A stretch of DNA of 64,000 nt from NCBI RefSeq assembly GCF_001005315.1, contig NZ_LBMG01000027.1, positions 1 to 64,000 of the forward strand, written 5' to 3'. A model generated the notes under the pieces. It was not told the origin of the DNA. It worked only from the letters and a program-made list of their open reading frames with translations, and made no database searches. Origin of the DNA: Kordia jejudonensis. Lineage in GTDB: Bacteria > Bacteroidota > Bacteroidia > Flavobacteriales > Flavobacteriaceae. A program made the translations under genes and the position numbers. Below are positions 1 to 64,000 of the stretch, piece after piece; position 1 is the first letter of the stretch; every line of letters starts with the position of its first letter.

Positions 1-2
1 AG

Positions 3-800
3 CAATTGTTTTTAAAAGTCAATAATATCAATGCAAAGAAAAATGGCGCAGGATTTAAGCATCGTAAGAATAACAAATTTTTACCGTTAAAAGGATTTGT
101 TATATGCACTTGCGGAAAGCCATTAACTGGCTATACAGAAAAAATTTATAAGATTAATTATTATAGGTGTAATACAAAAGGTTGTAGCGGACACAATAGA
201 GCTGATAAGTTAAATGAAAAATTTAAAGAATTACTAAGTAGCTTTCAAATTCGTAAAAAATTTATTGCCCCTTTAAAATTGCAAATGAAATATATATATG
301 AATATCATAACGAATCAAATAAGGATATTTTAAACGCCTTAAAGTATAATTTGAATACCATTTCTGAAAAATTAGAAAAAGTAGAGGAACGTTTTGTATA
401 TGGCGAAATAAATATGGAACTTTACAATAAGCATAGTGAAAAATTAAAGTTAGAAAAAGAAGCAATATTGAAAGAAATTGAAAATAGTACCATAAAAAAA
501 TCGAAGTTTGATTTTTATATTAAAAACACAATAAATTTAGCTTCTAACTTATTGAAAAATTGGGAGTTATCAGGTTATTGTGATAAGCAGGCATTACAAA
601 AACTGCTATTCCCTAAAGGAATAATGTATGACAAAGAAAATAATAGTTATCGAAGTTTTGAAGTCAACCCAATATTTGCATTAATAAATACATTATCAAT
701 AAGTTACAATAACGTGGGAGACAACAAAAACTTTGATAATTCAGAAAAGTTTTCTGTGGTAAGCCTTGGAAAAAATTTAGAAAAATTCATGTGGTTTTAG
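3..800 (+). CDS. Large serine recombinase, C-terminal part (cut by window edge)
   Basis: The reading frame is open to the left edge, so the N-terminal catalytic resolvase domain lies outside the window; the TTG at 6 is not a real start. What remains is the typical tail of a large serine recombinase: a zinc-ribbon (CTCGKPLTGY, then YRCNTKGCSGHN, roughly residues 34-64) followed by a charged, Lys/Glu-rich coiled-coil region. Such proteins catalyse site-specific DNA integration or excision in the cytoplasm and usually mark a mobile element. The last ~13 codons (SLGKNLEKFMWF) and the stop codon lie inside an interspersed repeat that also occurs at 5704, so the natural C-terminus has been replaced or extended by repeat insertion. 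The very AT-rich codon use fits acquired DNA. Whether the complete enzyme is active cannot be judged from here. Confidence 0.8.
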   Translation, partial: QLFLKVNNINAKKNGAGFKHRKNNKFLPLKGFVICTCGKPLTGYTEKIYKINYYRCNTKGCSGHNRADKLNEKFKELLSSFQIRKKFIAPLKLQMKYIYEYHNESNKDILNALKYNLNTISEKLEKVEERFVYGEINMELYNKHSEKLKLEKEAILKEIENSTIKKSKFDFYIKNTINLASNLLKNWELSGYCDKQALQKLLFPKGIMYDKENNSYRSFEVNPIFALINTLSISYNNVGDNKNFDNSEKFSVVSLGKNLEKFMWF

Positions 801-1039
801 TTTTTCTCAAAAAGAAAAACTAAAAATACCTCTGGAAATGCTTAGCATTCATGAATACCTTAATTTAAAATATGAATGACATGAACTAAAAGTTCCCTTT
901 CTTTTGTTGATGCCTGTGCTGAACTTGATTCAGTATTCTTTGGGAAAGCAAAGAAAATGAAAATTAGACGTAAGAAATGTGAGAATTAGCAGAGAGTTTC
1001 CAAATATAAATTGAATTACTAATATCGAACTGACGTTAA
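761..1039 (+). repeat. Interspersed repeat, copy A (5'-truncated)
   Basis: This is closely similar to segments at 5704-6022, 14860-15048 and 22340-22568. It contains the near-perfect hairpin TTTTAGTTTTTCT/AGAAAAACTAAAA at about 794-825 and the words ACCTCTGGAAATGCTTAGC and GAACTTGATTCAGTATTCTTT. It ends with ATCGAACTGACGTTAA. The left part present in copies B and D is missing, and the repeat begins within the 3' end of the recombinase reading frame. No coding capacity was seen. Confidence 0.85.
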
Positions 1040-1413
1040 ATAGATTATTTATTTAGTTATTATAAAATCAAAGTTTCAATACATCGTGCATTGGTACTTA
1101 CACATACGCATACTGCTATTGAAAAATAGTAGCATACTTTGAAACCTCGATTGTAAAGCCTGTGAAAGCAGGCTTTTTTTGTTATTAAATGCTGTTAAAC
1201 TACAGCTTAATCAATATACTTTTTACATTTTTTAAATCACTTGATGCGTTGAAAAGCAATATTTTTCACCTGTTTTGGTTAGTCTTACCACTTTTGAAAT
1301 GGTAATGATTTTGAATATAGTTAGGTTTGCGATAAATGTTAATAACTCACGGACTATTCTAGTTGTACGAATGGTTTTTACGTTTGATAATATTGTAATT
1401 TTACGCCGAATTT
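1040..1413. other. Non-coding stretch between repeat A and the structured RNA
   Basis: No plausible gene was found. It holds a strong terminator at 1156-1180 and, before it, complementary arms GTTTCAA (1073-1079) and TTGAAAC (1139-1145) around a small CTATT-GAAA-AATAG hairpin (1116-1129). Together these could be a short RNA ending at the terminator. TAATTTTA at 1396-1403 resembles a Bacteroidota -7 box and would start transcription near 1410, just before the structured RNA. Confidence 0.5.
1156..1180 (+). terminator. Rho-independent terminator
   Basis: AAGCCTG (1156-1162) pairs perfectly with CAGGCTT (1169-1175) and is followed by a run of T. It is more than 350 bases after the recombinase stop codon, so it may end a separate short transcript. 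Confidence 0.8.
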
Positions 1414-1481
1414 GCGTTCAGGATAGCAGCGGCATCCTCCCAACTTGATTGGGAGATATAGCGGATAGCCTGACAAAACGC
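1414..1481 (+). ncRNA. Structured RNA upstream of the aldolase gene (possibly Flavo-1-like)
   Basis: A compact nested fold can be read directly. GCGTT (1414-1418) pairs with AACGC (1477-1481), CAGG (1419-1422) with CCTG (1469-1472), and TCCCAA (1438-1443) with TTGGGA (1449-1454) across a five-base loop. The unpaired segments carry GGATAGC twice (1421-1427 and 1463-1469). From memory, this GGATAGC / ATAGCGGATAGCC pattern recurs in Flavobacteriia and may be the Flavo-1 RNA motif, but I cannot confirm the family. There is no T-tract right after it, so it is more likely a 5' leader of the following gene than a separately terminated RNA. Confidence 0.6.
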
Positions 1482-1523
1482 CCAAAAAAGAAAACACAAC
1501 TTTTATATAATAACTTAGAGAAC

Positions 1524-2177
1524 ATGAAATTTTTTATCGACACGGCTAATTTAGATCAAATTCGAGAAGCACAAGCTTTAGGAATTTTGGATGGTGTAAC
1601 GACAAATCCGTCGCTAATGGCGAAAGAAGGAATTACAGGAAAAGAAAACATCATAAACCACTACAAAGCAATTTGTGAAATTGTTGAAGGTGATGTTTCT
1701 GCTGAGGTAATTGCTACAGATTTTGAAGGAATGGTGAAAGAAGGAGAAGAGTTAGCAGCTTTGGATCCACAAATTGTGGTAAAGTTACCAATGATTGCAG
1801 ACGGCGTGAAAGCATGTAAATATTTTTCGGATAAAGGAATTAAAACGAATGTAACACTTGTTTTTTCTGCTGGACAAGCATTATTGGCAGCAAAAGCTGG
1901 TGCAACGTATGTTTCGCCGTTTATCGGACGTTTGGATGATATTTCTACAGACGGTTTGAACCTGATTGCTGAAATTAGAATGATTTATGACAACTACGGT
2001 TTTGAAACGGAAATTTTAGCAGCTTCTGTACGTCACACCATGCACGTAATTGATTGTGCTAAGATTGGTGCAGATGTAATGACAGGTCCATTATCATCAA
2101 TTGTTGGCTTGCTTAAACATCCATTAACGGACATTGGATTGGAAAAATTCTTAGCAGATTATAAGAAAGGGAACTAG
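1524..2177 (+). CDS. fsa: Transaldolase / fructose-6-phosphate aldolase family protein
   Basis: This is a small class I aldolase (217 aa, the usual length of the short transaldolase/FSA family). It transfers a dihydroxyacetone unit between sugar phosphates in the cytoplasm (pentose phosphate pathway), or cleaves fructose 6-phosphate. The family start [13 protein letters not shown], the TTNPS motif (residues 26-30) and the Schiff-base lysine K87 in VVKLPM are all present, as is the GADVMTGP segment near the C-terminus. An upstream TTG at 1449 extends the frame, but that lies inside the RNA fold at 1414-1481. The ATG at 1524 matches the family N-terminus and is preferred. In Flavobacteriia such short enzymes usually serve as transaldolase; which activity dominates is not visible from sequence. 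Confidence 0.95.
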
Positions 2178-2197
2178 TATCCTGAAATTATAAATGT

Positions 2198-2229
2198 AAA
2201 ATGCTGAATTTTAAATTAGAAAGCATTTT
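2198..2229 (+). terminator. Probable terminator of the aldolase gene
   Basis: AAAATGCT (2198-2205) pairs with AGCATTTT (2222-2229), 20 bases after the stop codon. The loop is AT-rich. Confidence 0.55.
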
Positions 2230-2246
2230 ATGCTACAAATGAAAAG

Positions 2247-2380
2247 AGGCTGTCTGAAAAGCTAAATTTTCGTCAAGCCGAAATTGATTCGGTTTCTCAT
2301 CATCATTGAAAATCAGTGTAATGAGATGCTGAATTGAATTCAGAATGACGATTTTTTATACTTTCTAGACAGCCTTTTTA
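2247..2380 (+). terminator. Long hairpin with T-tail, possibly an intergenic repeat
   Basis: AGGCTGTCT (2247-2255) is perfectly complementary to AGACAGCCT (2367-2375), which is followed by a T run. About 110 bases separate the arms and include GAATTCAGAATGACG, a phrase that resembles the degenerate palindromic repeats at 9417 and 24030. It may act as a second terminator or be a decayed repeat unit. Confidence 0.5.
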
Positions 2381-2405
2381 TATAGTGTGTTTTTTTGGAT
2401 TTCTT

Positions 2406-3821
2406 TTACTGCAACTGATCTCTCAAATCTGTATTATACACATTAGAAAACGCGTCAATAATACGTCCGCTTTGATCTGTGATAATTAATTTGTTGATAC
2501 TAATCAGCGCAAAATCTCTGGAAAGACTTTCATCATCAGCCACACGATATTGCTTGCTTACAGGAAATTCTAATTCTCTTAACGCACGTTTCCAACGTTT
2601 GTGATCCGTGTCCAAACTAATACCTATAATATTTAAATTTGGAAATTCTTTTGCTAACACTTTAATTTTACGTGTAACCAATTTTTTGTGTCCTGGTTGT
2701 CTTGACGTCCAAAAGTAAAAAATAGTTTTTCCTCTTTTAGAATTTAATGTGTTTACAGCTACTTTGTTGTATTTAGAATCTTGCACATATACTTTATCAG
2801 AAAAGAAACTTCCTTTTTGCAACTCTTTGATTCCTTGGTGTAAGTTTGCAATTTCTTTTTTAGATTCAGAATTGTGTGATATGACTTGAAACATTTTGAA
2901 AAACTCATTGTTTTTGTCAATATCCGTATGATTGTTTCTAAAGTATGAATATGCCGTATAACGTAACAATTGATCACGAACATTTGGCAGTTCAATTAAG
3001 CTGTCAATCAACTTTAATTTATTTTTATTGTAGGTAAGCGACGTATTTATTTTAGAATTTTTCTTCAATGATTTTTGAATACATTCACTATACGATTTGT
3101 TGTTGATGTATTGCATTGCATATCGAATGTACGGCACATAATAATTCAAAGTAGAATCATTCAAGTTTACATTTTCTCTGTAATTGAAAAATTCTTTGGG
3201 AATTGAAATGGAATCATTGATGCGTTCATGAAACGTATTTTCGTAAGTTTCTTTACAACGGTACTTTGTATACGTAATAACGTTATTGACAAAATTTTTA
3301 TACGCTTCAGAAAGTGTAGGATTTTGTGTGAAGAATTCAATATTGCGCAATTGTCGTTGTGTATACACGGAATCAATACGTGCTTCAAAAGCTTCAGGAT
3401 CTAATTTGCAATCTTTATACAACGAGTTGTCTCTGTATTGTTGTTGTGTCAAATACAAATCAGTGTAGAAATTATTTTTTTCGGCACCTTTCCCAGAATA
3501 AAATAAAGACTCATCAAAAGCCAAAGTATTGAGTCGTAATAATAAACTATCGCCTTTTTCTAAATTGATATATTGATGTTCTGGATTATGGTAAAATTTG
3601 TATAAACCATTTTTATGATTCTTCAGTTTCACTAAAAAACGGTTGTTCTCATCGAGTTTTAAAGAATCGATAAGTTTATCTTTATGATACAAAAGCACAT
3701 ATTCGTCACTAGGATTAATGATTTCTCCACCAAAGTAAGCAACATTTTCATCACTCACTTTATTGGTTTTATTACATCCAAAGCAAATAAGAATAAGCAA
3801 TAAAGGGGTAATATATTTCAT
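2406..3821 (-). CDS. Thioredoxin-fold lipoprotein lacking the active-site cysteines
   Basis: A 471-aa envelope lipoprotein. The start at 3821 is chosen because it gives a lipoprotein signal (MKYITPLLLILICFGC, cysteine 16); the frame extends 18 codons further upstream without such a signal. The middle is charged and helical, with no family I recognise. Residues ~355-471 form a TlpA/AhpC-like domain: FYFW, then a GISLD strand, then LIITDQSGRIID. In active members the motif reads W-C-P-P-C, but here the aligned residues are R-Q-P-G-H (374-378), so both cysteines are gone and no disulfide chemistry is expected. The protein may act as a binding or scaffolding relative of TlpA proteins. It is divergent from the ABC-F gene and stands alone. 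Confidence 0.8.
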   Translation of the reverse strand: MKYITPLLLILICFGCNKTNKVSDENVAYFGGEIINPSDEYVLLYHKDKLIDSLKLDENNRFLVKLKNHKNGLYKFYHNPEHQYINLEKGDSLLLRLNTLAFDESLFYSGKGAEKNNFYTDLYLTQQQYRDNSLYKDCKLDPEAFEARIDSVYTQRQLRNIEFFTQNPTLSEAYKNFVNNVITYTKYRCKETYENTFHERINDSISIPKEFFNYRENVNLNDSTLNYYVPYIRYAMQYINNKSYSECIQKSLKKNSKINTSLTYNKNKLKLIDSLIELPNVRDQLLRYTAYSYFRNNHTDIDKNNEFFKMFQVISHNSESKKEIANLHQGIKELQKGSFFSDKVYVQDSKYNKVAVNTLNSKRGKTIFYFWTSRQPGHKKLVTRKIKVLAKEFPNLNIIGISLDTDHKRWKRALRELEFPVSKQYRVADDESLSRDFALISINKLIITDQSGRIIDAFSNVYNTDLRDQLQ

Positions 3822-3949
3822 AGTAATATGGTCAACTTTTCCAAGTTTTAACAAAACTAACCAACACAGATACAATATGCTGTTAACAGGCTGTTAAAAA
3901 TCTATGTTAAAACGTTAAGACAAACTGTGCTAATATTCAATGTAATTGT

Positions 3950-3957
3950 TACTTTTG
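3950..3957 (+). promoter_or_regulatory. Putative -7 box of the ABC-F gene
   Basis: TACTTTTG fits the Bacteroidota -7 consensus TAnnTTTG and lies 33 bases before the ATG at 3991. No clear -33 TTG was found at the usual spacing. Confidence 0.45.
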
Positions 3958-3990
3958 CGCAATATAAAAAAGTTTAAAAAATAATAAAGA

Positions 3991-5622
3991 ATGTTATCTG
4001 TATCTAACTTATCCGTACAATTTGGGAAACGCGTCTTATTTGATGAAGTAAATACCTCATTTAATCAAGGGAATTGTTATGGTGTTATTGGAGCCAATGG
4101 CGCTGGTAAATCTACGTTTCTAAAAATTTTATCAGGAAAGATGGATCCTACCTCAGGACATGTACATCTTGAACCTGGAAAACGAATGTCCGTTTTAGAA
4201 CAAGATCACTTTGCATATGATGATTATCCTGTATTAGAAACCGTAATCATGGGAAATAAACCATTGTTTGCCATCAAAAAAGAAATGGACGATATCTATG
4301 CAAAAGAAGATTTCTCTGATAAAGATGGAGAACGCGTAGGAGAGTTGCAAGTAGAATTTGAAGAAATGAATGGTTGGAATGCCGATTCGGATGCAGCAGC
4401 TTTATTATCAAACTTAGGAATTTCAGAAGCTTATCATTATTCGTTAATGAGCGAATTAGACGGAAAACAAAAAGTACGTGTATTACTAGCACAAGCACTT
4501 TTTGGAAATCCTGATGTATTAATCATGGATGAGCCAACAAACGACTTGGATTTTGAAACCATTTCTTGGTTGGAAAACTTCTTGGCAAATTATGATAACT
4601 GTGTTATTGTAGTTTCACACGATAGACACTTTTTAGATGCGGTTTGTACACACATATCTGATATCGATTTCTCAAAAATAAACCACTACAGTGGAAACTA
4701 TACGTTTTGGTACGAAAGTAGTCAGTTAGCAGCTAGACAACGTGCACAACAAAACAAAAAAGCGGAAGACAAAGCAAAAGAATTGCAAGAATTTATCATG
4801 CGTTTCAGTGCCAATGTTGCCAAATCAAAACAAGCAACATCGCGTAAAAAAATGTTAGAACGCTTAAAAGTAGAAGACATCAAACCTTCAAGCCGTCGTT
4901 ATCCTGCCATTATTTTTGATAGAGAACGCGAAGCTGGAGATCAAATTTTAAATATTGAAGGTTTAGCGGCAAGCGCAGACGGAGAAATACTCTTCAAAAA
5001 CGTAGACATCAACTTGGCAAAAGGCGATAAAGTAGCGGTTATTTCTAAAAACTCGCGTGCTACAACTGCATTTTATGAAATTATCAATGATAAAATAAAA
5101 GCAGACGCAGGAACATACAAATGGGGAGTGACCACTTCACAAGCGTATTTACCTGTAGACAATTCTGAATATTTTGACAACGATCTTACGTTGGTTGATT
5201 GGTTACGTCAATGGGCAACAACCGAAGAAGAAAGAGAAGAAGTATATGTACGTGGATTTTTAGGTAAGATGATTTTCAGTGGAGAAGAAGCGTTAAAAAC
5301 AGCTCGTGTACTTTCAGGAGGAGAAAAAGTACGTTGCATGCTTTCGCGAATGATGATGATTAGAGCAAATGTTCTTATGCTTGATGAACCTACAAACCAC
5401 TTGGACTTAGAAAGTATTACGGCTTTTAACAACTCGTTGAAAAACTTTAAAGGAACGGTATTGTTTACAACACATGATCACGAGTTTGCACAAACGGTTG
5501 CTAATAGAATTATTGAATTGACACCATCAGGCGTTATTGATCGTTATGCAACGTTTGACGATTACATGAACGATAAGAAAATTAAAGAACAACGTGAAAA
5601 AATGTACGGCGTAGAAGTATAA
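3991..5622 (+). CDS. ABC-F family ATPase (YbiT-like)
   Basis: A 543-aa cytoplasmic protein with two ATP-binding cassettes and no membrane segments, the architecture of ABC-F ribosome-associated ATPases that act on translation or give antibiotic protection. Cassette 1 has Walker A GANGAGKS (34-41) and Walker B VLIMDE (176-181) but a divergent signature around 153-160 (MSELDGKQ), as in the YbiT branch. The charged linker (~245-300) is the expected ABC-F interdomain arm. Cassette 2 keeps LSGGE (441-445) and VLMLDE (461-466), but its Walker A is degenerate (ISKNSRATT, 351-359), lacking the glycine-rich loop. From memory this second degeneracy recurs in Bacteroidota members, so it is probably a subfamily trait. 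The gene is monocistronic, and repeat B begins at the base after its stop codon. Confidence 0.92.
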   Translation: MLSVSNLSVQFGKRVLFDEVNTSFNQGNCYGVIGANGAGKSTFLKILSGKMDPTSGHVHLEPGKRMSVLEQDHFAYDDYPVLETVIMGNKPLFAIKKEMDDIYAKEDFSDKDGERVGELQVEFEEMNGWNADSDAAALLSNLGISEAYHYSLMSELDGKQKVRVLLAQALFGNPDVLIMDEPTNDLDFETISWLENFLANYDNCVIVVSHDRHFLDAVCTHISDIDFSKINHYSGNYTFWYESSQLAARQRAQQNKKAEDKAKELQEFIMRFSANVAKSKQATSRKKMLERLKVEDIKPSSRRYPAIIFDREREAGDQILNIEGLAASADGEILFKNVDINLAKGDKVAVISKNSRATTAFYEIINDKIKADAGTYKWGVTTSQAYLPVDNSEYFDNDLTLVDWLRQWATTEEEREEVYVRGFLGKMIFSGEEALKTARVLSGGEKVRCMLSRMMMIRANVLMLDEPTNHLDLESITAFNNSLKNFKGTVLFTTHDHEFAQTVANRIIELTPSGVIDRYATFDDYMNDKKIKEQREKMYGVEV

Positions 5623-6022
5623 TTAATCTGAGTTCGACGTAAAAAATTAGTTCAAAACTTTTCTTTTCCGAAGTATAGCAGGGATTTTCCGTTAAGAATT
5701 TTTGAAGCCTTGGAAAAAATTTAGGAAAATTCATGCGGTTTTAGTTTTTTTCAGAAAGAAAAACTAAAAATACCTCTGGAAATGCTTAGCATTCATGAAT
5801 ACCTTAATTTAAAATATGAAAGACATGAACTAAAAGTTCCCTTTCTTTTGTTTCTTTTCTTTGGGAAGGCAAAGAAATCGAAGATTCACGAATTCCTATT
5901 TAAGAAAATAAAATCATATGAGCTAAAATGAAAATAAAACGCAGAAAATGTGATAATTAGTAGCTAGGTTCCAAACTTATTTATAATCATAAATTGAATA
6001 ACCTATTTCGAACTGACGTTAA
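5623..6022 (+). repeat. Interspersed repeat, copy B (full length)
   Basis: An element of about 400 bp bounded by TTAATCTGAGTTCGA on the left and, on the right, TTCGAACTGACGTTAA. The reverse complement of the right end, TTAACGTCAGTTCGA, matches the left end at 12 of 15 positions, so the element has imperfect terminal inverted repeats with TTAA at both ends. Inside are the TTTTAGTTTTT/AAAAACTAAAA hairpin and a second pairable pair, CCCTTTCTTTTG and CTTTGGGAAGGCAAAGAAA. It starts directly after the ABC-F stop codon. No gene was seen in the interval 5623-6122. Confidence 0.85.
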
Positions 6023-6043
6023 TCACGAAAATATATCATAACT

Positions 6044-6080
6044 AAAAAGTCCCTTGAAATTCATTTTCAAGGGACTTTTA
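6044..6080. terminator. Bidirectional terminator
   Basis: AAAAGTCCCTTGAAA pairs with TTTCAAGGGACTTTT around a six-base loop, with A- and T-rich flanks on both sides. It separates the plus-strand ABC-F/repeat region from the minus-strand peptide gene at 6123. Confidence 0.85.
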
Positions 6081-6122
6081 TATATAATAGATTGGTTGAT
6101 ATGGTCTTTTTAAAACGCTACT

Positions 6123-6275
6123 TTACGGAAGTCTACAGATTCCTTGGTAGCATGCATATGGAAAATCGCAAGGTCTTCGATGATTGCAAAAACGAGGCGC
6201 ACCACCAATAATGTTGCGCTGCCCTTTTTTGGCGATATACTGTAATCCTTCAAGATTTGCAAGTTTGTCTAGCAT
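6123..6275 (-). CDS. Double-glycine-leader, four-cysteine small peptide 1
   Basis: A 50-aa gene below the usual ORF length cut-off. The leader MLDKLANLEGLQYIAKKGQR is amphipathic and ends in IIGG (Gly-Gly at 24-25), the bacteriocin-type signal cut by C39-type peptidases during export. The 25-residue core carries cysteines at 30, 36, 42 and 47 (C-x5-C-x5-C-x4-C) with CYQGIC near the end. Peptide 2 has the same four cysteine positions and the same Gly-Gly position, which supports both genes as real. It has its own upstream dyad box and a terminator after it. The core could be disulfide-bonded or further modified. No peptidase/ABC exporter or modifying enzyme is within the window. The role (bacteriocin, signal or other) is unknown. 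Confidence 0.8.
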   Translation of the reverse strand: MLDKLANLEGLQYIAKKGQRNIIGGAPRFCNHRRPCDFPYACYQGICRLP

Positions 6276-6293
6276 GACTTAATTTTTGAAATT

Positions 6294-6340
6294 TAAAAGT
6301 ACAAAAAAATATTGAATAGCTGATTACGGTTTTCCCGTAA
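6294..6340 (-). promoter_or_regulatory. Promoter/operator region of peptide 1 with TTACGG dyad
   Basis: A perfect inverted repeat, TTACGG-5 nt-CCGTAA (6324-6340), sits 20 bases upstream of TACTTTTA (6294-6301, minus strand), a likely -7 box. The start codon follows 18 bases later. The block AGCTGATTACGGTTTTCCC is nearly identical to one before peptide 2. Confidence 0.65.
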
Positions 6341-6354
6341 CATTTCTTTTAAAT

Positions 6355-6383
6355 CAAAAAAGCCCTAAAATTTTTGAGGACTT
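6355..6383 (-). terminator. Terminator between the two peptide genes
   Basis: On the minus strand, AAGTCCT and AGGGCTT form a seven-pair stem (one G-U) followed by a T run, 27 bases after the peptide 2 stop codon. Peptide 1 is therefore probably transcribed from its own promoter. Confidence 0.65.
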
Positions 6384-6409
6384 GCCTTGTAGATTACATG
6401 ATATCTATT

Positions 6410-6568
6410 TTATATTCCGATTAGTACGCATCTTCCTCTATAACATTCCTCGTCTTCATTACAATCTCTGAAAGTTCTGCATTGTGGTGGAATTCCACCT
6501 TTCACAGTTTGTTGCTTTCTTTTAGACAATTTTTCTACTCCTGAGATACTTTTAATTTTGTTTAACAT
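6410..6568 (-). CDS. Double-glycine-leader, four-cysteine small peptide 2
   Basis: A 52-aa gene, parallel to peptide 1. Leader MLNKIKSISGVEKLSKRKQQ ends in VKGG with Gly-Gly at 24-25. The core IPPQCRTFRDC continues with NEDEECYRGRC and keeps cysteines at 30, 36, 42 and 47, exactly as in peptide 1. The cores otherwise differ and the charge is different: this core is acidic in the middle, whereas peptide 1 is basic. That suggests diverging paralogues under selection to keep the cysteine frame. The leader resembles the natural-product-precursor leaders common in Bacteroidota. It is expected to be secreted after cleavage behind Gly-Gly; the function is not known. Confidence 0.8.
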   Translation of the reverse strand: MLNKIKSISGVEKLSKRKQQTVKGGIPPQCRTFRDCNEDEECYRGRCVLIGI

Positions 6569-6592
6569 GATTGTAAGTTTTTAAGTTCTTAC

Positions 6593-6637
6593 TAAAGTTA
6601 AAAAATCTAATTTACAGCAGATTACGGTTTTTCCATA
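6593..6637 (-). promoter_or_regulatory. Promoter/operator region of peptide 2 with dyad box
   Basis: AGCAGATTACGGTTTTTCC (6616-6634) matches the box before peptide 1. The dyad here is imperfect (TACGG/CCATA). TAACTTTA (6593-6600, minus strand) lies 19-20 bases downstream as a putative -7 box, with the ATG a further 24 bases on. The near-equal spacing in both genes places the box at the -33 region. Confidence 0.6.
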
Positions 6638-6684
6638 CATCTAATACTTTTAAGAAAACTTTGGGAAAAGTATCTTATTAAATA

Positions 6685-6719
6685 AAAAACGCTTTCTACT
6701 ATATGTAAAAAGCGTTTTC
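6685..6719 (-). terminator. Terminator of pheT
   Basis: On the minus strand, AAAACGCTTT pairs with AAAGCGTTTT, followed by TTATTT, about 33 bases after the pheT stop codon. Confidence 0.8.
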
Positions 6720-6753
6720 TATTTTGTATAGTTTAATTGCTACATTATAAACA

Positions 6754-9183
6754 TTACCTCAATTCAGCTCCCAATTGTTTTTCGAAACTTTGCTGCAATT
6801 TGTTCATGATCTTATCAATCTGCTTATCAGTCAGCGTTTTATGCTCGTCTTGCAATGTGAAACTTACGGCATAACTTTTCTTGCCTTTTGGCAGATTTTT
6901 CCCTTCGTATACATCAAACAGATTTACTTCTTTGAGTAAATTACGTTCGCTTTGCTTGGCAATGTTGTGAATTTCGGCAAACGTAGTTTTTTCATCAATT
7001 AACAGTGCAAAATCTCTTCGTACCTTTGGAAACTTAGGAATCTCTTTAAACTTGATTTTTCTGTTTTTGGTAACTTCAATGACATTATCCCAATTGAAAT
7101 CTGCGAAAATTACTTGCTGCTTTATGTCAAACGCTTTTAATACGCTGCGTTTTACGATTCCAAATTCTACCAAATTCGTTTTTCCTAAACTCAAGATTAA
7201 ACCTTCTGAAAATAGATCGCTTTTGATAGGAGAAACTTTTAAAGAATGTAATCCTAAACGTGATAAAACACTTGTTACAATTCCTTTCGCATAAAAGAAA
7301 TCGCTGGTAACAGGTTTGCTTTGACGCCAAGTTTCAGCATTTGTATTTCCTGTAATTAGTAACGATAAATGTTTATGTTCTTCACGATTTTCACCGTAAT
7401 GATGATATGTTTTTCCGAATTCAAAGAATTTTAAATCCGATTGTTTTCTGTTGATATTGTGTGAAATAGCTTCCAATCCTGAGAATAATAACGATTGACG
7501 CATTACGGATAAATCGCCACTTAAAGGATTCAACATTGTAATATTGTGTTCTGCCTTTAATTGCTCAGAAAGTTCAGTATATGCGGCTGTTGTCAATGAG
7601 TTTGCCATGATTTCATAGAAACCTTGCGAAACTAATTGTGAACCCACAACATCTTGTAATTTATGATCTTCATAACGTGATGAATTGGCAACCGAAATAT
7701 GCCATTTTTCATCAAATTCAATATTATTGTAACCGTACACACGTAAAATTTCTTCAATGACGTCTGCTTCTCGTTGTACATCAACTCTGTATGCAGGAAT
7801 TGTTAAACCTAATCCACCATCGGTTACCGAATTGATTTTAATTTCTAATGATGATAAAATATTTTTGATCGTTTCTCTTGGCAATTCTTCTCCAATTAAT
7901 TTTGTGATATTGTCAAAAGAAACACGTACTTGGAAATCTTCAATTTTTGTCGGATAACTATCAGAAACATCACTTGTAATTTCGCCACCAGCCAATTCTT
8001 GAATTAACAAGGCAGCTCTTTTTAAAGCATATTCTGTACAGTTTGGATCAATTCCACGCTCAAAACGAAACGATGCATCTGTATTTAAACCATGACGTTT
8101 TGCAGTTTTACGCACAGAAACAGGATTAAAATAGGCACTTTCTAAGAATACATTTGTTGTTTGCTCAGTTACACCAGAATGCAAACCTCCAAAAACTCCC
8201 GCAATGCACAATGGTTTTTCAGCATCACAAATCATTAGATCGTCTTCGTGCAATTCGCGTTCTACTTCATCTAATGTTGTGAATTTTGTGCCAGTTTCAA
8301 GTGTTTTTACAATGATTTTATTTCCAGAAATATAATTTGCGTCAAAGGCATGTAACGGTTGTCCTAATTCGTGTAACACATAATTAGTGACATCAACTAC
8401 ATTATTTTTTGGGGTTAAACCGATTGCTTTTAATCGATGTTGCAACCATTCAGGTGACGATTTTACTTGAACTCCAGAAATCGTTACACCACAATAACGC
8501 GGCGCAAGTGTTTTGTCTGCTACATCTACATCAATTTTCAACGTTCGGTTGTCAACTCTAAAACTACTGGTAGAAGGCGTAATGAGTTCAAGTTTGAGAT
8601 CTTTTTGTTGCAAACCCGCTTTTAAATCTCTGGCAACTCCATAATGACTCATGGCATCTGCGCGGTTTGGTGTTAAGCCAATTTCAAAAACGGTATCATT
8701 TTCAATATCAAATACGTCGCTTGCTTTTGTTCCAGGAACTAAATCTTCGGCTAAAATCATGATTCCGTCGTGACTTTCGCCTAAACCAAGTTCGTCTTCG
8801 GCACAAATCATTCCATTAGAAACTTCGCCACGAATTTTCCCTTTTTTGATTTTAAATCCTTTGCCTTCTGCGTCGTACAATGTTGTGCCTACAGTAGCTA
8901 CAGGTACTTTTTGTCCAGCAGCAACATTTGGCGCGCCACATACAATTTGTACAGGTTCTCCCGTGCCAAGATCAACAGTAGTTACTTTTAAGCGGTCAGC
9001 ATTTGGATGTTGTACACAGGTTAAAACGTGTCCGACAACAATTCCTTCCAATCCGCCTTGTACAGATTCATATTTTTCAATGCCTTCAATCTCTAAACCT
9101 AAATCCGTTAAGAGTTCCCCTGTTTGTTCAGCGTCCCAGTCAAGTTGAATAAATTGCTTTACCCAATTATATGATATTTTCAT
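6754..9183 (-). CDS. pheT: Phenylalanine--tRNA ligase, beta subunit
   Basis: An 809-aa cytoplasmic protein, full length for bacterial PheT. It has the N-terminal OB-fold tRNA-binding domain (about 40-150, including VQIVCGAPNV and GMICAEDELGLGE), the B3/B4 editing region (about 215-390), the B5 domain, the catalytic-like core, and a C-terminal anticodon-binding FDX-ACB domain (from FPKVRRDFALLID to the end). With PheS it forms the alpha2beta2 synthetase that charges tRNA-Phe. pheS is not adjacent; the neighbours are small peptide genes and a response regulator, so the subunits are encoded apart here. The start at 9183 gives the family N-terminus MKISYNWVKQFI. Confidence 0.97.
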   Translation of the reverse strand: MKISYNWVKQFIQLDWDAEQTGELLTDLGLEIEGIEKYESVQGGLEGIVVGHVLTCVQHPNADRLKVTTVDLGTGEPVQIVCGAPNVAAGQKVPVATVGTTLYDAEGKGFKIKKGKIRGEVSNGMICAEDELGLGESHDGIMILAEDLVPGTKASDVFDIENDTVFEIGLTPNRADAMSHYGVARDLKAGLQQKDLKLELITPSTSSFRVDNRTLKIDVDVADKTLAPRYCGVTISGVQVKSSPEWLQHRLKAIGLTPKNNVVDVTNYVLHELGQPLHAFDANYISGNKIIVKTLETGTKFTTLDEVERELHEDDLMICDAEKPLCIAGVFGGLHSGVTEQTTNVFLESAYFNPVSVRKTAKRHGLNTDASFRFERGIDPNCTEYALKRAALLIQELAGGEITSDVSDSYPTKIEDFQVRVSFDNITKLIGEELPRETIKNILSSLEIKINSVTDGGLGLTIPAYRVDVQREADVIEEILRVYGYNNIEFDEKWHISVANSSRYEDHKLQDVVGSQLVSQGFYEIMANSLTTAAYTELSEQLKAEHNITMLNPLSGDLSVMRQSLLFSGLEAISHNINRKQSDLKFFEFGKTYHHYGENREEHKHLSLLITGNTNAETWRQSKPVTSDFFYAKGIVTSVLSRLGLHSLKVSPIKSDLFSEGLILSLGKTNLVEFGIVKRSVLKAFDIKQQVIFADFNWDNVIEVTKNRKIKFKEIPKFPKVRRDFALLIDEKTTFAEIHNIAKQSERNLLKEVNLFDVYEGKNLPKGKKSYAVSFTLQDEHKTLTDKQIDKIMNKLQQSFEKQLGAELR

Positions 9184-9571
9184 TCTTAGTAGTATTCGAT
9201 AATCGACAAAGATAAGATAATGCGGTAAGTTGACAAATAACTTTGAGTCTGATTTTAGATACTGTTAATGTCTTTTTATCGCTATGCTTTAAGAATGAAG
9301 AAGACTTCGCTTACATATAATAGAATCAAGATCGCTTCACTTCTAGAAAATAGAATAAAGATGATTTTTTTCTACTGTAAAATTCTAACAATTTAACTGC
9401 GTAGCGATTTCTGCTTTCGCCGGAATGACAAGAAGATACTATGAAAGAAAGTTCAAAAATCTAATGATAAGGCTAATTCAAGAACAAAAGAAGTCTAAAA
9501 ATCCAATAGAAGCGGTCCTATATCTAACAGCGACAGCGATCTAAGAGATTCCCGCCAGAACGGGAACGAGT
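9184..9571. other. Non-coding gap with decayed palindromic repeat fragments
   Basis: No gene was found in these 388 bases. TTCCCG-6 nt-CGGGAA at 9549-9566 is a short palindrome just after the LytTR stop codon, and the words TTTCGCCGGAATGACAAG at 9417 resemble the palindrome at 24030. The rest is low-complexity text with recurring TCTAA and AGCGA words. The pheT promoter must lie near the right end of pheT, at about 9190-9250. Confidence 0.5.
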
Positions 9572-10297
9572 CTAAAGAATAAGTTCCTTAATTTTATTCG
9601 CATAACTACGACTTACTTTTACTTTCTCATTATTCTTTAAAATCAAAATATAACTTTTTCCATATTTTGAAACTTCTTTGATCGAAGGTAAATTCACAAT
9701 TATACTACGATGAATGCGCATAAATTGTTTCGGATTGAGTTTTTCTTCCAGTTGTGAAATTCCTCGGTTACTCAAGTAATTTTCTGTAGTATCATAAATT
9801 TTAGAATAACTTCCGTAAGCTTCTATATAATAAATATCCTCAGTGGCAAGCGTCACATATTTTGTGCCTTTTTCTACAATAATACGATCAGGAAATGTAG
9901 GTTTGGAAAGAATATGATCGTCTGCTAATGGTGCTATTTGACTCGGCGAATTGTCTTTTAACTTGCTTATTGCTTTGTCAAAACGTTCTTTTGTATACGG
10001 TTTTAGTAAATAATCAACCGCATGCACTTCAAAGGCTTTTAGCGCGTATTTATCATAAGCGGTACTAAAAATTATGGTGGGTAATTCGTTTAAATGTTCC
10101 AACACGTCAAAACCTGTCAATCCAGGCATTTGAATGTCCATAAATACCAAATCGGGTTTAAACTTGTTAATAATTTTGATAGCATCTACGCCATTATTTG
10201 CTTCTCCGATCAAAATTAACTCGCTATGATATTCTAAATATTCTTTGATGAGCGTTCTTCCAGATTTTTCATCATCAACAATGATAACCTTTTTCAT
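9572..10297 (-). CDS. LytTR-family response regulator
   Basis: A 241-aa cytoplasmic transcription regulator. The receiver domain (1-120) has the acidic pair D8/D9, phospho-acceptor D54 in VFMDIQMPG, and K99 in LLKPY. A linker leads to a LytTR DNA-binding domain (about 135-240) with the FMRIHRSIIVN motif. It lies downstream of the LytS-like kinase gene (10386-11447), 88 bases away on the same strand, so the kinase is its evident partner. Targets are not shown by the sequence; the divergently placed barrel gene at 12286 is a natural candidate. Confidence 0.93.
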   Translation of the reverse strand: MKKVIIVDDEKSGRTLIKEYLEYHSELILIGEANNGVDAIKIINKFKPDLVFMDIQMPGLTGFDVLEHLNELPTIIFSTAYDKYALKAFEVHAVDYLLKPYTKERFDKAISKLKDNSPSQIAPLADDHILSKPTFPDRIIVEKGTKYVTLATEDIYYIEAYGSYSKIYDTTENYLSNRGISQLEEKLNPKQFMRIHRSIIVNLPSIKEVSKYGKSYILILKNNEKVKVSRSYANKIKELIL

Positions 10298-10385
10298 GTG
10301 TTTGTGTGTAGTATTGCTTTTAATTTTTGGGTATTATACCAATTCAACTTCGCTTTTAAAGTCGCATTTTAGAATAGATTTGGTA

Positions 10386-11447
10386 TTACAATTCAAAATA
10401 TACTTTTAATCCTGACGGAACATTATCTGAAAATGTAAGCGTCGAATTGTACATTTTTTGCAAACGTTTCTGCGTGTTACTGATGCCAACACCAAGATTG
10501 AAAAGCTGTTCTTTATTTTGTACGCCAACGCCAGTATCGTTGATTTCAAAGATCAATTTTCCTGCTAATTCTCTGACCATGATTTCAATTTCTCCACCTT
10601 GTACCAACGGCGAAATGCCATGTTTTACAGAATTTTCTACCAACGGTTGTAAAATCATTGGCGGAATTTTTCGCGAAAGCAATTCATCAGGAACATGCAT
10701 TTGTATTTTTAGTCGATCTTCAAATCTTCGTTGTTCTAGTTTCAAATATTTATTGACAAAATCGAGTTCTTCTGCAAGCGTTACATAATCTTCTCGACTC
10801 GCTTTTAATTGATAACGGAACAAATCGGACAATTCGGCAATCATTTCACGCGTATCTTCCATTTCACTTGGAACACTTGCATTGATCGTATTAAATACAT
10901 TGTATAGAAAGTGTGGATTCAACTGCGCTTTTATGGCACTCAATTCACTTTTCAATGCAGCATTTTTAAGTTCAACTTCATAGCGCATTTTGTATTGATT
11001 GATCACATAATATTCATAGGCATGCAATAAGGAAAATTGTATCAAATAAATTAAGGTAGGAATGTAAATATCCCACACTTGTCCCGTGCCGCCCATGTGC
11101 CAATATCCGTAAGTTTCACAGATGTAATAAAATAACTTCCAAGAACATAGAATGAAAAATGGCAATCCGAAAAGGTGTAATAACAAGCGTTGCCATAATT
11201 TGTATTTTCTGAATACTTTAAAAATAAAAAACCATACAATAGAAGTCGCAAGAAACATGATAATGTATTGCAATCCTTCATTGTCAAACCAGCTTTCAGG
11301 ACTGAACAAATCGGAACTTTTTCTATACTCCAGCGGTCTATTAAACCATAATGTAACATGATACACTATAGAGAGTAGAAAATACGTCCCCATAAGTGCA
11401 AATATTTCAAAAATTTTAATACCAAAAATACGCTTGTTCTTCATCAT
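10386..11447 (-). CDS. LytS-like sensor histidine kinase
   Basis: A 353-aa inner-membrane kinase. Four hydrophobic segments (about 12-32, 58-78, 88-108, 126-148) are followed by a short coiled coil and the His_kinase domain, with H179 in QLNPHFLYN. The HATPase region has VENSVKHG and NDTGVG motifs. There is no large extracellular sensor, so the stimulus is probably sensed within or close to the membrane. Its start codon directly follows the stop codon of the secreted-protein gene upstream (TAAATG), indicating one transcript with the LytTR regulator. Confidence 0.92.
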   Translation of the reverse strand: MMKNKRIFGIKIFEIFALMGTYFLLSIVYHVTLWFNRPLEYRKSSDLFSPESWFDNEGLQYIIMFLATSIVWFFIFKVFRKYKLWQRLLLHLFGLPFFILCSWKLFYYICETYGYWHMGGTGQVWDIYIPTLIYLIQFSLLHAYEYYVINQYKMRYEVELKNAALKSELSAIKAQLNPHFLYNVFNTINASVPSEMEDTREMIAELSDLFRYQLKASREDYVTLAEELDFVNKYLKLEQRRFEDRLKIQMHVPDELLSRKIPPMILQPLVENSVKHGISPLVQGGEIEIMVRELAGKLIFEINDTGVGVQNKEQLFNLGVGISNTQKRLQKMYNSTLTFSDNVPSGLKVYFEL

Positions 11448-12104
11448 TTATTTTTTTTCAAATACATACCACATTTCTTTTGTCATTGCACGGAACGTCA
11501 CTTTGAGCAAACCGTTGGCAGTTTTTATGGTATAATTTCCTTTAGCTCCAGCAATTGATAACAAACGTCCTTCTTCATAGGCAAGCGCTTGTCCATCACG
11601 ATAGTAAAAAATAACACCGTTAGAAAACTCTAAACTAGCATCATATCCTGTTTTTTCATTATAGCTAAAATACCTTTCTTTTGTCAAATACACCGAATTA
11701 CTTTGATAACTAGTCGATTTTTTATCTGTACGCTTCTTATAATTCCCATCAGAAGGACGATTAAAATGATCTTCAGAGCCTTTTGCACTATAATCTCGGT
11801 CTGTTTTTCCTAGTATCAATTTTCCACTTGTTAAATCGTATGCATCAGGCGTATCGTTCCAAGAAACAAACACATATAACGTAATTGGTTGTACAATTTC
11901 ATATACTTTTAATTTTTCTAAACTATCAGCATTCAGTACGGTATTGCCTTCTGCATCTTGCACTAAAAAGTTGGTGCCTGGCGGATAGCTAATTGTTTTT
12001 TGGTCGTTCAATTCTATTTTTAAATAGCTTTGCGTACCTATTTCGGCGTTACACATAACTACGGCAAAAAGTAATGCCATCGAGGATAAAAATAATTTTT
12101 TCAT
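11448..12104 (-). CDS. Secreted protein of unknown function in a two-component operon
   Basis: A 218-aa protein with a clear signal peptide (MKKLFLSSMALLFAVVMCNA, cut before Glu). I do not recognise a family. The mature part is beta-rich with many aromatic residues and a lysine-rich segment near 130-145 (RTDKKSTSYQ). It is the first gene of a three-gene unit with the kinase (next start codon adjoins its stop) and LytTR regulator. It may be a periplasmic sensor accessory or a product under their control. Divergent transcription from the barrel gene leaves 181 bases of shared upstream DNA. Confidence 0.75.
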   Translation of the reverse strand: MKKLFLSSMALLFAVVMCNAEIGTQSYLKIELNDQKTISYPPGTNFLVQDAEGNTVLNADSLEKLKVYEIVQPITLYVFVSWNDTPDAYDLTSGKLILGKTDRDYSAKGSEDHFNRPSDGNYKKRTDKKSTSYQSNSVYLTKERYFSYNEKTGYDASLEFSNGVIFYYRDGQALAYEEGRLLSIAGAKGNYTIKTANGLLKVTFRAMTKEMWYVFEKK

Positions 12105-12285
12105 ACTGCTTTATTTTTTTGTTTGCTCAAAACTACGAGGAATCACGCTGGTATAAAACGAACTTTTCATGAGTCGCCTTATATACTGATGAATGGTCCT
12201 TGGACAACTCATATACGATTTGGGTCAACTCATAACTTTTGCATTGCAGCACGCTGTTTTACCATACATATTTGTGGAAAATTAA

Positions 12286-14706
12286 ATGATTATGCACTTA
12301 AAAACTACTTTTCTAACACTTGTATTAGCCTTGTTTTTCTCTCTTATTGTAAAAAGTCAAACGCAAGAAACAAGCATACTTACAGGGAAAATTGTTTCAG
12401 AAAACAACGAAGTATTGCCGTTTGTAAATGTACTTGTACGCACGCCAGACACTATATTGGTAAAAGCAACGATTTCAAATGAAAAAGGAATCTTTACCAT
12501 TAAAGATATTGTTCCCAATACATACACACTAACTATTTCTTTTGTTGGATATAATTCGCTTTCGCGAGAAATTACAATTCGTAAGGGAAAAAACGATCTT
12601 GGAACTATTCCACTAAAAGTAGCGACCGAATCTTTAGAAGCTGTTACAGTCGTTGCTGAAAAACCAATCATTCAGGTTGAACCAGATAAAACAGTTTTTA
12701 ATGTAGCAAATACAGTTGGAAGCGCAGGGAACAACGGATTGGAAATTCTAAGAAAAGCGCCAGGTGTACGTTTGGATAATGATAATAATATTATTGTTGA
12801 AGGAAAAACAGGTGTGTTAATCTATATTGATGATCGTCAGAGTTTCTTAGCAGGAGACGATTTGACAGCTTTTTTACAATCGCTACAAGCGGATACTATT
12901 GAAAGTATCGAAATCATTACGCAACCTTCTGCGCGATATGATGCGGCAGGAAATGCGGGAATCATTAACATTAAACTCAAAAGAGAAAAAGGCTTGGGAA
13001 CGCGCGGAAGCATTTCTAGTACATTAACGATTGGCGATTTTGCACGAACGAACAATTCGGTATCTATAAATAGTCGATTCAAAAAATGGAATTTCTTTGG
13101 AAGCTATTCTAACTTTTTAGGGCGTTCTACAGGGTTTATCGATTTATATAGAACACAAGGCGATAACATATTTGATGCACAAACCGATTCCGAATACGAT
13201 GCATTTTCAAATAATTTTAGAACAGGAGCCGATTATTACCTCACTAAAGAAAGTATTTTAGGTGCAGTTGTTAGTGTAAATTTGCGCGATTCGGAATCAC
13301 GTTCAAACAGTGTAACGCCTATAATTGATAGAAATACACGCGTGACGGACAGTATTTTACGTGCGCCAAACAGTTCGGAAAACAACAGTGTCAATTTGAA
13401 TGCAAACATAAATTATCGTTACAAAGATACGCTTGGTACAAGTTTTAGTGCCGATTTGGATTATGGACGTTACAGTCGTGATCGTTTTAACAATCAGCCT
13501 AACTTTTACACAACGCCGACAGGAGACATTTTAAATGCGAACATCACGTATCAAGAAACACCAATTGATATTAATATTTATGCTGCCAGAGTAGATTACG
13601 GTCAAAAATTAGGAAAAGGAACCTTTGAAACAGGCGCAAAAGTATCAAAAGTAGTTACAGATAATATATTTAACTTTTTTAATGTTGTCAACGGAATCAA
13701 TACCTTCAATACAGATCGAAGCAACGCGTTTGAATATGATGAAGAAATTTATGCTGTATATGCCAAATACAATTTTGCATTGGGCAAGTGGAAATTTCAA
13801 GGCGGTTTGCGCATAGAACGTACCAATTCAGAAGGAACATTAACGGCGGAAAATACAAATCAAAATCAAGTGGTTTCTCGCACGTATACAGATTACTTTC
13901 CATCCGCAGGAATATCGTTTCAAGCCAATCAAATCAATTCTTTTGCATTAAGTTACAGTCGTAGAATTCAACGTCCGAACTATCAATCGTTAAATCCATT
14001 TGAATTTCAATTGGACGAACTTAGTTTCAGTCGTGGAAATCCGTTCTTGCAACCACAATACACCAACAATTTTAAACTTTCGCATACCTATAAATACACA
14101 TTAACTACCAGTTTGAGTTATTCGTACATCGCTGACTTTTTTGCACGTGTAACGGAAGCAGAAGGCGAAAATAGAAACTTCTTAAACACGCGAAATGTAG
14201 CCGATCAGGAAGTGTACAATTTAAGTATTTCATATCCTTTCAAAGTCAACAGTTGGTGGCGCGCGTATGCCAATGTGTACGGTTCGTATAGTAAATACAC
14301 AGCTACGAATCCTGCGTTCATTTCCATAGATCAAGAAACTTTTGGATTTTACGCACAAAACACATTTTCGTTGCCAAAAGACATAAAATTAGAAGTCAGC
14401 GGTTGGTATAGCAGTCCATCTATTTGGGGCGGAACTTATGAAACTAGAAGTTTAGGTTCGTTAAACATTGCAGTGCAAAAATCGTGGAAAAACTGGACAG
14501 GGAAAATCACACTAAACGATGCTTTATACACAATTCCGTGGCAAGGAATGACCCAATTTGGAGATTTACGAATTGATGGTCGTGGCGGAAGTGACAGTCG
14601 AAATATCAACTTTTACGTACGGTATTCATTTGGAAATAATGACGTAAAAAAAGCGAAACAACGTGATGGAAGTCTAGAAGATGAAAAGGGGAGAATTGGT
14701 GGGTAA
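12286..14706 (+). CDS. Outer-membrane beta-barrel protein with carboxypeptidase-regulatory-like domain
   Basis: An 806-aa outer-membrane protein. A signal peptide (ends near KSQ) is followed by a carboxypeptidase-regulatory-like domain (about 30-110: LTGKIVSENNEVLPFVNV, FVGYNSLS). Next come a plug-like region (about 118-235) and a long barrel of the outer-membrane beta-barrel family 3 type. No N-terminal TonB box was recognised, so TonB dependence is uncertain. The second in-frame ATG, at 12292, is an equally good start (MHLKTTFL). The gene faces the secreted protein/kinase/LytTR unit and may be regulated by it. The C-terminal tail is charged (about 20 residues) rather than ending on a barrel aromatic. 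Repeat C starts 10 bases after its stop codon. Confidence 0.88.
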   Translation: MIMHLKTTFLTLVLALFFSLIVKSQTQETSILTGKIVSENNEVLPFVNVLVRTPDTILVKATISNEKGIFTIKDIVPNTYTLTISFVGYNSLSREITIRKGKNDLGTIPLKVATESLEAVTVVAEKPIIQVEPDKTVFNVANTVGSAGNNGLEILRKAPGVRLDNDNNIIVEGKTGVLIYIDDRQSFLAGDDLTAFLQSLQADTIESIEIITQPSARYDAAGNAGIINIKLKREKGLGTRGSISSTLTIGDFARTNNSVSINSRFKKWNFFGSYSNFLGRSTGFIDLYRTQGDNIFDAQTDSEYDAFSNNFRTGADYYLTKESILGAVVSVNLRDSESRSNSVTPIIDRNTRVTDSILRAPNSSENNSVNLNANINYRYKDTLGTSFSADLDYGRYSRDRFNNQPNFYTTPTGDILNANITYQETPIDINIYAARVDYGQKLGKGTFETGAKVSKVVTDNIFNFFNVVNGINTFNTDRSNAFEYDEEIYAVYAKYNFALGKWKFQGGLRIERTNSEGTLTAENTNQNQVVSRTYTDYFPSAGISFQANQINSFALSYSRRIQRPNYQSLNPFEFQLDELSFSRGNPFLQPQYTNNFKLSHTYKYTLTTSLSYSYIADFFARVTEAEGENRNFLNTRNVADQEVYNLSISYPFKVNSWWRAYANVYGSYSKYTATNPAFISIDQETFGFYAQNTFSLPKDIKLEVSGWYSSPSIWGGTYETRSLGSLNIAVQKSWKNWTGKITLNDALYTIPWQGMTQFGDLRIDGRGGSDSRNINFYVRYSFGNNDVKKAKQRDGSLEDEKGRIGG

Positions 14707-14716
14707 GTTACTTATG

Positions 14717-15048
14717 TTAAAATCAGTTCGATATGTAAATTAATTTCGTTTTTACTTTTCCGAAGTATAACAGGAATTTTTCGTTAAGAATTTTTGAAAC
14801 CTTGGAAATCGAAGATTCATGAACTCCTTGATTTAACATAAAAGATAGTGAACTAAAAAATTTAGAAAAACTCATGTGGTTTTAGTTTTTTCCAGAAAGA
14901 AAAACTAAAAATACCTCTGGAAATGCTCAGCATTCATGAATACTTTAATTTAAAATATAGATGACATGAACTAAAAGTTCCCTTTCTTTTGTTGACGCCT
15001 GTGCTGAACTTGATTCAGTATTCTTTGGGAAAGCAAAGAAAACGAAAA
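14717..15048 (+). repeat. Interspersed repeat, copy C (right end missing)
   Basis: It starts with TTAAAATCAGTTCGA, a variant of the terminal repeat, 10 bases after a stop codon. It contains the TTTTAGTTTTT/AAAAACTAAAA hairpin (about 14880-14910) and ACCTCTGGAAATGC. The match fades after AAGCAAAGAAAACGAAAATA, before the CGAACTGACGTTAA end. The rest of the gap to 15216 is AT-rich with no gene seen. Confidence 0.8.
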
Positions 15049-15216
15049 TAAAAATATGATTTTAAGTTTTAATTAGTAAAAATTAACTAAAAACTTATGT
15101 AGAATTTACGTCATATTATTAAATCTTACAACTCATCATCAAAAAAGTACAATTCAGACAAAAAAAATAGCAAAACCATTATTTGCATAGCATCTTTATC
15201 AAAAAAAATAAAGACA

Positions 15217-15708
15217 ATGCCACACGATAGTATAGGATGGATTCATACGATAGCCGCATTGATAGCGTTGCTGACAGGAAGTATTATTTTAGCCAACACA
15301 AAAGGAACATTGCTTCACAAACAAATAGGGAGAGTTTACGGAGTTTCAATGATTGTTGTCTGTGTGACTTCATTTATGATTTATCGTGTGCACAACAGCA
15401 TCGGAATATTACACTTTTTTGCGTTGGTTAGCACTGTGACACTATTGCTAGGAATGTTACCCTTATACATCAAAGGTTTCAAGAATCCGATTATGAATCA
15501 TTTGGCTTGGATGTATTGGTCTGTGATTGGATTGTATTGTGCGTTTGCTGCTGAAATTTTTACACGTTTTCCAATGATTTTCGACATCAAAAATACGTAT
15601 GGAATCTTTTATATGTTTGTTGGAATTTCGGCTGGATTGGTTGGAATGATTGGCGGCATCTTTTTTAAGAAGAAAAAAATACAGTGGCAAGAACAGTTTG
15701 GTCAGTAA
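15217..15708 (+). CDS. DUF2306-type membrane protein
   Basis: A 163-aa integral membrane protein with four to five hydrophobic segments. It has the features of DUF2306: a first helix with a histidine (GWIHTIAALIALLTGSI), the HKQIGRVYGVSM loop, and a late helix ending in a lysine-rich cytoplasmic tail (KKKKIQWQEQFGQ). The family's biochemical role is unknown; the conserved histidines hint at ligand or haem binding, but nothing here proves that. It is monocistronic, placed after repeat C. Confidence 0.8.
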   Translation: MPHDSIGWIHTIAALIALLTGSIILANTKGTLLHKQIGRVYGVSMIVVCVTSFMIYRVHNSIGILHFFALVSTVTLLLGMLPLYIKGFKNPIMNHLAWMYWSVIGLYCAFAAEIFTRFPMIFDIKNTYGIFYMFVGISAGLVGMIGGIFFKKKKIQWQEQFGQ

Positions 15709-15846
15709 CTATTTAAAATGATCCGTTATTTAATTATTGCTAATCCCTCAAATCCATTCATAAAACAGTTGTAAGTATCTCTCGAAATTAGTGTGCCTTT
15801 TTTTTAAAACGCTCGTAAAGTTGTTTCAAGTTGGAAAATCAACATA

Positions 15847-16218
15847 TCAAGATTTCGGTACTCTCAAAATCTTCTCCATCTTTCTACCTTTGGCAATTTC
15901 ATCAATCAATTTATCCAAATAGCGTACTTTTTGAGTCAACTCATTGTCAATTTCTTCAATTCTGTATCCACAAATTACACCTTTGATCAAATGTGCATTC
16001 GGATGCAAAGTCGCTTCCTCGAAAAAAGTTTTAAAAGTAACTTTACGATCAATCAATTCTTGAATTTTTTCGTCGTCAAATCCTGTGAGCCATGTAATTA
16101 CTTCGTGTAATTCTGCTACGGTTCTTCCTTTCTTTTCCACTTTAGTGACATAATGTGGATACACAGAAAAAAACTTCATATTGGCAACGCGTTCGTTATG
16201 TTCAGGTGTTACTTTCAT
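15847..16218 (-). CDS. DUF2200 family protein
   Basis: A 123-aa soluble protein that matches DUF2200 along its whole length: ANMKFFSVYPHYVTKVEKKG, WLTGFDD, HLIKGVICGYR and VRYLDKLIDEIAKGRKMEK. The function is unknown. The gene is alone, divergent from the TlpA-like lipoprotein gene at 16334. Confidence 0.9.
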   Translation of the reverse strand: MKVTPEHNERVANMKFFSVYPHYVTKVEKKGRTVAELHEVITWLTGFDDEKIQELIDRKVTFKTFFEEATLHPNAHLIKGVICGYRIEEIDNELTQKVRYLDKLIDEIAKGRKMEKILRVPKS

Positions 16219-16333
16219 GGTGACTCATTTTATAATTAAAACTAATTGAATTCTTTCGTAAAACAAAATCATCTTACATTTTATTGTAATTTGTGCACAA
16301 TTGTCCGAACTAACATCTAATAAAACCGATGAC

Positions 16334-17554
16334 ATGAAAAAAATATATCTCCTTTTCTTGGGAGTACTGCTGATTTCTTGCGGAGAGAAGCAAACAAAGA
16401 AAAAAAACTATAACCTACATGATGGTGTTTGGCATGTTGCTTTACAAGTTCAAGATGGAAAAGAATTGCCTTTTATCTTTTCAACCACCAAAACAGGAAT
16501 CGAAATTCACAATGCAGAAGAACGTATTTCAGTAGATGATATTACGATCAAAAATGATTTAATTACCATTAAAATGGACATATATGAAGGTGTATTGCAA
16601 GGAAAATTTACAGACGAAAACACGATACAAGGCGAATTTATAAAAGAGTCGTTGGACAGATATGTTCCATTCACGGCTAGGTTTGGGGAAACAGCACGTT
16701 TTCCGAATGCCAAAGTAGAAGCAAAAGCAAACGTTTCAGGAAATTGGGAAACAGTTTTCAGTCCTGAAAGTGAAGCAGATCGGTACATTGCTAAAGGAAT
16801 TTTTAAGCAAAATGGCAATACAGTCACAGGAACGTTTAGAACCACTACGGGCGATTATCGCTTTTTAGAAGGAACACTCAATGGAAATCAATTGCAACTC
16901 TCTACGTTTGATGGCGCGCACGCGTTTCTATTTACGGCAACGGTTACAGATAGTACAATGGTAGGCGAATTTCAATCAGGAAACCACTGGAAAGAACCAT
17001 TTACCGCCAAACGAAATGAAACTTACGAATTGCCTGATGCAAAAAGCTTAACATACATTAAAGAAGGATATGATGAATTCAACTTTTCATTTCCAGACAG
17101 TACAGGAAAAATGGTTTCTTTAACAGATGAAGAATTCAACGGAAACGTACGTATTGTACAAATCATGGGAACTTGGTGCCCAAACTGTTTGGACGAATCG
17201 ACCTATTATGCAAATTACGCAAAAGACAATCCAGACGTGAAATTTATTGCGTTAGCATTTGAATATGCAAAAACCAAAGAAAAGGCATTCAACAACATCA
17301 AACGCTTGCAAAAACGACTCAACATTCCGTATCCAATCTTATTGGCACAATTTGGAACTTCTGACAAGAAAAAAGCACAAGAAAAATTACCCATGTTAAA
17401 TCATGTATTATCCTATCCGACGACAATTTTTATAGACAAAAAAGGAAAAGTCCGACGCATTCATACAGGCTTTAATGGTCCTGCAACTGGGAATAAATAT
17501 CTAAGCTTTAAAAAAGACTTTAAAGAATTTGTTTCAACGCTTCAAAAAGAGTGA
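16334..17554 (+). CDS. TlpA-like thiol-disulfide oxidoreductase lipoprotein
   Basis: A 406-aa lipoprotein. The ATG at 16334 yields a proper lipobox (LLISCGEK, cysteine 16); the longer frame from 16301 would put 11 residues in front of the signal. Residues ~25-235 form a beta-rich lipocalin-like region with repeated 'G-x-F' strands. The C-terminal ~150 residues are a TlpA/ResA-type thioredoxin domain with an intact WCPNC motif (C282, C285) and a cis-proline region (LSYPTTIFIDKKGKV). It probably reduces disulfides on the periplasmic side. It contrasts with the cysteine-free relative at 2406. Confidence 0.9.
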   Translation: MKKIYLLFLGVLLISCGEKQTKKKNYNLHDGVWHVALQVQDGKELPFIFSTTKTGIEIHNAEERISVDDITIKNDLITIKMDIYEGVLQGKFTDENTIQGEFIKESLDRYVPFTARFGETARFPNAKVEAKANVSGNWETVFSPESEADRYIAKGIFKQNGNTVTGTFRTTTGDYRFLEGTLNGNQLQLSTFDGAHAFLFTATVTDSTMVGEFQSGNHWKEPFTAKRNETYELPDAKSLTYIKEGYDEFNFSFPDSTGKMVSLTDEEFNGNVRIVQIMGTWCPNCLDESTYYANYAKDNPDVKFIALAFEYAKTKEKAFNNIKRLQKRLNIPYPILLAQFGTSDKKKAQEKLPMLNHVLSYPTTIFIDKKGKVRRIHTGFNGPATGNKYLSFKKDFKEFVSTLQKE

Positions 17555-17875
17555 AAATTACGGTTTAAGTCCTTGATTGGTAAGGGATAAACGTAGAAAT
17601 GGAAAATCAACAATTTCTTAACATGCAATTACTAGAATAGTTGTAAAAAGCGTAGTATTTTTAGAAGGTAGAAAAAGAAACTATGCGAACGATATTTTTA
17701 CTAGAAAAAACAAAAATAGCGGATATTTTATCAATCACAATATAGATAAAGGCGTCTTACTTCCTTCGGGAATTAAGGCGCTTTTTTTGTTGATAGCGAT
17801 CCATACTATTGTAAAAGCTGATAAAAGTAGTTGTTGTGTAGTTTCAAACTAATAAACTCAACCAAAATATAGTAC
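17555..17875. other. Non-coding gap with a terminator at 17749-17788
   Basis: No convincing gene in 321 bases; a 20-codon frame at 17683 lacks any supporting feature. AAGGCGTCTTA...TTCC-TTCG-GGAA...TAAGGCGC followed by seven T (17749-17788) is a strong terminator, about 200 bases after the TlpA-like gene's stop codon. A short transcript ending there is possible. Confidence 0.5.
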
Positions 17876-19981
17876 ATGAAAAAACTTTTACTCTGGCTAT
17901 TTCTAGCCGTAAGCATCACAGCGTATGCGCAAGTTCCATCGTATTACAACGATGTGAATTTATCCCAATCAGGAAACAACTTAAAAGATGAACTTGCCAC
18001 CAAAGTCATCGCTACGCACACCACATTTTTGTCGTACACGCCAGGCGTTTGGAATGCGTTGCAACAAGCAGATGTAAATCCGAACAACAGCTCAGAAATC
18101 ATCTTAATTTATGGACACAACGACAATGACGGAAATGTAAAAACCGACAGAACACGTGGAAAATTTGACAACGGAGGAAGTGTTGGTGATTGGAATCGCG
18201 AACATGTCTTTGCAAAATCGTTGGCAAATCCAGACTTAGGAACCTCAGGAGCAGGAGCAGACGCGCACAACTTACGTCCGTGCGATTTTCAGCAAAACTC
18301 TACGCGAAACAACCGCAAATTTGGTACGGGAACTGGCGCCGCCGCTTTTATAAACTCAAACGGCGATTGGTATCCTGGAGACGAATGGAAAGGCGATGTA
18401 GCTCGTATGATCATGTTTATGTACATCCGCTACGGAACGCGTTGTGCGCCAGTAAATGTAGGAACAGGAAGTTCGGTAAGTGTTGACAATAATATGATTG
18501 ATTTGTTTTTGCAATGGAATGCAGAAGATCCAGTATCTGCGTTTGAAGCAAGTCGTAATGATGGTATTGCAAGCATTCAAGGAAATCGAAATCCTTTTAT
18601 TGACAATCCAGCATTTGCAACTCAAATTTGGGGCGGACCGCAAGCCGAAGATAAATTTGGAAACGGTGGCGGAACAACCGATCCAGGTACTGGCGATGGA
18701 AATACAGACGAATTATTTTTTTCAGAATACATTGAAGGTTCATCAAACAACAAAGCGTTAGAAATAGCAAATTTTACAGGAAGTAGCGTCAACTTATCAA
18801 GTTACACTATCAAAAAACAAACAAACGGCGCAGGAAGCTGGTCGTCTCCATACAGTTTGTCAGGAAATTTAAGTAACGGAAATGTATATGTCATCGCGCA
18901 TAGTTCAGCAAGTACTACCATAAGAAATCAAGCGGATGCAACAACGGCAACGGCAATTATTACATTTAATGGAAATGATCCTGTAGGATTGTTCAAAAAT
19001 AATGTCCTTATTGATATTATCGGAAACTTCAATGGCGGAAGTTCTAACTTTGCGCAAAATGTGACCTTACGTAGAAAAGCAAGCATTACAAGTCCAAACA
19101 CAAGCTACACAGAAGCCGAGTGGGACGAATATGCTACAGATACAAGTTCAAATTTAGGTTCACACACCGTAAATGGAGGTGGAAGTACTGGCGGAACTCC
19201 TGCAAGTTCAACAGTAGTACATGAAGGTTTCTTCGAATCTGGTTTAGACGGTTGGGTTGATGGGGGTAGCGATTGTTACCGTTACACTGGAAGCAGATCG
19301 TACGAAGGAAACTATTCCGTTCGTTTGCGTGACAACTCAGGTACCGCTTCTTCCATGACACTAAACAATGTAAATGTGAGCGCATATGACGAAATAGAAG
19401 TCGAATTTTATTTCTATGCATACAGTATGGAATCTGGCGAAGATTTTTGGTTGCGTTACCACAATGGTGCAAGCTGGCAAACGGTTCGTGCGTATGCAAG
19501 TGGTACAGATTTCCAAAACAATAGCTTCTACAGTTCCAAAGTAACGTTGAGCAAAGCAAACTATAACTTTGTAAGCAATGCAAAATTCAGATTCCAGTGT
19601 GATGCTTCCGCGAATGCAGATCAAATCTATATTGATCAAGTTACAATTACGGGAATTATCAACGCTTCCGCGAGAACGAACGCAGACGCTGCCTCATCAA
19701 AATCAGATATCACTTTACTATCACGTTCTCCAGAAGAGCAAGAACTATTGCTTGAAGAAGAATTTACAGTATATCCGAATCCAGCAGTGAATCAAATAGC
19801 CGTAAAAATCTTTGCTGAAGAAAATGCTTCTTATCAAATACATTCCATGTTAGGACAAGTGGTAAAAGTTGGAAACTTGACGAACAAAACGATCAATGTA
19901 AGCAACTTAAAAGCAGGAATGTACATCTTACAAATCAACGATGGCGATGAAATCTTGACGAAGAAATTTGTGAAGAAATAA
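17876..19981 (+). CDS. Secreted endonuclease I with lamin-tail domain and T9SS sorting signal
   Basis: A 701-aa secreted nuclease. A signal peptide (to AYA) is followed by an endonuclease I domain (about 25-260) with the DNWNREH-type motif, here WNREHVFAKS, then DAHNLRP and the NNRKFG segment that make the beta-beta-alpha-metal site. Residues ~275-425 form a lamin-tail domain (LFFSEYIEGSSNNKALEI). A carbohydrate-binding-like beta-sandwich follows (about 440-600). The last ~75 residues (VYPNPAVNQIAV ... GMYILQI ... KKFVKK) are a type-A T9SS sorting domain. The enzyme is expected at the cell surface or outside, degrading DNA for nutrients. A terminator follows at 20007. Confidence 0.93.
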   Translation: MKKLLLWLFLAVSITAYAQVPSYYNDVNLSQSGNNLKDELATKVIATHTTFLSYTPGVWNALQQADVNPNNSSEIILIYGHNDNDGNVKTDRTRGKFDNGGSVGDWNREHVFAKSLANPDLGTSGAGADAHNLRPCDFQQNSTRNNRKFGTGTGAAAFINSNGDWYPGDEWKGDVARMIMFMYIRYGTRCAPVNVGTGSSVSVDNNMIDLFLQWNAEDPVSAFEASRNDGIASIQGNRNPFIDNPAFATQIWGGPQAEDKFGNGGGTTDPGTGDGNTDELFFSEYIEGSSNNKALEIANFTGSSVNLSSYTIKKQTNGAGSWSSPYSLSGNLSNGNVYVIAHSSASTTIRNQADATTATAIITFNGNDPVGLFKNNVLIDIIGNFNGGSSNFAQNVTLRRKASITSPNTSYTEAEWDEYATDTSSNLGSHTVNGGGSTGGTPASSTVVHEGFFESGLDGWVDGGSDCYRYTGSRSYEGNYSVRLRDNSGTASSMTLNNVNVSAYDEIEVEFYFYAYSMESGEDFWLRYHNGASWQTVRAYASGTDFQNNSFYSSKVTLSKANYNFVSNAKFRFQCDASANADQIYIDQVTITGIINASARTNADAASSKSDITLLSRSPEEQELLLEEEFTVYPNPAVNQIAVKIFAEENASYQIHSMLGQVVKVGNLTNKTINVSNLKAGMYILQINDGDEILTKKFVKK

Positions 19982-20006
19982 ATCATTCACGACAAATTAA
20001 ATAACG

Positions 20007-20036
20007 AAAGCCTTTCCATTGTGAGAGGCTTTTTTT
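20007..20036 (+). terminator. Terminator after the endonuclease gene
   Basis: AAAGCCT pairs with AGGCTTT and is followed by a T run, 25 bases after the stop codon. Confidence 0.75.
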
Positions 20037-20106
20037 GTAACTTTAACGGTAGTGAATAATTAGTAAAAATTTACATTAAACATATACACAATCAAAATCA
20101 AACTAC

Positions 20107-21027
20107 ATGCGTTTATCAATCAATTACTTTTTTTGTTTACTGTTAATTCCAGCACTAGGATATTCGCAACAGGTACGTAAAGATCTCGCATATCTAGGAC
20201 AAAATCCGCCATCAGAAACTCCAGAAGTATTTGCGCCAAACCTAATCTCTTTAGCAACTGAATATGAATTTGGTTCTGTATTCAATGCAGATGGAACTGA
20301 ATTTTATTACGGGGTAGATACTGGAAACAATACAGAAATTCGATATACGAAACTTGTAAAAAATAAATGGAGCACACCCAAAACGATTCTATCTCATCAT
20401 AAATACGGTTTCAATGATCCGTTTCTATCTCCTGATGAAAATCGATTATACTTCATATCACGACGTTCATTAGATGGTAAAAGTGCTAAACAAGAGTATG
20501 ATATTTGGTACGTAGAAAAACAAGGAAACAATTGGTCAAAACCCATCAATGCAGGTTCAAATATCAACACAAAAAATGACGAATATTACATTTCCTTTAC
20601 AGAAAATGGAACGATGTATTTTTCATCAAACAAAAGAAATGAAGCAAACAGAAAACAAAGTTTTGATATTTATTCTTCAGAATTTAAAAACGGAAAATTT
20701 CAAAAAGCAGTGTTGTTAAGCGATGCCATAAATACAGAATACTATGAAGCAGATGTTTTTATCGATCCAGCAGAAAATTATATTATATTTTGTGCCAGAC
20801 GTCCTGATGGATTGGGAAGAGGCGACTTATATGTAAGTTTCAAAAATACAGATGAAACATGGACTAAGTCAATAAACATGGGAGATACAATAAATACCAA
20901 AGGTCACGAATTGTGTCCGTTTGTCACAAAAGATGGTAATTATTTCTTCTACACAAGTAATCAAGATATCTATTGGGTAAGTACCATCATTTTTGAAGAA
21001 TTAAAGAAAAAATCTCAACAAAATTGA
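20107..21027 (+). CDS. Secreted PD40 beta-propeller protein
   Basis: A 306-aa protein with a signal peptide (ending near GYSQ). The rest reads as TolB-like PD40 blades: repeated segments such as FNDPFLSPDENRLYFISR, EYYISFTENGTMYFSSNK and EADVFIDPAENYIIFCARR. PD40 propellers bind proteins or small ligands in the periplasm. Without an OmpA or peptidase domain its partner is unknown. The DUF4174 gene follows at 21045, 17 bases downstream, and the two are probably co-transcribed. Confidence 0.85.
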   Translation: MRLSINYFFCLLLIPALGYSQQVRKDLAYLGQNPPSETPEVFAPNLISLATEYEFGSVFNADGTEFYYGVDTGNNTEIRYTKLVKNKWSTPKTILSHHKYGFNDPFLSPDENRLYFISRRSLDGKSAKQEYDIWYVEKQGNNWSKPINAGSNINTKNDEYYISFTENGTMYFSSNKRNEANRKQSFDIYSSEFKNGKFQKAVLLSDAINTEYYEADVFIDPAENYIIFCARRPDGLGRGDLYVSFKNTDETWTKSINMGDTINTKGHELCPFVTKDGNYFFYTSNQDIYWVSTIIFEELKKKSQQN

Positions 21028-21044
21028 ATCCGAAATCGAAAGCA

Positions 21045-21497
21045 ATGAACATTTACAAACAATTCATTATCATCATCAGTCTTTTTTCATTCATGACGAT
21101 ACACGCACAAGATTTAGAAAATCATCGATGGGAAGATAGAATTTTGATCATAAAAACTACTTCTATTGCTTCAAAAACATATCAGGCACAACGGAAACAA
21201 TTTGAAGCGTCACAAGAAGCGCTTAAAGAAAGAAAATTTGTTGTATATACCATTATTGGCGAAGATTTCGAATTGATCAACTATCAGAATCGTAAATTAA
21301 ATACTTCGGGGAAAATCACAGGAAAACTTGCAAAAATACTACATAACAATGAAGACTTTGAAGTTATTTTAATTGGTTTAGACGGCGGAATCAAACTGAG
21401 ACAAACAAAAATACTCACCAAAGAAGAATTGTTCCGAATCATTGATTCCATGCCCATGCGAAGGAGTGAAATGCGAAAGAAAAAAACCAAAAGTTAG
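21045..21497 (+). CDS. DUF4174-type secreted protein
   Basis: A 150-aa protein with a signal peptide (MNIYKQFIIIISLFSFMTIHAQ). A TTG at 21024 in the same frame would overlap the previous stop codon; the ATG at 21045 gives a clean signal and is preferred. The mature part fits DUF4174, a thioredoxin-like fold without catalytic cysteines: NHRWEDRILIIKTT, KERKFVVYTI, VILIGLDGGIKLR. The function is unknown. The tail is basic (MRRSEMRKKKTKS). Confidence 0.8.
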   Translation: MNIYKQFIIIISLFSFMTIHAQDLENHRWEDRILIIKTTSIASKTYQAQRKQFEASQEALKERKFVVYTIIGEDFELINYQNRKLNTSGKITGKLAKILHNNEDFEVILIGLDGGIKLRQTKILTKEELFRIIDSMPMRRSEMRKKKTKS

Positions 21498-21580
21498 CAT
21501 ATATACAAATGTGCGTATACAATTCGTAGACATCTTTCGTTTCTACATACGATGTAAAGTATTTATCAATATATTTAGGT

Positions 21581-22201
21581 ATGAATTCGTATCAAAATAC
21601 CTCCAAGAAAAATGAACATCAGTCCGTTGCAAATGCACTTTCTACACATCAACAAGCAACTGCGACTCCTTTTCAACTAAAAGACAATCGTCCAAAATCG
21701 GTTATTCAGCAAAAATTGCAAAATGCTTCGCAAGGTGTTGTACAATTGAAAAAGTACTATCGCTGGACTCAAAAGGGAACAGTGATTGAGTGTAACGAAA
21801 AATCATATAAAAGATCCAAACGAAAAGCAACAGAAGCTGATTATTTCAAACATAATCCAAAAATGCAAGCCGAAATGCAGCCAAAAGTTTCTCGAACTTA
21901 TGAAACAGCTCCTGATGCAGCTGCAAACGCAGGATTACTAGTAGGAGGAGCAAGACAACGATCTCAATCAATCCATGTTCCTACCAGAAACAGATCAGGC
22001 TCTTTTGATATTAGGCATACACATGATAATATTAATTCAGCAGTGCCAGCCCATGATGAAAGTGTTGGACATATAGATAGAACTGGAGTACGTACAGGTA
22101 GACCAGCACGAGTTGATTCAAGAGCAACTAGTCCAAATGAAATTACCAAACCTGAAGCAGGAGAACTTACCGCTGAAGAGCAAGCAGAAATTTATAATTA
22201 A
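21581..22201 (+). CDS. Protein with DNRP/QxKLQ motif, possible toxin or injection-system cargo
   Basis: A 206-aa soluble, hydrophilic protein without a signal peptide. Residues ~30-58 read FQLKDNRPKSVIQQKLQ then VVQLKK. From memory this short motif occurs in the N-terminal parts of large Bacteroidota proteins linked to extracellular contractile injection systems and polymorphic toxins. The remainder is rich in Arg, Ser, Asn and His (SGSFDIRHTHDN, HDESVGHIDRTGVRTGR) and looks disordered or like a small toxin domain; no fold is recognised. No immunity gene or injection-system gene is adjacent. The stop codon TAA is shared with the first bases of repeat D, so the C-terminus may have been truncated by the repeat. 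Confidence 0.65.
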   Translation: MNSYQNTSKKNEHQSVANALSTHQQATATPFQLKDNRPKSVIQQKLQNASQGVVQLKKYYRWTQKGTVIECNEKSYKRSKRKATEADYFKHNPKMQAEMQPKVSRTYETAPDAAANAGLLVGGARQRSQSIHVPTRNRSGSFDIRHTHDNINSAVPAHDESVGHIDRTGVRTGRPARVDSRATSPNEITKPEAGELTAEEQAEIYN

Positions 22202-22568
22202 CCTGAGTTCGACGTAAAAAAATTAGTTCGATACTTTTCTTTTCCGAAGTATAGCAGGGATTTTCCGTTAAAAATTTTTGAAGCCTTGGAAATCGAAGAT
22301 TCATGAACTCCTTGATTTAAAATAAAAGATAGTGAACTAAAAAATTTAGGGAAACTCATGCGGTTTTAGTTTTTTTCAGAAAGAAAAACTAAAAATACCT
22401 CTGGAAAAGTTCCCTTTCATTTGTTGATGCCTGTGCTGAACTTGATTCAGTATTCTTTGGGAAAGCAAAGAAAATGAAAATAAGACGCAGAAAATGTGAG
22501 AGTTAGTAGAGAGTTTCTAAACTTATTTATAATTATAAATTGAATTACCTATATCGAACTGACGTTAA
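22198..22568 (+). repeat. Interspersed repeat, copy D
   Basis: The left end TTAACCTGAGTTCGA overlaps the preceding stop codon, and the right end reads ATATCGAACTGACGTTAA. The reverse complement of the right end matches the left end at 13 of 15 positions. The hairpin TTTTAGTTTTT/AAAAACTAAAA is present, while the block ATGCTTAGCATTCATGAATACC is deleted relative to the other copies. The following 169 bases up to 22737 contain no gene. Confidence 0.85.
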
Positions 22569-22737
22569 TTAGTATTTAAACTCAGTCATAGAATAACATG
22601 AGTCATGGATAGTTTTATAATTTCATCTTACAAATGTTAATTAACATATTGATCTTCAACATTAACAAAGCTATAACAAGAACGTCTTGCTGTAAATTCT
22701 ACCTTGTTTACATAAAACTAACGAATACTCATCACTT

Positions 22738-23844
22738 ATGAAATTAAAAATTACACACATCACTGGTGTGGCTGTTTTAATGTTCTTTATGCTTACTACT
22801 GTAGCATTTGCACAACTCAATTTGCCACGAGGAAGTCAAAAAGCAACGGTTTCTCAAACGGTTGGAATCTCAGAAGTCAGTATTTCCTATTCAAGACCAA
22901 AAGTAAGCGAACGTGAAATTTGGGGGAAATTAGTTCCTTACGGAATGAACAATCTCGGATTTGGAACCGCTACAACATCACCTTGGCGTGCTGGAGCAAA
23001 TGAAAACACAACAATTACATTATCACATGATGGAAAAGTAGGGGCAAAGCCCATAAAAGCAGGAACCTATGGTTTACACATGATTATAAACGAAGGAGAT
23101 AAAGCAACGATTATACTATCAAATAACAGTACAGCTTGGGGAAGTTATTTTTACGAACCCTCGGAAGATGTTATAAGGTTTGACGTAATCACAAAAGAAA
23201 TTCCACACGTAGAATGGTTAACCTACAATTTTTACAAAGTGACTTCAACTTCTACATCGGTAGCCTTGCAATGGGGAACTAAAGAAATTCCGTTTTCGAT
23301 TAGTTTTGATGTTACTAACATTGTTCTGGCTGACATTCGCAAAAAAATGCAAAATCAGGAAGGATTCAATCGTCAAACGTGGGAACAAGCGGCAACTTTT
23401 GTGCTCAATAACGATGGCGATTTAGACGAAGCGTTAACTTGGATCAACAATGCAATTTCGGGACAATTTTACAGCGAACGCACCTTTAACAATACACAAA
23501 CAAAAGCGGCTATTTTGATGAAACAAGGCAAAAAAGATGAAGCGTTAGCTGTTATGGACGAAATTATGCCAATAGCTACCGTGCTTGAAATTCATCGGTA
23601 TGGACGTCAATTACTTGGACAAGGTTTAACGGACAAAGCCATGGAAATCTTTACATACAATGCAAAAACAAACAAAGGAACTTGGCCAGTTCATTACGGA
23701 TTAGCCAGAGGATATTCAGCTAAAGGCGATTTTAAAAACGCAATAAAACATTTAGAAAAAGCGTTAAAAAATGCACCAAATCCGCGAAGTAAGGCAAATG
23801 TGCAAGCAAACTTAGATAAATTGAAAAAAGGAGAACCAATATAA
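22738..23844 (+). CDS. DUF2911 protein with TPR-like tail
   Basis: A 368-aa protein with a signal peptide (ending near AFAQ). Residues ~25-190 are DUF2911, recognisable by NLPRGSQKATVSQTVG, SISYSRPKV, GREIWGKLVPYG-like REIWGKLVPYG, WRAGANENTTI and GTYGLHMI. Residues ~205-365 form helix-turn-helix repeats of the TPR type (EALTWINNAIS, DEALAVMDEIMP, GDFKNAIKHLEKALK). It is exported to the periplasm or surface; the family's role is unknown. The gene stands alone between repeat D and a strong terminator. Confidence 0.9.
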   Translation: MKLKITHITGVAVLMFFMLTTVAFAQLNLPRGSQKATVSQTVGISEVSISYSRPKVSEREIWGKLVPYGMNNLGFGTATTSPWRAGANENTTITLSHDGKVGAKPIKAGTYGLHMIINEGDKATIILSNNSTAWGSYFYEPSEDVIRFDVITKEIPHVEWLTYNFYKVTSTSTSVALQWGTKEIPFSISFDVTNIVLADIRKKMQNQEGFNRQTWEQAATFVLNNDGDLDEALTWINNAISGQFYSERTFNNTQTKAAILMKQGKKDEALAVMDEIMPIATVLEIHRYGRQLLGQGLTDKAMEIFTYNAKTNKGTWPVHYGLARGYSAKGDFKNAIKHLEKALKNAPNPRSKANVQANLDKLKKGEPI

Positions 23845-23900
23845 ATAGTACACAAAAAAATTGCTACATGAATGAGAACAATCACCGTCATTCATCACAT

Positions 23901-23937
23901 AAAAAAGCATCTATTTTCGAAATAGATGCTTTTTTTT
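23901..23937. terminator. Strong, symmetric terminator
   Basis: AAAAAAGCATCTATTT pairs perfectly with AAATAGATGCTTTTTT around TCG. It serves the DUF2911 gene and could also work in the other direction. Confidence 0.9.
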
Positions 23938-24107
23938 ATTTGTTTTATATTAATCTGATGATTTAAAAATACTTTGTTAAATCAATGTGTCGTTTCGCAC
24001 TTGATGCGGAATCCACATGTTTTAAATGGATTCCTGCCTGCGCAGGAATGACAGTTAAGTGTCTAAAAGTTAGTGTGTTAATTTGAAAATTACTTTAAAA
24101 CTCGCTT

Positions 24108-24138
24108 ACTAACATTCCAAGAGCGCAGCGATACTAAC
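24108..24138. repeat. 31-bp direct repeat, left copy
   Basis: The segment starting ACTAACATTCCAAGAGCGCA matches 24318-24348 at 29 of 31 positions and flanks the 8-bp array. Confidence 0.8.
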
Positions 24139-24194
24139 AATCTAGAAATTGTTTGTTTGTTTTTTGTTAATGTGAAAATTTACTTTAAATTCAC

Positions 24195-24290
24195 ATACCA
24201 ACATACCAACATACCAACATACCAACATACCAACATACCAACATACTAACATACCAACATTCTAACATACCAACATTCTAACATTCTAAA
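24195..24290. repeat. Tandem array, 12 units of 8 bp (ATACCAAC)
   Basis: Twelve consecutive octamers: six exact ATACCAAC units, then alternating ATACTAAC, ATACCAAC and ATTCTAAC variants. The exact period and the clean block at the left suggest recent slippage expansion with decay at the right end. Confidence 0.95.
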
Positions 24291-24317
24291 AGCGCAGCAA
24301 TACTAACATACTAAAAT

Positions 24318-24348
24318 ACTAACATTCCAAGAGCACAGCGATCCTAAC
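24318..24348. repeat. 31-bp direct repeat, right copy (overlaps recG stop)
   Basis: Same sequence as 24108-24138 with two changes. It includes the recG stop codon at 24344-24346, so the last codons of recG are repeat-derived or the repeat was copied from the recG end. Confidence 0.8.
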
Positions 24349-26452
24349 TAATATAATTCCAAATATTTTTATGTTTTACCAATTGCGCATAGGTATATCG
24401 AACAGCTTTGTGTGCTTCCAATGTCAAACTCGGATCTGCTTTTAAGACTTGTAATGCGTAGTAACGAGCCGTTTTTAGAATATCATTATCCTTTACAATA
24501 TCTGCGATTTTTAAGTTTAAAACGCCACTTTGTTGTGTTCCCATAATATTTCCAGGACCGCGAAGTTTCAAATCGACTTCCGCAATTTCAAAACCGTCAC
24601 TTGTACGAACCATCGTTTCCAAACGTGTTTTTCCGTCGGCACTTAGTTTGTGACTCGTCATGAGAATACAAAAACTCTGTTCGGCACCACGACCAACACG
24701 ACCGCGCAATTGATGCAATTGTGACAATCCGAAACGTTCGGCACTTTCAATAATCATTACAGACGCATTGGGAACATTTACTCCAACTTCAATAACCGTT
24801 GTAGCGACCATAATTTGCGTTTCGCCTTTGATAAAACGATTCATTTCAAAATCTTTATCTGCAGGTTTCATCTTTCCATGTACAATAGAAATTTGATACT
24901 TCGGCATCGGAAATTCTCTAGAAATACTTTCGTAACCATCCATCAAATCTTTATAATCCAATTGTTCCGATTCTTGAATAAGCGGATATACAATATAAAT
25001 TTGCCTGCCTTTATCAATTTCATCACGAATAAATCTGAACACCTTTAAACGATTGCTATCATAACGATGGACAGTTTTAATGGCTTTTCTGCCAGGTGGC
25101 AATTCATCAATCACAGAAACATCCAAATCGCCATACAAACTCATCGCAAGCGTTCTCGGAATTGGAGTGGCTGTCATAACCAAAATATGTGGTGGAAAGG
25201 TATTTTTGTGCCAAAGTTTAGCACGTTGCGCTACACCAAAACGATGTTGTTCATCAATAATTGCCAAACCAAGATTTTTAAACTTCACTTTATCTTCTAA
25301 AACGGCATGTGTTCCAATAAGAATGTGCAACGAACCATCTTCTAACATTTCATGAATCACACGTCTGTCTTTCGTTTTCACGGAACCTGTCAATAATTTT
25401 ACGTGTAATCCTAACGGTTCAACCAATTCCATAATTCCGTTGTAATGTTGGATGGCAAGAATTTCCGTTGGCGCCATGATACACGCTTGAAAATCGTTAT
25501 CAATAGCTAATAACATAGACATCAGCGCGACAATTGTTTTTCCTGAACCTACATCTCCTTGCAACAAACGATTCATTTGTGCATTGCTACCCAAATCGTT
25601 TCGAATTTCCTTAATTACACGTTTTTGCGCGTTGGTCAATTCAAAAGGTAAGTGATTTGCGTAGAATTCATTAAACTTTTCGCCAACTTGATCAAACGGA
25701 AATCCTTTAATTTTACTTTTATGGATGAGGTTTTTGGTAATCAGTTGTATTTGAATGTAAAAAAGTTCTTCAAATTTTAAGCGATATTGCGCTTTTGCCA
25801 ATAATTCTTGACTTTTCGGAAAGTGAATGTTGAATAAGGCTTCACTTTTGGAAATCAATTTGAGTTCATTTAAAATCGTTGGTGGCAAGGTTTCATAAAA
25901 TTGCGTGCGCGATTCTACAAATAATTGTTGCATCAACTTATTGATAACTCTGTTGGTAATGCCTTTATTGTTGAGTTTTTCCGTAGACGGATACACAGGT
26001 TGCATCGCCGTTCGTAAGCTTTGCTCATGTTCTTTGAGTAATTCCATTTCTGGATGTGGCATAGAAAATAACCCGTTGAACCAATTCGTTTTTCCAAAAA
26101 TTACATACGGTGTATTGAGTTTTATGCTGTCTTTAATCCATTTGTGTCCACGAAACCACACCAATTCCATTTCGCCAGTTCCGTCTGTAAATGTGGCGAC
26201 CAATCGTTTACCACGTTGTTGTTGCACCATTTTTAGATGCACAATCTTACCAACGACTTGTACTTCGGAAGAATTTCGTTGCAGTTCGTTAATTTTAAAA
26301 TAACGTGTTTTATCAATATACCGATTTGGAAACAGGTTGATAAAATCTTGATAGGTATGTATTCCCAACTCTTTACGAAGCAAATCGGCACGGTTAGGAC
26401 CAACGCCTTTCAGGTAATCTATAGGAGTTTGTAATACATTCTGATTCATCAA
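24344..26452 (-). CDS. recG: ATP-dependent DNA helicase RecG
   Basis: A 702-aa cytoplasmic helicase, full length. It remodels stalled replication forks and branched recombination intermediates. The N-terminal part has a helix-hairpin-helix-like start (YLKGVGPNRADLL) and the wedge OB-fold (about 60-130). Walker A is GDVGSGKT (299-306), followed by the DEQH box (AIIDEQHRFGV), TATPIPRTLA, and the C-terminal helicase lobe with QLHQLRGRVGRG. The start MMNQNVLQTP has an equivalent second methionine. It is monocistronic. The 3' end runs into a short direct repeat. Confidence 0.97.
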   Translation of the reverse strand: MMNQNVLQTPIDYLKGVGPNRADLLRKELGIHTYQDFINLFPNRYIDKTRYFKINELQRNSSEVQVVGKIVHLKMVQQQRGKRLVATFTDGTGEMELVWFRGHKWIKDSIKLNTPYVIFGKTNWFNGLFSMPHPEMELLKEHEQSLRTAMQPVYPSTEKLNNKGITNRVINKLMQQLFVESRTQFYETLPPTILNELKLISKSEALFNIHFPKSQELLAKAQYRLKFEELFYIQIQLITKNLIHKSKIKGFPFDQVGEKFNEFYANHLPFELTNAQKRVIKEIRNDLGSNAQMNRLLQGDVGSGKTIVALMSMLLAIDNDFQACIMAPTEILAIQHYNGIMELVEPLGLHVKLLTGSVKTKDRRVIHEMLEDGSLHILIGTHAVLEDKVKFKNLGLAIIDEQHRFGVAQRAKLWHKNTFPPHILVMTATPIPRTLAMSLYGDLDVSVIDELPPGRKAIKTVHRYDSNRLKVFRFIRDEIDKGRQIYIVYPLIQESEQLDYKDLMDGYESISREFPMPKYQISIVHGKMKPADKDFEMNRFIKGETQIMVATTVIEVGVNVPNASVMIIESAERFGLSQLHQLRGRVGRGAEQSFCILMTSHKLSADGKTRLETMVRTSDGFEIAEVDLKLRGPGNIMGTQQSGVLNLKIADIVKDNDILKTARYYALQVLKADPSLTLEAHKAVRYTYAQLVKHKNIWNYIS

Positions 26453-26665
26453 TTCAAAAATAAACTTTTTGATTGAAAAATTAAACGATTTAAAGATTGA
26501 AATACTAAGGAATTCAAAACTTTGCTTTGCTTCTGAATTAATGATTCATTATACTTTACAACCATTATACGTACTTATCCGCATCTTCTAAACAATTCTA
26601 ACAGTTTTCATAAAGTACGTAATTTCTACCTTAAAAAAAGTTATGAATCGTACGACATTTGTACT

Positions 26666-26713
26666 GTAATCAAAAGCAAAAATCGATTCAGTAGCTACTA
26701 CCATTTTGATTAC
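26666..26713. promoter_or_regulatory. 10-bp inverted repeat upstream of the DUF1842-like gene
   Basis: GTAATCAAAA (26666-26675) and TTTTGATTAC (26704-26713) are perfect complements with a 28-bp spacer, ending 46 bases before the gene start. It could be a paired operator. The 307-base gap 26453-26759 holds nothing else recognised. Confidence 0.4.
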
Positions 26714-26759
26714 AAGGCGTCATCCGAAAAGCCATTTTTAAACAGAGTAGGAATTTTAA

Positions 26760-27146
26760 ATGATAAAAATTATGTCAACTTTAATCATAAGAGGTACAAT
26801 GGGAAGTACCGTAGACTTAAATTCCCCAATTGTAAAATTCAATTTAACTGCTGATCCTGAATCACACAAAGTTCATGGAAGTGTAGAAGTAACTTTAGGG
26901 AATCCAGAAGATAAACCCTATAAAGGAAACATTACTGGCACATTGTATGCGACAGGCTTTAAACAATTTGATAAAATCGTAGCGATACAAGGATATTTAC
27001 CATCTAATAATCCAATTACACCAATACAGTTTGGTTTTAATGCCAATATGGGATTAGAATCTGATGGCGATGGCGTTGGAGGTTTTAATTTCAAAGGAGA
27101 ACACTATGAAAACCTTCCAATAACGTATAAAAGTATGGAGTTATAA
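26760..27146 (+). CDS. DUF1842-like small soluble protein
   Basis: A 128-aa beta-rich protein, with no signal peptide. The pattern IVKFNLTADPESHKVHGSVEVT followed by a second strand set (NITGTLYATGFKQFDKIVAI) resembles DUF1842; the match is from memory and moderate. An alternative start at 26772 (MSTLIIRG) is possible and perhaps better, as it removes the odd MIKI extension. It converges with the GlsB-like gene, with a terminator between. Confidence 0.6.
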   Translation: MIKIMSTLIIRGTMGSTVDLNSPIVKFNLTADPESHKVHGSVEVTLGNPEDKPYKGNITGTLYATGFKQFDKIVAIQGYLPSNNPITPIQFGFNANMGLESDGDGVGGFNFKGEHYENLPITYKSMEL

Positions 27147-27164
27147 GATGAAATTTGTATGCTG

Positions 27165-27210
27165 AAAACCAATATCATTTCCTATCGAATAAGTTATGAT
27201 ATTGGTTTTT
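27165..27210. terminator. Terminator between convergent genes
   Basis: AAAACCAATATCAT pairs with ATGATATTGGTTTT around a 17-base loop, with A/T runs on either side. Confidence 0.75.
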
Positions 27211-27223
27211 ATAGTTTTTAAAA

Positions 27224-27469
27224 TCATTTCTTTTTGAGAAGATTTGCAATTAATAAAATAATGGAAGCACCAACTGCGCCTTTTAGAATATCGCCGAGAA
27301 TACCACTGGCAAACCTAACATCTAGTTTTCCAAACAACCATCCAGCTAGAACGCCACCTAGAATTCCAAGTATAATATTAATTAATAATCCAAATCCGCC
27401 ACCTTTCATTAGTTTTCCAGCGAGCCAACCAGCCACAGCTCCGATGAATAAAGAATAAAGTAATCCCAT
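27224..27469 (-). CDS. GlsB/YeaQ/YmgE family stress-response membrane protein
   Basis: An 81-aa, very hydrophobic protein with three membrane helices and glycine motifs typical of this family (GAVAGWLAGKLMKGGGFGLL, GILGGVLAGWLFG, KGAVGASIILLIANLLKKK). Members are small inner-membrane proteins often induced by stress; the biochemical role is unclear. It is full length. The start at 27469 gives the usual MGLLYSLFIG. Confidence 0.92.
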   Translation of the reverse strand: MGLLYSLFIGAVAGWLAGKLMKGGGFGLLINIILGILGGVLAGWLFGKLDVRFASGILGDILKGAVGASIILLIANLLKKK

Positions 27470-27699
27470 AGTGTTAAATGTTTACATTGATTTTAAAGGT
27501 AGCGAAATATCATGAGTTCAACATGAACAATACGCTTTCTTTTGTAAACTTATTCTATTCGCATGACAGAAATTATGCACTTTTACTACGCTTTTTTTCA
27601 GTTTATCGAAATAAACTTCTTTTAATCTTTGAATACAATTAGTGCCTGTAAAAAGATAAAAATATTCTCTATTTTAGGAAAGAACTACAAAATATAATT

Positions 27700-27873
27700 A
27701 TGTTATCAAAAATTTTAAAAATTAAAGACGTTAGAGTTTTAAGTAAGAAAGAAACAAGAAGTGTATTGGGTGGCGTATGTAAACCTTGTATAAGAATACC
27801 AGGAAGCGGACCAATGTCAGCAGATCAGATTGCAGCTTGTAAAGCTTGTCAAAAGAAGAATGAACTTTCTTAA
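27700..27873 (+). CDS. Double-glycine-leader small peptide 3 with twin CxxC
   Basis: A 57-aa gene too short for routine calling. The leader MLSKILKIKDVRVLSKKETR ends in VLGG with Gly-Gly at 24-25, the same position as in peptides 1 and 2 at 6123 and 6410. The core differs: VCKPC (C27, C30), a Gly/Pro-rich middle, then ACKAC (C47, C50), giving CxxC-x16-CxxC. The paired CxxC could bind a metal or form disulfides. A terminator follows at 27902. The upstream dyad box of peptides 1 and 2 is not present here, so regulation differs. No exporter or modification gene is nearby. Confidence 0.8.
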   Translation: MLSKILKIKDVRVLSKKETRSVLGGVCKPCIRIPGSGPMSADQIAACKACQKKNELS

Positions 27874-27901
27874 TCGTGTAGAAACTTTCACAAAATGTAT
27901 C

Positions 27902-27938
27902 AAAGGTTTATTGTAAAGTATTGCAGTAAACCTTTTTT
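27902..27938 (+). terminator. Terminator of peptide 3
   Basis: AAAGGTTTA pairs with TAAACCTTT and is followed by T, 28 bases after the stop codon. It supports peptide 3 as an independent transcript. Confidence 0.75.
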
Positions 27939-28044
27939 AGTACTTCAAAATGTAGCAATTTTCTAAACAACGAATACATCAAATTAAGATCGAAATAAGC
28001 TAATCATAAAACGGATTGCGTTAACTCACAATGGTGTCAAAAAG

Positions 28045-28052
28045 TATATTTG
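28045..28052 (+). promoter_or_regulatory. Putative -7 box of the TPP enzyme operon
   Basis: TATATTTG fits TAnnTTTG and lies 58 bases before the start codon at 28111. The nearest upstream TTG is too distant for a standard -33 box. Confidence 0.4.
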
Positions 28053-28110
28053 TGTCATAAACTGTAGATCAACAATTTATTTGCAGTAAAAAATAAACAG
28101 AAATCACTAC

Positions 28111-29769
28111 ATGAAAGCATCCGATCTCTTTGTAAAAGCATTAGAAAAAGAAGGCGTAGAATACGTATTTGGCTTGCCAGGCGAAGAAAACCTAGACATT
28201 TTAGACTCCATTCGAAAATCAGATAAAATCAAATTTGTCCTTACACGTCACGAACAAGGTGCAGGTTTTATGGCAGCAACTTACGGAAGACTCACAGGAA
28301 AAGCAGGAGTTTGTATGTCAACACTAGGTCCAGGAGCCACCAATATGGTAACGCCTGCAGCGTATGCACAACTAGGCGCAATGCCTTTAGTGATTATTTC
28401 TGGACAAAAACCTATCAAAAAAAGTAAACAAGGGAATTTTCAAATCATAGATGTGGTTGAAATGATGAAACCCTTGACAAAATTTACAGAACAAGTTACC
28501 AATGGAGACAAAATAACAGCAATAACACGAGAAGCGTTCCGATTGGCACAAGAAGAACGTCCAGGTGCTGTACATATTGAATTTCCAGAAGATATTGCCA
28601 AAGAAGAAGTTGAAAACCCTCAACTATTTGAAGTTGTTACTATAGAAATGCCGCACGCAACTCCAAATGCTATTCGTAAAGCAAGCGAAATCATTAAAGC
28701 TTCTAAAATGCCGTTGCTTTTAATTGGAGCTGGAGCGAACAGAAAAAGCGCGTGTGCAGCGTTGAAAAGATTTGTAGATACGATCGGAATTCCATTTTTT
28801 AATACACAAATGGGCAAAGGAATCATTGATGAGCGTCATCCTTTATACATAGGAACCGCCGCTTTATCAGATAACGATTTCGTTCATGAAGCAATCAAAA
28901 ATGCAGATGTAATTATAAATGTTGGACATGATACTATTGAAAAACCACCATTTTTTATGCATCCTGATGACGAACGAAACGTAATTCATCTAAACTTCTT
29001 TCCAGCTGAAATTGATGAGGTTTACTTTCCACAACTAAATGTCATTGGAGATATTTCAACAAGTATAAACTCACTCACGGAATCGTTGCAACCAATTGCA
29101 AAATCTTGGAATACAGATTTCTTCATGAACATAAAAGAACACGTACAAAAACGCTTGTCTAAATATGAAGAAGATGATCGTTTTCCGATCCTTCCACAAC
29201 GTTCGGTAAAAGTAATCCGCGATATGTTACCCGATGACGGAATTGTAACGTTAGACAATGGAATTTACAAAATATGGTTTGCCCGAAATTATCCTGCATA
29301 TGTAGCAAACGGATTATTGTTAGACAATGCGCTGGCAACCATGAGCGCAGGTTTGCCTTCAGCGATGATGGTGAGCGAATTATATCCTGATAAAAAAGTA
29401 GTTTCCATTAATGGTGATGGCGGATTTATGATGAATTCACAAGAACTTGAAACAGCAGTTCGACTCAACTTGAATCTTGTTGTAATTATCTTGAATGATA
29501 ACGCTTACGGGATGATTCAGTGGAAACAAGAAAAAGAAAACTTAGACAAATACAGTCTCGATTTTAACAATCCAGATTTTGTAAAATATGCCGAAAGTTT
29601 CGGTGCTAAAGGATACAGACCAGAATCGGTTTCTGACTTCAAACGCGATTTGGAAACTTCATTGCAAACAGATGGTGTGCATCTTATTGATTTGGCGGTA
29701 GATTACTCGTTGAATCATGAAATTTTAAACGTATTACTCAAGGAATATTCAGAAGATATCAAAAAATAA
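28111..29769 (+). CDS. TPP-dependent enzyme, acetolactate synthase family (possible 2-oxoglutarate decarboxylase)
   Basis: A 552-aa cytoplasmic ThDP enzyme. The N-terminal PYR domain has GLPGEEN and catalytic E48 in TRHEQGAGFMA. The central domain (about 190-325) and the C-terminal PP domain follow, with the ThDP/Mg motif GDGGFMMN (435-442) to N462. It would usually be annotated as acetolactate synthase large subunit. However, no small regulatory subunit or other branched-chain gene is near. Instead the next gene, 6 bases on, is a succinate-semialdehyde dehydrogenase. In Synechococcus PCC 7002 an equivalent pair, misannotated the same way, encodes 2-oxoglutarate decarboxylase plus the dehydrogenase. 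That function is an inference here; acetolactate synthase remains possible. Confidence 0.9.
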   Translation: MKASDLFVKALEKEGVEYVFGLPGEENLDILDSIRKSDKIKFVLTRHEQGAGFMAATYGRLTGKAGVCMSTLGPGATNMVTPAAYAQLGAMPLVIISGQKPIKKSKQGNFQIIDVVEMMKPLTKFTEQVTNGDKITAITREAFRLAQEERPGAVHIEFPEDIAKEEVENPQLFEVVTIEMPHATPNAIRKASEIIKASKMPLLLIGAGANRKSACAALKRFVDTIGIPFFNTQMGKGIIDERHPLYIGTAALSDNDFVHEAIKNADVIINVGHDTIEKPPFFMHPDDERNVIHLNFFPAEIDEVYFPQLNVIGDISTSINSLTESLQPIAKSWNTDFFMNIKEHVQKRLSKYEEDDRFPILPQRSVKVIRDMLPDDGIVTLDNGIYKIWFARNYPAYVANGLLLDNALATMSAGLPSAMMVSELYPDKKVVSINGDGGFMMNSQELETAVRLNLNLVVIILNDNAYGMIQWKQEKENLDKYSLDFNNPDFVKYAESFGAKGYRPESVSDFKRDLETSLQTDGVHLIDLAVDYSLNHEILNVLLKEYSEDIKK

Positions 29770-29775
29770 AAAACG

Positions 29776-31143
29776 ATGGAAAAAACAAAAACTATAAATC
29801 CTGCTACAGGAGAAGAAATAGCTTCATACGATAGAATATCTGCGGAAGCGGCCAAAGAAAAAATAGCCAAAGCAAACGAAGTATTCCTATCATGGAAACA
29901 AACCAGTTTTGAAGAGCGTGCAAAATTGATGCATGCACTTGCGGATATATTTGAAGATAAAAAAGAAGAATACGCATTATTGGCTACCCGTGAAATGGGG
30001 AAAATTATTGCGCAATCGGAAAGTGAAGTTGAAAAATGCGCTCGAATTTGTCGCTACTACGCAGATAATGCCGCGTCACTGTTAGCAAATGTTTCTGTAG
30101 ATACGGAAGCTTCAAAAAGTTATGTAACGTTTCAGCCGTTAGGTGTATTATTGGCAGTAATGCCTTGGAATTTTCCATTCTACCAAGTCATCCGATTTGC
30201 GGCTCCAGCTTTAATGGCAGGAAATACATGTGTGTTAAAACATGCGTCAAATGTGCAAGGATGCGCGTTTAAATTGCAAGAAATCATAGAAGCAGCAGGA
30301 TTTCCAAAAGGAATATTTTCAAACCTAAATATCGATTCTGAAGCTGTAAAAGAAGTCATCGAAAACAAACATATAAAAGCGGTAACCTTAACGGGAAGTG
30401 AGCCAGCAGGACGTTCTGTGGCATCAATTGCAGGAGAAAATTTAAAGAAAACTGTCATGGAATTAGGCGGAAGCGATGCGTATATTTTTCTTGAAGATGC
30501 AGATTTGGATAAAGCTACTGATTTAGCCGTTTTTGGACGATTGCAAAATAATGGACAAACCTGTATTGCGGCAAAACGTTTTGTGGTGTTAGAAGAAATT
30601 TACGAAGAATTTCTTGAAAAATTCACAGAAAAAATGAAGGCTAAAAAAATGGGCGAGCCAACGGACGAAGACGTATTTTTAGGACCAATGGCACGTGCCG
30701 ATTTGCGTGACGAATTACACGAACAAGTCGAAAAAAGTGTATCACAAGGCGCACGATTGGTAATTGGTGGAGAAATTCCTGATGAAAAAGGAGCATATTA
30801 TCCAGCAACTATTTTGGCAGAAGTTACACCAGGAATGGAAGCATTTGACAATGAACTTTTTGGACCTGTGGCTTCGGTAATAAAAGCGAAAGATGCAAAA
30901 CATGCTGTAGAACTTGCAAATAATTCTTCTTTCGGATTAGGTTCAGGTGTCATTACTAATGATACAAAACGCGGAGAGGAAATTGCACTGCAACTTGAAG
31001 CAGGAAACAGTTTTGTAAACAAACTTGTGGTTTCGGATCCACGAATGCCTTTTGGTGGAATCAAAAATAGCGGATACGGTCGTGAACTTTCAGGCTACGG
31101 AATTAGAGAATTTACAAATACAAAATCTGTTTGGATAGATTAA
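29776..31143 (+). CDS. NAD(P)-dependent succinate-semialdehyde dehydrogenase
   Basis: A 455-aa aldehyde dehydrogenase of the Sad/GabD type, which oxidises succinate semialdehyde to succinate. Catalytic residues are E229 (VMELGGSD) and C263 (NNGQTCIAAKR). The cofactor region is PWNFPFYQ, and FGPVASV and PFGGIKNSGYGREL are present. Length is usual for the short SSADH branch. It is co-transcribed with the TPP enzyme (6-base gap) and followed by a terminator at 31189. The coupling suggests it removes the aldehyde made by its neighbour. Confidence 0.92.
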   Translation: MEKTKTINPATGEEIASYDRISAEAAKEKIAKANEVFLSWKQTSFEERAKLMHALADIFEDKKEEYALLATREMGKIIAQSESEVEKCARICRYYADNAASLLANVSVDTEASKSYVTFQPLGVLLAVMPWNFPFYQVIRFAAPALMAGNTCVLKHASNVQGCAFKLQEIIEAAGFPKGIFSNLNIDSEAVKEVIENKHIKAVTLTGSEPAGRSVASIAGENLKKTVMELGGSDAYIFLEDADLDKATDLAVFGRLQNNGQTCIAAKRFVVLEEIYEEFLEKFTEKMKAKKMGEPTDEDVFLGPMARADLRDELHEQVEKSVSQGARLVIGGEIPDEKGAYYPATILAEVTPGMEAFDNELFGPVASVIKAKDAKHAVELANNSSFGLGSGVITNDTKRGEEIALQLEAGNSFVNKLVVSDPRMPFGGIKNSGYGRELSGYGIREFTNTKSVWID

Positions 31144-31188
31144 CAAGTAAAATATAATAAACTTAATAAAGAATTCATTTTTAAGACA

Positions 31189-31227
31189 TAATAAAGCCGA
31201 GATCAATACGATTTCGGCTTTATTTTT
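31189..31227. terminator. Terminator between convergent genes
   Basis: TAAAGCCGA pairs with TCGGCTTTA around a 12-base loop, with flanking T and A runs. It serves the SSADH operon and possibly the SDR gene on the other strand. Confidence 0.85.
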
Positions 31228-31307
31228 ATAAATATTTATGATGTGTAAAATTCAAAAATTTTTTGTGAATATAACTTGAAAATACGAACTTCTCATAAAC
31301 TCACAAA

Positions 31308-32063
31308 CTAAAGCTTTGGTTGTCCATTCGAAGCTGTCAATCCGCCATCCACAGGAACAATTGTTCCAGTCATAAATCGTGCATCATCACTTGCTAAAAA
31401 TGCGATTACATCGGCAACTTCTTCTGGTTTTCCAGCGCGTTGCATTGCAATTCGTTTTTTAAATTCGGTCATCGTTTTATCATCTTCCATGACTCCAGAA
31501 GCCATTTCTGTATCGGTTAGACTTGGCGCTACCGCATTGATACGAACTCCTTTTGGCGCAAAATCTAACGCAAGTGCTCTTGTCAACTGCGAAACTGCTC
31601 CTTTAGTGGCATCATAAGCAAATGCGCCCCAATCGCCACCCAAACCAGAAACTGAAGAAACGTTGATCACAGAACCTTTACTTTTTTCTAAATGTTTAGC
31701 AGCATTTTTAATGGTTAAAAATGGTCCTGTAGCGTTGATTGCTAATTGTTTGTTCCAATCTTCCAGTGAAACTTCATCAATAGTTCCACCTACGAAAATG
31801 GCAGCATTGTTGATCAATACATCTACGCGATCATAGGTATCAACTGTTTTATTGATTAGATTTTCCACATCTTCAGGTTTTGACATATCGCCCGAAATAA
31901 CCAACGCTTGCTCTTTTCCAATTTCTTCGGCTACATCATTCAATTTACTTTCCGTACGTCCATTCAAAACGACATGATAGCCATCGTTAGCAAAACGTTT
32001 TGCAGCAGCTTTTCCAATTCCTGAACCTGCGCCAGTAATAATGGCAACTTTTTTATTTTCCAT
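31308..32063 (-). CDS. Short-chain dehydrogenase/reductase (glucose 1-dehydrogenase-like)
   Basis: A 251-aa classical SDR oxidoreductase with Rossmann motif TGAGSGIG (residues 10-17), NNAA (about 87-90), the active-site serine in INVSSVSG, YDATK in place of the usual YxxxK (consistent spacing), and the PVDGGLTA end. It reduces or oxidises a carbonyl/alcohol with NAD(P); the substrate cannot be told. It converges with the SSADH gene. Confidence 0.9.
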   Translation of the reverse strand: MENKKVAIITGAGSGIGKAAAKRFANDGYHVVLNGRTESKLNDVAEEIGKEQALVISGDMSKPEDVENLINKTVDTYDRVDVLINNAAIFVGGTIDEVSLEDWNKQLAINATGPFLTIKNAAKHLEKSKGSVINVSSVSGLGGDWGAFAYDATKGAVSQLTRALALDFAPKGVRINAVAPSLTDTEMASGVMEDDKTMTEFKKRIAMQRAGKPEEVADVIAFLASDDARFMTGTIVPVDGGLTASNGQPKL

Positions 32064-32251
32064 AGATTTTTCTTTTAATTTTTACACATAAAAGTATTGT
32101 AAAAACCCATATTTAGTGTGTGCAATCACGTTTTTTATTGACTGATTTGACTGTTTTTTAGTCGTAACTTTCAGTAGCTGGAAAAGTTTTCAAAATTTAT
32201 GATTCAAGATGTACACTGAACAGTTATTAAATTCTAAAGTTAAAAACCAAT

Positions 32252-32602
32252 TCAATTAAACCAAACAGCATATCCTTTTCTACGGAGTTCTAAAGCAAGT
32301 ATTTTTTCCATTTGTAAAGCTTGATGTCGCGTTGGTAACGGATCAATATGGTTGTACAAACTTGGACGTAAATACATGCCATATTTCTCAACAATAGTTG
32401 ACGAAAGCTTGTGTCCTTTTTTGTTGCGATGGCCTTTTTTATGTTGTAGGAAACGTTCTTTTGGTGTTTTACTCGTCATGCCAACATATACACATTCCAA
32501 TACGCCATTAAATTGCGGATTTGCCAAACGAAACTTCGTGTTTTCCGAAAATACACGTTTGGAAAGTTCTATAACATAGATGCGATATTCTGTTCGAGGC
32601 AT
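32252..32602 (-). CDS. GIY-YIG-like nuclease domain protein
   Basis: A 116-aa protein, a single domain. YVIEL (8-12) and VYVGMTSKTPKERFLQHKKG (about 39-58) occupy the places of the GIY and YIG strands and the catalytic arginine, and a late glutamate in QMEKILALELRRKGYAVWFN fits the metal ligand. The GIY motif itself is divergent (YVI), and the loop between the strands is longer than usual, so activity is uncertain. The gene lies between the SDR gene (190 bases to its left) and the M20 gene. Confidence 0.65.
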   Translation of the reverse strand: MPRTEYRIYVIELSKRVFSENTKFRLANPQFNGVLECVYVGMTSKTPKERFLQHKKGHRNKKGHKLSSTIVEKYGMYLRPSLYNHIDPLPTRHQALQMEKILALELRRKGYAVWFN

Positions 32603-32659
32603 ATTTTTTCGGTGTTAGGTCTTTGTTTTTTTGGGTTTTTAACTGTTCAATGATCTAAA

Positions 32660-34174
32660 TTACAATTCCATAGCTAAAATAGCCAAACACATTTTGATAC
32701 CTTGGGTAATGTTTCCGATGCGAATATTCTCGTTAGGATTGTGTTGATTGTTGTCCATATTTACCATCGGAACAATAATAGCAGGAATATCTAATACTTG
32801 AATTGCAGGAGTAATTGGAACGGTTCCGCCCATTGTTCGAATTAGAATTGGTTCTTTGCCAAATTCGTTCGTAATGGTGTTGCGTAATTTTTTTCCAATG
32901 GTAGAATTGATAGCGGTTCGAAAAGCATTTACACCAGCATTGGTTGAAATTGTTGCGATCTTAGGATATTTTAGACGTTCGGCATCTGTTGGTTCTCTAG
33001 ATAATACCAAGTAGCCTTGCGCTTCGATATGTTTTTTAATTTTTTTGAGTTGAGCAGCTCCGTCAGTTTCTTTTACCAATCGTACATCTAGATAGGCAGT
33101 GACAATTTCTGGGATGATTGTTTTTAAACCTGGACCTTTCCAAGACGTTTCAATATGACGCACATTTAACGACGGATATTGCAAAGCTTCCTGATAGTTT
33201 GAACCTACATTGTCAGGTTTCGAGATTCCTAAATCAGCTTGAATTTTAGGATTATCATCAGGTACTTGCGACAATAGGTTTTGTGTTTTTTCATCTAATA
33301 CAATTCCATCATAAAAACCATCAATACGTACTTTTCCTGTTTTATCTTTCATGCTTGCTAATAAGTGCGACATTGCAAATACAGGATTGGGCGCGTAGTT
33401 TCCGTAATGTCCACTATGTTGTGGTAATTTGGCTCCGTAAATACTAATGTTAATCGTTGCAATGCCACGGCAACCAAAGGTTAATGTAGGTTTGTTGGTT
33501 GGATGCGCTGGTCCGTCCATAATAATCATATAATCGGCAGCGTATCTATTTTTATACTTTTTTAGCGTGGTTAAAAAACCTTCGGAACGTGTTTCTTCTT
33601 GTAAATCGAGAATGATTTTTACGTTGTATTTTAAATTTTGTTGTTGCTGTTGCAAGAATTCTAACGCGGACAACATCATGATGATTGGTGCTTTATCATC
33701 AGCCGCTGCACGACCAAATACACGCCAATCAGGATCTATTTGTGTTTTAATTCGTGACCAATTGATAATTTGCCAATTACCGTCAGCATCTTGTGCTTTC
33801 AACACAGGACGAAATGGATCTTTTTGATTCCATTTTGCAGGATTTACAGCTTGTCCATCTAAATGCAGGTAAAATAGTATCGTTTTTGCTTTCGGATCAA
33901 CTTGCTTTTCCGCTAGAAATACTGGTAATGTTGAAGTCTTTAAAATGGAAACTTTAAAGTTTAGTTTTTCAAACGCATTTGTAACCCAATCTACATTTTT
34001 CATCATGTTTGGTTCATCGGAAGCCACATTTGGAATGCTGACCAATTCTCGATGTTTCTCAAGAATTGTAGGTAGTTTTTCTTGTATTTTCGAATCCCAA
34101 TCAGTTTGTGCATTTACATAATTTGTAAAAAAGTAGAGTAGGAGTACAAGTATGTATTGAAATTGTTTTCTCAT
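32660..34174 (-). CDS. Secreted M20 family metallopeptidase
   Basis: A 504-aa peptidase from the ATG at 34174. An ATG two codons upstream (34180) is also in frame, but the 34174 start overlaps the upstream stop codon as ATGA, a usual coupling arrangement. A signal peptide (ending near VNAQ) exports it. Metal-site motifs of M20 are present: YLHLDGQ, GRAAADDKAP (bridging Asp), DLQEETRSEG (catalytic and metal Glu) and the dimerisation domain (about 250-380). The final HNPNE provides the last histidine. Likely a periplasmic dipeptidase/carboxypeptidase feeding amino acids. It is co-transcribed with the MORN-like gene before it. Confidence 0.9.
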   Translation of the reverse strand: MRKQFQYILVLLLYFFTNYVNAQTDWDSKIQEKLPTILEKHRELVSIPNVASDEPNMMKNVDWVTNAFEKLNFKVSILKTSTLPVFLAEKQVDPKAKTILFYLHLDGQAVNPAKWNQKDPFRPVLKAQDADGNWQIINWSRIKTQIDPDWRVFGRAAADDKAPIIMMLSALEFLQQQQQNLKYNVKIILDLQEETRSEGFLTTLKKYKNRYAADYMIIMDGPAHPTNKPTLTFGCRGIATINISIYGAKLPQHSGHYGNYAPNPVFAMSHLLASMKDKTGKVRIDGFYDGIVLDEKTQNLLSQVPDDNPKIQADLGISKPDNVGSNYQEALQYPSLNVRHIETSWKGPGLKTIIPEIVTAYLDVRLVKETDGAAQLKKIKKHIEAQGYLVLSREPTDAERLKYPKIATISTNAGVNAFRTAINSTIGKKLRNTITNEFGKEPILIRTMGGTVPITPAIQVLDIPAIIVPMVNMDNNQHNPNENIRIGNITQGIKMCLAILAMEL

Positions 34175-34899
34175 AACCATCTGGATCTCATATATTGTTT
34201 ATCTGTTTTACGATTTAAATTATTTAACATTTCTTCAGCTTCTTTAGCAATTTCTTTGTTTTCATGTGTTGCGATATGTTGTAAAATCTCTATTCCTTTT
34301 TTTGCATCTCTTTGATGTATTTTCCAAATCCATCCCCAAATAAAACGCGTATAACTATTAGTTTTATCAAATTCGGGAGATAATTCTGGACACGGGTTTT
34401 TCAAAATTTCATAATACCATTCAAATAATACATCATCATAATATATACAAGATGGTTTAGAATTTGTTGTTATAAGTTTGGCAGCAATAGCTCCATTTGG
34501 AGCTAAATATATCATTTCATTTGTAACAGAATCTCTGCGTGCTTTAGGAGATTGATTAGATCTGTGTAACCAATGACTATTATCTTTTACCAATACTCCA
34601 TTGGTATCCCATAATCTACCCAATTCAGAATCTTCTCTAGGTTGTCCATTTGGATACCAAATTTTCCAAAGGACTTCATAACCATCTTTAAAAACGGCAT
34701 AATAGATAAGATTTCCATTTTTATGATATTCAAAAGCTTCACCATCTGCGTTTCCATTTTTAAACTCAGTAGTCATCTTACCTTCTACGAGCGTTCCTGT
34801 AAAAGGCTTGCCTAAATACATCAGACATGTATAAAAATCGTGTTCATTTACATCAAAGTCTATTTCATTATAATATACAAAACCATCTTGATACAACAT
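34171..34899 (-). CDS. MORN-2-like repeat protein of unknown role
   Basis: A 242-aa cytoplasmic protein with no signal peptide. Residues ~30-100 carry YwqK/MORN-2-like beta-hairpin repeats (FKNGNADGEAFEYHKNGN, WYPNGQPRED). The C-terminal ~80 residues are helical (AKKGIEILQHIATHENKEIAKEAEEMLNNLN). Such proteins appear in some antitoxin or immunity contexts, but no toxin is next to it. Its stop codon overlaps the start of the M20 peptidase (ATGA), so translation is probably coupled. That linkage to an exported peptidase is unusual, and its meaning is unknown. Confidence 0.65.
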   Translation of the reverse strand: MLYQDGFVYYNEIDFDVNEHDFYTCLMYLGKPFTGTLVEGKMTTEFKNGNADGEAFEYHKNGNLIYYAVFKDGYEVLWKIWYPNGQPREDSELGRLWDTNGVLVKDNSHWLHRSNQSPKARRDSVTNEMIYLAPNGAIAAKLITTNSKPSCIYYDDVLFEWYYEILKNPCPELSPEFDKTNSYTRFIWGWIWKIHQRDAKKGIEILQHIATHENKEIAKEAEEMLNNLNRKTDKQYMRSRWL

Positions 34900-34934
34900 C
34901 TATGAATATTTTTTACATTGTTATTTTTTAGATA

Positions 34935-35318
34935 CTATTTTACACACTTTTGAAAAATATCCTCCAATTCTTTCGCAGGATCATTTGTCAAACCAGCATG
35001 TGTTGGCGAACACAAAATCATGGTACTTTTGGAAGCGGCTAACCAACGAAAACGATCAGATACTTCAAACTCACCAATTGCGCCACCATGCGGAGCACCT
35101 TTGCAAATAGCTTCCCAAGCTTTTAAATACGAAGTGACTTCTTCCAGCGTAAATTCACATGAAAATGCTTTCAATTTTTTTGGATCTACATGGTATTTCA
35201 TTCCTAAAAACCGCTTTCGCTTCGAAAAAACAATTGCGCCAATATTGAAGAATTCTTCACGTTCTACTTTGGGCATGAAACGTATAATCGCGTATTCAAA
35301 TGTAACTTTATCTTGCAT
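34935..35318 (-). CDS. DUF3037 family protein
   Basis: A 127-aa soluble protein matching DUF3037: FEYAIIRFMPKVEREEFFNIGAIVFSKRK near the start, then the helical region with RFRWLAASKSTMILCSPTHAG. The function is unknown. It overlaps the end of the HipA-like kinase gene by 11 bases, so the two are translationally coupled. DUF3037 genes are commonly seen beside HipA-like genes. Confidence 0.88.
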   Translation of the reverse strand: MQDKVTFEYAIIRFMPKVEREEFFNIGAIVFSKRKRFLGMKYHVDPKKLKAFSCEFTLEEVTSYLKAWEAICKGAPHGGAIGEFEVSDRFRWLAASKSTMILCSPTHAGLTNDPAKELEDIFQKCVK

Positions 35319-36087
35319 CTTCCGCTTCTTTTACGAGTGAATCAATCATATTTAATTTCGCTTCTAAATAGTGTACATACGCTGTTCTCATTTCGTCAGG
35401 AGACATATCATCAGCTTCGTGTTGCAACCAATCTTCAGGAATGGTATTGACAATTTTTACAATGGTATCTTTCGTAATTAGTTTCGGAAATTCTTTGGCA
35501 ACAGTTTTCAATTCAGTCGCTTGTGCTAACAAAACGTGATTTTTAATCAATGGAAATGTACGCGTCAAATGATTTTCCCAAGTTGCCCAATTGTGATGAA
35601 AGTAAAAACTTGCGCCATTATCAATAACCCACAATTCAGAATTCCATTGCAGTAGATTTGTATTTTTTACGGTTCTATCAATATTACTAATCATACTGTC
35701 TAATAGCACAATTTTGGAAGCTGTATTGGCGTCAACGGTTGTCACTAAAGGATCAAACGTAATGGAACTTGATAAAAAATGCAATCCTAAGTTGAGTCCG
35801 ACACTAAATTTCAGTAAATCTTGAATTTCTTCATCAGGTTCCGTTTTACTGAATGAATCGTCTAAGTGCATAAACACCAATTCTGGAATTTTTAATCCAA
35901 TAGCACGCGCGAGTTCGCCACCAATCAATTCTGCAATTAGGGCTTTCTTACCTTGTCCTGCGCCTCTAAATTTTAGCACATACAAAAAATCGTCATCAGC
36001 TTTTACAATGGCAGGCAACGATCCGCCTTCGCGTAATGGTTTTATATATTGAACCACATGTACGGTTCTGATATCAAGTGTTTTCAT
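35308..36087 (-). CDS. HipA-like kinase
   Basis: A 259-aa protein, shorter than E. coli HipA (~440 aa) because the N-subdomain is missing. Kinase-like motifs are visible: VLKFRG with the ATP-site lysine, the catalytic loop NIDRTVKNTN, and the DNG metal motif (VIDNGASFYF). Phosphorylation of a protein or tRNA synthetase target is possible by analogy with HipA, but not shown. No HipB-type DNA-binding antitoxin gene is adjacent; the partner is DUF3037, which overlaps its 3' end. Confidence 0.82.
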   Translation of the reverse strand: MKTLDIRTVHVVQYIKPLREGGSLPAIVKADDDFLYVLKFRGAGQGKKALIAELIGGELARAIGLKIPELVFMHLDDSFSKTEPDEEIQDLLKFSVGLNLGLHFLSSSITFDPLVTTVDANTASKIVLLDSMISNIDRTVKNTNLLQWNSELWVIDNGASFYFHHNWATWENHLTRTFPLIKNHVLLAQATELKTVAKEFPKLITKDTIVKIVNTIPEDWLQHEADDMSPDEMRTAYVHYLEAKLNMIDSLVKEAEDAR

Positions 36088-36311
36088 TAGTGCTAAGATA
36101 GGGAAAGTTCTGTTTTTACTTGCGTTTATTTCATTTTTGGTTCGCGTACTTTTTTTAAGATTTTTACGGTATGATAAAAAAGTATTTATTTCAATATTAA
36201 CAAGTATTTTCTTTTAATTAAAGAATCAGGTATTTGTACGCTATTTAATTTTTTTACTAGTTAAGAACTTTAGGTAAAATTTAATTCTAACCAAAATCAT
36301 AAAAAAAAGTT

Positions 36312-37532
36312 ATGAAAAAACTCAGTTTAGACCATTACATTGGTCTGTTAATGACAAATGATGACGAGTTGCATGCTTTCTTGGCCGATCCTACTAATGG
36401 CGGCGTAGAACATGGAATTTCAAAATCAGAACGTGCAGTACTTCGCCGAACCGTTAATCATTTAAGTAATGTAAGTAGAAACGGCTATGGTATTAAACGC
36501 GATTTAGGCTCGTATAGAAGATCGTTGCGTTTGTTACAAAATGTATTGCATCAGCATGTAGGTTCGCATCAGTTTATGAATGCAGCAAATACAGCAGTAG
36601 CTACTGGATCTGCAACAATTTATGTATATCTCACGGGAAATCCTAGCGAACCCGGCGCTCCGTATAGCGATCCTTCAATGGCATACACAACATATGTTTC
36701 TTTTCAGGCAGTTTCGGGAAGTACTACCATTGGAGAAGCCATGAATCTTGATGAAAGTACAGGAAGTCCAAAAGCTACTATACAAGGTACAGATCCAAGT
36801 GGCGCAGCTGTTGAGATTACGTATACATCTACGAAAATTGATGGCGATTGGTATTTGGAATCTTACACCATAACGCAAAATGGAACATCATCAACATACA
36901 ATTTGCCTTTTAATGAACTTTCAGGAAGAGATCCTTTTTGGTTCTATTCATTAGATGGACAAGCAGTTGTAACGAACGATCAGAACAAATATCAAACAAA
37001 TCCAAATGCAGTTTATGGAAGTGTAGGAACATCTTTTGATAAATATCCATTAAATGGCGCACAAACTGTCTATTGGCAAGCAATTGCACCAGATACTACA
37101 TATGGTTTTGGACCGTGTTTCCCAAATAATACTAGCTCATATGCGCTTGGAACTTCATACGCACAAATATGTCAAGGTGTGACAAGAGGAGAAGTATTTT
37201 ATACGAATACTGTAACCAACATTTTTATCAATCCTGCGGCTACAAGATGGATTTTATCGTCTCAGCCAGACGGATCAGGTCAAATTTCAACAGACGATAT
37301 CGTAAAAATTGAAGTTGAAGTAGTAGGATCGTCTACAAAGGAATTACTTTTTGAGTATGACTTTAGTGATAATTGCAGTGGTAGAATCACTCCATTAGAT
37401 ATGGTCGATATTACCGATCAAATTAGTAAATACTCAAATCAATATCTTCATGCGTATATTACGTATCAAGATAAATGTGGTGGTTGTATTTCTTCTACAA
37501 ACTATTTCCTTGTAGCCGTGGTTCCAACCTAA
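36312..37532 (+). CDS. Two-part protein of unknown function with LigA/Nif11-like N-terminus
   Basis: A 406-aa protein without a signal peptide. Residues 1-~85 are helical and basic: YIGLLMTNDDELHAFLADP then HGISKSERAVLRR. This resembles the small LigA or Nif11-type domains used as leaders of some peptide natural products and found as stand-alone helical modules. Residues ~95-400 are beta-rich, with many Tyr, Thr and Ser, and contain a CGGC pair near the C-terminus (KCGGCISS) plus two further cysteines. I recognise no domain in that part. The gene has its own terminator and is alone. Export could occur by a non-Sec route if the N-terminus is a leader; this is speculation. Confidence 0.7.
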   Translation: MKKLSLDHYIGLLMTNDDELHAFLADPTNGGVEHGISKSERAVLRRTVNHLSNVSRNGYGIKRDLGSYRRSLRLLQNVLHQHVGSHQFMNAANTAVATGSATIYVYLTGNPSEPGAPYSDPSMAYTTYVSFQAVSGSTTIGEAMNLDESTGSPKATIQGTDPSGAAVEITYTSTKIDGDWYLESYTITQNGTSSTYNLPFNELSGRDPFWFYSLDGQAVVTNDQNKYQTNPNAVYGSVGTSFDKYPLNGAQTVYWQAIAPDTTYGFGPCFPNNTSSYALGTSYAQICQGVTRGEVFYTNTVTNIFINPAATRWILSSQPDGSGQISTDDIVKIEVEVVGSSTKELLFEYDFSDNCSGRITPLDMVDITDQISKYSNQYLHAYITYQDKCGGCISSTNYFLVAVVPT

Positions 37533-37555
37533 TATTTGTTTAATTTTATAAAACG

Positions 37556-37592
37556 AAAAGCCGCTTATAGATGTGTTAAGCGGCTTTTATTA
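37556..37592 (+). terminator. Terminator of the gene at 36312
   Basis: AAAAGCCGCTTA pairs with TAAGCGGCTTTT around nine bases, 23 bases after the stop codon. Confidence 0.88.
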
Positions 37593-37651
37593 TACTGCAT
37601 TCAATAAAAAAAATACTTCATAAACTTCACAATTCTTATATTTGACACCTT

Positions 37652-37921
37652 ATGAAGAAAATATTAGGATACATATTTATCGGAATCGGTGGTTTTTTAG
37701 GAGTTTCTATTTTACTACAATTGCCAACAATATTTAATGATACCGTAAAGGAATCTGACTTGGAAACGAGTTATGGTATTGGTTATGTACTAGGAAAAGT
37801 TGTGGCGATGTTTATTATAATTACAATTCTAATTTTCCTGATTTGGTTGGGAAGAAAATGGACAAAAAGTACTTCAACTTTAAAAGAATTAGACGCTAAT
37901 AAAAAGGAAACCAACGAGTAA
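37652..37921 (+). CDS. Small two-helix membrane protein
   Basis: An 89-aa protein with two hydrophobic segments (about 5-26 and 46-68) and a charged cytoplasmic tail (DANKKETNE). No family is recognised. The ATG at 37652 follows AT-rich upstream DNA. It ends 9 bases before the end of the convergent methyltransferase gene, with no terminator between. Confidence 0.65.
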   Translation: MKKILGYIFIGIGGFLGVSILLQLPTIFNDTVKESDLETSYGIGYVLGKVVAMFIIITILIFLIWLGRKWTKSTSTLKELDANKKETNE

Positions 37922-37930
37922 TATAGTTTA

Positions 37931-38563
37931 TTACTTTTTAGCGATAATTATCGTGTGGATCTCCAAATTTCCGTCAGACTTTTGATATTCCTTTTCAATC
38001 ATTGATACGATAGAAAAATCAAATGTTTTCAATACAGTTTGAATCGTTTCTACTTCGTGATAATAAAAATACGTACGATTGCCTGTACTTCCTGAAATAA
38101 AACCTGAATCTGCATACTTTCCTGCAACGAAACTTATATACAAAATTCCATCAGGATTTACTAATTTTGAACAATCAGCAATCAATCTAGCACAATCAAT
38201 TTTGGAAAGATATGGAATGATAAAACCACACATGATTCCATCAAATTTCTGATTGATTTCAGTAATATTTCTAGCGTCTAAAACGGTACAATTCACACTC
38301 GGATTGTTCTTTTTCGCCAGTACAATCATAGCTTCAGCAACATCTGTTGCGATAATTTCACTTTTAGGAAGTAATGTTGAAATATGTTTGGTAATATTTC
38401 CCGGACCGCAACCTATTTCTAAAATAGTCGCATCATTCTTAGACAATGATTCACAAAAAAGCACATACGTATCGTTATACAAAGTCAAGTCCATAAAGAC
38501 ATCTTCATACAACTGCGCAATGGTATTCCAAGTGTTGAATGTTTCTTGATATTTTTCGTCCAC
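37931..38563 (-). CDS. Class I SAM-dependent methyltransferase
   Basis: A 210-aa cytoplasmic methyltransferase. Motif I is ILEIGCGPGN (about 47-56), motif II is ATDVAEAMI, and the post-motif strand GIMCGFIIPYL follows. The substrate is unknown; there is no linked pathway. The C-terminus ends in a beta strand typical of the fold (EIHTIIIAKK). Confidence 0.88.
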   Translation of the reverse strand: MDEKYQETFNTWNTIAQLYEDVFMDLTLYNDTYVLFCESLSKNDATILEIGCGPGNITKHISTLLPKSEIIATDVAEAMIVLAKKNNPSVNCTVLDARNITEINQKFDGIMCGFIIPYLSKIDCARLIADCSKLVNPDGILYISFVAGKYADSGFISGSTGNRTYFYYHEVETIQTVLKTFDFSIVSMIEKEYQKSDGNLEIHTIIIAKK

Positions 38564-38732
38564 AGAATATAAGTACTAATCTATTGCTCCAAATTAGTGA
38601 AAAACTATTGAATTTTTTGATGAAAGCATAAAGAATCAAGTACTCACAATCCGAAAATGAAATGTTAACTTTACGCAGCAAAACGACAAAAGTTGAATAA
38701 TCTGTTTATTTTTACTGCTCAAAACCATATTC

Positions 38733-41030
38733 GTGCCAACAAAATTTCAACACACTATATTTACTGTTCTATTATTTTTAAGTACTACAACTGCTGTAAT
38801 GGCACAATATCTTATAGAAGGAAAAGTGATAGATCAATCTACAAACATTCCATTAGCGAACGCAACAGTTACAAACTTTGAAACCAAGATTACAGTCAAA
38901 ACGAATGCCAAGGGAAATTTTTCAATAGAAACAACCGCAGCAATTGATACAAAATTAACAGTTTCCTTACAAGGCTATCAAACACAAATTGTTCAAATTA
39001 CTTCTGGAGAAAACACGATTATTGCTTTATATCCAACAGCAAATGAATTGAACGCAGTTGTTATCAACGGAATTACCATTCAACAAAAATTAAAGCAAGC
39101 TACAGAATCAGTTACAATTGTGACAGAAAGCGAAATCAATAGTGAAAATACAGTACAATTAGCGCCTATTTTAAACCGAGTTCCAGGCGTTTTTATGCAA
39201 AGTGGTTCGCTCAATACGAATAGAATTACGATACGAGGAATTGGCGCACGAAGTCCGTTTGGGACAGCAAATATTCGTGCCTATTATGCAGATATTCCAC
39301 TAACGGACGGAAATGGCGAATCGGCAATTGAAGACTTAGAACTTTCATCTATATCTCGGATGGAAATTCACAAAGGACCATCGTCAAGTAGTTACGGAGT
39401 TGGCTTGGGCGGAACAATTTTGCTCTATCCCGAATATGCCAAATACAACGCGTCAAGCGCGAATGTATACACAACGGTTGGTAGTTTCGGACTCTTTAGA
39501 ACCGTTGGCAAACTCATGCACGGCGGCAAAAAAGCGAATGTAAACGTAATCTACAGCAATACACATTCGGATGGATATCGTGATAATAATTCCTTAGATA
39601 AAGCAACGATGACAATCACATCCAATTGGTTGGTGGATGAAAAAAATGAACTCACATTCATCGGAAACTACACAAGTCTCAAAGCATTCATTCCAAGTTC
39701 ACTAAATCGAGAAGACTTTGAAAATTCGCCAAGAGATGCGGCAACAATTTGGAAAAATGCACGCGGTTTTGAAGATTTCAAAAAAACATTGTTCGGAATC
39801 AATTGGAGTCATGATTTTAACGAAATGTACACGCAAAAAACGAGCGTATTTACAAGTTTCAACAACAACTATGAACCGCGACCTTTTAATATCTTAGAAG
39901 AAAAAGCAACGACATTCGGAATCCGAACACGACTATTGGCAACAAAGAAATTTAAGGAAAGTACACTAAAATGGTCTGTTGGTGGCGAATTGTTCTTTGA
40001 TGATTACAACGCAAAACAATTTGACAATCTATACCAAGATTTCCCAGAAGGCACAGGAAGTGTCGCTGGCGATATCTTATCAAACATTGATGAAAACAGA
40101 AACTATTTCAATCTATTTGCGGAAGCCATTTATACACATAAAAAACTTTCTGTAAATCTTGGATTGCATCTAAATCAAACAAAATATATAGTTGAAAATC
40201 AGTTAAATAATTCAGATGAAGACGATTTTACTTTTGATGCGATTATCTCTCCGAAACTTGGAATAAACTATGAAGTGACCAAAAATTTGAATCTATTCGG
40301 AACAGTTGCACATGGTTTTTCAACACCAACTACGGAAGAAACCTTATTGCCAGATGGTGTGTTCAATCCTGAAATAAAAGCAGAACGTGGTTGGAATTTC
40401 GAAATCGGTTCACGTTTTTACACAACAAATAGAAAACTATCAGGTTCGGTGTCAATATACGCAATGGCAGTAAGCGATTTACTCGTCAATAGAAGAACAG
40501 CAACGGATCAAAATATCACACTAAACGCAGGAAAAACATCGCACAAAGGTATTGAAGCTGCAATTCGTTATGAACTCTTCAAAAATGATCATTTCGAACT
40601 TCATTCGTATGCCAATGCAAGTATAAACGATTTCAGTTTTAAAGAATTTACGGAAACCGATGCAAACTTTTCTGGAAATGACCTAACGGGAGTTCCAAAA
40701 TCTGTCGTAAATTTAGGAATTGAAATGTCAAGCCAAAACGGACTCTATGCACGTTTCGATTTTCAAGCGGTAGGAGAAATGCCAGCAAATGACGAAAATA
40801 CAGTGTACAGCGATGCTTTTGAACTCCTGAATGGTAAAATCGGATATCAAAATTCGATCGGAAAACAATTTGGATATGACATCTCTGTAGGCGCAAATAA
40901 CATTTTTGATACCGCTTATGCATCACAATTACAAGTAAATGCATTTGGAAACGATACAAATGCACGTTACTTTTATCCTGGATTGCCGTTTAACATCTAT
41001 GGCGGAATTCAATTGAACTATAAATTTTAA
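38733..41030 (+). CDS. TonB-dependent receptor
   Basis: A 765-aa outer-membrane transporter. The start is a GTG at 38733; there is no in-frame ATG ahead, and this start gives a good signal peptide (ending VMAQ). Residues ~26-105 are a carboxypeptidase-regulatory-like domain, 110-235 the plug (IRGIGARSPFG, KGPSSSSYGVGLGGTILL), and the rest the 22-strand barrel ending on the aromatic residue of NYKF. The substrate is not shown. The next gene, 18 bases on, is a PQQ sugar dehydrogenase, so the receptor might import a sugar, PQQ, or its metal. Confidence 0.93.
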   Translation: MPTKFQHTIFTVLLFLSTTTAVMAQYLIEGKVIDQSTNIPLANATVTNFETKITVKTNAKGNFSIETTAAIDTKLTVSLQGYQTQIVQITSGENTIIALYPTANELNAVVINGITIQQKLKQATESVTIVTESEINSENTVQLAPILNRVPGVFMQSGSLNTNRITIRGIGARSPFGTANIRAYYADIPLTDGNGESAIEDLELSSISRMEIHKGPSSSSYGVGLGGTILLYPEYAKYNASSANVYTTVGSFGLFRTVGKLMHGGKKANVNVIYSNTHSDGYRDNNSLDKATMTITSNWLVDEKNELTFIGNYTSLKAFIPSSLNREDFENSPRDAATIWKNARGFEDFKKTLFGINWSHDFNEMYTQKTSVFTSFNNNYEPRPFNILEEKATTFGIRTRLLATKKFKESTLKWSVGGELFFDDYNAKQFDNLYQDFPEGTGSVAGDILSNIDENRNYFNLFAEAIYTHKKLSVNLGLHLNQTKYIVENQLNNSDEDDFTFDAIISPKLGINYEVTKNLNLFGTVAHGFSTPTTEETLLPDGVFNPEIKAERGWNFEIGSRFYTTNRKLSGSVSIYAMAVSDLLVNRRTATDQNITLNAGKTSHKGIEAAIRYELFKNDHFELHSYANASINDFSFKEFTETDANFSGNDLTGVPKSVVNLGIEMSSQNGLYARFDFQAVGEMPANDENTVYSDAFELLNGKIGYQNSIGKQFGYDISVGANNIFDTAYASQLQVNAFGNDTNARYFYPGLPFNIYGGIQLNYKF

Positions 41031-41048
41031 ACTTATAACATAAACACC

Positions 41049-42671
41049 ATGAAATCATCACTAAGTTTATTCGTATTAACATCTTTGTTCTTTATTTCTT
41101 GTGGACAGCAACAAAAAGAAGTGGCAAAAGCAGAAACAGAAGTAACTACGCCGTTACTTGCTATTAAAACAACGGAAGAAATTACGGTAGATCAAGAAGC
41201 TTACACGGCAGCACTTGTTGTGGATGGCATTGAAATTCCTTGGGGAATGACGTGGTTGCCCGATGGAAGCATGTTGGTCACAGAACGTTCAGGAACATTA
41301 TATCACGTAAAAGATGGACAAAAAACGGCTATTAAAAATGTCCCTGATGTATATGACAGAAATCAAGGTGGTTTATTGGACGTAATGCTTCATCCCAAAT
41401 ATCAAGAAAATGGCTGGATTTACATTACCTATTCTATTGTTGATAAAAAGAAAAAAGGGAGTCATACCGCGTTAATTCGTGCAAAACTAGAAAACAATGC
41501 GTTGGTTTCTATTGAAAAACTATACCAAGGAAGTCCCAATGTAAAAACGGCGCATCATTTCGGTTCTCGTATTGCGTTTGATGCCGATGGTTATGTATAC
41601 TTCACCATTGGCGATCGAGGAAAACGTGATGAAAATCCGCAAGACATTACCAAAGACGGAGGAAAAGTATATCGTTTGCATGATGATGGGCGCATTCCAA
41701 CAGACAATCCATTTGTGGGACAAAAAGATGCAAAAGAAGCAATCTTTTCATACGGACATAGAAATCCACAAGGAATGGCGGTAAACCCACGAACGGGACA
41801 AATTTGGGTGCATGAACATGGTCCGCGTGGAGGCGACGAAATCAATCCTGTAACAAAAGCAGTCAACTACGGTTGGCCAGTGATTACATACGGAATCAAT
41901 TATAGTGGCACAACAATCACAGAAGAAACAGCTCGTGAAGGCATGCAACAACCGTTGTATTATTGGGTTCCATCTATCGCGCCAAGCGGAATGGCATTTG
42001 TAACAAGTGACGTATATCCTGAGTTAAAAGGACATTTAGTTGTAGGTTCGTTAAAATTTCAATACTTAGAATTGTTAACGCTTACCAAAGATGACAAAGT
42101 TGCCAAGCGTGAAAAATTACTAGATGGAATTGGTCGTGTACGTTCAGTTCGTCAAGGTCCAGATGGTTATATCTATGTTGGAATCGATGGAAAAGGTATA
42201 TTGAAAATGTTGCCAAATTCTTCAAAAAAATCAACGACTGCGGAAACTACTAAAACTGCAACAACGGAAGCAGCATCAGAAGAATCAGAACAAGAAAGTA
42301 TAACATTTACGAAAGCATCTAGTGTCGCTAAAAAAGAAATAGACGCAAGTATGAAGCGCGGAAAAGCTTTGTACAGTACCTATTGTATGCAATGTCATAT
42401 GGCAAATGGAGAAGGTGTACCAAAAGCATTTCCACCTTTGGCAAAATCTGATTGGTTACAAGATAAAGTTGTAGAAAGTATCCGATCGATCAAATACGGA
42501 TTGAGAGGGGAAATTACCGTAAATGGCGTAAAATACAGAGGAATCATGTCTCCATTAGGTCTAGATGACAAACAAGTTGCTGATGTTATGAATTACACCT
42601 CAAATTCTTGGGGAAATACAACGGAGAATTTTTATACAGCCGACAAAGTAAGCAAAGTAGAGAAGAAGTAA
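41049..42671 (+). CDS. PQQ-dependent sugar dehydrogenase fused to cytochrome c
   Basis: A 540-aa lipoprotein (MKSSLSLFVLTSLFFISC, cysteine 18). Residues ~45-395 form a soluble glucose/aldose sugar dehydrogenase beta-propeller (IEIPWGMTWLPDGSMLVTER, HFGSRIAFD, YGHRNPQGMAVNP, HEHGPRGGDEINP). A Thr/Glu-rich linker leads to a C-terminal cytochrome c domain with haem motif CMQCH and an axial Met in GIMSPLG. Electrons from sugar oxidation would pass directly to the haem and the respiratory chain. It is probably co-transcribed with the TonB receptor. A terminator follows at 42698. Confidence 0.93.
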   Translation: MKSSLSLFVLTSLFFISCGQQQKEVAKAETEVTTPLLAIKTTEEITVDQEAYTAALVVDGIEIPWGMTWLPDGSMLVTERSGTLYHVKDGQKTAIKNVPDVYDRNQGGLLDVMLHPKYQENGWIYITYSIVDKKKKGSHTALIRAKLENNALVSIEKLYQGSPNVKTAHHFGSRIAFDADGYVYFTIGDRGKRDENPQDITKDGGKVYRLHDDGRIPTDNPFVGQKDAKEAIFSYGHRNPQGMAVNPRTGQIWVHEHGPRGGDEINPVTKAVNYGWPVITYGINYSGTTITEETAREGMQQPLYYWVPSIAPSGMAFVTSDVYPELKGHLVVGSLKFQYLELLTLTKDDKVAKREKLLDGIGRVRSVRQGPDGYIYVGIDGKGILKMLPNSSKKSTTAETTKTATTEAASEESEQESITFTKASSVAKKEIDASMKRGKALYSTYCMQCHMANGEGVPKAFPPLAKSDWLQDKVVESIRSIKYGLRGEITVNGVKYRGIMSPLGLDDKQVADVMNYTSNSWGNTTENFYTADKVSKVEKK

Positions 42672-42697
42672 ATTACTTCTCATCATTACCAAAGTAT

Positions 42698-42732
42698 AAA
42701 AACCTCAAAACACTGATTTTGAGGTTTTTTTT
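42698..42732 (+). terminator. Terminator of the dehydrogenase operon
   Basis: AAAAACCTCAAAA pairs with TTTTGAGGTTTTT, followed by further T. Confidence 0.9.
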
Positions 42733-42785
42733 GTGTTTTAAAATCCAGCTTTTTTACTTACATTTAGCATCAAAACTAAACCAAC

Positions 42786-44501
42786 ATGAAAAGAAAATCA
42801 ACCATTAAAACCATTATTTACACCTTTTTAGCGTTTGCCTTTCTGTGTACGGCATGTAAGTCTGATGACGGAACAGAAGCATCGCCGCCATCATTTTCAG
42901 CAGCACAAAATAGTTTAACGTTTTCAGCAGTAATCGCTGGGCAAGTATCTGCAAGTCGTTCCTTATCGGTAACAGGAGCAAGACTCACACAATCGGTAAG
43001 TGTGAGCATTTCGCAACAATTTGAAGTATCAAGAGATAATACAAATTTTAGCTCAAGTTTAAGTATTCCAGCTTCTGAAGCCAATCAATCACAAAATATA
43101 TATGTTCGTTTTGCACCAACGGTAACAACGTTAGGAGAAGTAACAGGAAACCTAACTATGTCTTCTTCGGATTTTGATACGGTGCAAGTGAGTCTCACAG
43201 GGAATTCATTAGAAATTCCAAGAGAAATTCAAGTAGTAGGGACGGTAAATACCTTTGGAGAAGTAAATGTAGGAACCATTTCTTCTGCACAAACGATTCA
43301 AGTAAAAGGACTAGATTTAGAACATAATGTAACAGCAACGGTTGCAGGTTCGTTTGAAATTTCAACAGACAATATTACATTTGGAAATTCGGCTACTTAC
43401 GATTATACAGCGATCAATACAACAGCAGAAAATTTATATGTACGTTTCATTCCAAGTGCGACAGACTTAGGTGCGCAAACAGGAACAATTACCTTAGCAG
43501 CAACAGGAGTTTCAGATGTAGTGATCAATCTTACAGGAACGGGAACAGCAGTTCGTCATAATTACCAAACATTTGACGATCAGAGAATTGCCTTTGGTGG
43601 CGGATTCTCTCAAACTGTAACAAACACATATAATTTACACAGTAATTTATCAAACATTGAACAAATTTTAATGTATGTTCAGTTACGTTGTCCAACTGGT
43701 GGATGCAACGCTTGGGATGTATATGCAAACATTAAAGTAAGAGATACAGATTCTGGAGATTTCTACGAAATTGGACGTTATATTACACCGTATGGAGTAG
43801 ACAATTCGCAGTTAACTAGAGGTTTTGAAATTGATGTAACCGACTTTAAATCCTTATTAGAAGGAAGTACAGAATTATACGCTCGTATTGAAACTTGGGG
43901 CGCTGACGGTTGGGAATTATCAGTAGATTTTGATTATGTTGAAGGAACACCTGATTATCCATATTATGCTATTGCAGATGTAATAACATATGACGATTGG
44001 TCAACTTCTGGAGTTCCTTACGGAGTTACCAATGATCCTGCAACGTGGGATTTAACAAAAAGTATCACGATTCCTGCTAATGCGGAAGCAACTCAATTAC
44101 GTACCATTATTTCTGGTTGGGGACATGCTACGCCTGTAGATAGTGATAACAGACCGTGTGCAGAATGGTGTTTTAGAACACATGATGTAAAAATTAATGG
44201 AGCAAATATGTTTCAACACAATATGGCGCCAATGGGTTGTAGTTCAAATCCTGTGCAACCACAAGCTGGAAACTGGACGCCTGACAGAGCTGGTTGGTGT
44301 CCTGGAATGGCAGTTCCTGTGCGAAAAGATACATTTAGTTCGGACATGAGCGGAAGTACTTTTACATTTGAATACGACTATGAAGATTGGATTTCTGATG
44401 GCGGAACAACGTCTGGACAAGGTGGCGCATTCTACGCAACTTCAACGTTTGTCGTTGTAAAAAGTAATACGCCAATTAATAAACCGACAGTTACGGACTA
44501 A
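42786..44501 (+). CDS. Lipoprotein PNGase F (peptide-N-glycosidase) with two Ig-like domains
   Basis: A 571-aa protein. The lipobox LCTAC (cysteine 24) anchors it in the membrane, probably on the outer surface. Two choice-of-anchor-D Ig-like domains (about 36-140 and 148-253) precede the catalytic part (about 258-571). That part aligns well with PNGase F of Elizabethkingia as I recall it: EIGRYITPYGV, GFEIDVTDFKSLL, GTPDY, ISGWGHA, CAEWCFRTH and GNWTPDRAGWCPGMAVP. The active-site residues match: D311 (for D60), E377 (for E118) and E460 (for E206). The enzyme removes N-linked glycans from asparagine in glycoproteins. Unlike the secreted reference enzyme it is tethered and carries spacer domains. 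The gene is monocistronic. Confidence 0.95.
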   Translation: MKRKSTIKTIIYTFLAFAFLCTACKSDDGTEASPPSFSAAQNSLTFSAVIAGQVSASRSLSVTGARLTQSVSVSISQQFEVSRDNTNFSSSLSIPASEANQSQNIYVRFAPTVTTLGEVTGNLTMSSSDFDTVQVSLTGNSLEIPREIQVVGTVNTFGEVNVGTISSAQTIQVKGLDLEHNVTATVAGSFEISTDNITFGNSATYDYTAINTTAENLYVRFIPSATDLGAQTGTITLAATGVSDVVINLTGTGTAVRHNYQTFDDQRIAFGGGFSQTVTNTYNLHSNLSNIEQILMYVQLRCPTGGCNAWDVYANIKVRDTDSGDFYEIGRYITPYGVDNSQLTRGFEIDVTDFKSLLEGSTELYARIETWGADGWELSVDFDYVEGTPDYPYYAIADVITYDDWSTSGVPYGVTNDPATWDLTKSITIPANAEATQLRTIISGWGHATPVDSDNRPCAEWCFRTHDVKINGANMFQHNMAPMGCSSNPVQPQAGNWTPDRAGWCPGMAVPVRKDTFSSDMSGSTFTFEYDYEDWISDGGTTSGQGGAFYATSTFVVVKSNTPINKPTVTD

Positions 44502-44526
44502 AAATAAATTACTATTACATAAAAGC

Positions 44527-44560
44527 AAAAACCTCAAAACGTACTGTTTTGAGGTTTTTT
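44527..44560. terminator. Bidirectional terminator between convergent genes
   Basis: AAAAACCTCAAAAC pairs with GTTTTGAGGTTTTT; it is nearly the same sequence as the terminator at 42698. Confidence 0.88.
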
Positions 44561-44591
44561 AATTAAATAAACTATACTAATAAAAAAAATA

Positions 44592-45830
44592 TCAGTCATA
44601 TTTACGTTTGATGAACCATTTTCCATCAAAGCTGAAATTAAACGAGAGTTGGTGAAAATTTTCTTGAATCAAGCCATTGGAAACTCGTCCTTTTTGACCG
44701 TACGAATAAGAAATATTCAACATAGAATTTGTTCGTAATGAAATGGGTAATCCGACACCAACACTAAATGAATAATTATCAATTCGGTAGTCATTCACTT
44801 TTAAGTTTCCACTATCATAATGCATACCTGTTCTATAAAAAACACGTTCCCAATATTTCAAACTTCTTGGATTTTTTCGGTAAGAAACTCCAAGTCCTAC
44901 CAAATGCTGATCGACATATTTTCCTAAAAAATCGCTTTGATCAGTAGTTTTCCAAAAATTCTGTTGATAGTCAGCATTTACAGTTAATTTATTTTTTAAA
45001 AAGTTTCCCATAAAACCAAACCCTAATTCTAGCGGCAGTGTAAAATCATCCAACCTAGTATCTTCTTCACGGCTCGTAATTGTTTCTGTGAGAAATGTAT
45101 TGATACTTCGCGTTTGCTCACCTTTCAGATTGGTTGGTAATTTGGAGATAAATCCAACAGAGACGTTATTTGAAAAATCGTATTGAGCGCCCAAGTTTAC
45201 TTGGAAACCTGAATAATAATTTTCCTCAGAAATAATCAATGTAGACGCTTCTACAATATTGGTTTCTGTTTCATCAATTGTTCCAAAAAGGATCGATCCA
45301 CTTGCGCCAACTCTCAATTTATCTGTTAAACTATATCCATAACTCAATTTAAAATCATTCAATCCACCTGAGCCAACAACATTGGTAATAAAATTGTCGG
45401 TTGAACCTTCAATATTATTTTCGAGTCCAATTAAAATATAACCAACATTTGTAAACGGAATCAAGGAAAGTGAAACGCCTGATTTTTTTGAAATAGGAAA
45501 CGCAACGGTAATATTTGAAAAGTTGCCTGTAAAACGTGCTTCTTCCTGAAAAGAATTAATTACAGTTTCATATTGTGTTTTTAATCCGATATCAAATAAA
45601 AAGGACTTTTGCGTCATTCTTCCTAATGAAGCTGGATTTTTGGCATTAATATTCGTTAACGAAGGCAATGCAAATCCAAGTTTTCCTAAAGAATTAATAC
45701 TACCAACTCCGTTATCATCTGGAACTCCTAATCCGTATAATGAATAAGGAGAACTTGATAAGCTTGAACTTTGGGCAAAAAGAGTTGAAATTCCAAATAA
45801 AATACTAACTACAAAACAACTAATCTTCAT
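44592..45830 (-). CDS. Outer-membrane protein partnered with DUF4270 lipoprotein
   Basis: A 412-aa protein from the ATG at 45830, which gives the signal peptide MKISCFVVSILFGISTLFAQ; the frame extends five codons upstream. The mature protein begins SSSLSSSPYSLYGLGVP and resembles FadL/PorV-like barrels (about 14 strands; frequent G-x-S and aromatic ends) but lacks a clear family assignment. It overlaps the DUF4270 gene by 11 bases, so the two are coupled and likely act together at the outer membrane. Confidence 0.75.
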   Translation of the reverse strand: MKISCFVVSILFGISTLFAQSSSLSSSPYSLYGLGVPDDNGVGSINSLGKLGFALPSLTNINAKNPASLGRMTQKSFLFDIGLKTQYETVINSFQEEARFTGNFSNITVAFPISKKSGVSLSLIPFTNVGYILIGLENNIEGSTDNFITNVVGSGGLNDFKLSYGYSLTDKLRVGASGSILFGTIDETETNIVEASTLIISEENYYSGFQVNLGAQYDFSNNVSVGFISKLPTNLKGEQTRSINTFLTETITSREEDTRLDDFTLPLELGFGFMGNFLKNKLTVNADYQQNFWKTTDQSDFLGKYVDQHLVGLGVSYRKNPRSLKYWERVFYRTGMHYDSGNLKVNDYRIDNYSFSVGVGLPISLRTNSMLNISYSYGQKGRVSNGLIQENFHQLSFNFSFDGKWFIKRKYD

Positions 45831-47133
45831 CTTCGTATATGGCATAAGTAATTTCTAAGGTCATTTTTCTACTATTTTCACTGCCTTCTCCGTCTAAAAT
45901 AAGACGATCTACAGAAGTATTGAAACTTGATGGGTAAAAGCTCAGTGATAAATTTTGATCAAAGGTTTCTCGTAATTTGGTTTGAATAAAAAAATCGATT
46001 GGAGCATTGAAAGTTAATGTGTTAAATTCGTCATTTCTATTCTCAATGCGAGCGTACACAGGATTTCCATCAATTTCCAATACTTGAGCTGTTACCTCCG
46101 AATTTTGATCTACGATATACGTTAAGAGTGAATCTTTAATGTTAAGTGTTTCACTATATGAATTTAATGCGGGTTTAAAACGTAATTTGGCGCTCATCAA
46201 TACGCCATTTTCGCCTGAAACATCATATAAGTTTTTAACATGTGGAATATCAATCTTCAAGGCAAGTCCAACACCAGCTTGCGAGTAACATTTATTTGCG
46301 GCGTTTTCACTGGGTAGACTTTGTTCTTGTGCGGTAAGATTGCTAAAAATAGTTCCCGATTGATCACTCTCAATATGATTAAAATTATTGGAGGAATTCA
46401 CTGAAAAATCTTTTTCATACGTAATATCTTCAGTCTCGTCGGGCACTTTATAATACAAACGAATAAACGTATTATTGGTGGCTGTAGAAAAACCTAAAAT
46501 CGAGGTATTTTGATCAGAAGCTTCAATTTTTATGCCTTTATATTCGTTCAAAAAATCATTTATATTATTAATATCATTATCATTCAAACGATCAAACAAT
46601 AACATGCCATACGCGTTATCTAAACTAATATGTAAGGAATCGCCTTTTGTGGGACGTGCTTCAAATGTTTTTTCTCCAATCGGTGTAGTATTGATCTCAA
46701 AATCAGTTGTATTATAAAATAAATCGTTATCAGATTTTATATCGTCCGTAACTTCATAAATTGTAAATTTTTGTTCTGAAATTGTATCATTATAAAAATA
46801 ACGATCGTATCGCATAATTAACGCAATAGAGTCATAAACAGCATCATTTTGTAAATCAAAACTAGCATTTGTTGGCAACAAGGAAACATAACCGTGGGAA
46901 GTCGTTTTTCCAAAAACAGGATCCGTATACGAACCTACCAAAATTCGTTGCGAGCCAGAAGTTATAATAGAATCAAACTGAAAAGTGGAGGCTTCTACTT
47001 GCAACGTGTCAATCAATACAATTCGTGTACCAATATCGCTAAATTCTTCTCCGACAGTACGTGAAATATTTTCACGATCAATACTACATGAAACCAGCAT
47101 ACATAGGCTAAGTATCAAAATAAGATATTTCAT
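45820..47133 (-). CDS. DUF4270 lipoprotein
   Basis: A 437-aa lipoprotein (MKYLILILSLCMLVSC, cysteine 16). It follows the DUF4270 pattern: VLVGSYTDPVFGKTTSHGYVSL, DAVYDSIALIMRYDRYFYND, IYEVTDD, GEKTFEARPTKGDSLHI, FIRLYYK. Its role is unknown; the family is nearly confined to Bacteroidota. It is the first gene of the unit with the barrel-like protein. Confidence 0.9.
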   Translation of the reverse strand: MKYLILILSLCMLVSCSIDRENISRTVGEEFSDIGTRIVLIDTLQVEASTFQFDSIITSGSQRILVGSYTDPVFGKTTSHGYVSLLPTNASFDLQNDAVYDSIALIMRYDRYFYNDTISEQKFTIYEVTDDIKSDNDLFYNTTDFEINTTPIGEKTFEARPTKGDSLHISLDNAYGMLLFDRLNDNDINNINDFLNEYKGIKIEASDQNTSILGFSTATNNTFIRLYYKVPDETEDITYEKDFSVNSSNNFNHIESDQSGTIFSNLTAQEQSLPSENAANKCYSQAGVGLALKIDIPHVKNLYDVSGENGVLMSAKLRFKPALNSYSETLNIKDSLLTYIVDQNSEVTAQVLEIDGNPVYARIENRNDEFNTLTFNAPIDFFIQTKLRETFDQNLSLSFYPSSFNTSVDRLILDGEGSENSRKMTLEITYAIYEDED

Positions 47134-47354
47134 TTGTTATAATTTTTGCTCAAATCTATAGGAAGGAATCAGAAAGACTAAAATTGATATACACGCGCAC
47201 GTATTTACTATACCAACTCCTTTTTTTGATAGACAAACAGTGACAGGCAATTTTATCGATACAAATACCAGATTCATATATAAAAACATTGGTTTCGTAT
47301 AGTTTTTTTTGCTGGAAGAAACGCTAAAAATACATTCGCTCAAAAATTAATTGC

Positions 47355-48248
47355 ATGCGAACAAAAATATGCCTCATACTATGTTGCTTTTCAATTGTTG
47401 GAATGAAGGCACAAATGGATCCTAATTTACTATCATTTGACTATACAATGACACCTGAAGGAGAAGATGAAATAGCGTTTTATAGAACTTCTGTCGGAGT
47501 TAAAATTCCACTAAAATTAAAAAAAGGAATGTTGATCAATTCTGTTGATTTTGATTACTTCCAGCTCAATCATAATGGCGTCAATTTTAGCACAAAAGAC
47601 TTTAACGAAATTTATGGAATTAATTACACACTAATGTACGTGCGACCTTTGTCAAAATCTTGGTCTATAATGCTTCGTGGTGGAACTTCTGTAGTGTCTA
47701 ATTTGGCTTCAAGCATACAATCGGATGATTTTTTATTCAATGCAGGTATAAGTTTTATGAAAAGAGGCGGAAGTTTGGAAAAACCCTATCAATTAATGTT
47801 TGGTGTCGGATATGTTCCGTTATTAGGAGAGCCGAGAATTCTCCCTTTACTAAGCTACAAGAAACGATTTAATGAAAAAGTTTCTATTGGTATTGGTTTC
47901 CCACGGACATTTATAGCATATGATATTTCAGAAAAAAGTACACTAAAAGCCTCGACAATGTTCAATCGTTTTTATGCAAATTTAAGCGAAGATGTCGTGA
48001 TTCCAGGGACACAATTGGCGCAGAAATCATTATATCTATCTATTGGTGCTGGCTTAGAATATAGTTATTGGTTAGATGAAAATTGGGCAATCTCTGCACA
48101 AGGTGGATATTCATTTTACGATCAATACGAATTGCTTGATGCGGATAACAATACATTGTATGACTTTGAAGCGAGCTCAAAACTATACTTTTCAACAGGA
48201 ATAAAATTTAATATAAAAAGCAAACTTAAAAAAGAAGTAAATGATTAA
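47355..48248 (+). CDS. DUF6268-type outer-membrane beta-barrel protein
   Basis: A 297-aa protein with a signal peptide (ending MKAQ). The rest is an alternating-hydrophobic barrel (VGVKIPLKLKKGMLINSVDFDYFQL, LSYKKRFNEKVSIGIGFP) ending KLYFSTGIKFNIK plus a short basic tail. DUF6268 is my best family assignment. The function is unknown. Its last codons overlap the next gene by 8 bases. The 221-base gap before it (divergent from DUF4270) should contain both promoters; none is clear. Confidence 0.78.
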   Translation: MRTKICLILCCFSIVGMKAQMDPNLLSFDYTMTPEGEDEIAFYRTSVGVKIPLKLKKGMLINSVDFDYFQLNHNGVNFSTKDFNEIYGINYTLMYVRPLSKSWSIMLRGGTSVVSNLASSIQSDDFLFNAGISFMKRGGSLEKPYQLMFGVGYVPLLGEPRILPLLSYKKRFNEKVSIGIGFPRTFIAYDISEKSTLKASTMFNRFYANLSEDVVIPGTQLAQKSLYLSIGAGLEYSYWLDENWAISAQGGYSFYDQYELLDADNNTLYDFEASSKLYFSTGIKFNIKSKLKKEVND

Positions 48249-49227
48249 CAGAAATAAAATACAAATCGCACTACTGATAGCACTTGGTCTATTTACGAGT
48301 TGTAGTAATGATGATGACGATACCTCAAGAGGAAATTGGATAGAACGCTCCGTATTTGACGGAACACCTAGAAGCAATGCCGTTTCATTTATTATAAATG
48401 ATTTTGGTTACATGGGAACAGGTTATGATGGTGATGATTACCTGAGCGATTTTTGGCAATACGATATGTCAGGCGATTTTTGGGTACAAAAAGCTACATT
48501 TCCAGGAGTTGCTAGAAGTTCAGCATCTGGTATTTCTATAGGAAACAAAGGATATATAGGACTTGGATATGACGGAGATAACGAATTGAATGACTTTTGG
48601 GAATATGACGTTGTCAGTAATGTTTGGACACAAAAAGCAGACTTTACAGGAACAGCGCGTTATGAAGCTGTAAGTTTTTCAGGAACAGATTTTGGATACA
48701 TCGGAACTGGTTTTGATGGCGATAATGATAAAAAAGACTTTTGGCGCTACAATCCGCAAACAAACGATTGGACAGAATTAGTTGGCTTTGGTGGACAAAA
48801 GCGTAGAGGAGGAGTTACCTTCAAAATAGACAACAAAGTATATCTTGGAACAGGAGAAAGTAACGGGCTATTTGTAGATGACTTCTGGGAATTTGATCTT
48901 AGCAACGAACAATGGACAAAACTACGCGATTTAGATGACGATGATGACTATCGTGTGATGCGTTCGTTTGGAACAGGTTTTTCTATCAATGGCTTGGGTT
49001 ATATTGCCACAGGTTACAATACAGGTGCAGTTGGTACAGTTTGGGAATACAGTCCTGGAACCGATACTTGGGAAGAAGTTACAGGCTTAGAAGCCACCAT
49101 TCGTCAAGATGCCATAAGTTTTTCAAATGGAACTCGTGGATTGGTATTATTAGGAAGAGCAGGAAATCTTTATTTAGACGACAACTACGAATTATTTCCG
49201 CAAGAATTATACAATGAAGATGATTAG
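48241..49227 (+). CDS. Kelch-repeat lipoprotein
   Basis: A 328-aa lipoprotein (lipobox LFTSC, cysteine 21), followed by an acidic linker (SNDDDD). The rest consists of six Kelch blades with repeats such as GYMGTGYDGDDYLSDFWQYD, GYIGLGYDGDNELNDFWEYD and GYIGTGFDGDNDKKDFWRYN. The blades form a surface propeller for protein or glycan binding. It is translationally coupled to the barrel gene before it (8-base overlap). A terminator follows at 49279. Confidence 0.92.
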   Translation: MINRNKIQIALLIALGLFTSCSNDDDDTSRGNWIERSVFDGTPRSNAVSFIINDFGYMGTGYDGDDYLSDFWQYDMSGDFWVQKATFPGVARSSASGISIGNKGYIGLGYDGDNELNDFWEYDVVSNVWTQKADFTGTARYEAVSFSGTDFGYIGTGFDGDNDKKDFWRYNPQTNDWTELVGFGGQKRRGGVTFKIDNKVYLGTGESNGLFVDDFWEFDLSNEQWTKLRDLDDDDDYRVMRSFGTGFSINGLGYIATGYNTGAVGTVWEYSPGTDTWEEVTGLEATIRQDAISFSNGTRGLVLLGRAGNLYLDDNYELFPQELYNEDD

Positions 49228-49278
49228 TTTTTAAAGTAAGTATCCTTTAAGTGGTTTGTTAGATACTTGCAATTTCAG

Positions 49279-49316
49279 GCATCCTAATTATATAAAATTA
49301 GGATGCTGTTTTTTAA
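49279..49316 (+). terminator. Terminator of the Kelch gene
   Basis: GCATCCTAATT pairs with AATTAGGATGC, followed by a T run. The DUF4907 gene begins just after, at 49328. Confidence 0.85.
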
Positions 49317-49327
49317 AAAATACATAT

Positions 49328-49648
49328 GTGAATTATTTTAAATACAAATTTTTGATCATTGTCCTCATCCTTTGTTTCGGATGCAAAATGGACAATCACG
49401 GCGTTACTTCAGAAGTAATTGCCTTAACAAAGGGTTTTGGATATCAAATAAAGATGGACAATAAAATTGTGATTCAACAAAAATTTATTCCTGTCGTAGC
49501 AGGAAATAAGCCTTTTTGTACAAAGGAAGATGCCGAAAAAACTGCCAAATTAGTCGTCTCAAAAATAACACAAAAAAAAGGACCTACCGTAACGATAGAA
49601 GAACTGGAAAATCTAGAAATTAATTTTAATTGTTTACATTTACAATGA
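49328..49648 (+). CDS. DUF4907 small lipoprotein
   Basis: A 106-aa lipoprotein. The start is taken as the GTG at 49328 because it gives a lipobox (IVLILCFGC, cysteine 19); the frame continues upstream into the terminator hairpin, so earlier starts are unlikely. The mature part fits DUF4907: GFGYQIKMDNKIVIQQKFIP, AGNKPFCTKEDAEKTAKLV, VTIEELENLEI. The function is unknown. It lies 11 bases before the kinase gene and may belong to the same transcript. Confidence 0.82.
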   Translation: MNYFKYKFLIIVLILCFGCKMDNHGVTSEVIALTKGFGYQIKMDNKIVIQQKFIPVVAGNKPFCTKEDAEKTAKLVVSKITQKKGPTVTIEELENLEINFNCLHLQ

Positions 49649-49659
49649 ACTAAAACAGC

Positions 49660-50658
49660 TTGGGAGAATATATAAAACATAAAAAACAATTTGTCATTCA
49701 CTTTCTGACATGGATATTTTTTCTCACGATAATTTTGACACAATTATATGTAGAGCGAGGTGCATTTCCAGAAGACTTCTTTGCACGTATTCTTTTAAAA
49801 ATAATAACATTTTATATCAACTATATATTCTTAGTTCCGTTATTACTATTCAAAAAGAAGCATTTTTTTTACTTTTTGTTAGTCGCAGTTTTGCTAACCG
49901 TCAACTTTCTGTTTGATTATTACATTTTAGAGCGGCCTGATTTTGTCATAAACAATTTAGATACATTGCCAAAATCAATTCCAGTACTATTTACGTCTAT
50001 GTTTATCATTGTAAGTACAAGTATCAAAATATATGAAGTGTGGAAAGATGATGACGATACCAAAAAAGAAATAGTGGCAACGCAGAACTTATCAGAACTC
50101 GAAGCTTTAAAAAATCAACTAAGTCCGCACTTTTTATTCAATTCATTAAACAGTATATATTCGCTTACGCGAAAAAAATCTAATGATGCTCCTGAAGCTG
50201 TCATTACACTTTCTGAACTCATGCGGTATATGTTGTATCAGGCGGATGATGAGTTTGTGTTGTTGCAACAAGAATTGGATTACATTCAAAACTATATAAA
50301 ATTACAACGCTTGCGAATTGCAAACAATGAAAACGTACGGATCAACATTCACGGTTCGATATCTTCGCAAAAAATTCGTCCATTGCTCTTTATCTCTTTC
50401 ATTGAAAATGCATTCAAATATGGAACAGATTTCAAAGGCAATACAGAAGTAAAAATTGAAATAAGTATTGACAATGATGAACTTTATTTTATGTGCAGTA
50501 ATATCATTGGAGATAGTAATGTAGACAAGGAAAACTCTGGAATTGGTTTACAAAATACCATAGATCGTTTGCAACTATTATATCCTGAACGACATAGTTT
50601 AGATATAATGGAAGAAAATGAACAATTTACTGTCAAATTATCGCTAAAACTTGATTAA
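49660..50658 (+). CDS. LytS-like sensor histidine kinase controlling the efflux operon
   Basis: A 332-aa membrane kinase. An in-frame TAA at 49651 and no ATG until residue ~114 mean that the TTG at 49660 is the start, which is unusual. Four hydrophobic segments (about 11-29, 43-64, 69-90, 106-123) precede the kinase core with H157 in QLSPHFLFN. ENAFKYG and GIGLQNT mark the ATP-binding region. The regulator gene follows after one base. Its position before the RND pump suggests it senses envelope stress or a pump substrate. Confidence 0.9.
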   Translation: MGEYIKHKKQFVIHFLTWIFFLTIILTQLYVERGAFPEDFFARILLKIITFYINYIFLVPLLLFKKKHFFYFLLVAVLLTVNFLFDYYILERPDFVINNLDTLPKSIPVLFTSMFIIVSTSIKIYEVWKDDDDTKKEIVATQNLSELEALKNQLSPHFLFNSLNSIYSLTRKKSNDAPEAVITLSELMRYMLYQADDEFVLLQQELDYIQNYIKLQRLRIANNENVRINIHGSISSQKIRPLLFISFIENAFKYGTDFKGNTEVKIEISIDNDELYFMCSNIIGDSNVDKENSGIGLQNTIDRLQLLYPERHSLDIMEENEQFTVKLSLKLD

Positions 50659-50659
50659 G

Positions 50660-51382
50660 ATGAAATGTATTATTATTGATGATGAACCGCTAGCAATTGA
50701 CATCATAGAATCGTATTTATTACAAATTGGCGGTATTGAAATTGTAGCAAAATGTACAAATCCACTTGATGCGATTACAATGTTAAACAAAAATCAAGTC
50801 GATTTGGTGTTTCTAGACATTCAAATGCCCAATCTTACAGGAATTGATTTGGTAGAAACCATTCACAACATTCCACAATTTATCTTTACTACGGCATATC
50901 CGCAATATGCTTTAGACGCGTTTAACCTTAACGCAACAGATTATTTAGTAAAGCCAATTCCATTACATCGGTTTCTAAAAGCTGTATCGAAAGCCAAAGA
51001 AAAATACGAACTAGAGCATAAAGAACGTCCAAATTTAGTCCCTATAAGTCCAGAAGAAGCAACACCTACCAATGATTTCATTTTTGTAAAATCGGAATAT
51101 GAAAACATAAAAATTGATGTCAATGATATAAAATACATTCAAGGATTAAAGGATTATATCAAAATACATTTAAAACAAAGCAACAAACCTGTATTAACAC
51201 TGTCTAACTTCAAAGTGATTCAGGATAAATTACCAAACCATTTCATTCGTGTACATCGTTCATTTATCGTCAATATAAACTACATACGAGCAGTGCAAAA
51301 AACAAAAATTGTCATAGATGATATTCGTATTCCTATTGGAGAAACCTATAAAAATGATGTCTTAGAACGCCTAGGAATTTAA
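50660..51382 (+). CDS. LytTR-family response regulator of the efflux locus
   Basis: A 240-aa regulator. The ATG at 50660, one base after the kinase stop codon, is preferred over the TTG at 50651, which would overlap the kinase. The receiver has D7/D8, phospho-acceptor D53 (VFLDIQMPN) and K in YLVKPIP. The LytTR domain (about 135-240) has FIRVHRSFIVNI. Its probable targets are the genes directly downstream. Confidence 0.92.
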   Translation: MKCIIIDDEPLAIDIIESYLLQIGGIEIVAKCTNPLDAITMLNKNQVDLVFLDIQMPNLTGIDLVETIHNIPQFIFTTAYPQYALDAFNLNATDYLVKPIPLHRFLKAVSKAKEKYELEHKERPNLVPISPEEATPTNDFIFVKSEYENIKIDVNDIKYIQGLKDYIKIHLKQSNKPVLTLSNFKVIQDKLPNHFIRVHRSFIVNINYIRAVQKTKIVIDDIRIPIGETYKNDVLERLGI

Positions 51383-51498
51383 TCGCAACATTTGTTTTAT
51401 AGACAAAAAACACTGGTTTGTATATACATTTGGAGGTTACGTATACTTTAATTTCAATAGCTTCAAAATCAGCGTATTTTTGATGCAAAATAGAAATT

Positions 51499-51888
51499 AT
51501 GAAGTATAAAATGATAGCCATTTTAGTATTTTCAATCTTTACAACAACGGCTTTTTCGCAGTCAAGATTAGATAAAATGAAAGCAACTCCTGCATCAAAA
51601 ATGGCAGCGAAGCTAACTTCCATGTTACAAGAAAAACTTTCACTAACAGACGCCCAAGTTGAGAAAGTATCGCCCATATATTTAGAAGATGCTAAAAAGA
51701 AAAAAGTACTTATGGAAGATTTTTCCATTTTTACCGTCAGGGGAAAAATGAAAAAAATAAACAAAGCCACAGCAAGTAAACTAAAAGGCATTTTGACTTC
51801 CGAACAAATGCAGCGCTATGAAGATAGTGTTGAAGCGGAAATTCAAAAAGAATTTAAAGCTTGGATTGACGATCAAAACATAATTTAA
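51499..51888 (+). CDS. Spy/CpxP-like periplasmic protein
   Basis: A 129-aa protein with a signal peptide (ending AFSQ). The mature part is fully helical with a LSLTDAQVEKVSPIY and LTSEQMQRYED pair that echoes the LTxxQ motifs of Spy/CpxP chaperones; the match is moderate. Such proteins guard against envelope misfolding. It sits between the two-component genes and the pump, 69 bases before the adaptor, and may be co-regulated by the LytTR protein. Confidence 0.65.
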   Translation: MKYKMIAILVFSIFTTTAFSQSRLDKMKATPASKMAAKLTSMLQEKLSLTDAQVEKVSPIYLEDAKKKKVLMEDFSIFTVRGKMKKINKATASKLKGILTSEQMQRYEDSVEAEIQKEFKAWIDDQNII

Positions 51889-51907
51889 TTACCAAGTATT
51901 CCACCTT

Positions 51908-51933
51908 GAAGCGTTTGTAAGCTGCAAACGCTT
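51908..51933 (+). terminator. Hairpin between the Spy-like gene and the RND operon
   Basis: GAAGCGTTTG pairs perfectly with CAAACGCTTC around six to seven bases, and TTTCTC follows. The weak T-tract suggests a partial terminator or attenuator that lowers pump expression relative to the Spy-like gene. Confidence 0.6.
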
Positions 51934-51957
51934 CTTTCTCAAACAAACAGCTCTCAC

Positions 51958-53067
51958 ATGCGTAAAATAATTATTAGTGCCGTGAGTATCGTACTGATAC
52001 TCATAGGATACTTTTTGTTCAATTCGTTGAGCGAAACAAAAAAAGAAGAAGCAATAGAACCCGTAAATAGTACCAAAATGGTATTCATAGAAACGGTAAA
52101 AAATACAAGTGTTCCCATTACTGTACAAGCAAACGGAACTTTAGTTGCCAAAAATAAAATAGAACTCTACACAGAAGTACAAGGATTACTACAAACGGCA
52201 GGAAAAGATTTTCGTCCCGGTGTTACATTTGAAAAAGGAGAAATTATCTTCAAAGTCAATAGTGATGAATTTTACGCAACGATACTAGCACAACGAAGCA
52301 ATTTGCAAAATATCATCGCAAGTATAATGCCCGATTTACGATTAGACTATCCAATAGCATACAAAAACTGGTATGCGTATTTAAAAGCTTTCGATGTAAA
52401 TAAAACGACTGCAAAACTTCCCAAAACAACAACCGATCAAGAAGAATTATTCGTTACAGCAAAAAACATCTACAACACATATTACACCATTAAAAACTTA
52501 GAACAGCGTTTATTAAAATATAGGCTTCGCGCACCTTTCAATGGAATAATTACCGAAACAAACGTTACCAAAGGCGCATTGATACGATCTGGACAAAAAA
52601 TAGGAGAATTTATAAATCCAGCTGTTTATGAACTTGAAGTTGCCATAAACTCTGCGTATGTAAACCTGTTGGAAAAAGGAAAAACCGTAGCTCTTAAAAA
52701 TCTGGAAATTAATCAAGAATATGATGGAAAAATAACGCGTATCAACGGACGATTGGATCAAGACACACAAACAGTTACTATTTTCATTGAAGTACAAAAC
52801 AAACAACTCCGAGAAGGCATGTACCTTGAAGCAAATGTACCTATCCGCGAAGAAGCAAATGCTTATACAATAGACCGTTCTTTACTGGTAGACAATACAA
52901 AAGTGTACATCGTAAAAAATAATCAGCTCGATTTGGTTACGGTAACACCAATTCATTCCAGCAATGATAGTGTTATTGTCAAAGGATTAGAAGACGGTAC
53001 AGAAGTACTCACACAAGTATTGCCTGGCGCATACAAAGGACTTACGGTAACTCCTGTAAAACAATAA
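51958..53067 (+). CDS. RND efflux periplasmic adaptor (HlyD/AcrA family)
   Basis: A 369-aa adaptor. An N-terminal membrane anchor (about 5-23) is followed by the lipoyl-like segment (VQANGTLVAKNKIELYTEVQG), a short helical hairpin (about 100-170), a second lipoyl half (YRLRAPFNGIITETNVTKGALIRSGQ) and beta-barrel plus membrane-proximal domains. It links the inner-membrane pump to the TolC channel. The pump starts 3 bases after its stop codon. Confidence 0.92.
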   Translation: MRKIIISAVSIVLILIGYFLFNSLSETKKEEAIEPVNSTKMVFIETVKNTSVPITVQANGTLVAKNKIELYTEVQGLLQTAGKDFRPGVTFEKGEIIFKVNSDEFYATILAQRSNLQNIIASIMPDLRLDYPIAYKNWYAYLKAFDVNKTTAKLPKTTTDQEELFVTAKNIYNTYYTIKNLEQRLLKYRLRAPFNGIITETNVTKGALIRSGQKIGEFINPAVYELEVAINSAYVNLLEKGKTVALKNLEINQEYDGKITRINGRLDQDTQTVTIFIEVQNKQLREGMYLEANVPIREEANAYTIDRSLLVDNTKVYIVKNNQLDLVTVTPIHSSNDSVIVKGLEDGTEVLTQVLPGAYKGLTVTPVKQ

Positions 53068-53070
53068 CAC

Positions 53071-56000
53071 ATGCGAAAACTCATTACATATTTTATAAAA
53101 TATCCAGTAGCGGTAAACATCATTATCATTGCATTTGTGGTATTGGGTTATATGGGATATTCCAATCTAAAAACATCTTTCTTTCCACAAACACCTACCA
53201 ATATAGTATCAATAGCTGTAGTGTATCCAGGTGCTTCGCCAAAAGAAGTAGAAGAAGGAGTCGTATTACCTATAGAAAACAATCTTACAGGTGTTGTTGG
53301 TGTTGATCGAGTCACTTCACAATCATCCGAAAATGCGGCTTCCATCATGGTAGAAATATACCGAGATTACGACATAGATGTTGTATTGGCAGATATTAAA
53401 AATGCAGTTGACAAAGTGCCCAACTATCCCGTAGGAATGGAACCGCCAGTTATTGCAAAGCTAGAAAACATAGCAAAATCAATAAGCTTTGCCATCAGTG
53501 GAGACGAAATTCCATTGCGTAGACTCAAAGAAACAGCACGGAAAATAGAATCTGATCTCTTACGAATGGACGGAATTTCACAAGTTGTTCTCTCTGGCTT
53601 TCCCGATGAAGAAATAGAAATTTCAGTACGCGAAAATGATCTCAGAGCATACAACCTAACATTTCAAGACATCTCCAATGCCGTTTCAAAAACGAGCATT
53701 ATCACTACAGGAGGTTCCGTAAAAACGAATGCTGAAGAATATCTAATTAGAGCAAAAAATAGAGCATATACTGCAAAATACTTAGAAAATGTAGTTGTAA
53801 AAGCCAATGTGAATGGAAACAGTATTCTACTAAAAGACATTGCCGTCATCAAAGATCAATTCAATGAATCGCCCAATGCTACATTTTACAATGGAAATAG
53901 TGCCGTAAACATTGACATCAGTAATACAAACAATGAAGATTTATTGCAAACGGCAGAAAAAGTGCGTGCATACATAAAAGCATTCAACGAAGCCAGCGAA
54001 GGCATCAAACTATCTATTACGTTTGATACGTCTATCGTTTTAGAACAACGTACGGAACTATTATTCGAAAATGCCCTTATCGGGATGTTACTCGTATTTA
54101 TATTTTTAGCATTATTCTTAAAACCACGTTTAGCGTTTTGGGTTGCTTTTGGATTGCCTGTTTCCTTTTTAGGAATGTTTACATTCGTCGGTTATTTTGA
54201 CATAACCATCAATGTATTATCATTATTCGGAATGATCATCGTAATTGGAATTCTGGTAGATGATGGAATCGTAATTGCAGAAAATATTTATAGTGAATTT
54301 GAAAAAGGAAAATCGCCAATAAAAGCCGCTATCGATGGTACTATGCAAGTTGTGCCAGCAATAGTTTCTGCGATAATTACCACTGTACTTGCTTTTAGTA
54401 TATTTCTCTTTTTAGATGGAAATATAGGCGCCATATTTGGAGAAGTTACCATAGTTGTAGCTGTGACACTGATAATTTCATTAATAGAAGCGCTAATAAT
54501 TCTGCCAGCACATATTGCGCATTCAAAAGCATTAAAAAAAGACCAAAAACCAAACTACTTCAGTGCATTCGCAGAAAAATCGATGCACTATATTAAAACA
54601 AAATTATATACACCTGCAATTAATTTCTTTTTGGAAAGTGTATACACAAAAATTTTAGGTTTAGTCATTCCAGTAGTATTATTTGTAATCACTATTGGCG
54701 CCATGAATGGAAAAATTATACAATTTACATTCTTTCCGCCAGTAGCAAGCGAAGCAGTAAATATTACGCTTTCCATGCCAGAAGGAACCAATGAAAAAAT
54801 CACAGATTCCTTAGCACAAAGAATAGAAAATGCTGTTTGGAAAGTGAATAAACAATTTTCAGCATCAGACAATTCAGAAGAACAAGCAGTACTCAACGTT
54901 ATCAAAACAATTGGACCAGGAACGGCAAATGCTACAGTTTTGGTAAACCTATTGCCTGGCGAATTACGAGATTTCTCTGCGGATGAAATATCACTCAAAT
55001 TTCAAGAAGAAGTTGGAGAAATTTACGGTGCAGAACAATTAATTTTCGGCTCAGGAACTTCTTTTAGAGGAAAACCAATTTCTGTTTCACTTGTCAGTGA
55101 TAACATTGACGATTTGCGCCAAGCAAAAAAAATGGTAAAAGAATTTATAGAAAAAAACCCCAAAGTTACAGGTGTTGTCGATACAGATCCTGAAGGTATA
55201 AAAGAAATAAAAATTGAACTCAAAGACAACGCTTACAGTCTTGGTATTATGCTTTCAGATGTTATGACACAAGTGCGAAATGGCTTTTTCGGTGCAGAAA
55301 TTCAGCGTTTTCAACGTGGTAAAGATGAAATTCGTGTTTGGACTCGTTATACACGAGAAGAAAGAGCTTCCATAAAGAATCTGGAAAATATGCAACTAAC
55401 AACGCCAGCGGGTAACAGAGTCGCTTTTTCAGAAATAGCCACCTATACCATTGAGCGTGGCGAAGTCTCAATAAACCATTTAGTAGGCTTGCGCGAAGTA
55501 CGTGTAGATGCAGATTTAAAAAATCCAAAAGACAGTGCCATAGACATTTTACAAAGTATAGAAGCTGACATAATGCCCAAAGTAATTGAAAAATATCCGA
55601 GTGTATCGCAACTTTTTGAAGGTCAAAACAGAGAAGCACAAAAAGTAGTAGATTCTATCCTGTATGTAGGTCCAATATTTTTACTTTTAATCTACATCGT
55701 CATTGTATTTACATTTCGCTCTTACAGTCAACCATTTATATTACTAGTCATCATTCCATTTAGTTTTATTGGAGTTGCATGGGGACATTATATTCACGGT
55801 TTCCCAATCAATATTTTATCGATGTTAGGCATCATTGCATTGGTTGGAATTGTCGTTAACGACGGACTTGTTTTTATCACAAAACTCAACAGTTTTCTAA
55901 AAGAAGGCATGTTGTACAAAGAAGCCGTTATTGAAGCTGGAAAATCACGTTTCAGAGCTATTTTCCTTACGTCAATTACGACAGTTGCAGGATTGGCTCC

Positions 56001-56235
56001 TTTAATATTTGAAACAAGCAGACAAGCACAGTTTTTAATTCCTATGGCGATCTCTATTGCCTATGGAATCACAATTGCAACCGTATTAACCTTATTCACG
56101 CTTCCAATACTACTATCATTTTTTAATGCTGGAAAAGTACATGTAAGTTGGTTTTGGAATGGTAAGAAACCAACGAATGAAGCTGTAGAACGTGCAATTA
56201 TTGAAATGGAAAGCGAACGTGAAAATTTAGACTAA
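53071..56235 (+). CDS. RND efflux permease (AcrB/HAE-1 family)
   Basis: A 1054-aa inner-membrane pump, full length. Twelve membrane helices in the standard arrangement: one at the start, then six at about 335-545, and five at about 860-1030. Two large periplasmic loops carry the porter domains. The proton-relay Asp pair is in LVDDGIVIAENI (about 396). It exports small molecules by proton antiport. The substrates are unknown; the porter regions are divergent from AcrB and closer to metal-/lipid-type RND pumps by length only. It lies in one transcript with the adaptor and the TolC gene. Confidence 0.95.
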   Translation: MRKLITYFIKYPVAVNIIIIAFVVLGYMGYSNLKTSFFPQTPTNIVSIAVVYPGASPKEVEEGVVLPIENNLTGVVGVDRVTSQSSENAASIMVEIYRDYDIDVVLADIKNAVDKVPNYPVGMEPPVIAKLENIAKSISFAISGDEIPLRRLKETARKIESDLLRMDGISQVVLSGFPDEEIEISVRENDLRAYNLTFQDISNAVSKTSIITTGGSVKTNAEEYLIRAKNRAYTAKYLENVVVKANVNGNSILLKDIAVIKDQFNESPNATFYNGNSAVNIDISNTNNEDLLQTAEKVRAYIKAFNEASEGIKLSITFDTSIVLEQRTELLFENALIGMLLVFIFLALFLKPRLAFWVAFGLPVSFLGMFTFVGYFDITINVLSLFGMIIVIGILVDDGIVIAENIYSEFEKGKSPIKAAIDGTMQVVPAIVSAIITTVLAFSIFLFLDGNIGAIFGEVTIVVAVTLIISLIEALIILPAHIAHSKALKKDQKPNYFSAFAEKSMHYIKTKLYTPAINFFLESVYTKILGLVIPVVLFVITIGAMNGKIIQFTFFPPVASEAVNITLSMPEGTNEKITDSLAQRIENAVWKVNKQFSASDNSEEQAVLNVIKTIGPGTANATVLVNLLPGELRDFSADEISLKFQEEVGEIYGAEQLIFGSGTSFRGKPISVSLVSDNIDDLRQAKKMVKEFIEKNPKVTGVVDTDPEGIKEIKIELKDNAYSLGIMLSDVMTQVRNGFFGAEIQRFQRGKDEIRVWTRYTREERASIKNLENMQLTTPAGNRVAFSEIATYTIERGEVSINHLVGLREVRVDADLKNPKDSAIDILQSIEADIMPKVIEKYPSVSQLFEGQNREAQKVVDSILYVGPIFLLLIYIVIVFTFRSYSQPFILLVIIPFSFIGVAWGHYIHGFPINILSMLGIIALVGIVVNDGLVFITKLNSFLKEGMLYKEAVIEAGKSRFRAIFLTSITTVAGLAPLIFETSRQAQFLIPMAISIAYGITIATVLTLFTLPILLSFFNAGKVHVSWFWNGKKPTNEAVERAIIEMESERENLD

Positions 56236-56241
56236 AATAAC

Positions 56242-57552
56242 ATGAAAAACACACTATATATAGCAATGCTTTTGTTGATGATACTTCCTGCAAAAGCACA
56301 ACAACTCTTAACGCAGGATGAAGCTATTCAGTATGTATTACAGCATAATTATGACGTGCGAGTTTCTGTAAACAACATCGAAGCAGCTTCAAATAATGCG
56401 AGTATCAACAATTCTGGATATTTGCCAACATTAAGTACTACAGGAAGCGCGAGTTACAATGTAAACGACACAGAATCTGAAACGCAAGAAGGAAATCCTA
56501 TCAATATAGATGCAGCACAAGCCGAAAACTACAACGCTTCGTTGACACTGAATTATACAATTTTTGATGGTTTCAATAGAAAATATAACTACAAAAAGCT
56601 ACAAGAAACTAAAAATCTCACAGAATTACAGGCAAGACAAACTATTGAAAATGTATTGCTCCAAGTATATGCAAGCTATTTTGAAATTGCTCGTTTAACA
56701 GAAAATGCCGAAATACTACAAAAAACCTTAGACATTTCGCAAAAGCGTTTGCAACGAATAAATTATAGTTTTGAATTTGGGCAATCCACAAAACTAGATA
56801 TTTTAACCGCTGAGGTCGATCGGAATAATGACAGTATAACGTACTTAGACAGTCAACGATTATTAAAAAATGCCAAACGTGATCTCAACATTTTAATGGG
56901 AAAAGATGTAGATGAAATAACCTATAAAGTTGACACACTAATTTCGTATGCTTTCGATTTAAAGTTGGACGAATTACAACGAGAAGCCATTCAAAATAAT
57001 GTGCAATTGCTGCAAATAGAAAAAAACATTGCTGTAAATCAGTACGATATCAAAATTAACAAATCAGGTTGGTTACCAACAATTACGACAAATGGTTCGT
57101 ATAATATCAACAAATCTACAAGCGATCAAGCGTTTGCATTTGCCAGCCAAGTATCAAATGGATTTGGAGTTGGTATAAACATGTCATGGAATTTATTTGA
57201 TGGTGGAAAAACCAAAACACGTGTGCAAAATGCTAAAATTACTCTTGACAGCGAGAATATTCGAAAAGAACAAACACAGCAACAACTAAAGCGTGACATC
57301 AGTAATACATGGGAAACGTATCAAAATGCTTTATATACATTGCGTGTTCAAGAAATGAACGTGCAAACCAACGAACGAAACTTTAGCAGAACTGAAGAAC
57401 AATTCAAACTTGGACAAATAAATACCATCGATTTTCGGCAAGCTCAAAATAATTTGCTAAACGCTAAACTCAATCTCAGTCAAGCAAAATACAATGCAAA
57501 AAACGCAGAATTACAACTCTTACAACTTGCAGGACGTTTATTGAAAAAATAA
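56242..57552 (+). CDS. TolC family outer-membrane efflux channel
   Basis: A 436-aa protein with a signal peptide (ending AKAQ). It has the internally repeated TolC architecture: LTQDEAIQYVLQHNYDVRVS and a second cognate half around 255-430, long coiled-coil helices (ENVLLQVYASYFEIARLTENAEIL), and YTIFDG/WNLFDGG strand motifs. It forms the outer-membrane exit for the adjacent pump. It starts 6 bases after the pump stop codon. Confidence 0.94.
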   Translation: MKNTLYIAMLLLMILPAKAQQLLTQDEAIQYVLQHNYDVRVSVNNIEAASNNASINNSGYLPTLSTTGSASYNVNDTESETQEGNPINIDAAQAENYNASLTLNYTIFDGFNRKYNYKKLQETKNLTELQARQTIENVLLQVYASYFEIARLTENAEILQKTLDISQKRLQRINYSFEFGQSTKLDILTAEVDRNNDSITYLDSQRLLKNAKRDLNILMGKDVDEITYKVDTLISYAFDLKLDELQREAIQNNVQLLQIEKNIAVNQYDIKINKSGWLPTITTNGSYNINKSTSDQAFAFASQVSNGFGVGINMSWNLFDGGKTKTRVQNAKITLDSENIRKEQTQQQLKRDISNTWETYQNALYTLRVQEMNVQTNERNFSRTEEQFKLGQINTIDFRQAQNNLLNAKLNLSQAKYNAKNAELQLLQLAGRLLKK

Positions 57553-57615
57553 AATTAGGTAATACAGAATAAGTTGTTATCTTGAATCGTTATCAAAACA
57601 TTCAAGTTACCATTT

Positions 57616-59781
57616 ATGACAAAACGCTTCATTCTCCTTTGCATCCTACTTTGTACTGCTATTTCCTTTGCACAACAAACCGAATTTGTAGATTTTAAAA
57701 CGGCTAAAGTTGATATTGTTCTCAGACCAAGTTTAAAAGAAATTGGCGTTGATGTGCAGTATGAATTTGAAATACTTCAAGATGTAGATTCTATCTATTT
57801 TGATATGCAATCGTTGGATACATACAAAGTATATCAGCAAAGTTTCGAAGGAACTAATTTCTATCGCGATAAAAAAATCATTCTAAAAAATAAATTCAAA
57901 AAAGGAGAAAAACATTCTGTTGGTTTGGCGACATTTACACATCCAAAAAAAGCAATGTATTTCATTGATTGGAATGAAATTGGTGGCAGAAAGCAAATTT
58001 GGACACAAGGACAAGGAAAATACACAAGCAGTTGGTTGCCAAGTTTTGATGATGTCAATGAAAAAGTAGAATTCGACTTTAGCATTACGTTTGACAAACA
58101 TTACGAAGTCATTGTGAATGGAAAATTGCTCAAAAAAGAATCGCCAAATGATTCGTTGACGAAATGGTATTTTGATATGAAACGTCCCATGAGTAGCTAT
58201 TTGGCGGCAATTGCGATTGGAAAATATAAAAAGAAAACGGCAACGTCTAAAAGTGGAATTCCTTTAGAAATGTACTATTATCCTGAAGATGAAGCCAAAT
58301 TTGAACCGACATACAGACACACAAAACGGATGTTTGATTTCTTAGAAGAAGAAATTGGCGTTCCATATCCGTGGCAAAATTACAAGCAAATTCCCGTAAA
58401 AGACTTTCTCTATGCCGGAATGGAAAACACGGGAACAACTATCTTTTCAGACAGTTTTGTAATTGATAGCACAAGTTATGTTGATAAAAATTACGTCAAC
58501 GTCAATGCGCACGAATTGGCACATCAATGGTTTGGCGACTTAGTCACAGCAAAAAGCGGAACACATCATTGGTTACAAGAAGGATTTGCCACATATTACG
58601 CGTTATTAGCAGAAAAGGAAATCTTTGGCGAAGACTATTTTCATTGGAAACTATACGAATCGGCATTGCAATTAAAAGCATTAAATGACGGAAAAGGCGA
58701 AGCTGTATTAAATCCGAACGCGAGTAGCTTAACATTTTACCAAAAAGGCGCTTGGGTATTGCATGCATTGCGAACAAAAGTAGGAGAGAAGTCTTTTAAA
58801 AATGCAGTACAACGCTATTTAAATACGTACAAATTCAAAAGCGCAGAAACAGGAGATTTTATAAAAATAGTTGAAGAAGAAAGCAATCAAAACTTAGACA
58901 AATTTGTACAAACGTGGTTGGTAAATCCGCAACTGCCTGACGAGTTTTTTAATCCTACAACAATGCTAGTTGGGACTGAAATTCCAGAAAATTTATTTTA
59001 CTATGTAGGTGGCGGAATTGGAGAAATATTCATAGCAGCTTCCATGAAAAATCCTGAAATCAAGAAAACATATGATTTTTCTACCGCAAAATTAGCATTA
59101 AATCTATTCAATGACGAAACGTTACATACAACAGATCCTATTTCTGAAAAATATATAATTGACTTATTAAAAAACCTTAAAGTTTCTAGCTTAGAAGAAC
59201 GTCTTATAGTTTACCGAAAAGCGTTAAAAACAAACAATATAAAGATTCGACAAACCATTGCAAAAGCACCACGACAAGTTCCTGAAGAGTTTCGAGCAGA
59301 TTATGAAACCTTATTACAAGACGATTCGTACACAACCAAAGAAATTGCATTATTTACCTTGTGGAAAAGTTTTCCAGCTCAGCGTAAAAACTATTTAGAT
59401 CAAACCAAAAATGTAATAGGATTCAATGATAAAAGTTTCCGAATTCTTTGGCTTACCTTAGCGATTGTGACGAAAGAATACAGTGGACATAACACACCAA
59501 AATATTATGATGAACTGGCAGGATATACACATCCGCGAAATCACTTTGAAGTGCGTCAAAATGCTTTCCGATTTTTAAACGAATTGCAGTCGTTTAGTGA
59601 TAAAAATATAGCAGACTTAGTCAATGGCGCGTTGCATCAGAACTGGCGATTTGCAAAATATTGCAGAGAATTATTAGACAATATGATTAAAAATCCTGTG
59701 TATACAGAAAATTTAGAACGCACAAAAACATTGCTTTCGGAGACGGAAAATGCTTTTTTAGAAAAGAGATTAAAAAAATAA
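57616..59781 (+). CDS. M1 family zinc aminopeptidase
   Basis: A 721-aa exported peptidase (signal ending SFAQ). The N-terminal beta domain (about 20-215) is followed by the catalytic domain with the substrate motif GMEN (YAGMENTGTT) and zinc motif HELAHQWFGDL, then the third zinc ligand in QEGFATYY. The C-terminal ~250 residues are HEAT-like helical repeats. It trims amino acids from peptides, probably in the periplasm. The gene is independent of the efflux operon before it (63-base gap), with no clear terminator between. Confidence 0.94.
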   Translation: MTKRFILLCILLCTAISFAQQTEFVDFKTAKVDIVLRPSLKEIGVDVQYEFEILQDVDSIYFDMQSLDTYKVYQQSFEGTNFYRDKKIILKNKFKKGEKHSVGLATFTHPKKAMYFIDWNEIGGRKQIWTQGQGKYTSSWLPSFDDVNEKVEFDFSITFDKHYEVIVNGKLLKKESPNDSLTKWYFDMKRPMSSYLAAIAIGKYKKKTATSKSGIPLEMYYYPEDEAKFEPTYRHTKRMFDFLEEEIGVPYPWQNYKQIPVKDFLYAGMENTGTTIFSDSFVIDSTSYVDKNYVNVNAHELAHQWFGDLVTAKSGTHHWLQEGFATYYALLAEKEIFGEDYFHWKLYESALQLKALNDGKGEAVLNPNASSLTFYQKGAWVLHALRTKVGEKSFKNAVQRYLNTYKFKSAETGDFIKIVEEESNQNLDKFVQTWLVNPQLPDEFFNPTTMLVGTEIPENLFYYVGGGIGEIFIAASMKNPEIKKTYDFSTAKLALNLFNDETLHTTDPISEKYIIDLLKNLKVSSLEERLIVYRKALKTNNIKIRQTIAKAPRQVPEEFRADYETLLQDDSYTTKEIALFTLWKSFPAQRKNYLDQTKNVIGFNDKSFRILWLTLAIVTKEYSGHNTPKYYDELAGYTHPRNHFEVRQNAFRFLNELQSFSDKNIADLVNGALHQNWRFAKYCRELLDNMIKNPVYTENLERTKTLLSETENAFLEKRLKK

Positions 59782-59880
59782 CTACGTATTAGTACCTAAC
59801 TTTTACTATAAACTATAGAATGATACAGAATTGCACATTCAAACGTATAATTTTTAGTACATTTAAAATAAAATTACCAT

Positions 59881-60789
59881 ATGATTCAGAAAACTACACT
59901 AACAATATTTTTACTTCTTTCTGTACTATTTTCATTTGCACAAGACAAATACATACAAATTGAAATGGTAGATCAAACTCCAACAATTGGAGCTTTTCAG
60001 GGCGCACCAACGTATTATTACGACGTACCTTTTGGCGCAACTGATTACAGTAATGATGCAGGATTGAACGCAATTTTAGCAGGAAACAATGTAATTGCAT
60101 ATGATGTTATAGAATCATTACCAAACGTAAGTACCAACGGTTTTGCACATTGGACATTGGTTGTTTGTGACAATTGTGACAACAATCAATTAGCTACAGA
60201 TTTAAGTGCCTATTCATCCGTGATTAGAAACGCCTATCCTTTAAATGATAATCGTGAGGCGTACAACCAATTATACTTAAAAATTGCAGATATCAATATA
60301 GGAACTCCGACAGGTGTTACTAATGGAATTATCACCACGAATGACGCTGGATTAAACGCCATATTTACAACACATACCGTATATTTTTACCAACAATCAT
60401 TTCCATCATCTTCGCAAAACTCATTATTGAGAGCGTATACATTACTATGCGATTGCGATGCTGCTTTGCTAAAAACAGACTTGGATGCCTACACGAGCGT
60501 GATCGAAGTTGCAGAGCGCACATTCATTGAATCACAATTATTAAGTACTACAGAAGCCGTTTTTACGGATGTAAATATCTATCCAAATCCTGTAAAGGAC
60601 AAATTGAATATCAGCAAAACTGAAAATATAACATCTGTGGAAATCTATTCCATTCAAGGAAAACGGATGCGCACGCAGAAAAGTCAATTTGAAACGATTG
60701 ACATGTCGCAACTCAAAAGCGGTTTGTATTTTGTAACACTAACAGATAATGCGAACAGAAGCAATACGTTTAAAATTGTAAAAAAATAG
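59881..60789 (+). CDS. T9SS-secreted protein with internal duplication
   Basis: A 302-aa protein with a signal peptide (ending SFAQ) and a T9SS sorting domain (about 225-302: VNIYPNPVKDKLNIS ... GLYFVTL ... FKIVKK). Between these lie two related ~95-residue units. Each has NDAGLNAI (58-65; 154-161), a cysteine pair (CDNC 96-99; CDC 190-192) and DLxAYxSVI (107-115; 200-208). I do not recognise the unit. The cysteine pairs may form disulfides. It is probably released or anchored at the cell surface. Confidence 0.85.
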   Translation: MIQKTTLTIFLLLSVLFSFAQDKYIQIEMVDQTPTIGAFQGAPTYYYDVPFGATDYSNDAGLNAILAGNNVIAYDVIESLPNVSTNGFAHWTLVVCDNCDNNQLATDLSAYSSVIRNAYPLNDNREAYNQLYLKIADINIGTPTGVTNGIITTNDAGLNAIFTTHTVYFYQQSFPSSSQNSLLRAYTLLCDCDAALLKTDLDAYTSVIEVAERTFIESQLLSTTEAVFTDVNIYPNPVKDKLNISKTENITSVEIYSIQGKRMRTQKSQFETIDMSQLKSGLYFVTLTDNANRSNTFKIVKK

Positions 60790-60802
60790 CTTTTATGTAC
60801 AG

Positions 60803-61327
60803 TTAAACATGTAAAAAGTCGGCCACTTCTTTTTTAATATACGATAATGCTGTGTCGCTCGGAGCTTGACTTTCCATCATTTCGGTTAAAATAACTTCAC
60901 GCAATTTGTCGGCAGACGTAACTTTGTCAGACAAACTCGCTTTTCGAATCAACTGAATGGTCGAATTTTTGGAAGCAATAATAATACTCCAACATTGATC
61001 GCTCATGTAAATTTGCTGTGATAAATTATGATCAAACTCTTGTTCAATACTCATAATTAACAACCGTTCGTAATCATTTTTATCGGAAGAAGTAGGAGAG
61101 ACGCGCACCAATAATTTTGACGGCGTAATGCGTTCTAAAAATAACGAAAGTCGCTCATAAGCTTGCAAACGCAATGGCAATGCTTCTTTTTGTGCGTCTT
61201 TGTGCAATAAATAACGTCTTCTTTTATCTTCATTAGACATATGATCTCTAAAGAAAAAATAAGCAATTCCTCCAGTAATAATTGCAGGAATCGTGTACAT
61301 TATCAAATCAAAAATTTTATCTTCCAT
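60803..61327 (-). CDS. Membrane-anchored protein of unknown function
   Basis: A 174-aa protein from the ATG at 61327 (MEDKIFDLIMYTIPAI); the frame extends eight codons further to 61351. A single membrane helix (about 8-30) is followed by a basic segment (NEDKRRRYLLHKDAQKE) and a cytoplasmic helical domain (LRLQAYERLSLFLERITPSKLLVRV...). It looks like a lineage-specific family in Flavobacteriia. The function is unknown. Confidence 0.75.
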   Translation of the reverse strand: MEDKIFDLIMYTIPAIITGGIAYFFFRDHMSNEDKRRRYLLHKDAQKEALPLRLQAYERLSLFLERITPSKLLVRVSPTSSDKNDYERLLIMSIEQEFDHNLSQQIYMSDQCWSIIIASKNSTIQLIRKASLSDKVTSADKLREVILTEMMESQAPSDTALSYIKKEVADFLHV

Positions 61328-61521
61328 AAAAATAGCAGTTTTAGCAAACATAATACGTTTTTACTAACTGCGCAAATAAACATTTATTGTTTAAAAAAAC
61401 AGAGAATATCTGTAAAAAACGCGTTTAATTTAAGGAAATCTTCATTGGATTTTTTATTGTTTTAAGAATCGACAAATTTTACCGTTCTTTACTTGTAAAT
61501 TACAAAGAAAGCATTGCATAT

Positions 61522-62001
61522 ATGAAGGCAGTTACCGTTTCCGTCCTAAAGAAAGAACTAAAACAGCACACACAAGAAGAACTCATTGAAATTTGTTTGA
61601 AGTTGGCAAAATTCAAGAAAGAAAATAAAGAACTGCTCACATATATTTTATTCGATTCGCATGATGAAGACGAATACATTCGTGAAATTAAAGAAGAAAT
61701 TGATGCTGGATTTTCAAAATTGAATCACGACAGTTTATATTACGTAAAGAAAAGCATTCGTAAAATTCTACGCCTTCTTAAAAAGTACGTTCGCTATTCC
61801 AAAAAGAAAGAAACAGAAGCCGAATTGTTATTGTATTTCTGTACAAAATATCAAGAATTAAAGGCTTCACATCAGCGTAGTAGGCAAATGATGAATATCT
61901 ATGAACGACAATTGGGCATGGCAAAAAAAGCCATCAGTACGCTTCATGAAGACTTACAATATGATTTTGTTTTACTGTTAGAAGAATTAGGGGAGAATTA
62001 A
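61522..62001 (+). CDS. Helical protein of unknown function
   Basis: A 159-aa cytoplasmic, strongly charged, all-helical protein (LKKELKQHTQEELIEICLKLAKF, RKILRLLKKYVRYSKKKETEAELLLYF). No enzymatic motif. The N-terminus could be a short helix-turn-helix, but it is not convincing. It is alone, divergent from 60803-61327. A short run of AATCTAAC-like words follows at about 62035-62058. Confidence 0.72.
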   Translation: MKAVTVSVLKKELKQHTQEELIEICLKLAKFKKENKELLTYILFDSHDEDEYIREIKEEIDAGFSKLNHDSLYYVKKSIRKILRLLKKYVRYSKKKETEAELLLYFCTKYQELKASHQRSRQMMNIYERQLGMAKKAISTLHEDLQYDFVLLLEELGEN

Positions 62002-62054
62002 TTTTCTAAATTCAAAAGTGAACGTAGTTTCCAACAATCTAATAATCTAACAAT

Positions 62055-63614
62055 CTAATTATTAACTTTTCCTCCCAAATATTCACAATCTTTTAATGCT
62101 TGCATGCTAGTAAATGGAACTGACGTTTTTTCATACATGTACGTTGATTTTAATTCCTTAGATAAATTATGATCATCTACATTTACTTCTACATCATCCA
62201 TCGTAAATTGACACGGATGTTCATGACCTGCTGCATGGGTAATTTCTATAAATTCTTTTCGAAAAGTTTTGAAATATTGAGCCAAACGAACCGATTTCAA
62301 TGTCGGATCAATTCCACTTTGTAGCCATTTGCTTTGCGTCGCAATTCCAGTTGGGCATTTATTGGTATGACAAACTTTTGCTTGAATACAGCCAATACTC
62401 ATCATGGCTTCACGAGCCACATTGATGCAATCAACTCCCATTGCAAACGCCATCGCAGCTTTCGCAGGGAAACCAAGTTTTCCACTTCCTACAAATACAA
62501 TTCGTTCGGTAAGTCCTTTATCTTTAAACAATCTGTACAAATCTGCAAATCCGTACACCCAAGGTAACGAAACATGATCTGCAAAACTTGGCGGTGCGGC
62601 TCCAGTTCCACCTTCGCCACCATCAACAGCAATAAAATCAGGTCCTTTACCAGTTTTTTTCATTATTTCTGCCAATTCTTCCCATTGATCAAGTTTTCCA
62701 ATTGCCGCTTTAATTCCAACAGGTAAACCTGTAGCTTCTGCAATTTTTTCAATAAAATCCATCAATTCGGGTACATTAGAAAATGCTTTGTGATTTGGTG
62801 GTGATAATACATCTTTTCCAACTTCAACACCACGAATTTCTGCAATTTCTTTTGATATTTTTTCGCCTGGCAACACGCCACCTTTTCCAGGTTTTGCACC
62901 TTGTGATAATTTAATTTCGATAGCTCTGACAAACGGATTGTCTTCCACCAGTTTTATCATTTTTTCCATACAAAAATTCCCGTCTTTTGTACGGACGCCA
63001 AAATATCCTGTTCCAAAATGAAATACGACATCGCCACCATTACTGTGATACGGCGACAATCCACCTTCTCCAGTATTATGATATGCATCCGACATTTTTA
63101 CACCTTTGTTCAATGATTCTATTGCTTTTGCAGATAACGAACCATAACTCATTGCTGAAATGTTGATGATGGAAGCAGGACGATATGGACGTCTTCTTTT
63201 ATTAAATTCGCCCATTACTTTTGCACATGGTAAAAATGTTTTGTCCTTTGCATTCGGATGATCGTCTTCAATTTTAAAAGGCATCATTGCATTATTGATA
63301 AACACGTGTTGATGTGCGTAAATATCACGATCGGTTCCAAAACCTTCATAGTTATTTTGACTTTTCGCGGAAGCGTAAATCCAGCCGCGTTCAATACGAT
63401 TAAAAGGCAATTCTTCACGATTGTTAGCAACAAAATATTGGCGAATTTCAGGACCAATACTTTCAAACCAATAACGTAGATGTCCCACAACTGGATAGTT
63501 GTGAATAATGATGTGTTTTTTTTGTATAATATCTCTAATCGCAATGACTGCAAGTACAATAAGAATCCACATCCACCATGTGATCATTCCTAAAAAGTTT
63601 AAAACTGTGTCCAT
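62055..63614 (-). CDS. Membrane-bound FMN-binding glutamate synthase-like protein
   Basis: A 519-aa protein with an N-terminal membrane helix (about 10-30), followed by a GltB-type FMN barrel: ISAMSYGSLSAKAIESLNKG, AIEIKLSQGAKPGKGG, FIAVDGGEGGTGAAP and the flavin loop FVGSGKLGFPAKAAMAFAMG. Cysteines C-x5-C-x4-C in CIQAKVCHTNKCPTG match the 3Fe-4S site. It has no glutamine amidotransferase domain, so it is not a full glutamate synthase; members are annotated as a separate family with unclear substrate. The M20 gene is 5 bases upstream, so they are probably co-transcribed. Confidence 0.9.
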   Translation of the reverse strand: MDTVLNFLGMITWWMWILIVLAVIAIRDIIQKKHIIIHNYPVVGHLRYWFESIGPEIRQYFVANNREELPFNRIERGWIYASAKSQNNYEGFGTDRDIYAHQHVFINNAMMPFKIEDDHPNAKDKTFLPCAKVMGEFNKRRRPYRPASIINISAMSYGSLSAKAIESLNKGVKMSDAYHNTGEGGLSPYHSNGGDVVFHFGTGYFGVRTKDGNFCMEKMIKLVEDNPFVRAIEIKLSQGAKPGKGGVLPGEKISKEIAEIRGVEVGKDVLSPPNHKAFSNVPELMDFIEKIAEATGLPVGIKAAIGKLDQWEELAEIMKKTGKGPDFIAVDGGEGGTGAAPPSFADHVSLPWVYGFADLYRLFKDKGLTERIVFVGSGKLGFPAKAAMAFAMGVDCINVAREAMMSIGCIQAKVCHTNKCPTGIATQSKWLQSGIDPTLKSVRLAQYFKTFRKEFIEITHAAGHEHPCQFTMDDVEVNVDDHNLSKELKSTYMYEKTSVPFTSMQALKDCEYLGGKVNN

Positions 63615-63619
63615 AAATA

Positions 63620-64000
63620 TTAATTGTTCAAATAATCTATACTAAGTTGAATAAATGCTTTTACACCGAGTTTCATACCGCTTTCATCAATGTAAAAATC
63701 AGGTGTATGATGTGAAGTTGCTTCCTGATCAACAGGTTTTCCGCCTAAGAAAAAATACAATCCTGGGACTTCTTTTTGGAAGAATGAAAAATCTTCTGCG
63801 CCTGTAATGGCTCTAATTTCATTTACATTTGATGCACCAGCAGCTTTTTGAAGTGATGGCAACATTTGTGCTGTTAAATCAGGATCATTATACGTAATAG
63901 GATAGCCTTTTGCAATTTCAATAGTCGCTTCGGCTCTGTATGCTTTCGCGATTGCTGGCACCATTTCTTTCATACGTTTGTTAATAAATGCTTGCATATC
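63620..64000 (-). CDS. M20 family amidohydrolase, C-terminal part (cut by window edge)
   Basis: The frame is open to the right edge; 125+ residues are visible. The segment GAEDFSFFQKEVPGLYFFLGG and the later HHTPDFYIDESGMKLGVKAF match the C-terminal catalytic region of M20D amidohydrolases (hippurate/IAA-amino acid hydrolase type), including the last metal-binding histidine. It removes acyl groups from amino acids or small amides. The start codon is outside the window. Confidence 0.88.
   Translation of the reverse strand, partial: DMQAFINKRMKEMVPAIAKAYRAEATIEIAKGYPITYNDPDLTAQMLPSLQKAAGASNVNEIRAITGAEDFSFFQKEVPGLYFFLGGKPVDQEATSHHTPDFYIDESGMKLGVKAFIQLSIDYLNN

Follow-up and report, generated by a model that had tools for sequence, protein, structure and literature searches.

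Two adjacent genes in the 64,000-nucleotide stretch of Kordia jejudonensis DNA analyzed here (the window, from an assembly of 5.36 Mb in 217 contigs) encode short peptides with a double-glycine leader and an identical four-cysteine frame. The first is conserved across Kordia under purifying selection, and both are preceded by a palindrome, TACGG-N5-CCGTA, which is enriched in this genome just upstream of leader-peptide genes. On balance, the two genes are likely to encode precursors of secreted peptides which would be exported by a C39-type transporter, closed by two disulfide bonds and controlled through the palindrome together with other Gly-Gly-leader genes. The genes, the cysteine frame, the orthology, the purifying selection on peptide 1, the enrichment and spacing of the palindrome and the association between leader and C39 transporters across genomes have been established by computation. 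Neither the size of the peptide-gene set nor the common palindrome had been foreseen in the first-pass annotation of this DNA.

That annotation had described adjacent minus-strand genes of 50 and 52 codons, both of which are present in the list of open reading frames (Table 1), and its account of the translations proved exact: Gly-Gly stands at residues 24-25 of each peptide, the cysteines at residues 30, 36, 42 and 47 (C-x5-C-x5-C-x4-C), and the shared ending CYxG-(I/R)-C reads CYQGIC in peptide 1 and CYRGRC in peptide 2. Behind leaders of 25 residues, the cores measure 25 (peptide 1) and 27 residues (peptide 2). One core is basic and the other acidic (pI 8.9 versus 4.9), and they have little sequence in common, with 9 of 25 positions identical, of which four are the cysteines; the leaders are identical at 8 of 25 positions. 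The cysteine positions of peptide 1 arose in 9 of 200,000 shuffles of the peptide 2 core, the exact chance being 1/C(27,4) = 5.7e-5. Searches of Pfam and NCBIfam returned nothing over cut-off for either peptide. The neighboring genes, to judge from their sequences, presumably encode an ABC-F ATPase and PheT. A candidate promoter element lies before peptide 1, the Bacteroidetes -7 consensus being TAnnTTTG. At the third window gene with this kind of leader, the best fit to the palindrome has 5 mismatches. Rfam matches in the window comprise a Flavo-1 RNA (1412-1479) and a DUF805b RNA (26714-26753), the latter about 1 kb before this third gene.

Table 1. Position of the peptide genes, their parts and their neighbors in the window.
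Feature	Position	Strand	Basis
Peptide 1 precursor gene, 50 aa	6123..6275	-	ORF list; orthologues
Peptide 1 leader, residues 1-25, Gly-Gly at end	6201..6275	-	ORF translation, 25-row alignment
Peptide 1 core APRFCNHRRPCDFPYACYQGICRLP, four Cys, no Ser/Thr	6126..6200	-	
Peptide 2 precursor gene, 52 aa	6410..6568	-	ORF list
Peptide 2 leader, residues 1-25, Gly-Gly at end	6494..6568	-	
Peptide 2 core IPPQCRTFRDCNEDEECYRGRCVLIGI	6413..6493	-	
Palindrome TACGGGAAAACCGTA, putative operator, end 49 nt upstream of peptide 1 start codon	6325..6339	-	
Palindrome TATGGAAAAACCGTA, one mismatch, end 54 nt upstream of peptide 2 start codon	6623..6637	-	
Candidate -7 promoter element TACTTTTA	6294..6301	-	judged from sequence
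Third gene with same leader kind, 57 aa, without four-Cys frame	27700..27873	+	
ABC-F ATPase gene (presumed), neighbor	3991-5622	+	name judged from sequence
pheT (presumed), neighbor	6754-9183	-	name judged from sequence

A relative of peptide 1 adjoins pheT and/or the ABC-F gene in all 11 Kordia genomes and is flanked by both in 8 of them; within the available stretch, only pheT was seen in G206 and only the ABC-F gene in G202 and G203. When named genomes were scanned with peptide 1, eight of the nine loci obtained were Kordia records, and relatives were found in K. algicida OT-1, K. zhangzhouensis, K. periserrulae and K. aestuariivivens; the ninth locus, a 19-residue match in a Marinicaulis bin, was taken for a chance hit. 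Among ten ungapped orthologues of 50 residues (45 pairs, Nei-Gojobori method; the set is without the K. aestuariivivens copy, from the eleventh genome, and the second G201 copy), dN/dS is 0.073 for the core, against 0.152 for the leader, values which are far below 1, as expected of the selected family proposed earlier, and which are only rough because the core is almost saturated at its synonymous sites (dS 2.3). Purifying selection thus acts on peptide 1, and with a core dN/dS of 0.07 it is the core which is kept, not the spacing alone. The earlier view that the spacing is selected while the surface varies therefore holds between paralogues but fails within the peptide 1 orthologues, whose core sequence is itself conserved.

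The same values weigh on a reading close to that of the first-pass annotation, in which the genes form a bacteriocin pair of the classical kind, narrow in spectrum and subject to diversifying selection. The Gly-Gly leader, the size, the cysteines and the strong divergence of the paralogous cores would all suit such a pair, as would the weak matches of some relatives to NCBIfam putative-bacteriocin models (below cut-offs where shown). It is nonetheless unlikely, given the low core dN/dS, the lack of a recognizable adjacent immunity gene in the ORF list and the fact that, among the loci retrieved, a second four-cysteine gene occurs at the pheT/ABC-F place only in this genome (G000) and in G201. 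The K. aestuariivivens copy has lost Cys1 and Cys3, retains Cys2 and Cys4 and carries a new cysteine in its leader; this loss, a single event, may represent decay. It could be cited, along with the absence of biosynthetic genes next door in the ORF list and of a close orthologue of peptide 2 among the loci retrieved, for the idea that both genes are decaying remnants of what was once a biosynthetic cluster, which the purifying selection on peptide 1 and the place it has kept in the genus render highly improbable.

For peptide 2, a profile search of the 11 Kordia genomes yielded no near copy among the matches listed (best 30 loci). The 62-nt stretch upstream of its gene scores 28 and 24 against the second genes of G201 and K. 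aestuariivivens, and at most 16 against the peptide 1 genes compared; this similarity is suggestive of peptide 2 corresponding, as a diverged copy, to the second gene found in these two genomes.

Both peptides belong to a larger set. With a five-row profile, leaders of this first kind were located at 24 places in the genome at E<=0.01 (the 25th at 0.0101), and the profile matches 26 of 199 genomes of the family. Chosen members, aligned in 25 rows, are invariant at M1, L2, K16, Q19, G24 and G25 and likewise at C30, C36 and C42, and nearly so at C47. Five of the own-genome members align with C-x5-C-x5-C-x4/5-C, namely the window pair and three paralogues which have either the exact frame (one) or a last gap longer by one residue (two); other members may carry variants of the frame. 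Three more orthologous sets in other Kordia keep a four-cysteine frame, so that homologues with a conserved frame, which the first-pass annotation had expected, exist both in this genome and in related ones. The same leader is also borne by many cores without the frame. Weak matches of related Kordia and Flavobacteriaceae peptides were obtained with two NCBIfam models, NF047792 (CCPGW putative bacteriocin), to which 6 of 25 members matched at a best E of 6.9e-5, and NF047798 (leader_Chryseo), the best of the bit scores shown being 19.5 against a cut-off of 80 for NF047792 and 20.4 against 23.5. Peptides 1 and 2 had no match to NF047792 at E<=10 and were likewise unmatched by NF047798. A second leader, of the class I lanthipeptide kind, gave at least 149 matches at E<=0.01 in this genome, a number obtained from 150 scored of 307 first-look candidates, so that the total may be higher, although some of the matches may not be genes. 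Of three second-kind peptides tried, one matched the class I lanthipeptide model of NCBIfam, below its cut-off. A phage or plasmid origin was also considered, and no match was found for peptide 1 in a phage collection or for the L008 paralogue in a plasmid collection.

Regarding the modification of the cores, a lanthionine is ruled out in peptide 1, whose core has no Ser or Thr (that of peptide 2 has one Thr), and disulfides are therefore the likely modification. Of the bacteriocin- or RiPP-type secreted family proposed earlier, the Gly-Gly-leader family with its cysteine frame is thus retained, but a lanthionine-type RiPP is excluded for peptide 1. Two disulfide bonds probably hold the peptides closed. 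They would place the mass of a core 4.03 Da below that of its reduced form, the monoisotopic values for the window cores being 2978.35 and 3180.44 Da. The 25-row profile recovered the 24-residue DPY module of Drosophila Dumpy (1oig), which has the same C-x5-C-x5-C-x4-C frame as the window peptides, with a marginal E of 0.0019, followed by scytovirin and squash inhibitors, which were not significant; of the 25 members, 8 matched the Pfam model Dumpy_DPY, at a best E of 9.3e-4. In the AlphaFold model, the core has two short strands and is fairly confident, with a pLDDT of about 80 for residues 31-50, the leader being not confident. Foldseek returned no significant match to the predicted core (seven rows, best E 2.3), its rows including the scorpion peptides LaIT1 (E 2.3) and U1-Liotoxin-Lw1a (E 4.3), neither significant. 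The likeness to DPY modules and hairpins does not show common ancestry, short cysteine-rich matches being prone to convergence. In the disulfide-directed hairpin fold of U1-LITX-Lw1a and KASH2, cysteines pair 1-3 and 2-4, as described in a passage of PMC11891777. We infer that Cys1-Cys3 and Cys2-Cys4 are most likely the pairs in the Kordia core as well; the loss of Cys1 and Cys3 with retention of Cys2 and Cys4 in K. aestuariivivens is what would be expected of such pairing.

The first-pass annotation had noted that no dedicated exporter is adjacent, and had suggested that a C39 ABC transporter encoded elsewhere may serve. No exporter was indeed seen in the ORF list of window positions 1-14000, and a whole-genome search for C39 peptidases did locate such a transporter, as a single strong match (1.3e-38) on a different contig; two further matches were weak. 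The strong match is a 735-residue ORF with ABC domains, followed by an HlyD-type protein, and its surroundings also hold the two LanB parts and a LanC-like gene, LanB being single in the genome. What characterizes Gly-Gly-leader substrates of C39 transporters, a short leader ending in Gly-Gly and a C39-peptidase ABC transporter in the genome, is therefore found here. Of the 199 genomes of the family, 26 have the leader profile, and 24 of these have a C39 match at E<=1e-15, versus 36 of the 173 without the profile (Fisher p = 1.3e-12, uncorrected for phylogeny); two leader-profile genomes have no strong match. Apart from the present genome, 25 are positive for the profile, and in 16 of them a peptide gene is no more than 5 kb away from a C39 gene; in Kordia, the peptide genes are scattered over the chromosome. 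These data also bear on the idea that the genes encode small intracellular four-cysteine metal-binding proteins with an incidental Gly-Gly. Four conserved cysteines could indeed hold zinc, but the leader is both associated with and adjacent to C39 transporters and occurs with many cores devoid of the cysteine frame, which makes this idea very unlikely. The two weak matches are C39-like/VKOR/thioredoxin fusions, on G000 contigs C24 (L014:7296-9234) and C101 (L013:8075-9919), each adjoining a small gene for a peptide with a GG or AG leader; such a fusion could possibly be a combined leader-binding and disulfide-forming enzyme. A TPR protein which includes an AraC-type HTH, at L012:13993-15705 in the LanB/C39 region, is a candidate regulator, although perfect palindromes are seldom bound by regulators of this type.

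The palindrome is exact upstream of peptide 1 and has one mismatch upstream of peptide 2. There are 26 exact copies in this genome versus 2 of the reversed control pattern, and 14-41 copies in each of ten other Kordia genomes versus 0-3. Among the 199 family genomes, both Kordia members of the sample rank highest (26 and 23) and the next count is 16, with a control of 14; most non-Kordia genomes are near their control, and a few are also in excess (10 versus 1, 9 versus 0). Sixteen of the 26 exact sites sit 49-62 nt upstream of a gene with a GG-type leader (ending in GG in 13, and in GA, AG and GQ in one each), two of these site-gene pairs resting on an internal ATG as start. Two further sites lie 57 nt upstream of secreted proteins of about 500 residues, and eight precede neither leader peptides nor such proteins. 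The palindromes before the two secreted proteins are at C112:28958 and 32714 (L130) in this genome, and the one protein checked carries S74 chaperone and T9SS sorting domains. Counted from the gene side, for genes found with the leader profiles, the palindrome is present at 49-59 nt, with no more than 2 mismatches, in 11 of 24 first-kind genes (all 24 counted) and absent in 13, and is present at 46-59 nt, with one mismatch, in 6 of the best 30 of the 149 second-kind genes and absent in 24; 300 shuffles gave zero palindromes at one mismatch or fewer. In other Kordia, 13 of 17 distinct exact sites examined (216 counted) precede a leader gene, two precede a protein starting like the S74 ones and two precede nothing.

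The enrichment of the palindrome and its placement just upstream of leader-peptide genes suggest that the scattered secreted-peptide genes form one regulon. Its membership is not fixed, since the site is absent from four of ten peptide 1 orthologues (G179, G202, G203 and G204; exact in five, two mismatches in G205) and from all seven four-cysteine peptides of the CPPNW/CPLNW/CPPGW type compared. At 24 peptide genes of other genera the palindrome was absent. Several Gly-Gly-leader genes of other Flavobacteriaceae (L052, L054, L055, L060, L061 and L062) share an element near GACACAAACTGTGAGT, about 47-56 nt upstream of the start codon. A search for the regulator tied none to the palindrome, and the C39/LanB region had no usable site; the one site there, with one mismatch, is inside a gene. 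No account of a shared operator or motif for Kordia peptide genes was found in the literature searched, mostly outside subscription papers.

The palindrome is likewise relevant to whether peptide 1 is a pheromone, namely a conserved signal of Kordia density, with peptide 2 as a private variant. Such a role would agree with a core conserved genus-wide at a fixed place, with the absence of a recognizable immunity-like gene on reading the ORF list and with the TPR/AraC-type protein of the C39/LanB region. It appears rather unlikely, as no receptor was seen linked to the gene and as the palindrome is common to many unrelated peptide genes, which would be unusual for a single signal.

According to the mechanism which we favor, a probably dimeric regulator would bind TACGG-N5-CCGTA centred near -42 and switch on the window pair along with scattered genes for other GG-type-leader peptides of both kinds, the products then leaving the cell at once, as a mixture. 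A C39-peptidase ABC transporter encoded away from the pair, presumably the only strong C39 protein of the genome, in the LanB/LanC cluster region, would recognize the leader of 25 residues, which has K16, Q19 and Gly-Gly, and would cleave it behind Gly-Gly. The core of 25-27 residues would be oxidized outside the cytoplasm into a two-disulfide mini-hairpin, and LanB/LanC may act only on the leader kind whose peptides bear Ser/Thr. Cleavage, disulfides and their pairing, the regulator and the activity are what we infer in this scheme. As to use outside the cell, the likeliest is that the peptides act against other bacteria by way of a conserved target, with about an even chance of being correct, and signaling is a less likely, minority possibility; a bacteriocin role is plausible.

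Among known systems, bacteroidetocins (class IIf bacteriocins) are described in the part of PMC6671954 available as having a 15-16 residue leader, a 42-48 residue core and a region encoding an exporter, a membrane protein and, in most cases, a thiol oxidoreductase. As far as this part goes, they share with the window peptides a Bacteroidetes origin, the Gly-Gly leader, four cysteines (in their types A and B), probable disulfides and an ABC exporter with a double-glycine peptidase domain. The window peptides differ in the lengths of both leader (25 residues) and core (25-27), in having no linked exporter by the C39 search and in their common palindrome; neither a membrane protein nor a thiol oxidoreductase was noted near the pair on reading the ORF list of positions 1-14000. 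Class I lanthipeptide precursors of Bacteroidetes, in the section of PMC7268733 seen, combine an LxLxKx5L leader with Gly-Gly, and so resemble the window peptides in a Gly-Gly leader used with a C39 peptidase; the Kordia palindrome also stands upstream of many precursors resembling this kind. The window peptides, in contrast, have another leader sequence and do not offer the Ser/Thr which, with Cys, would make thioether rings (one Thr in peptide 2, none in peptide 1), the peptide 1 core being unable to form lanthionine. Kordia has been singled out as rich in biosynthetic clusters and in RiPPs including lanthipeptides, in passages of PMC10734526 and PMC11118758 which are themselves silent on scattered precursors, a common palindrome and the four-cysteine kind.

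Peptide genes of this sort are usually sought next to exporters or modifying enzymes. The window pair stands by itself. Both its genes and many other peptide genes are marked by a 15-bp palindrome within a narrow range of distances upstream of the start codon, which offers a way to find them and a handle on their induction. Prochlorosins provide a parallel, with one LanM serving many scattered precursors; Kordia likewise has many (at least 149 second-kind matches) and one LanB, but differs in its two leader kinds, its common palindrome and members unable to form thioethers. More tentatively, a genus-wide regulon may exist in which one dimeric factor, acting through TACGG-N5-CCGTA at a fixed distance, fires a scattered library of Gly-Gly-leader peptides of both the thioether and the disulfide-hairpin type, all leaving by one C39 exporter, the four-cysteine kind including a genus-core peptide in the form of a free-standing DPY/DDH-like mini-domain. 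In the genus of the algicidal K. algicida, whose strain OT-1 has an orthologue of peptide 1, a conserved peptide of probable disulfide type is thereby open to direct synthesis and assay.
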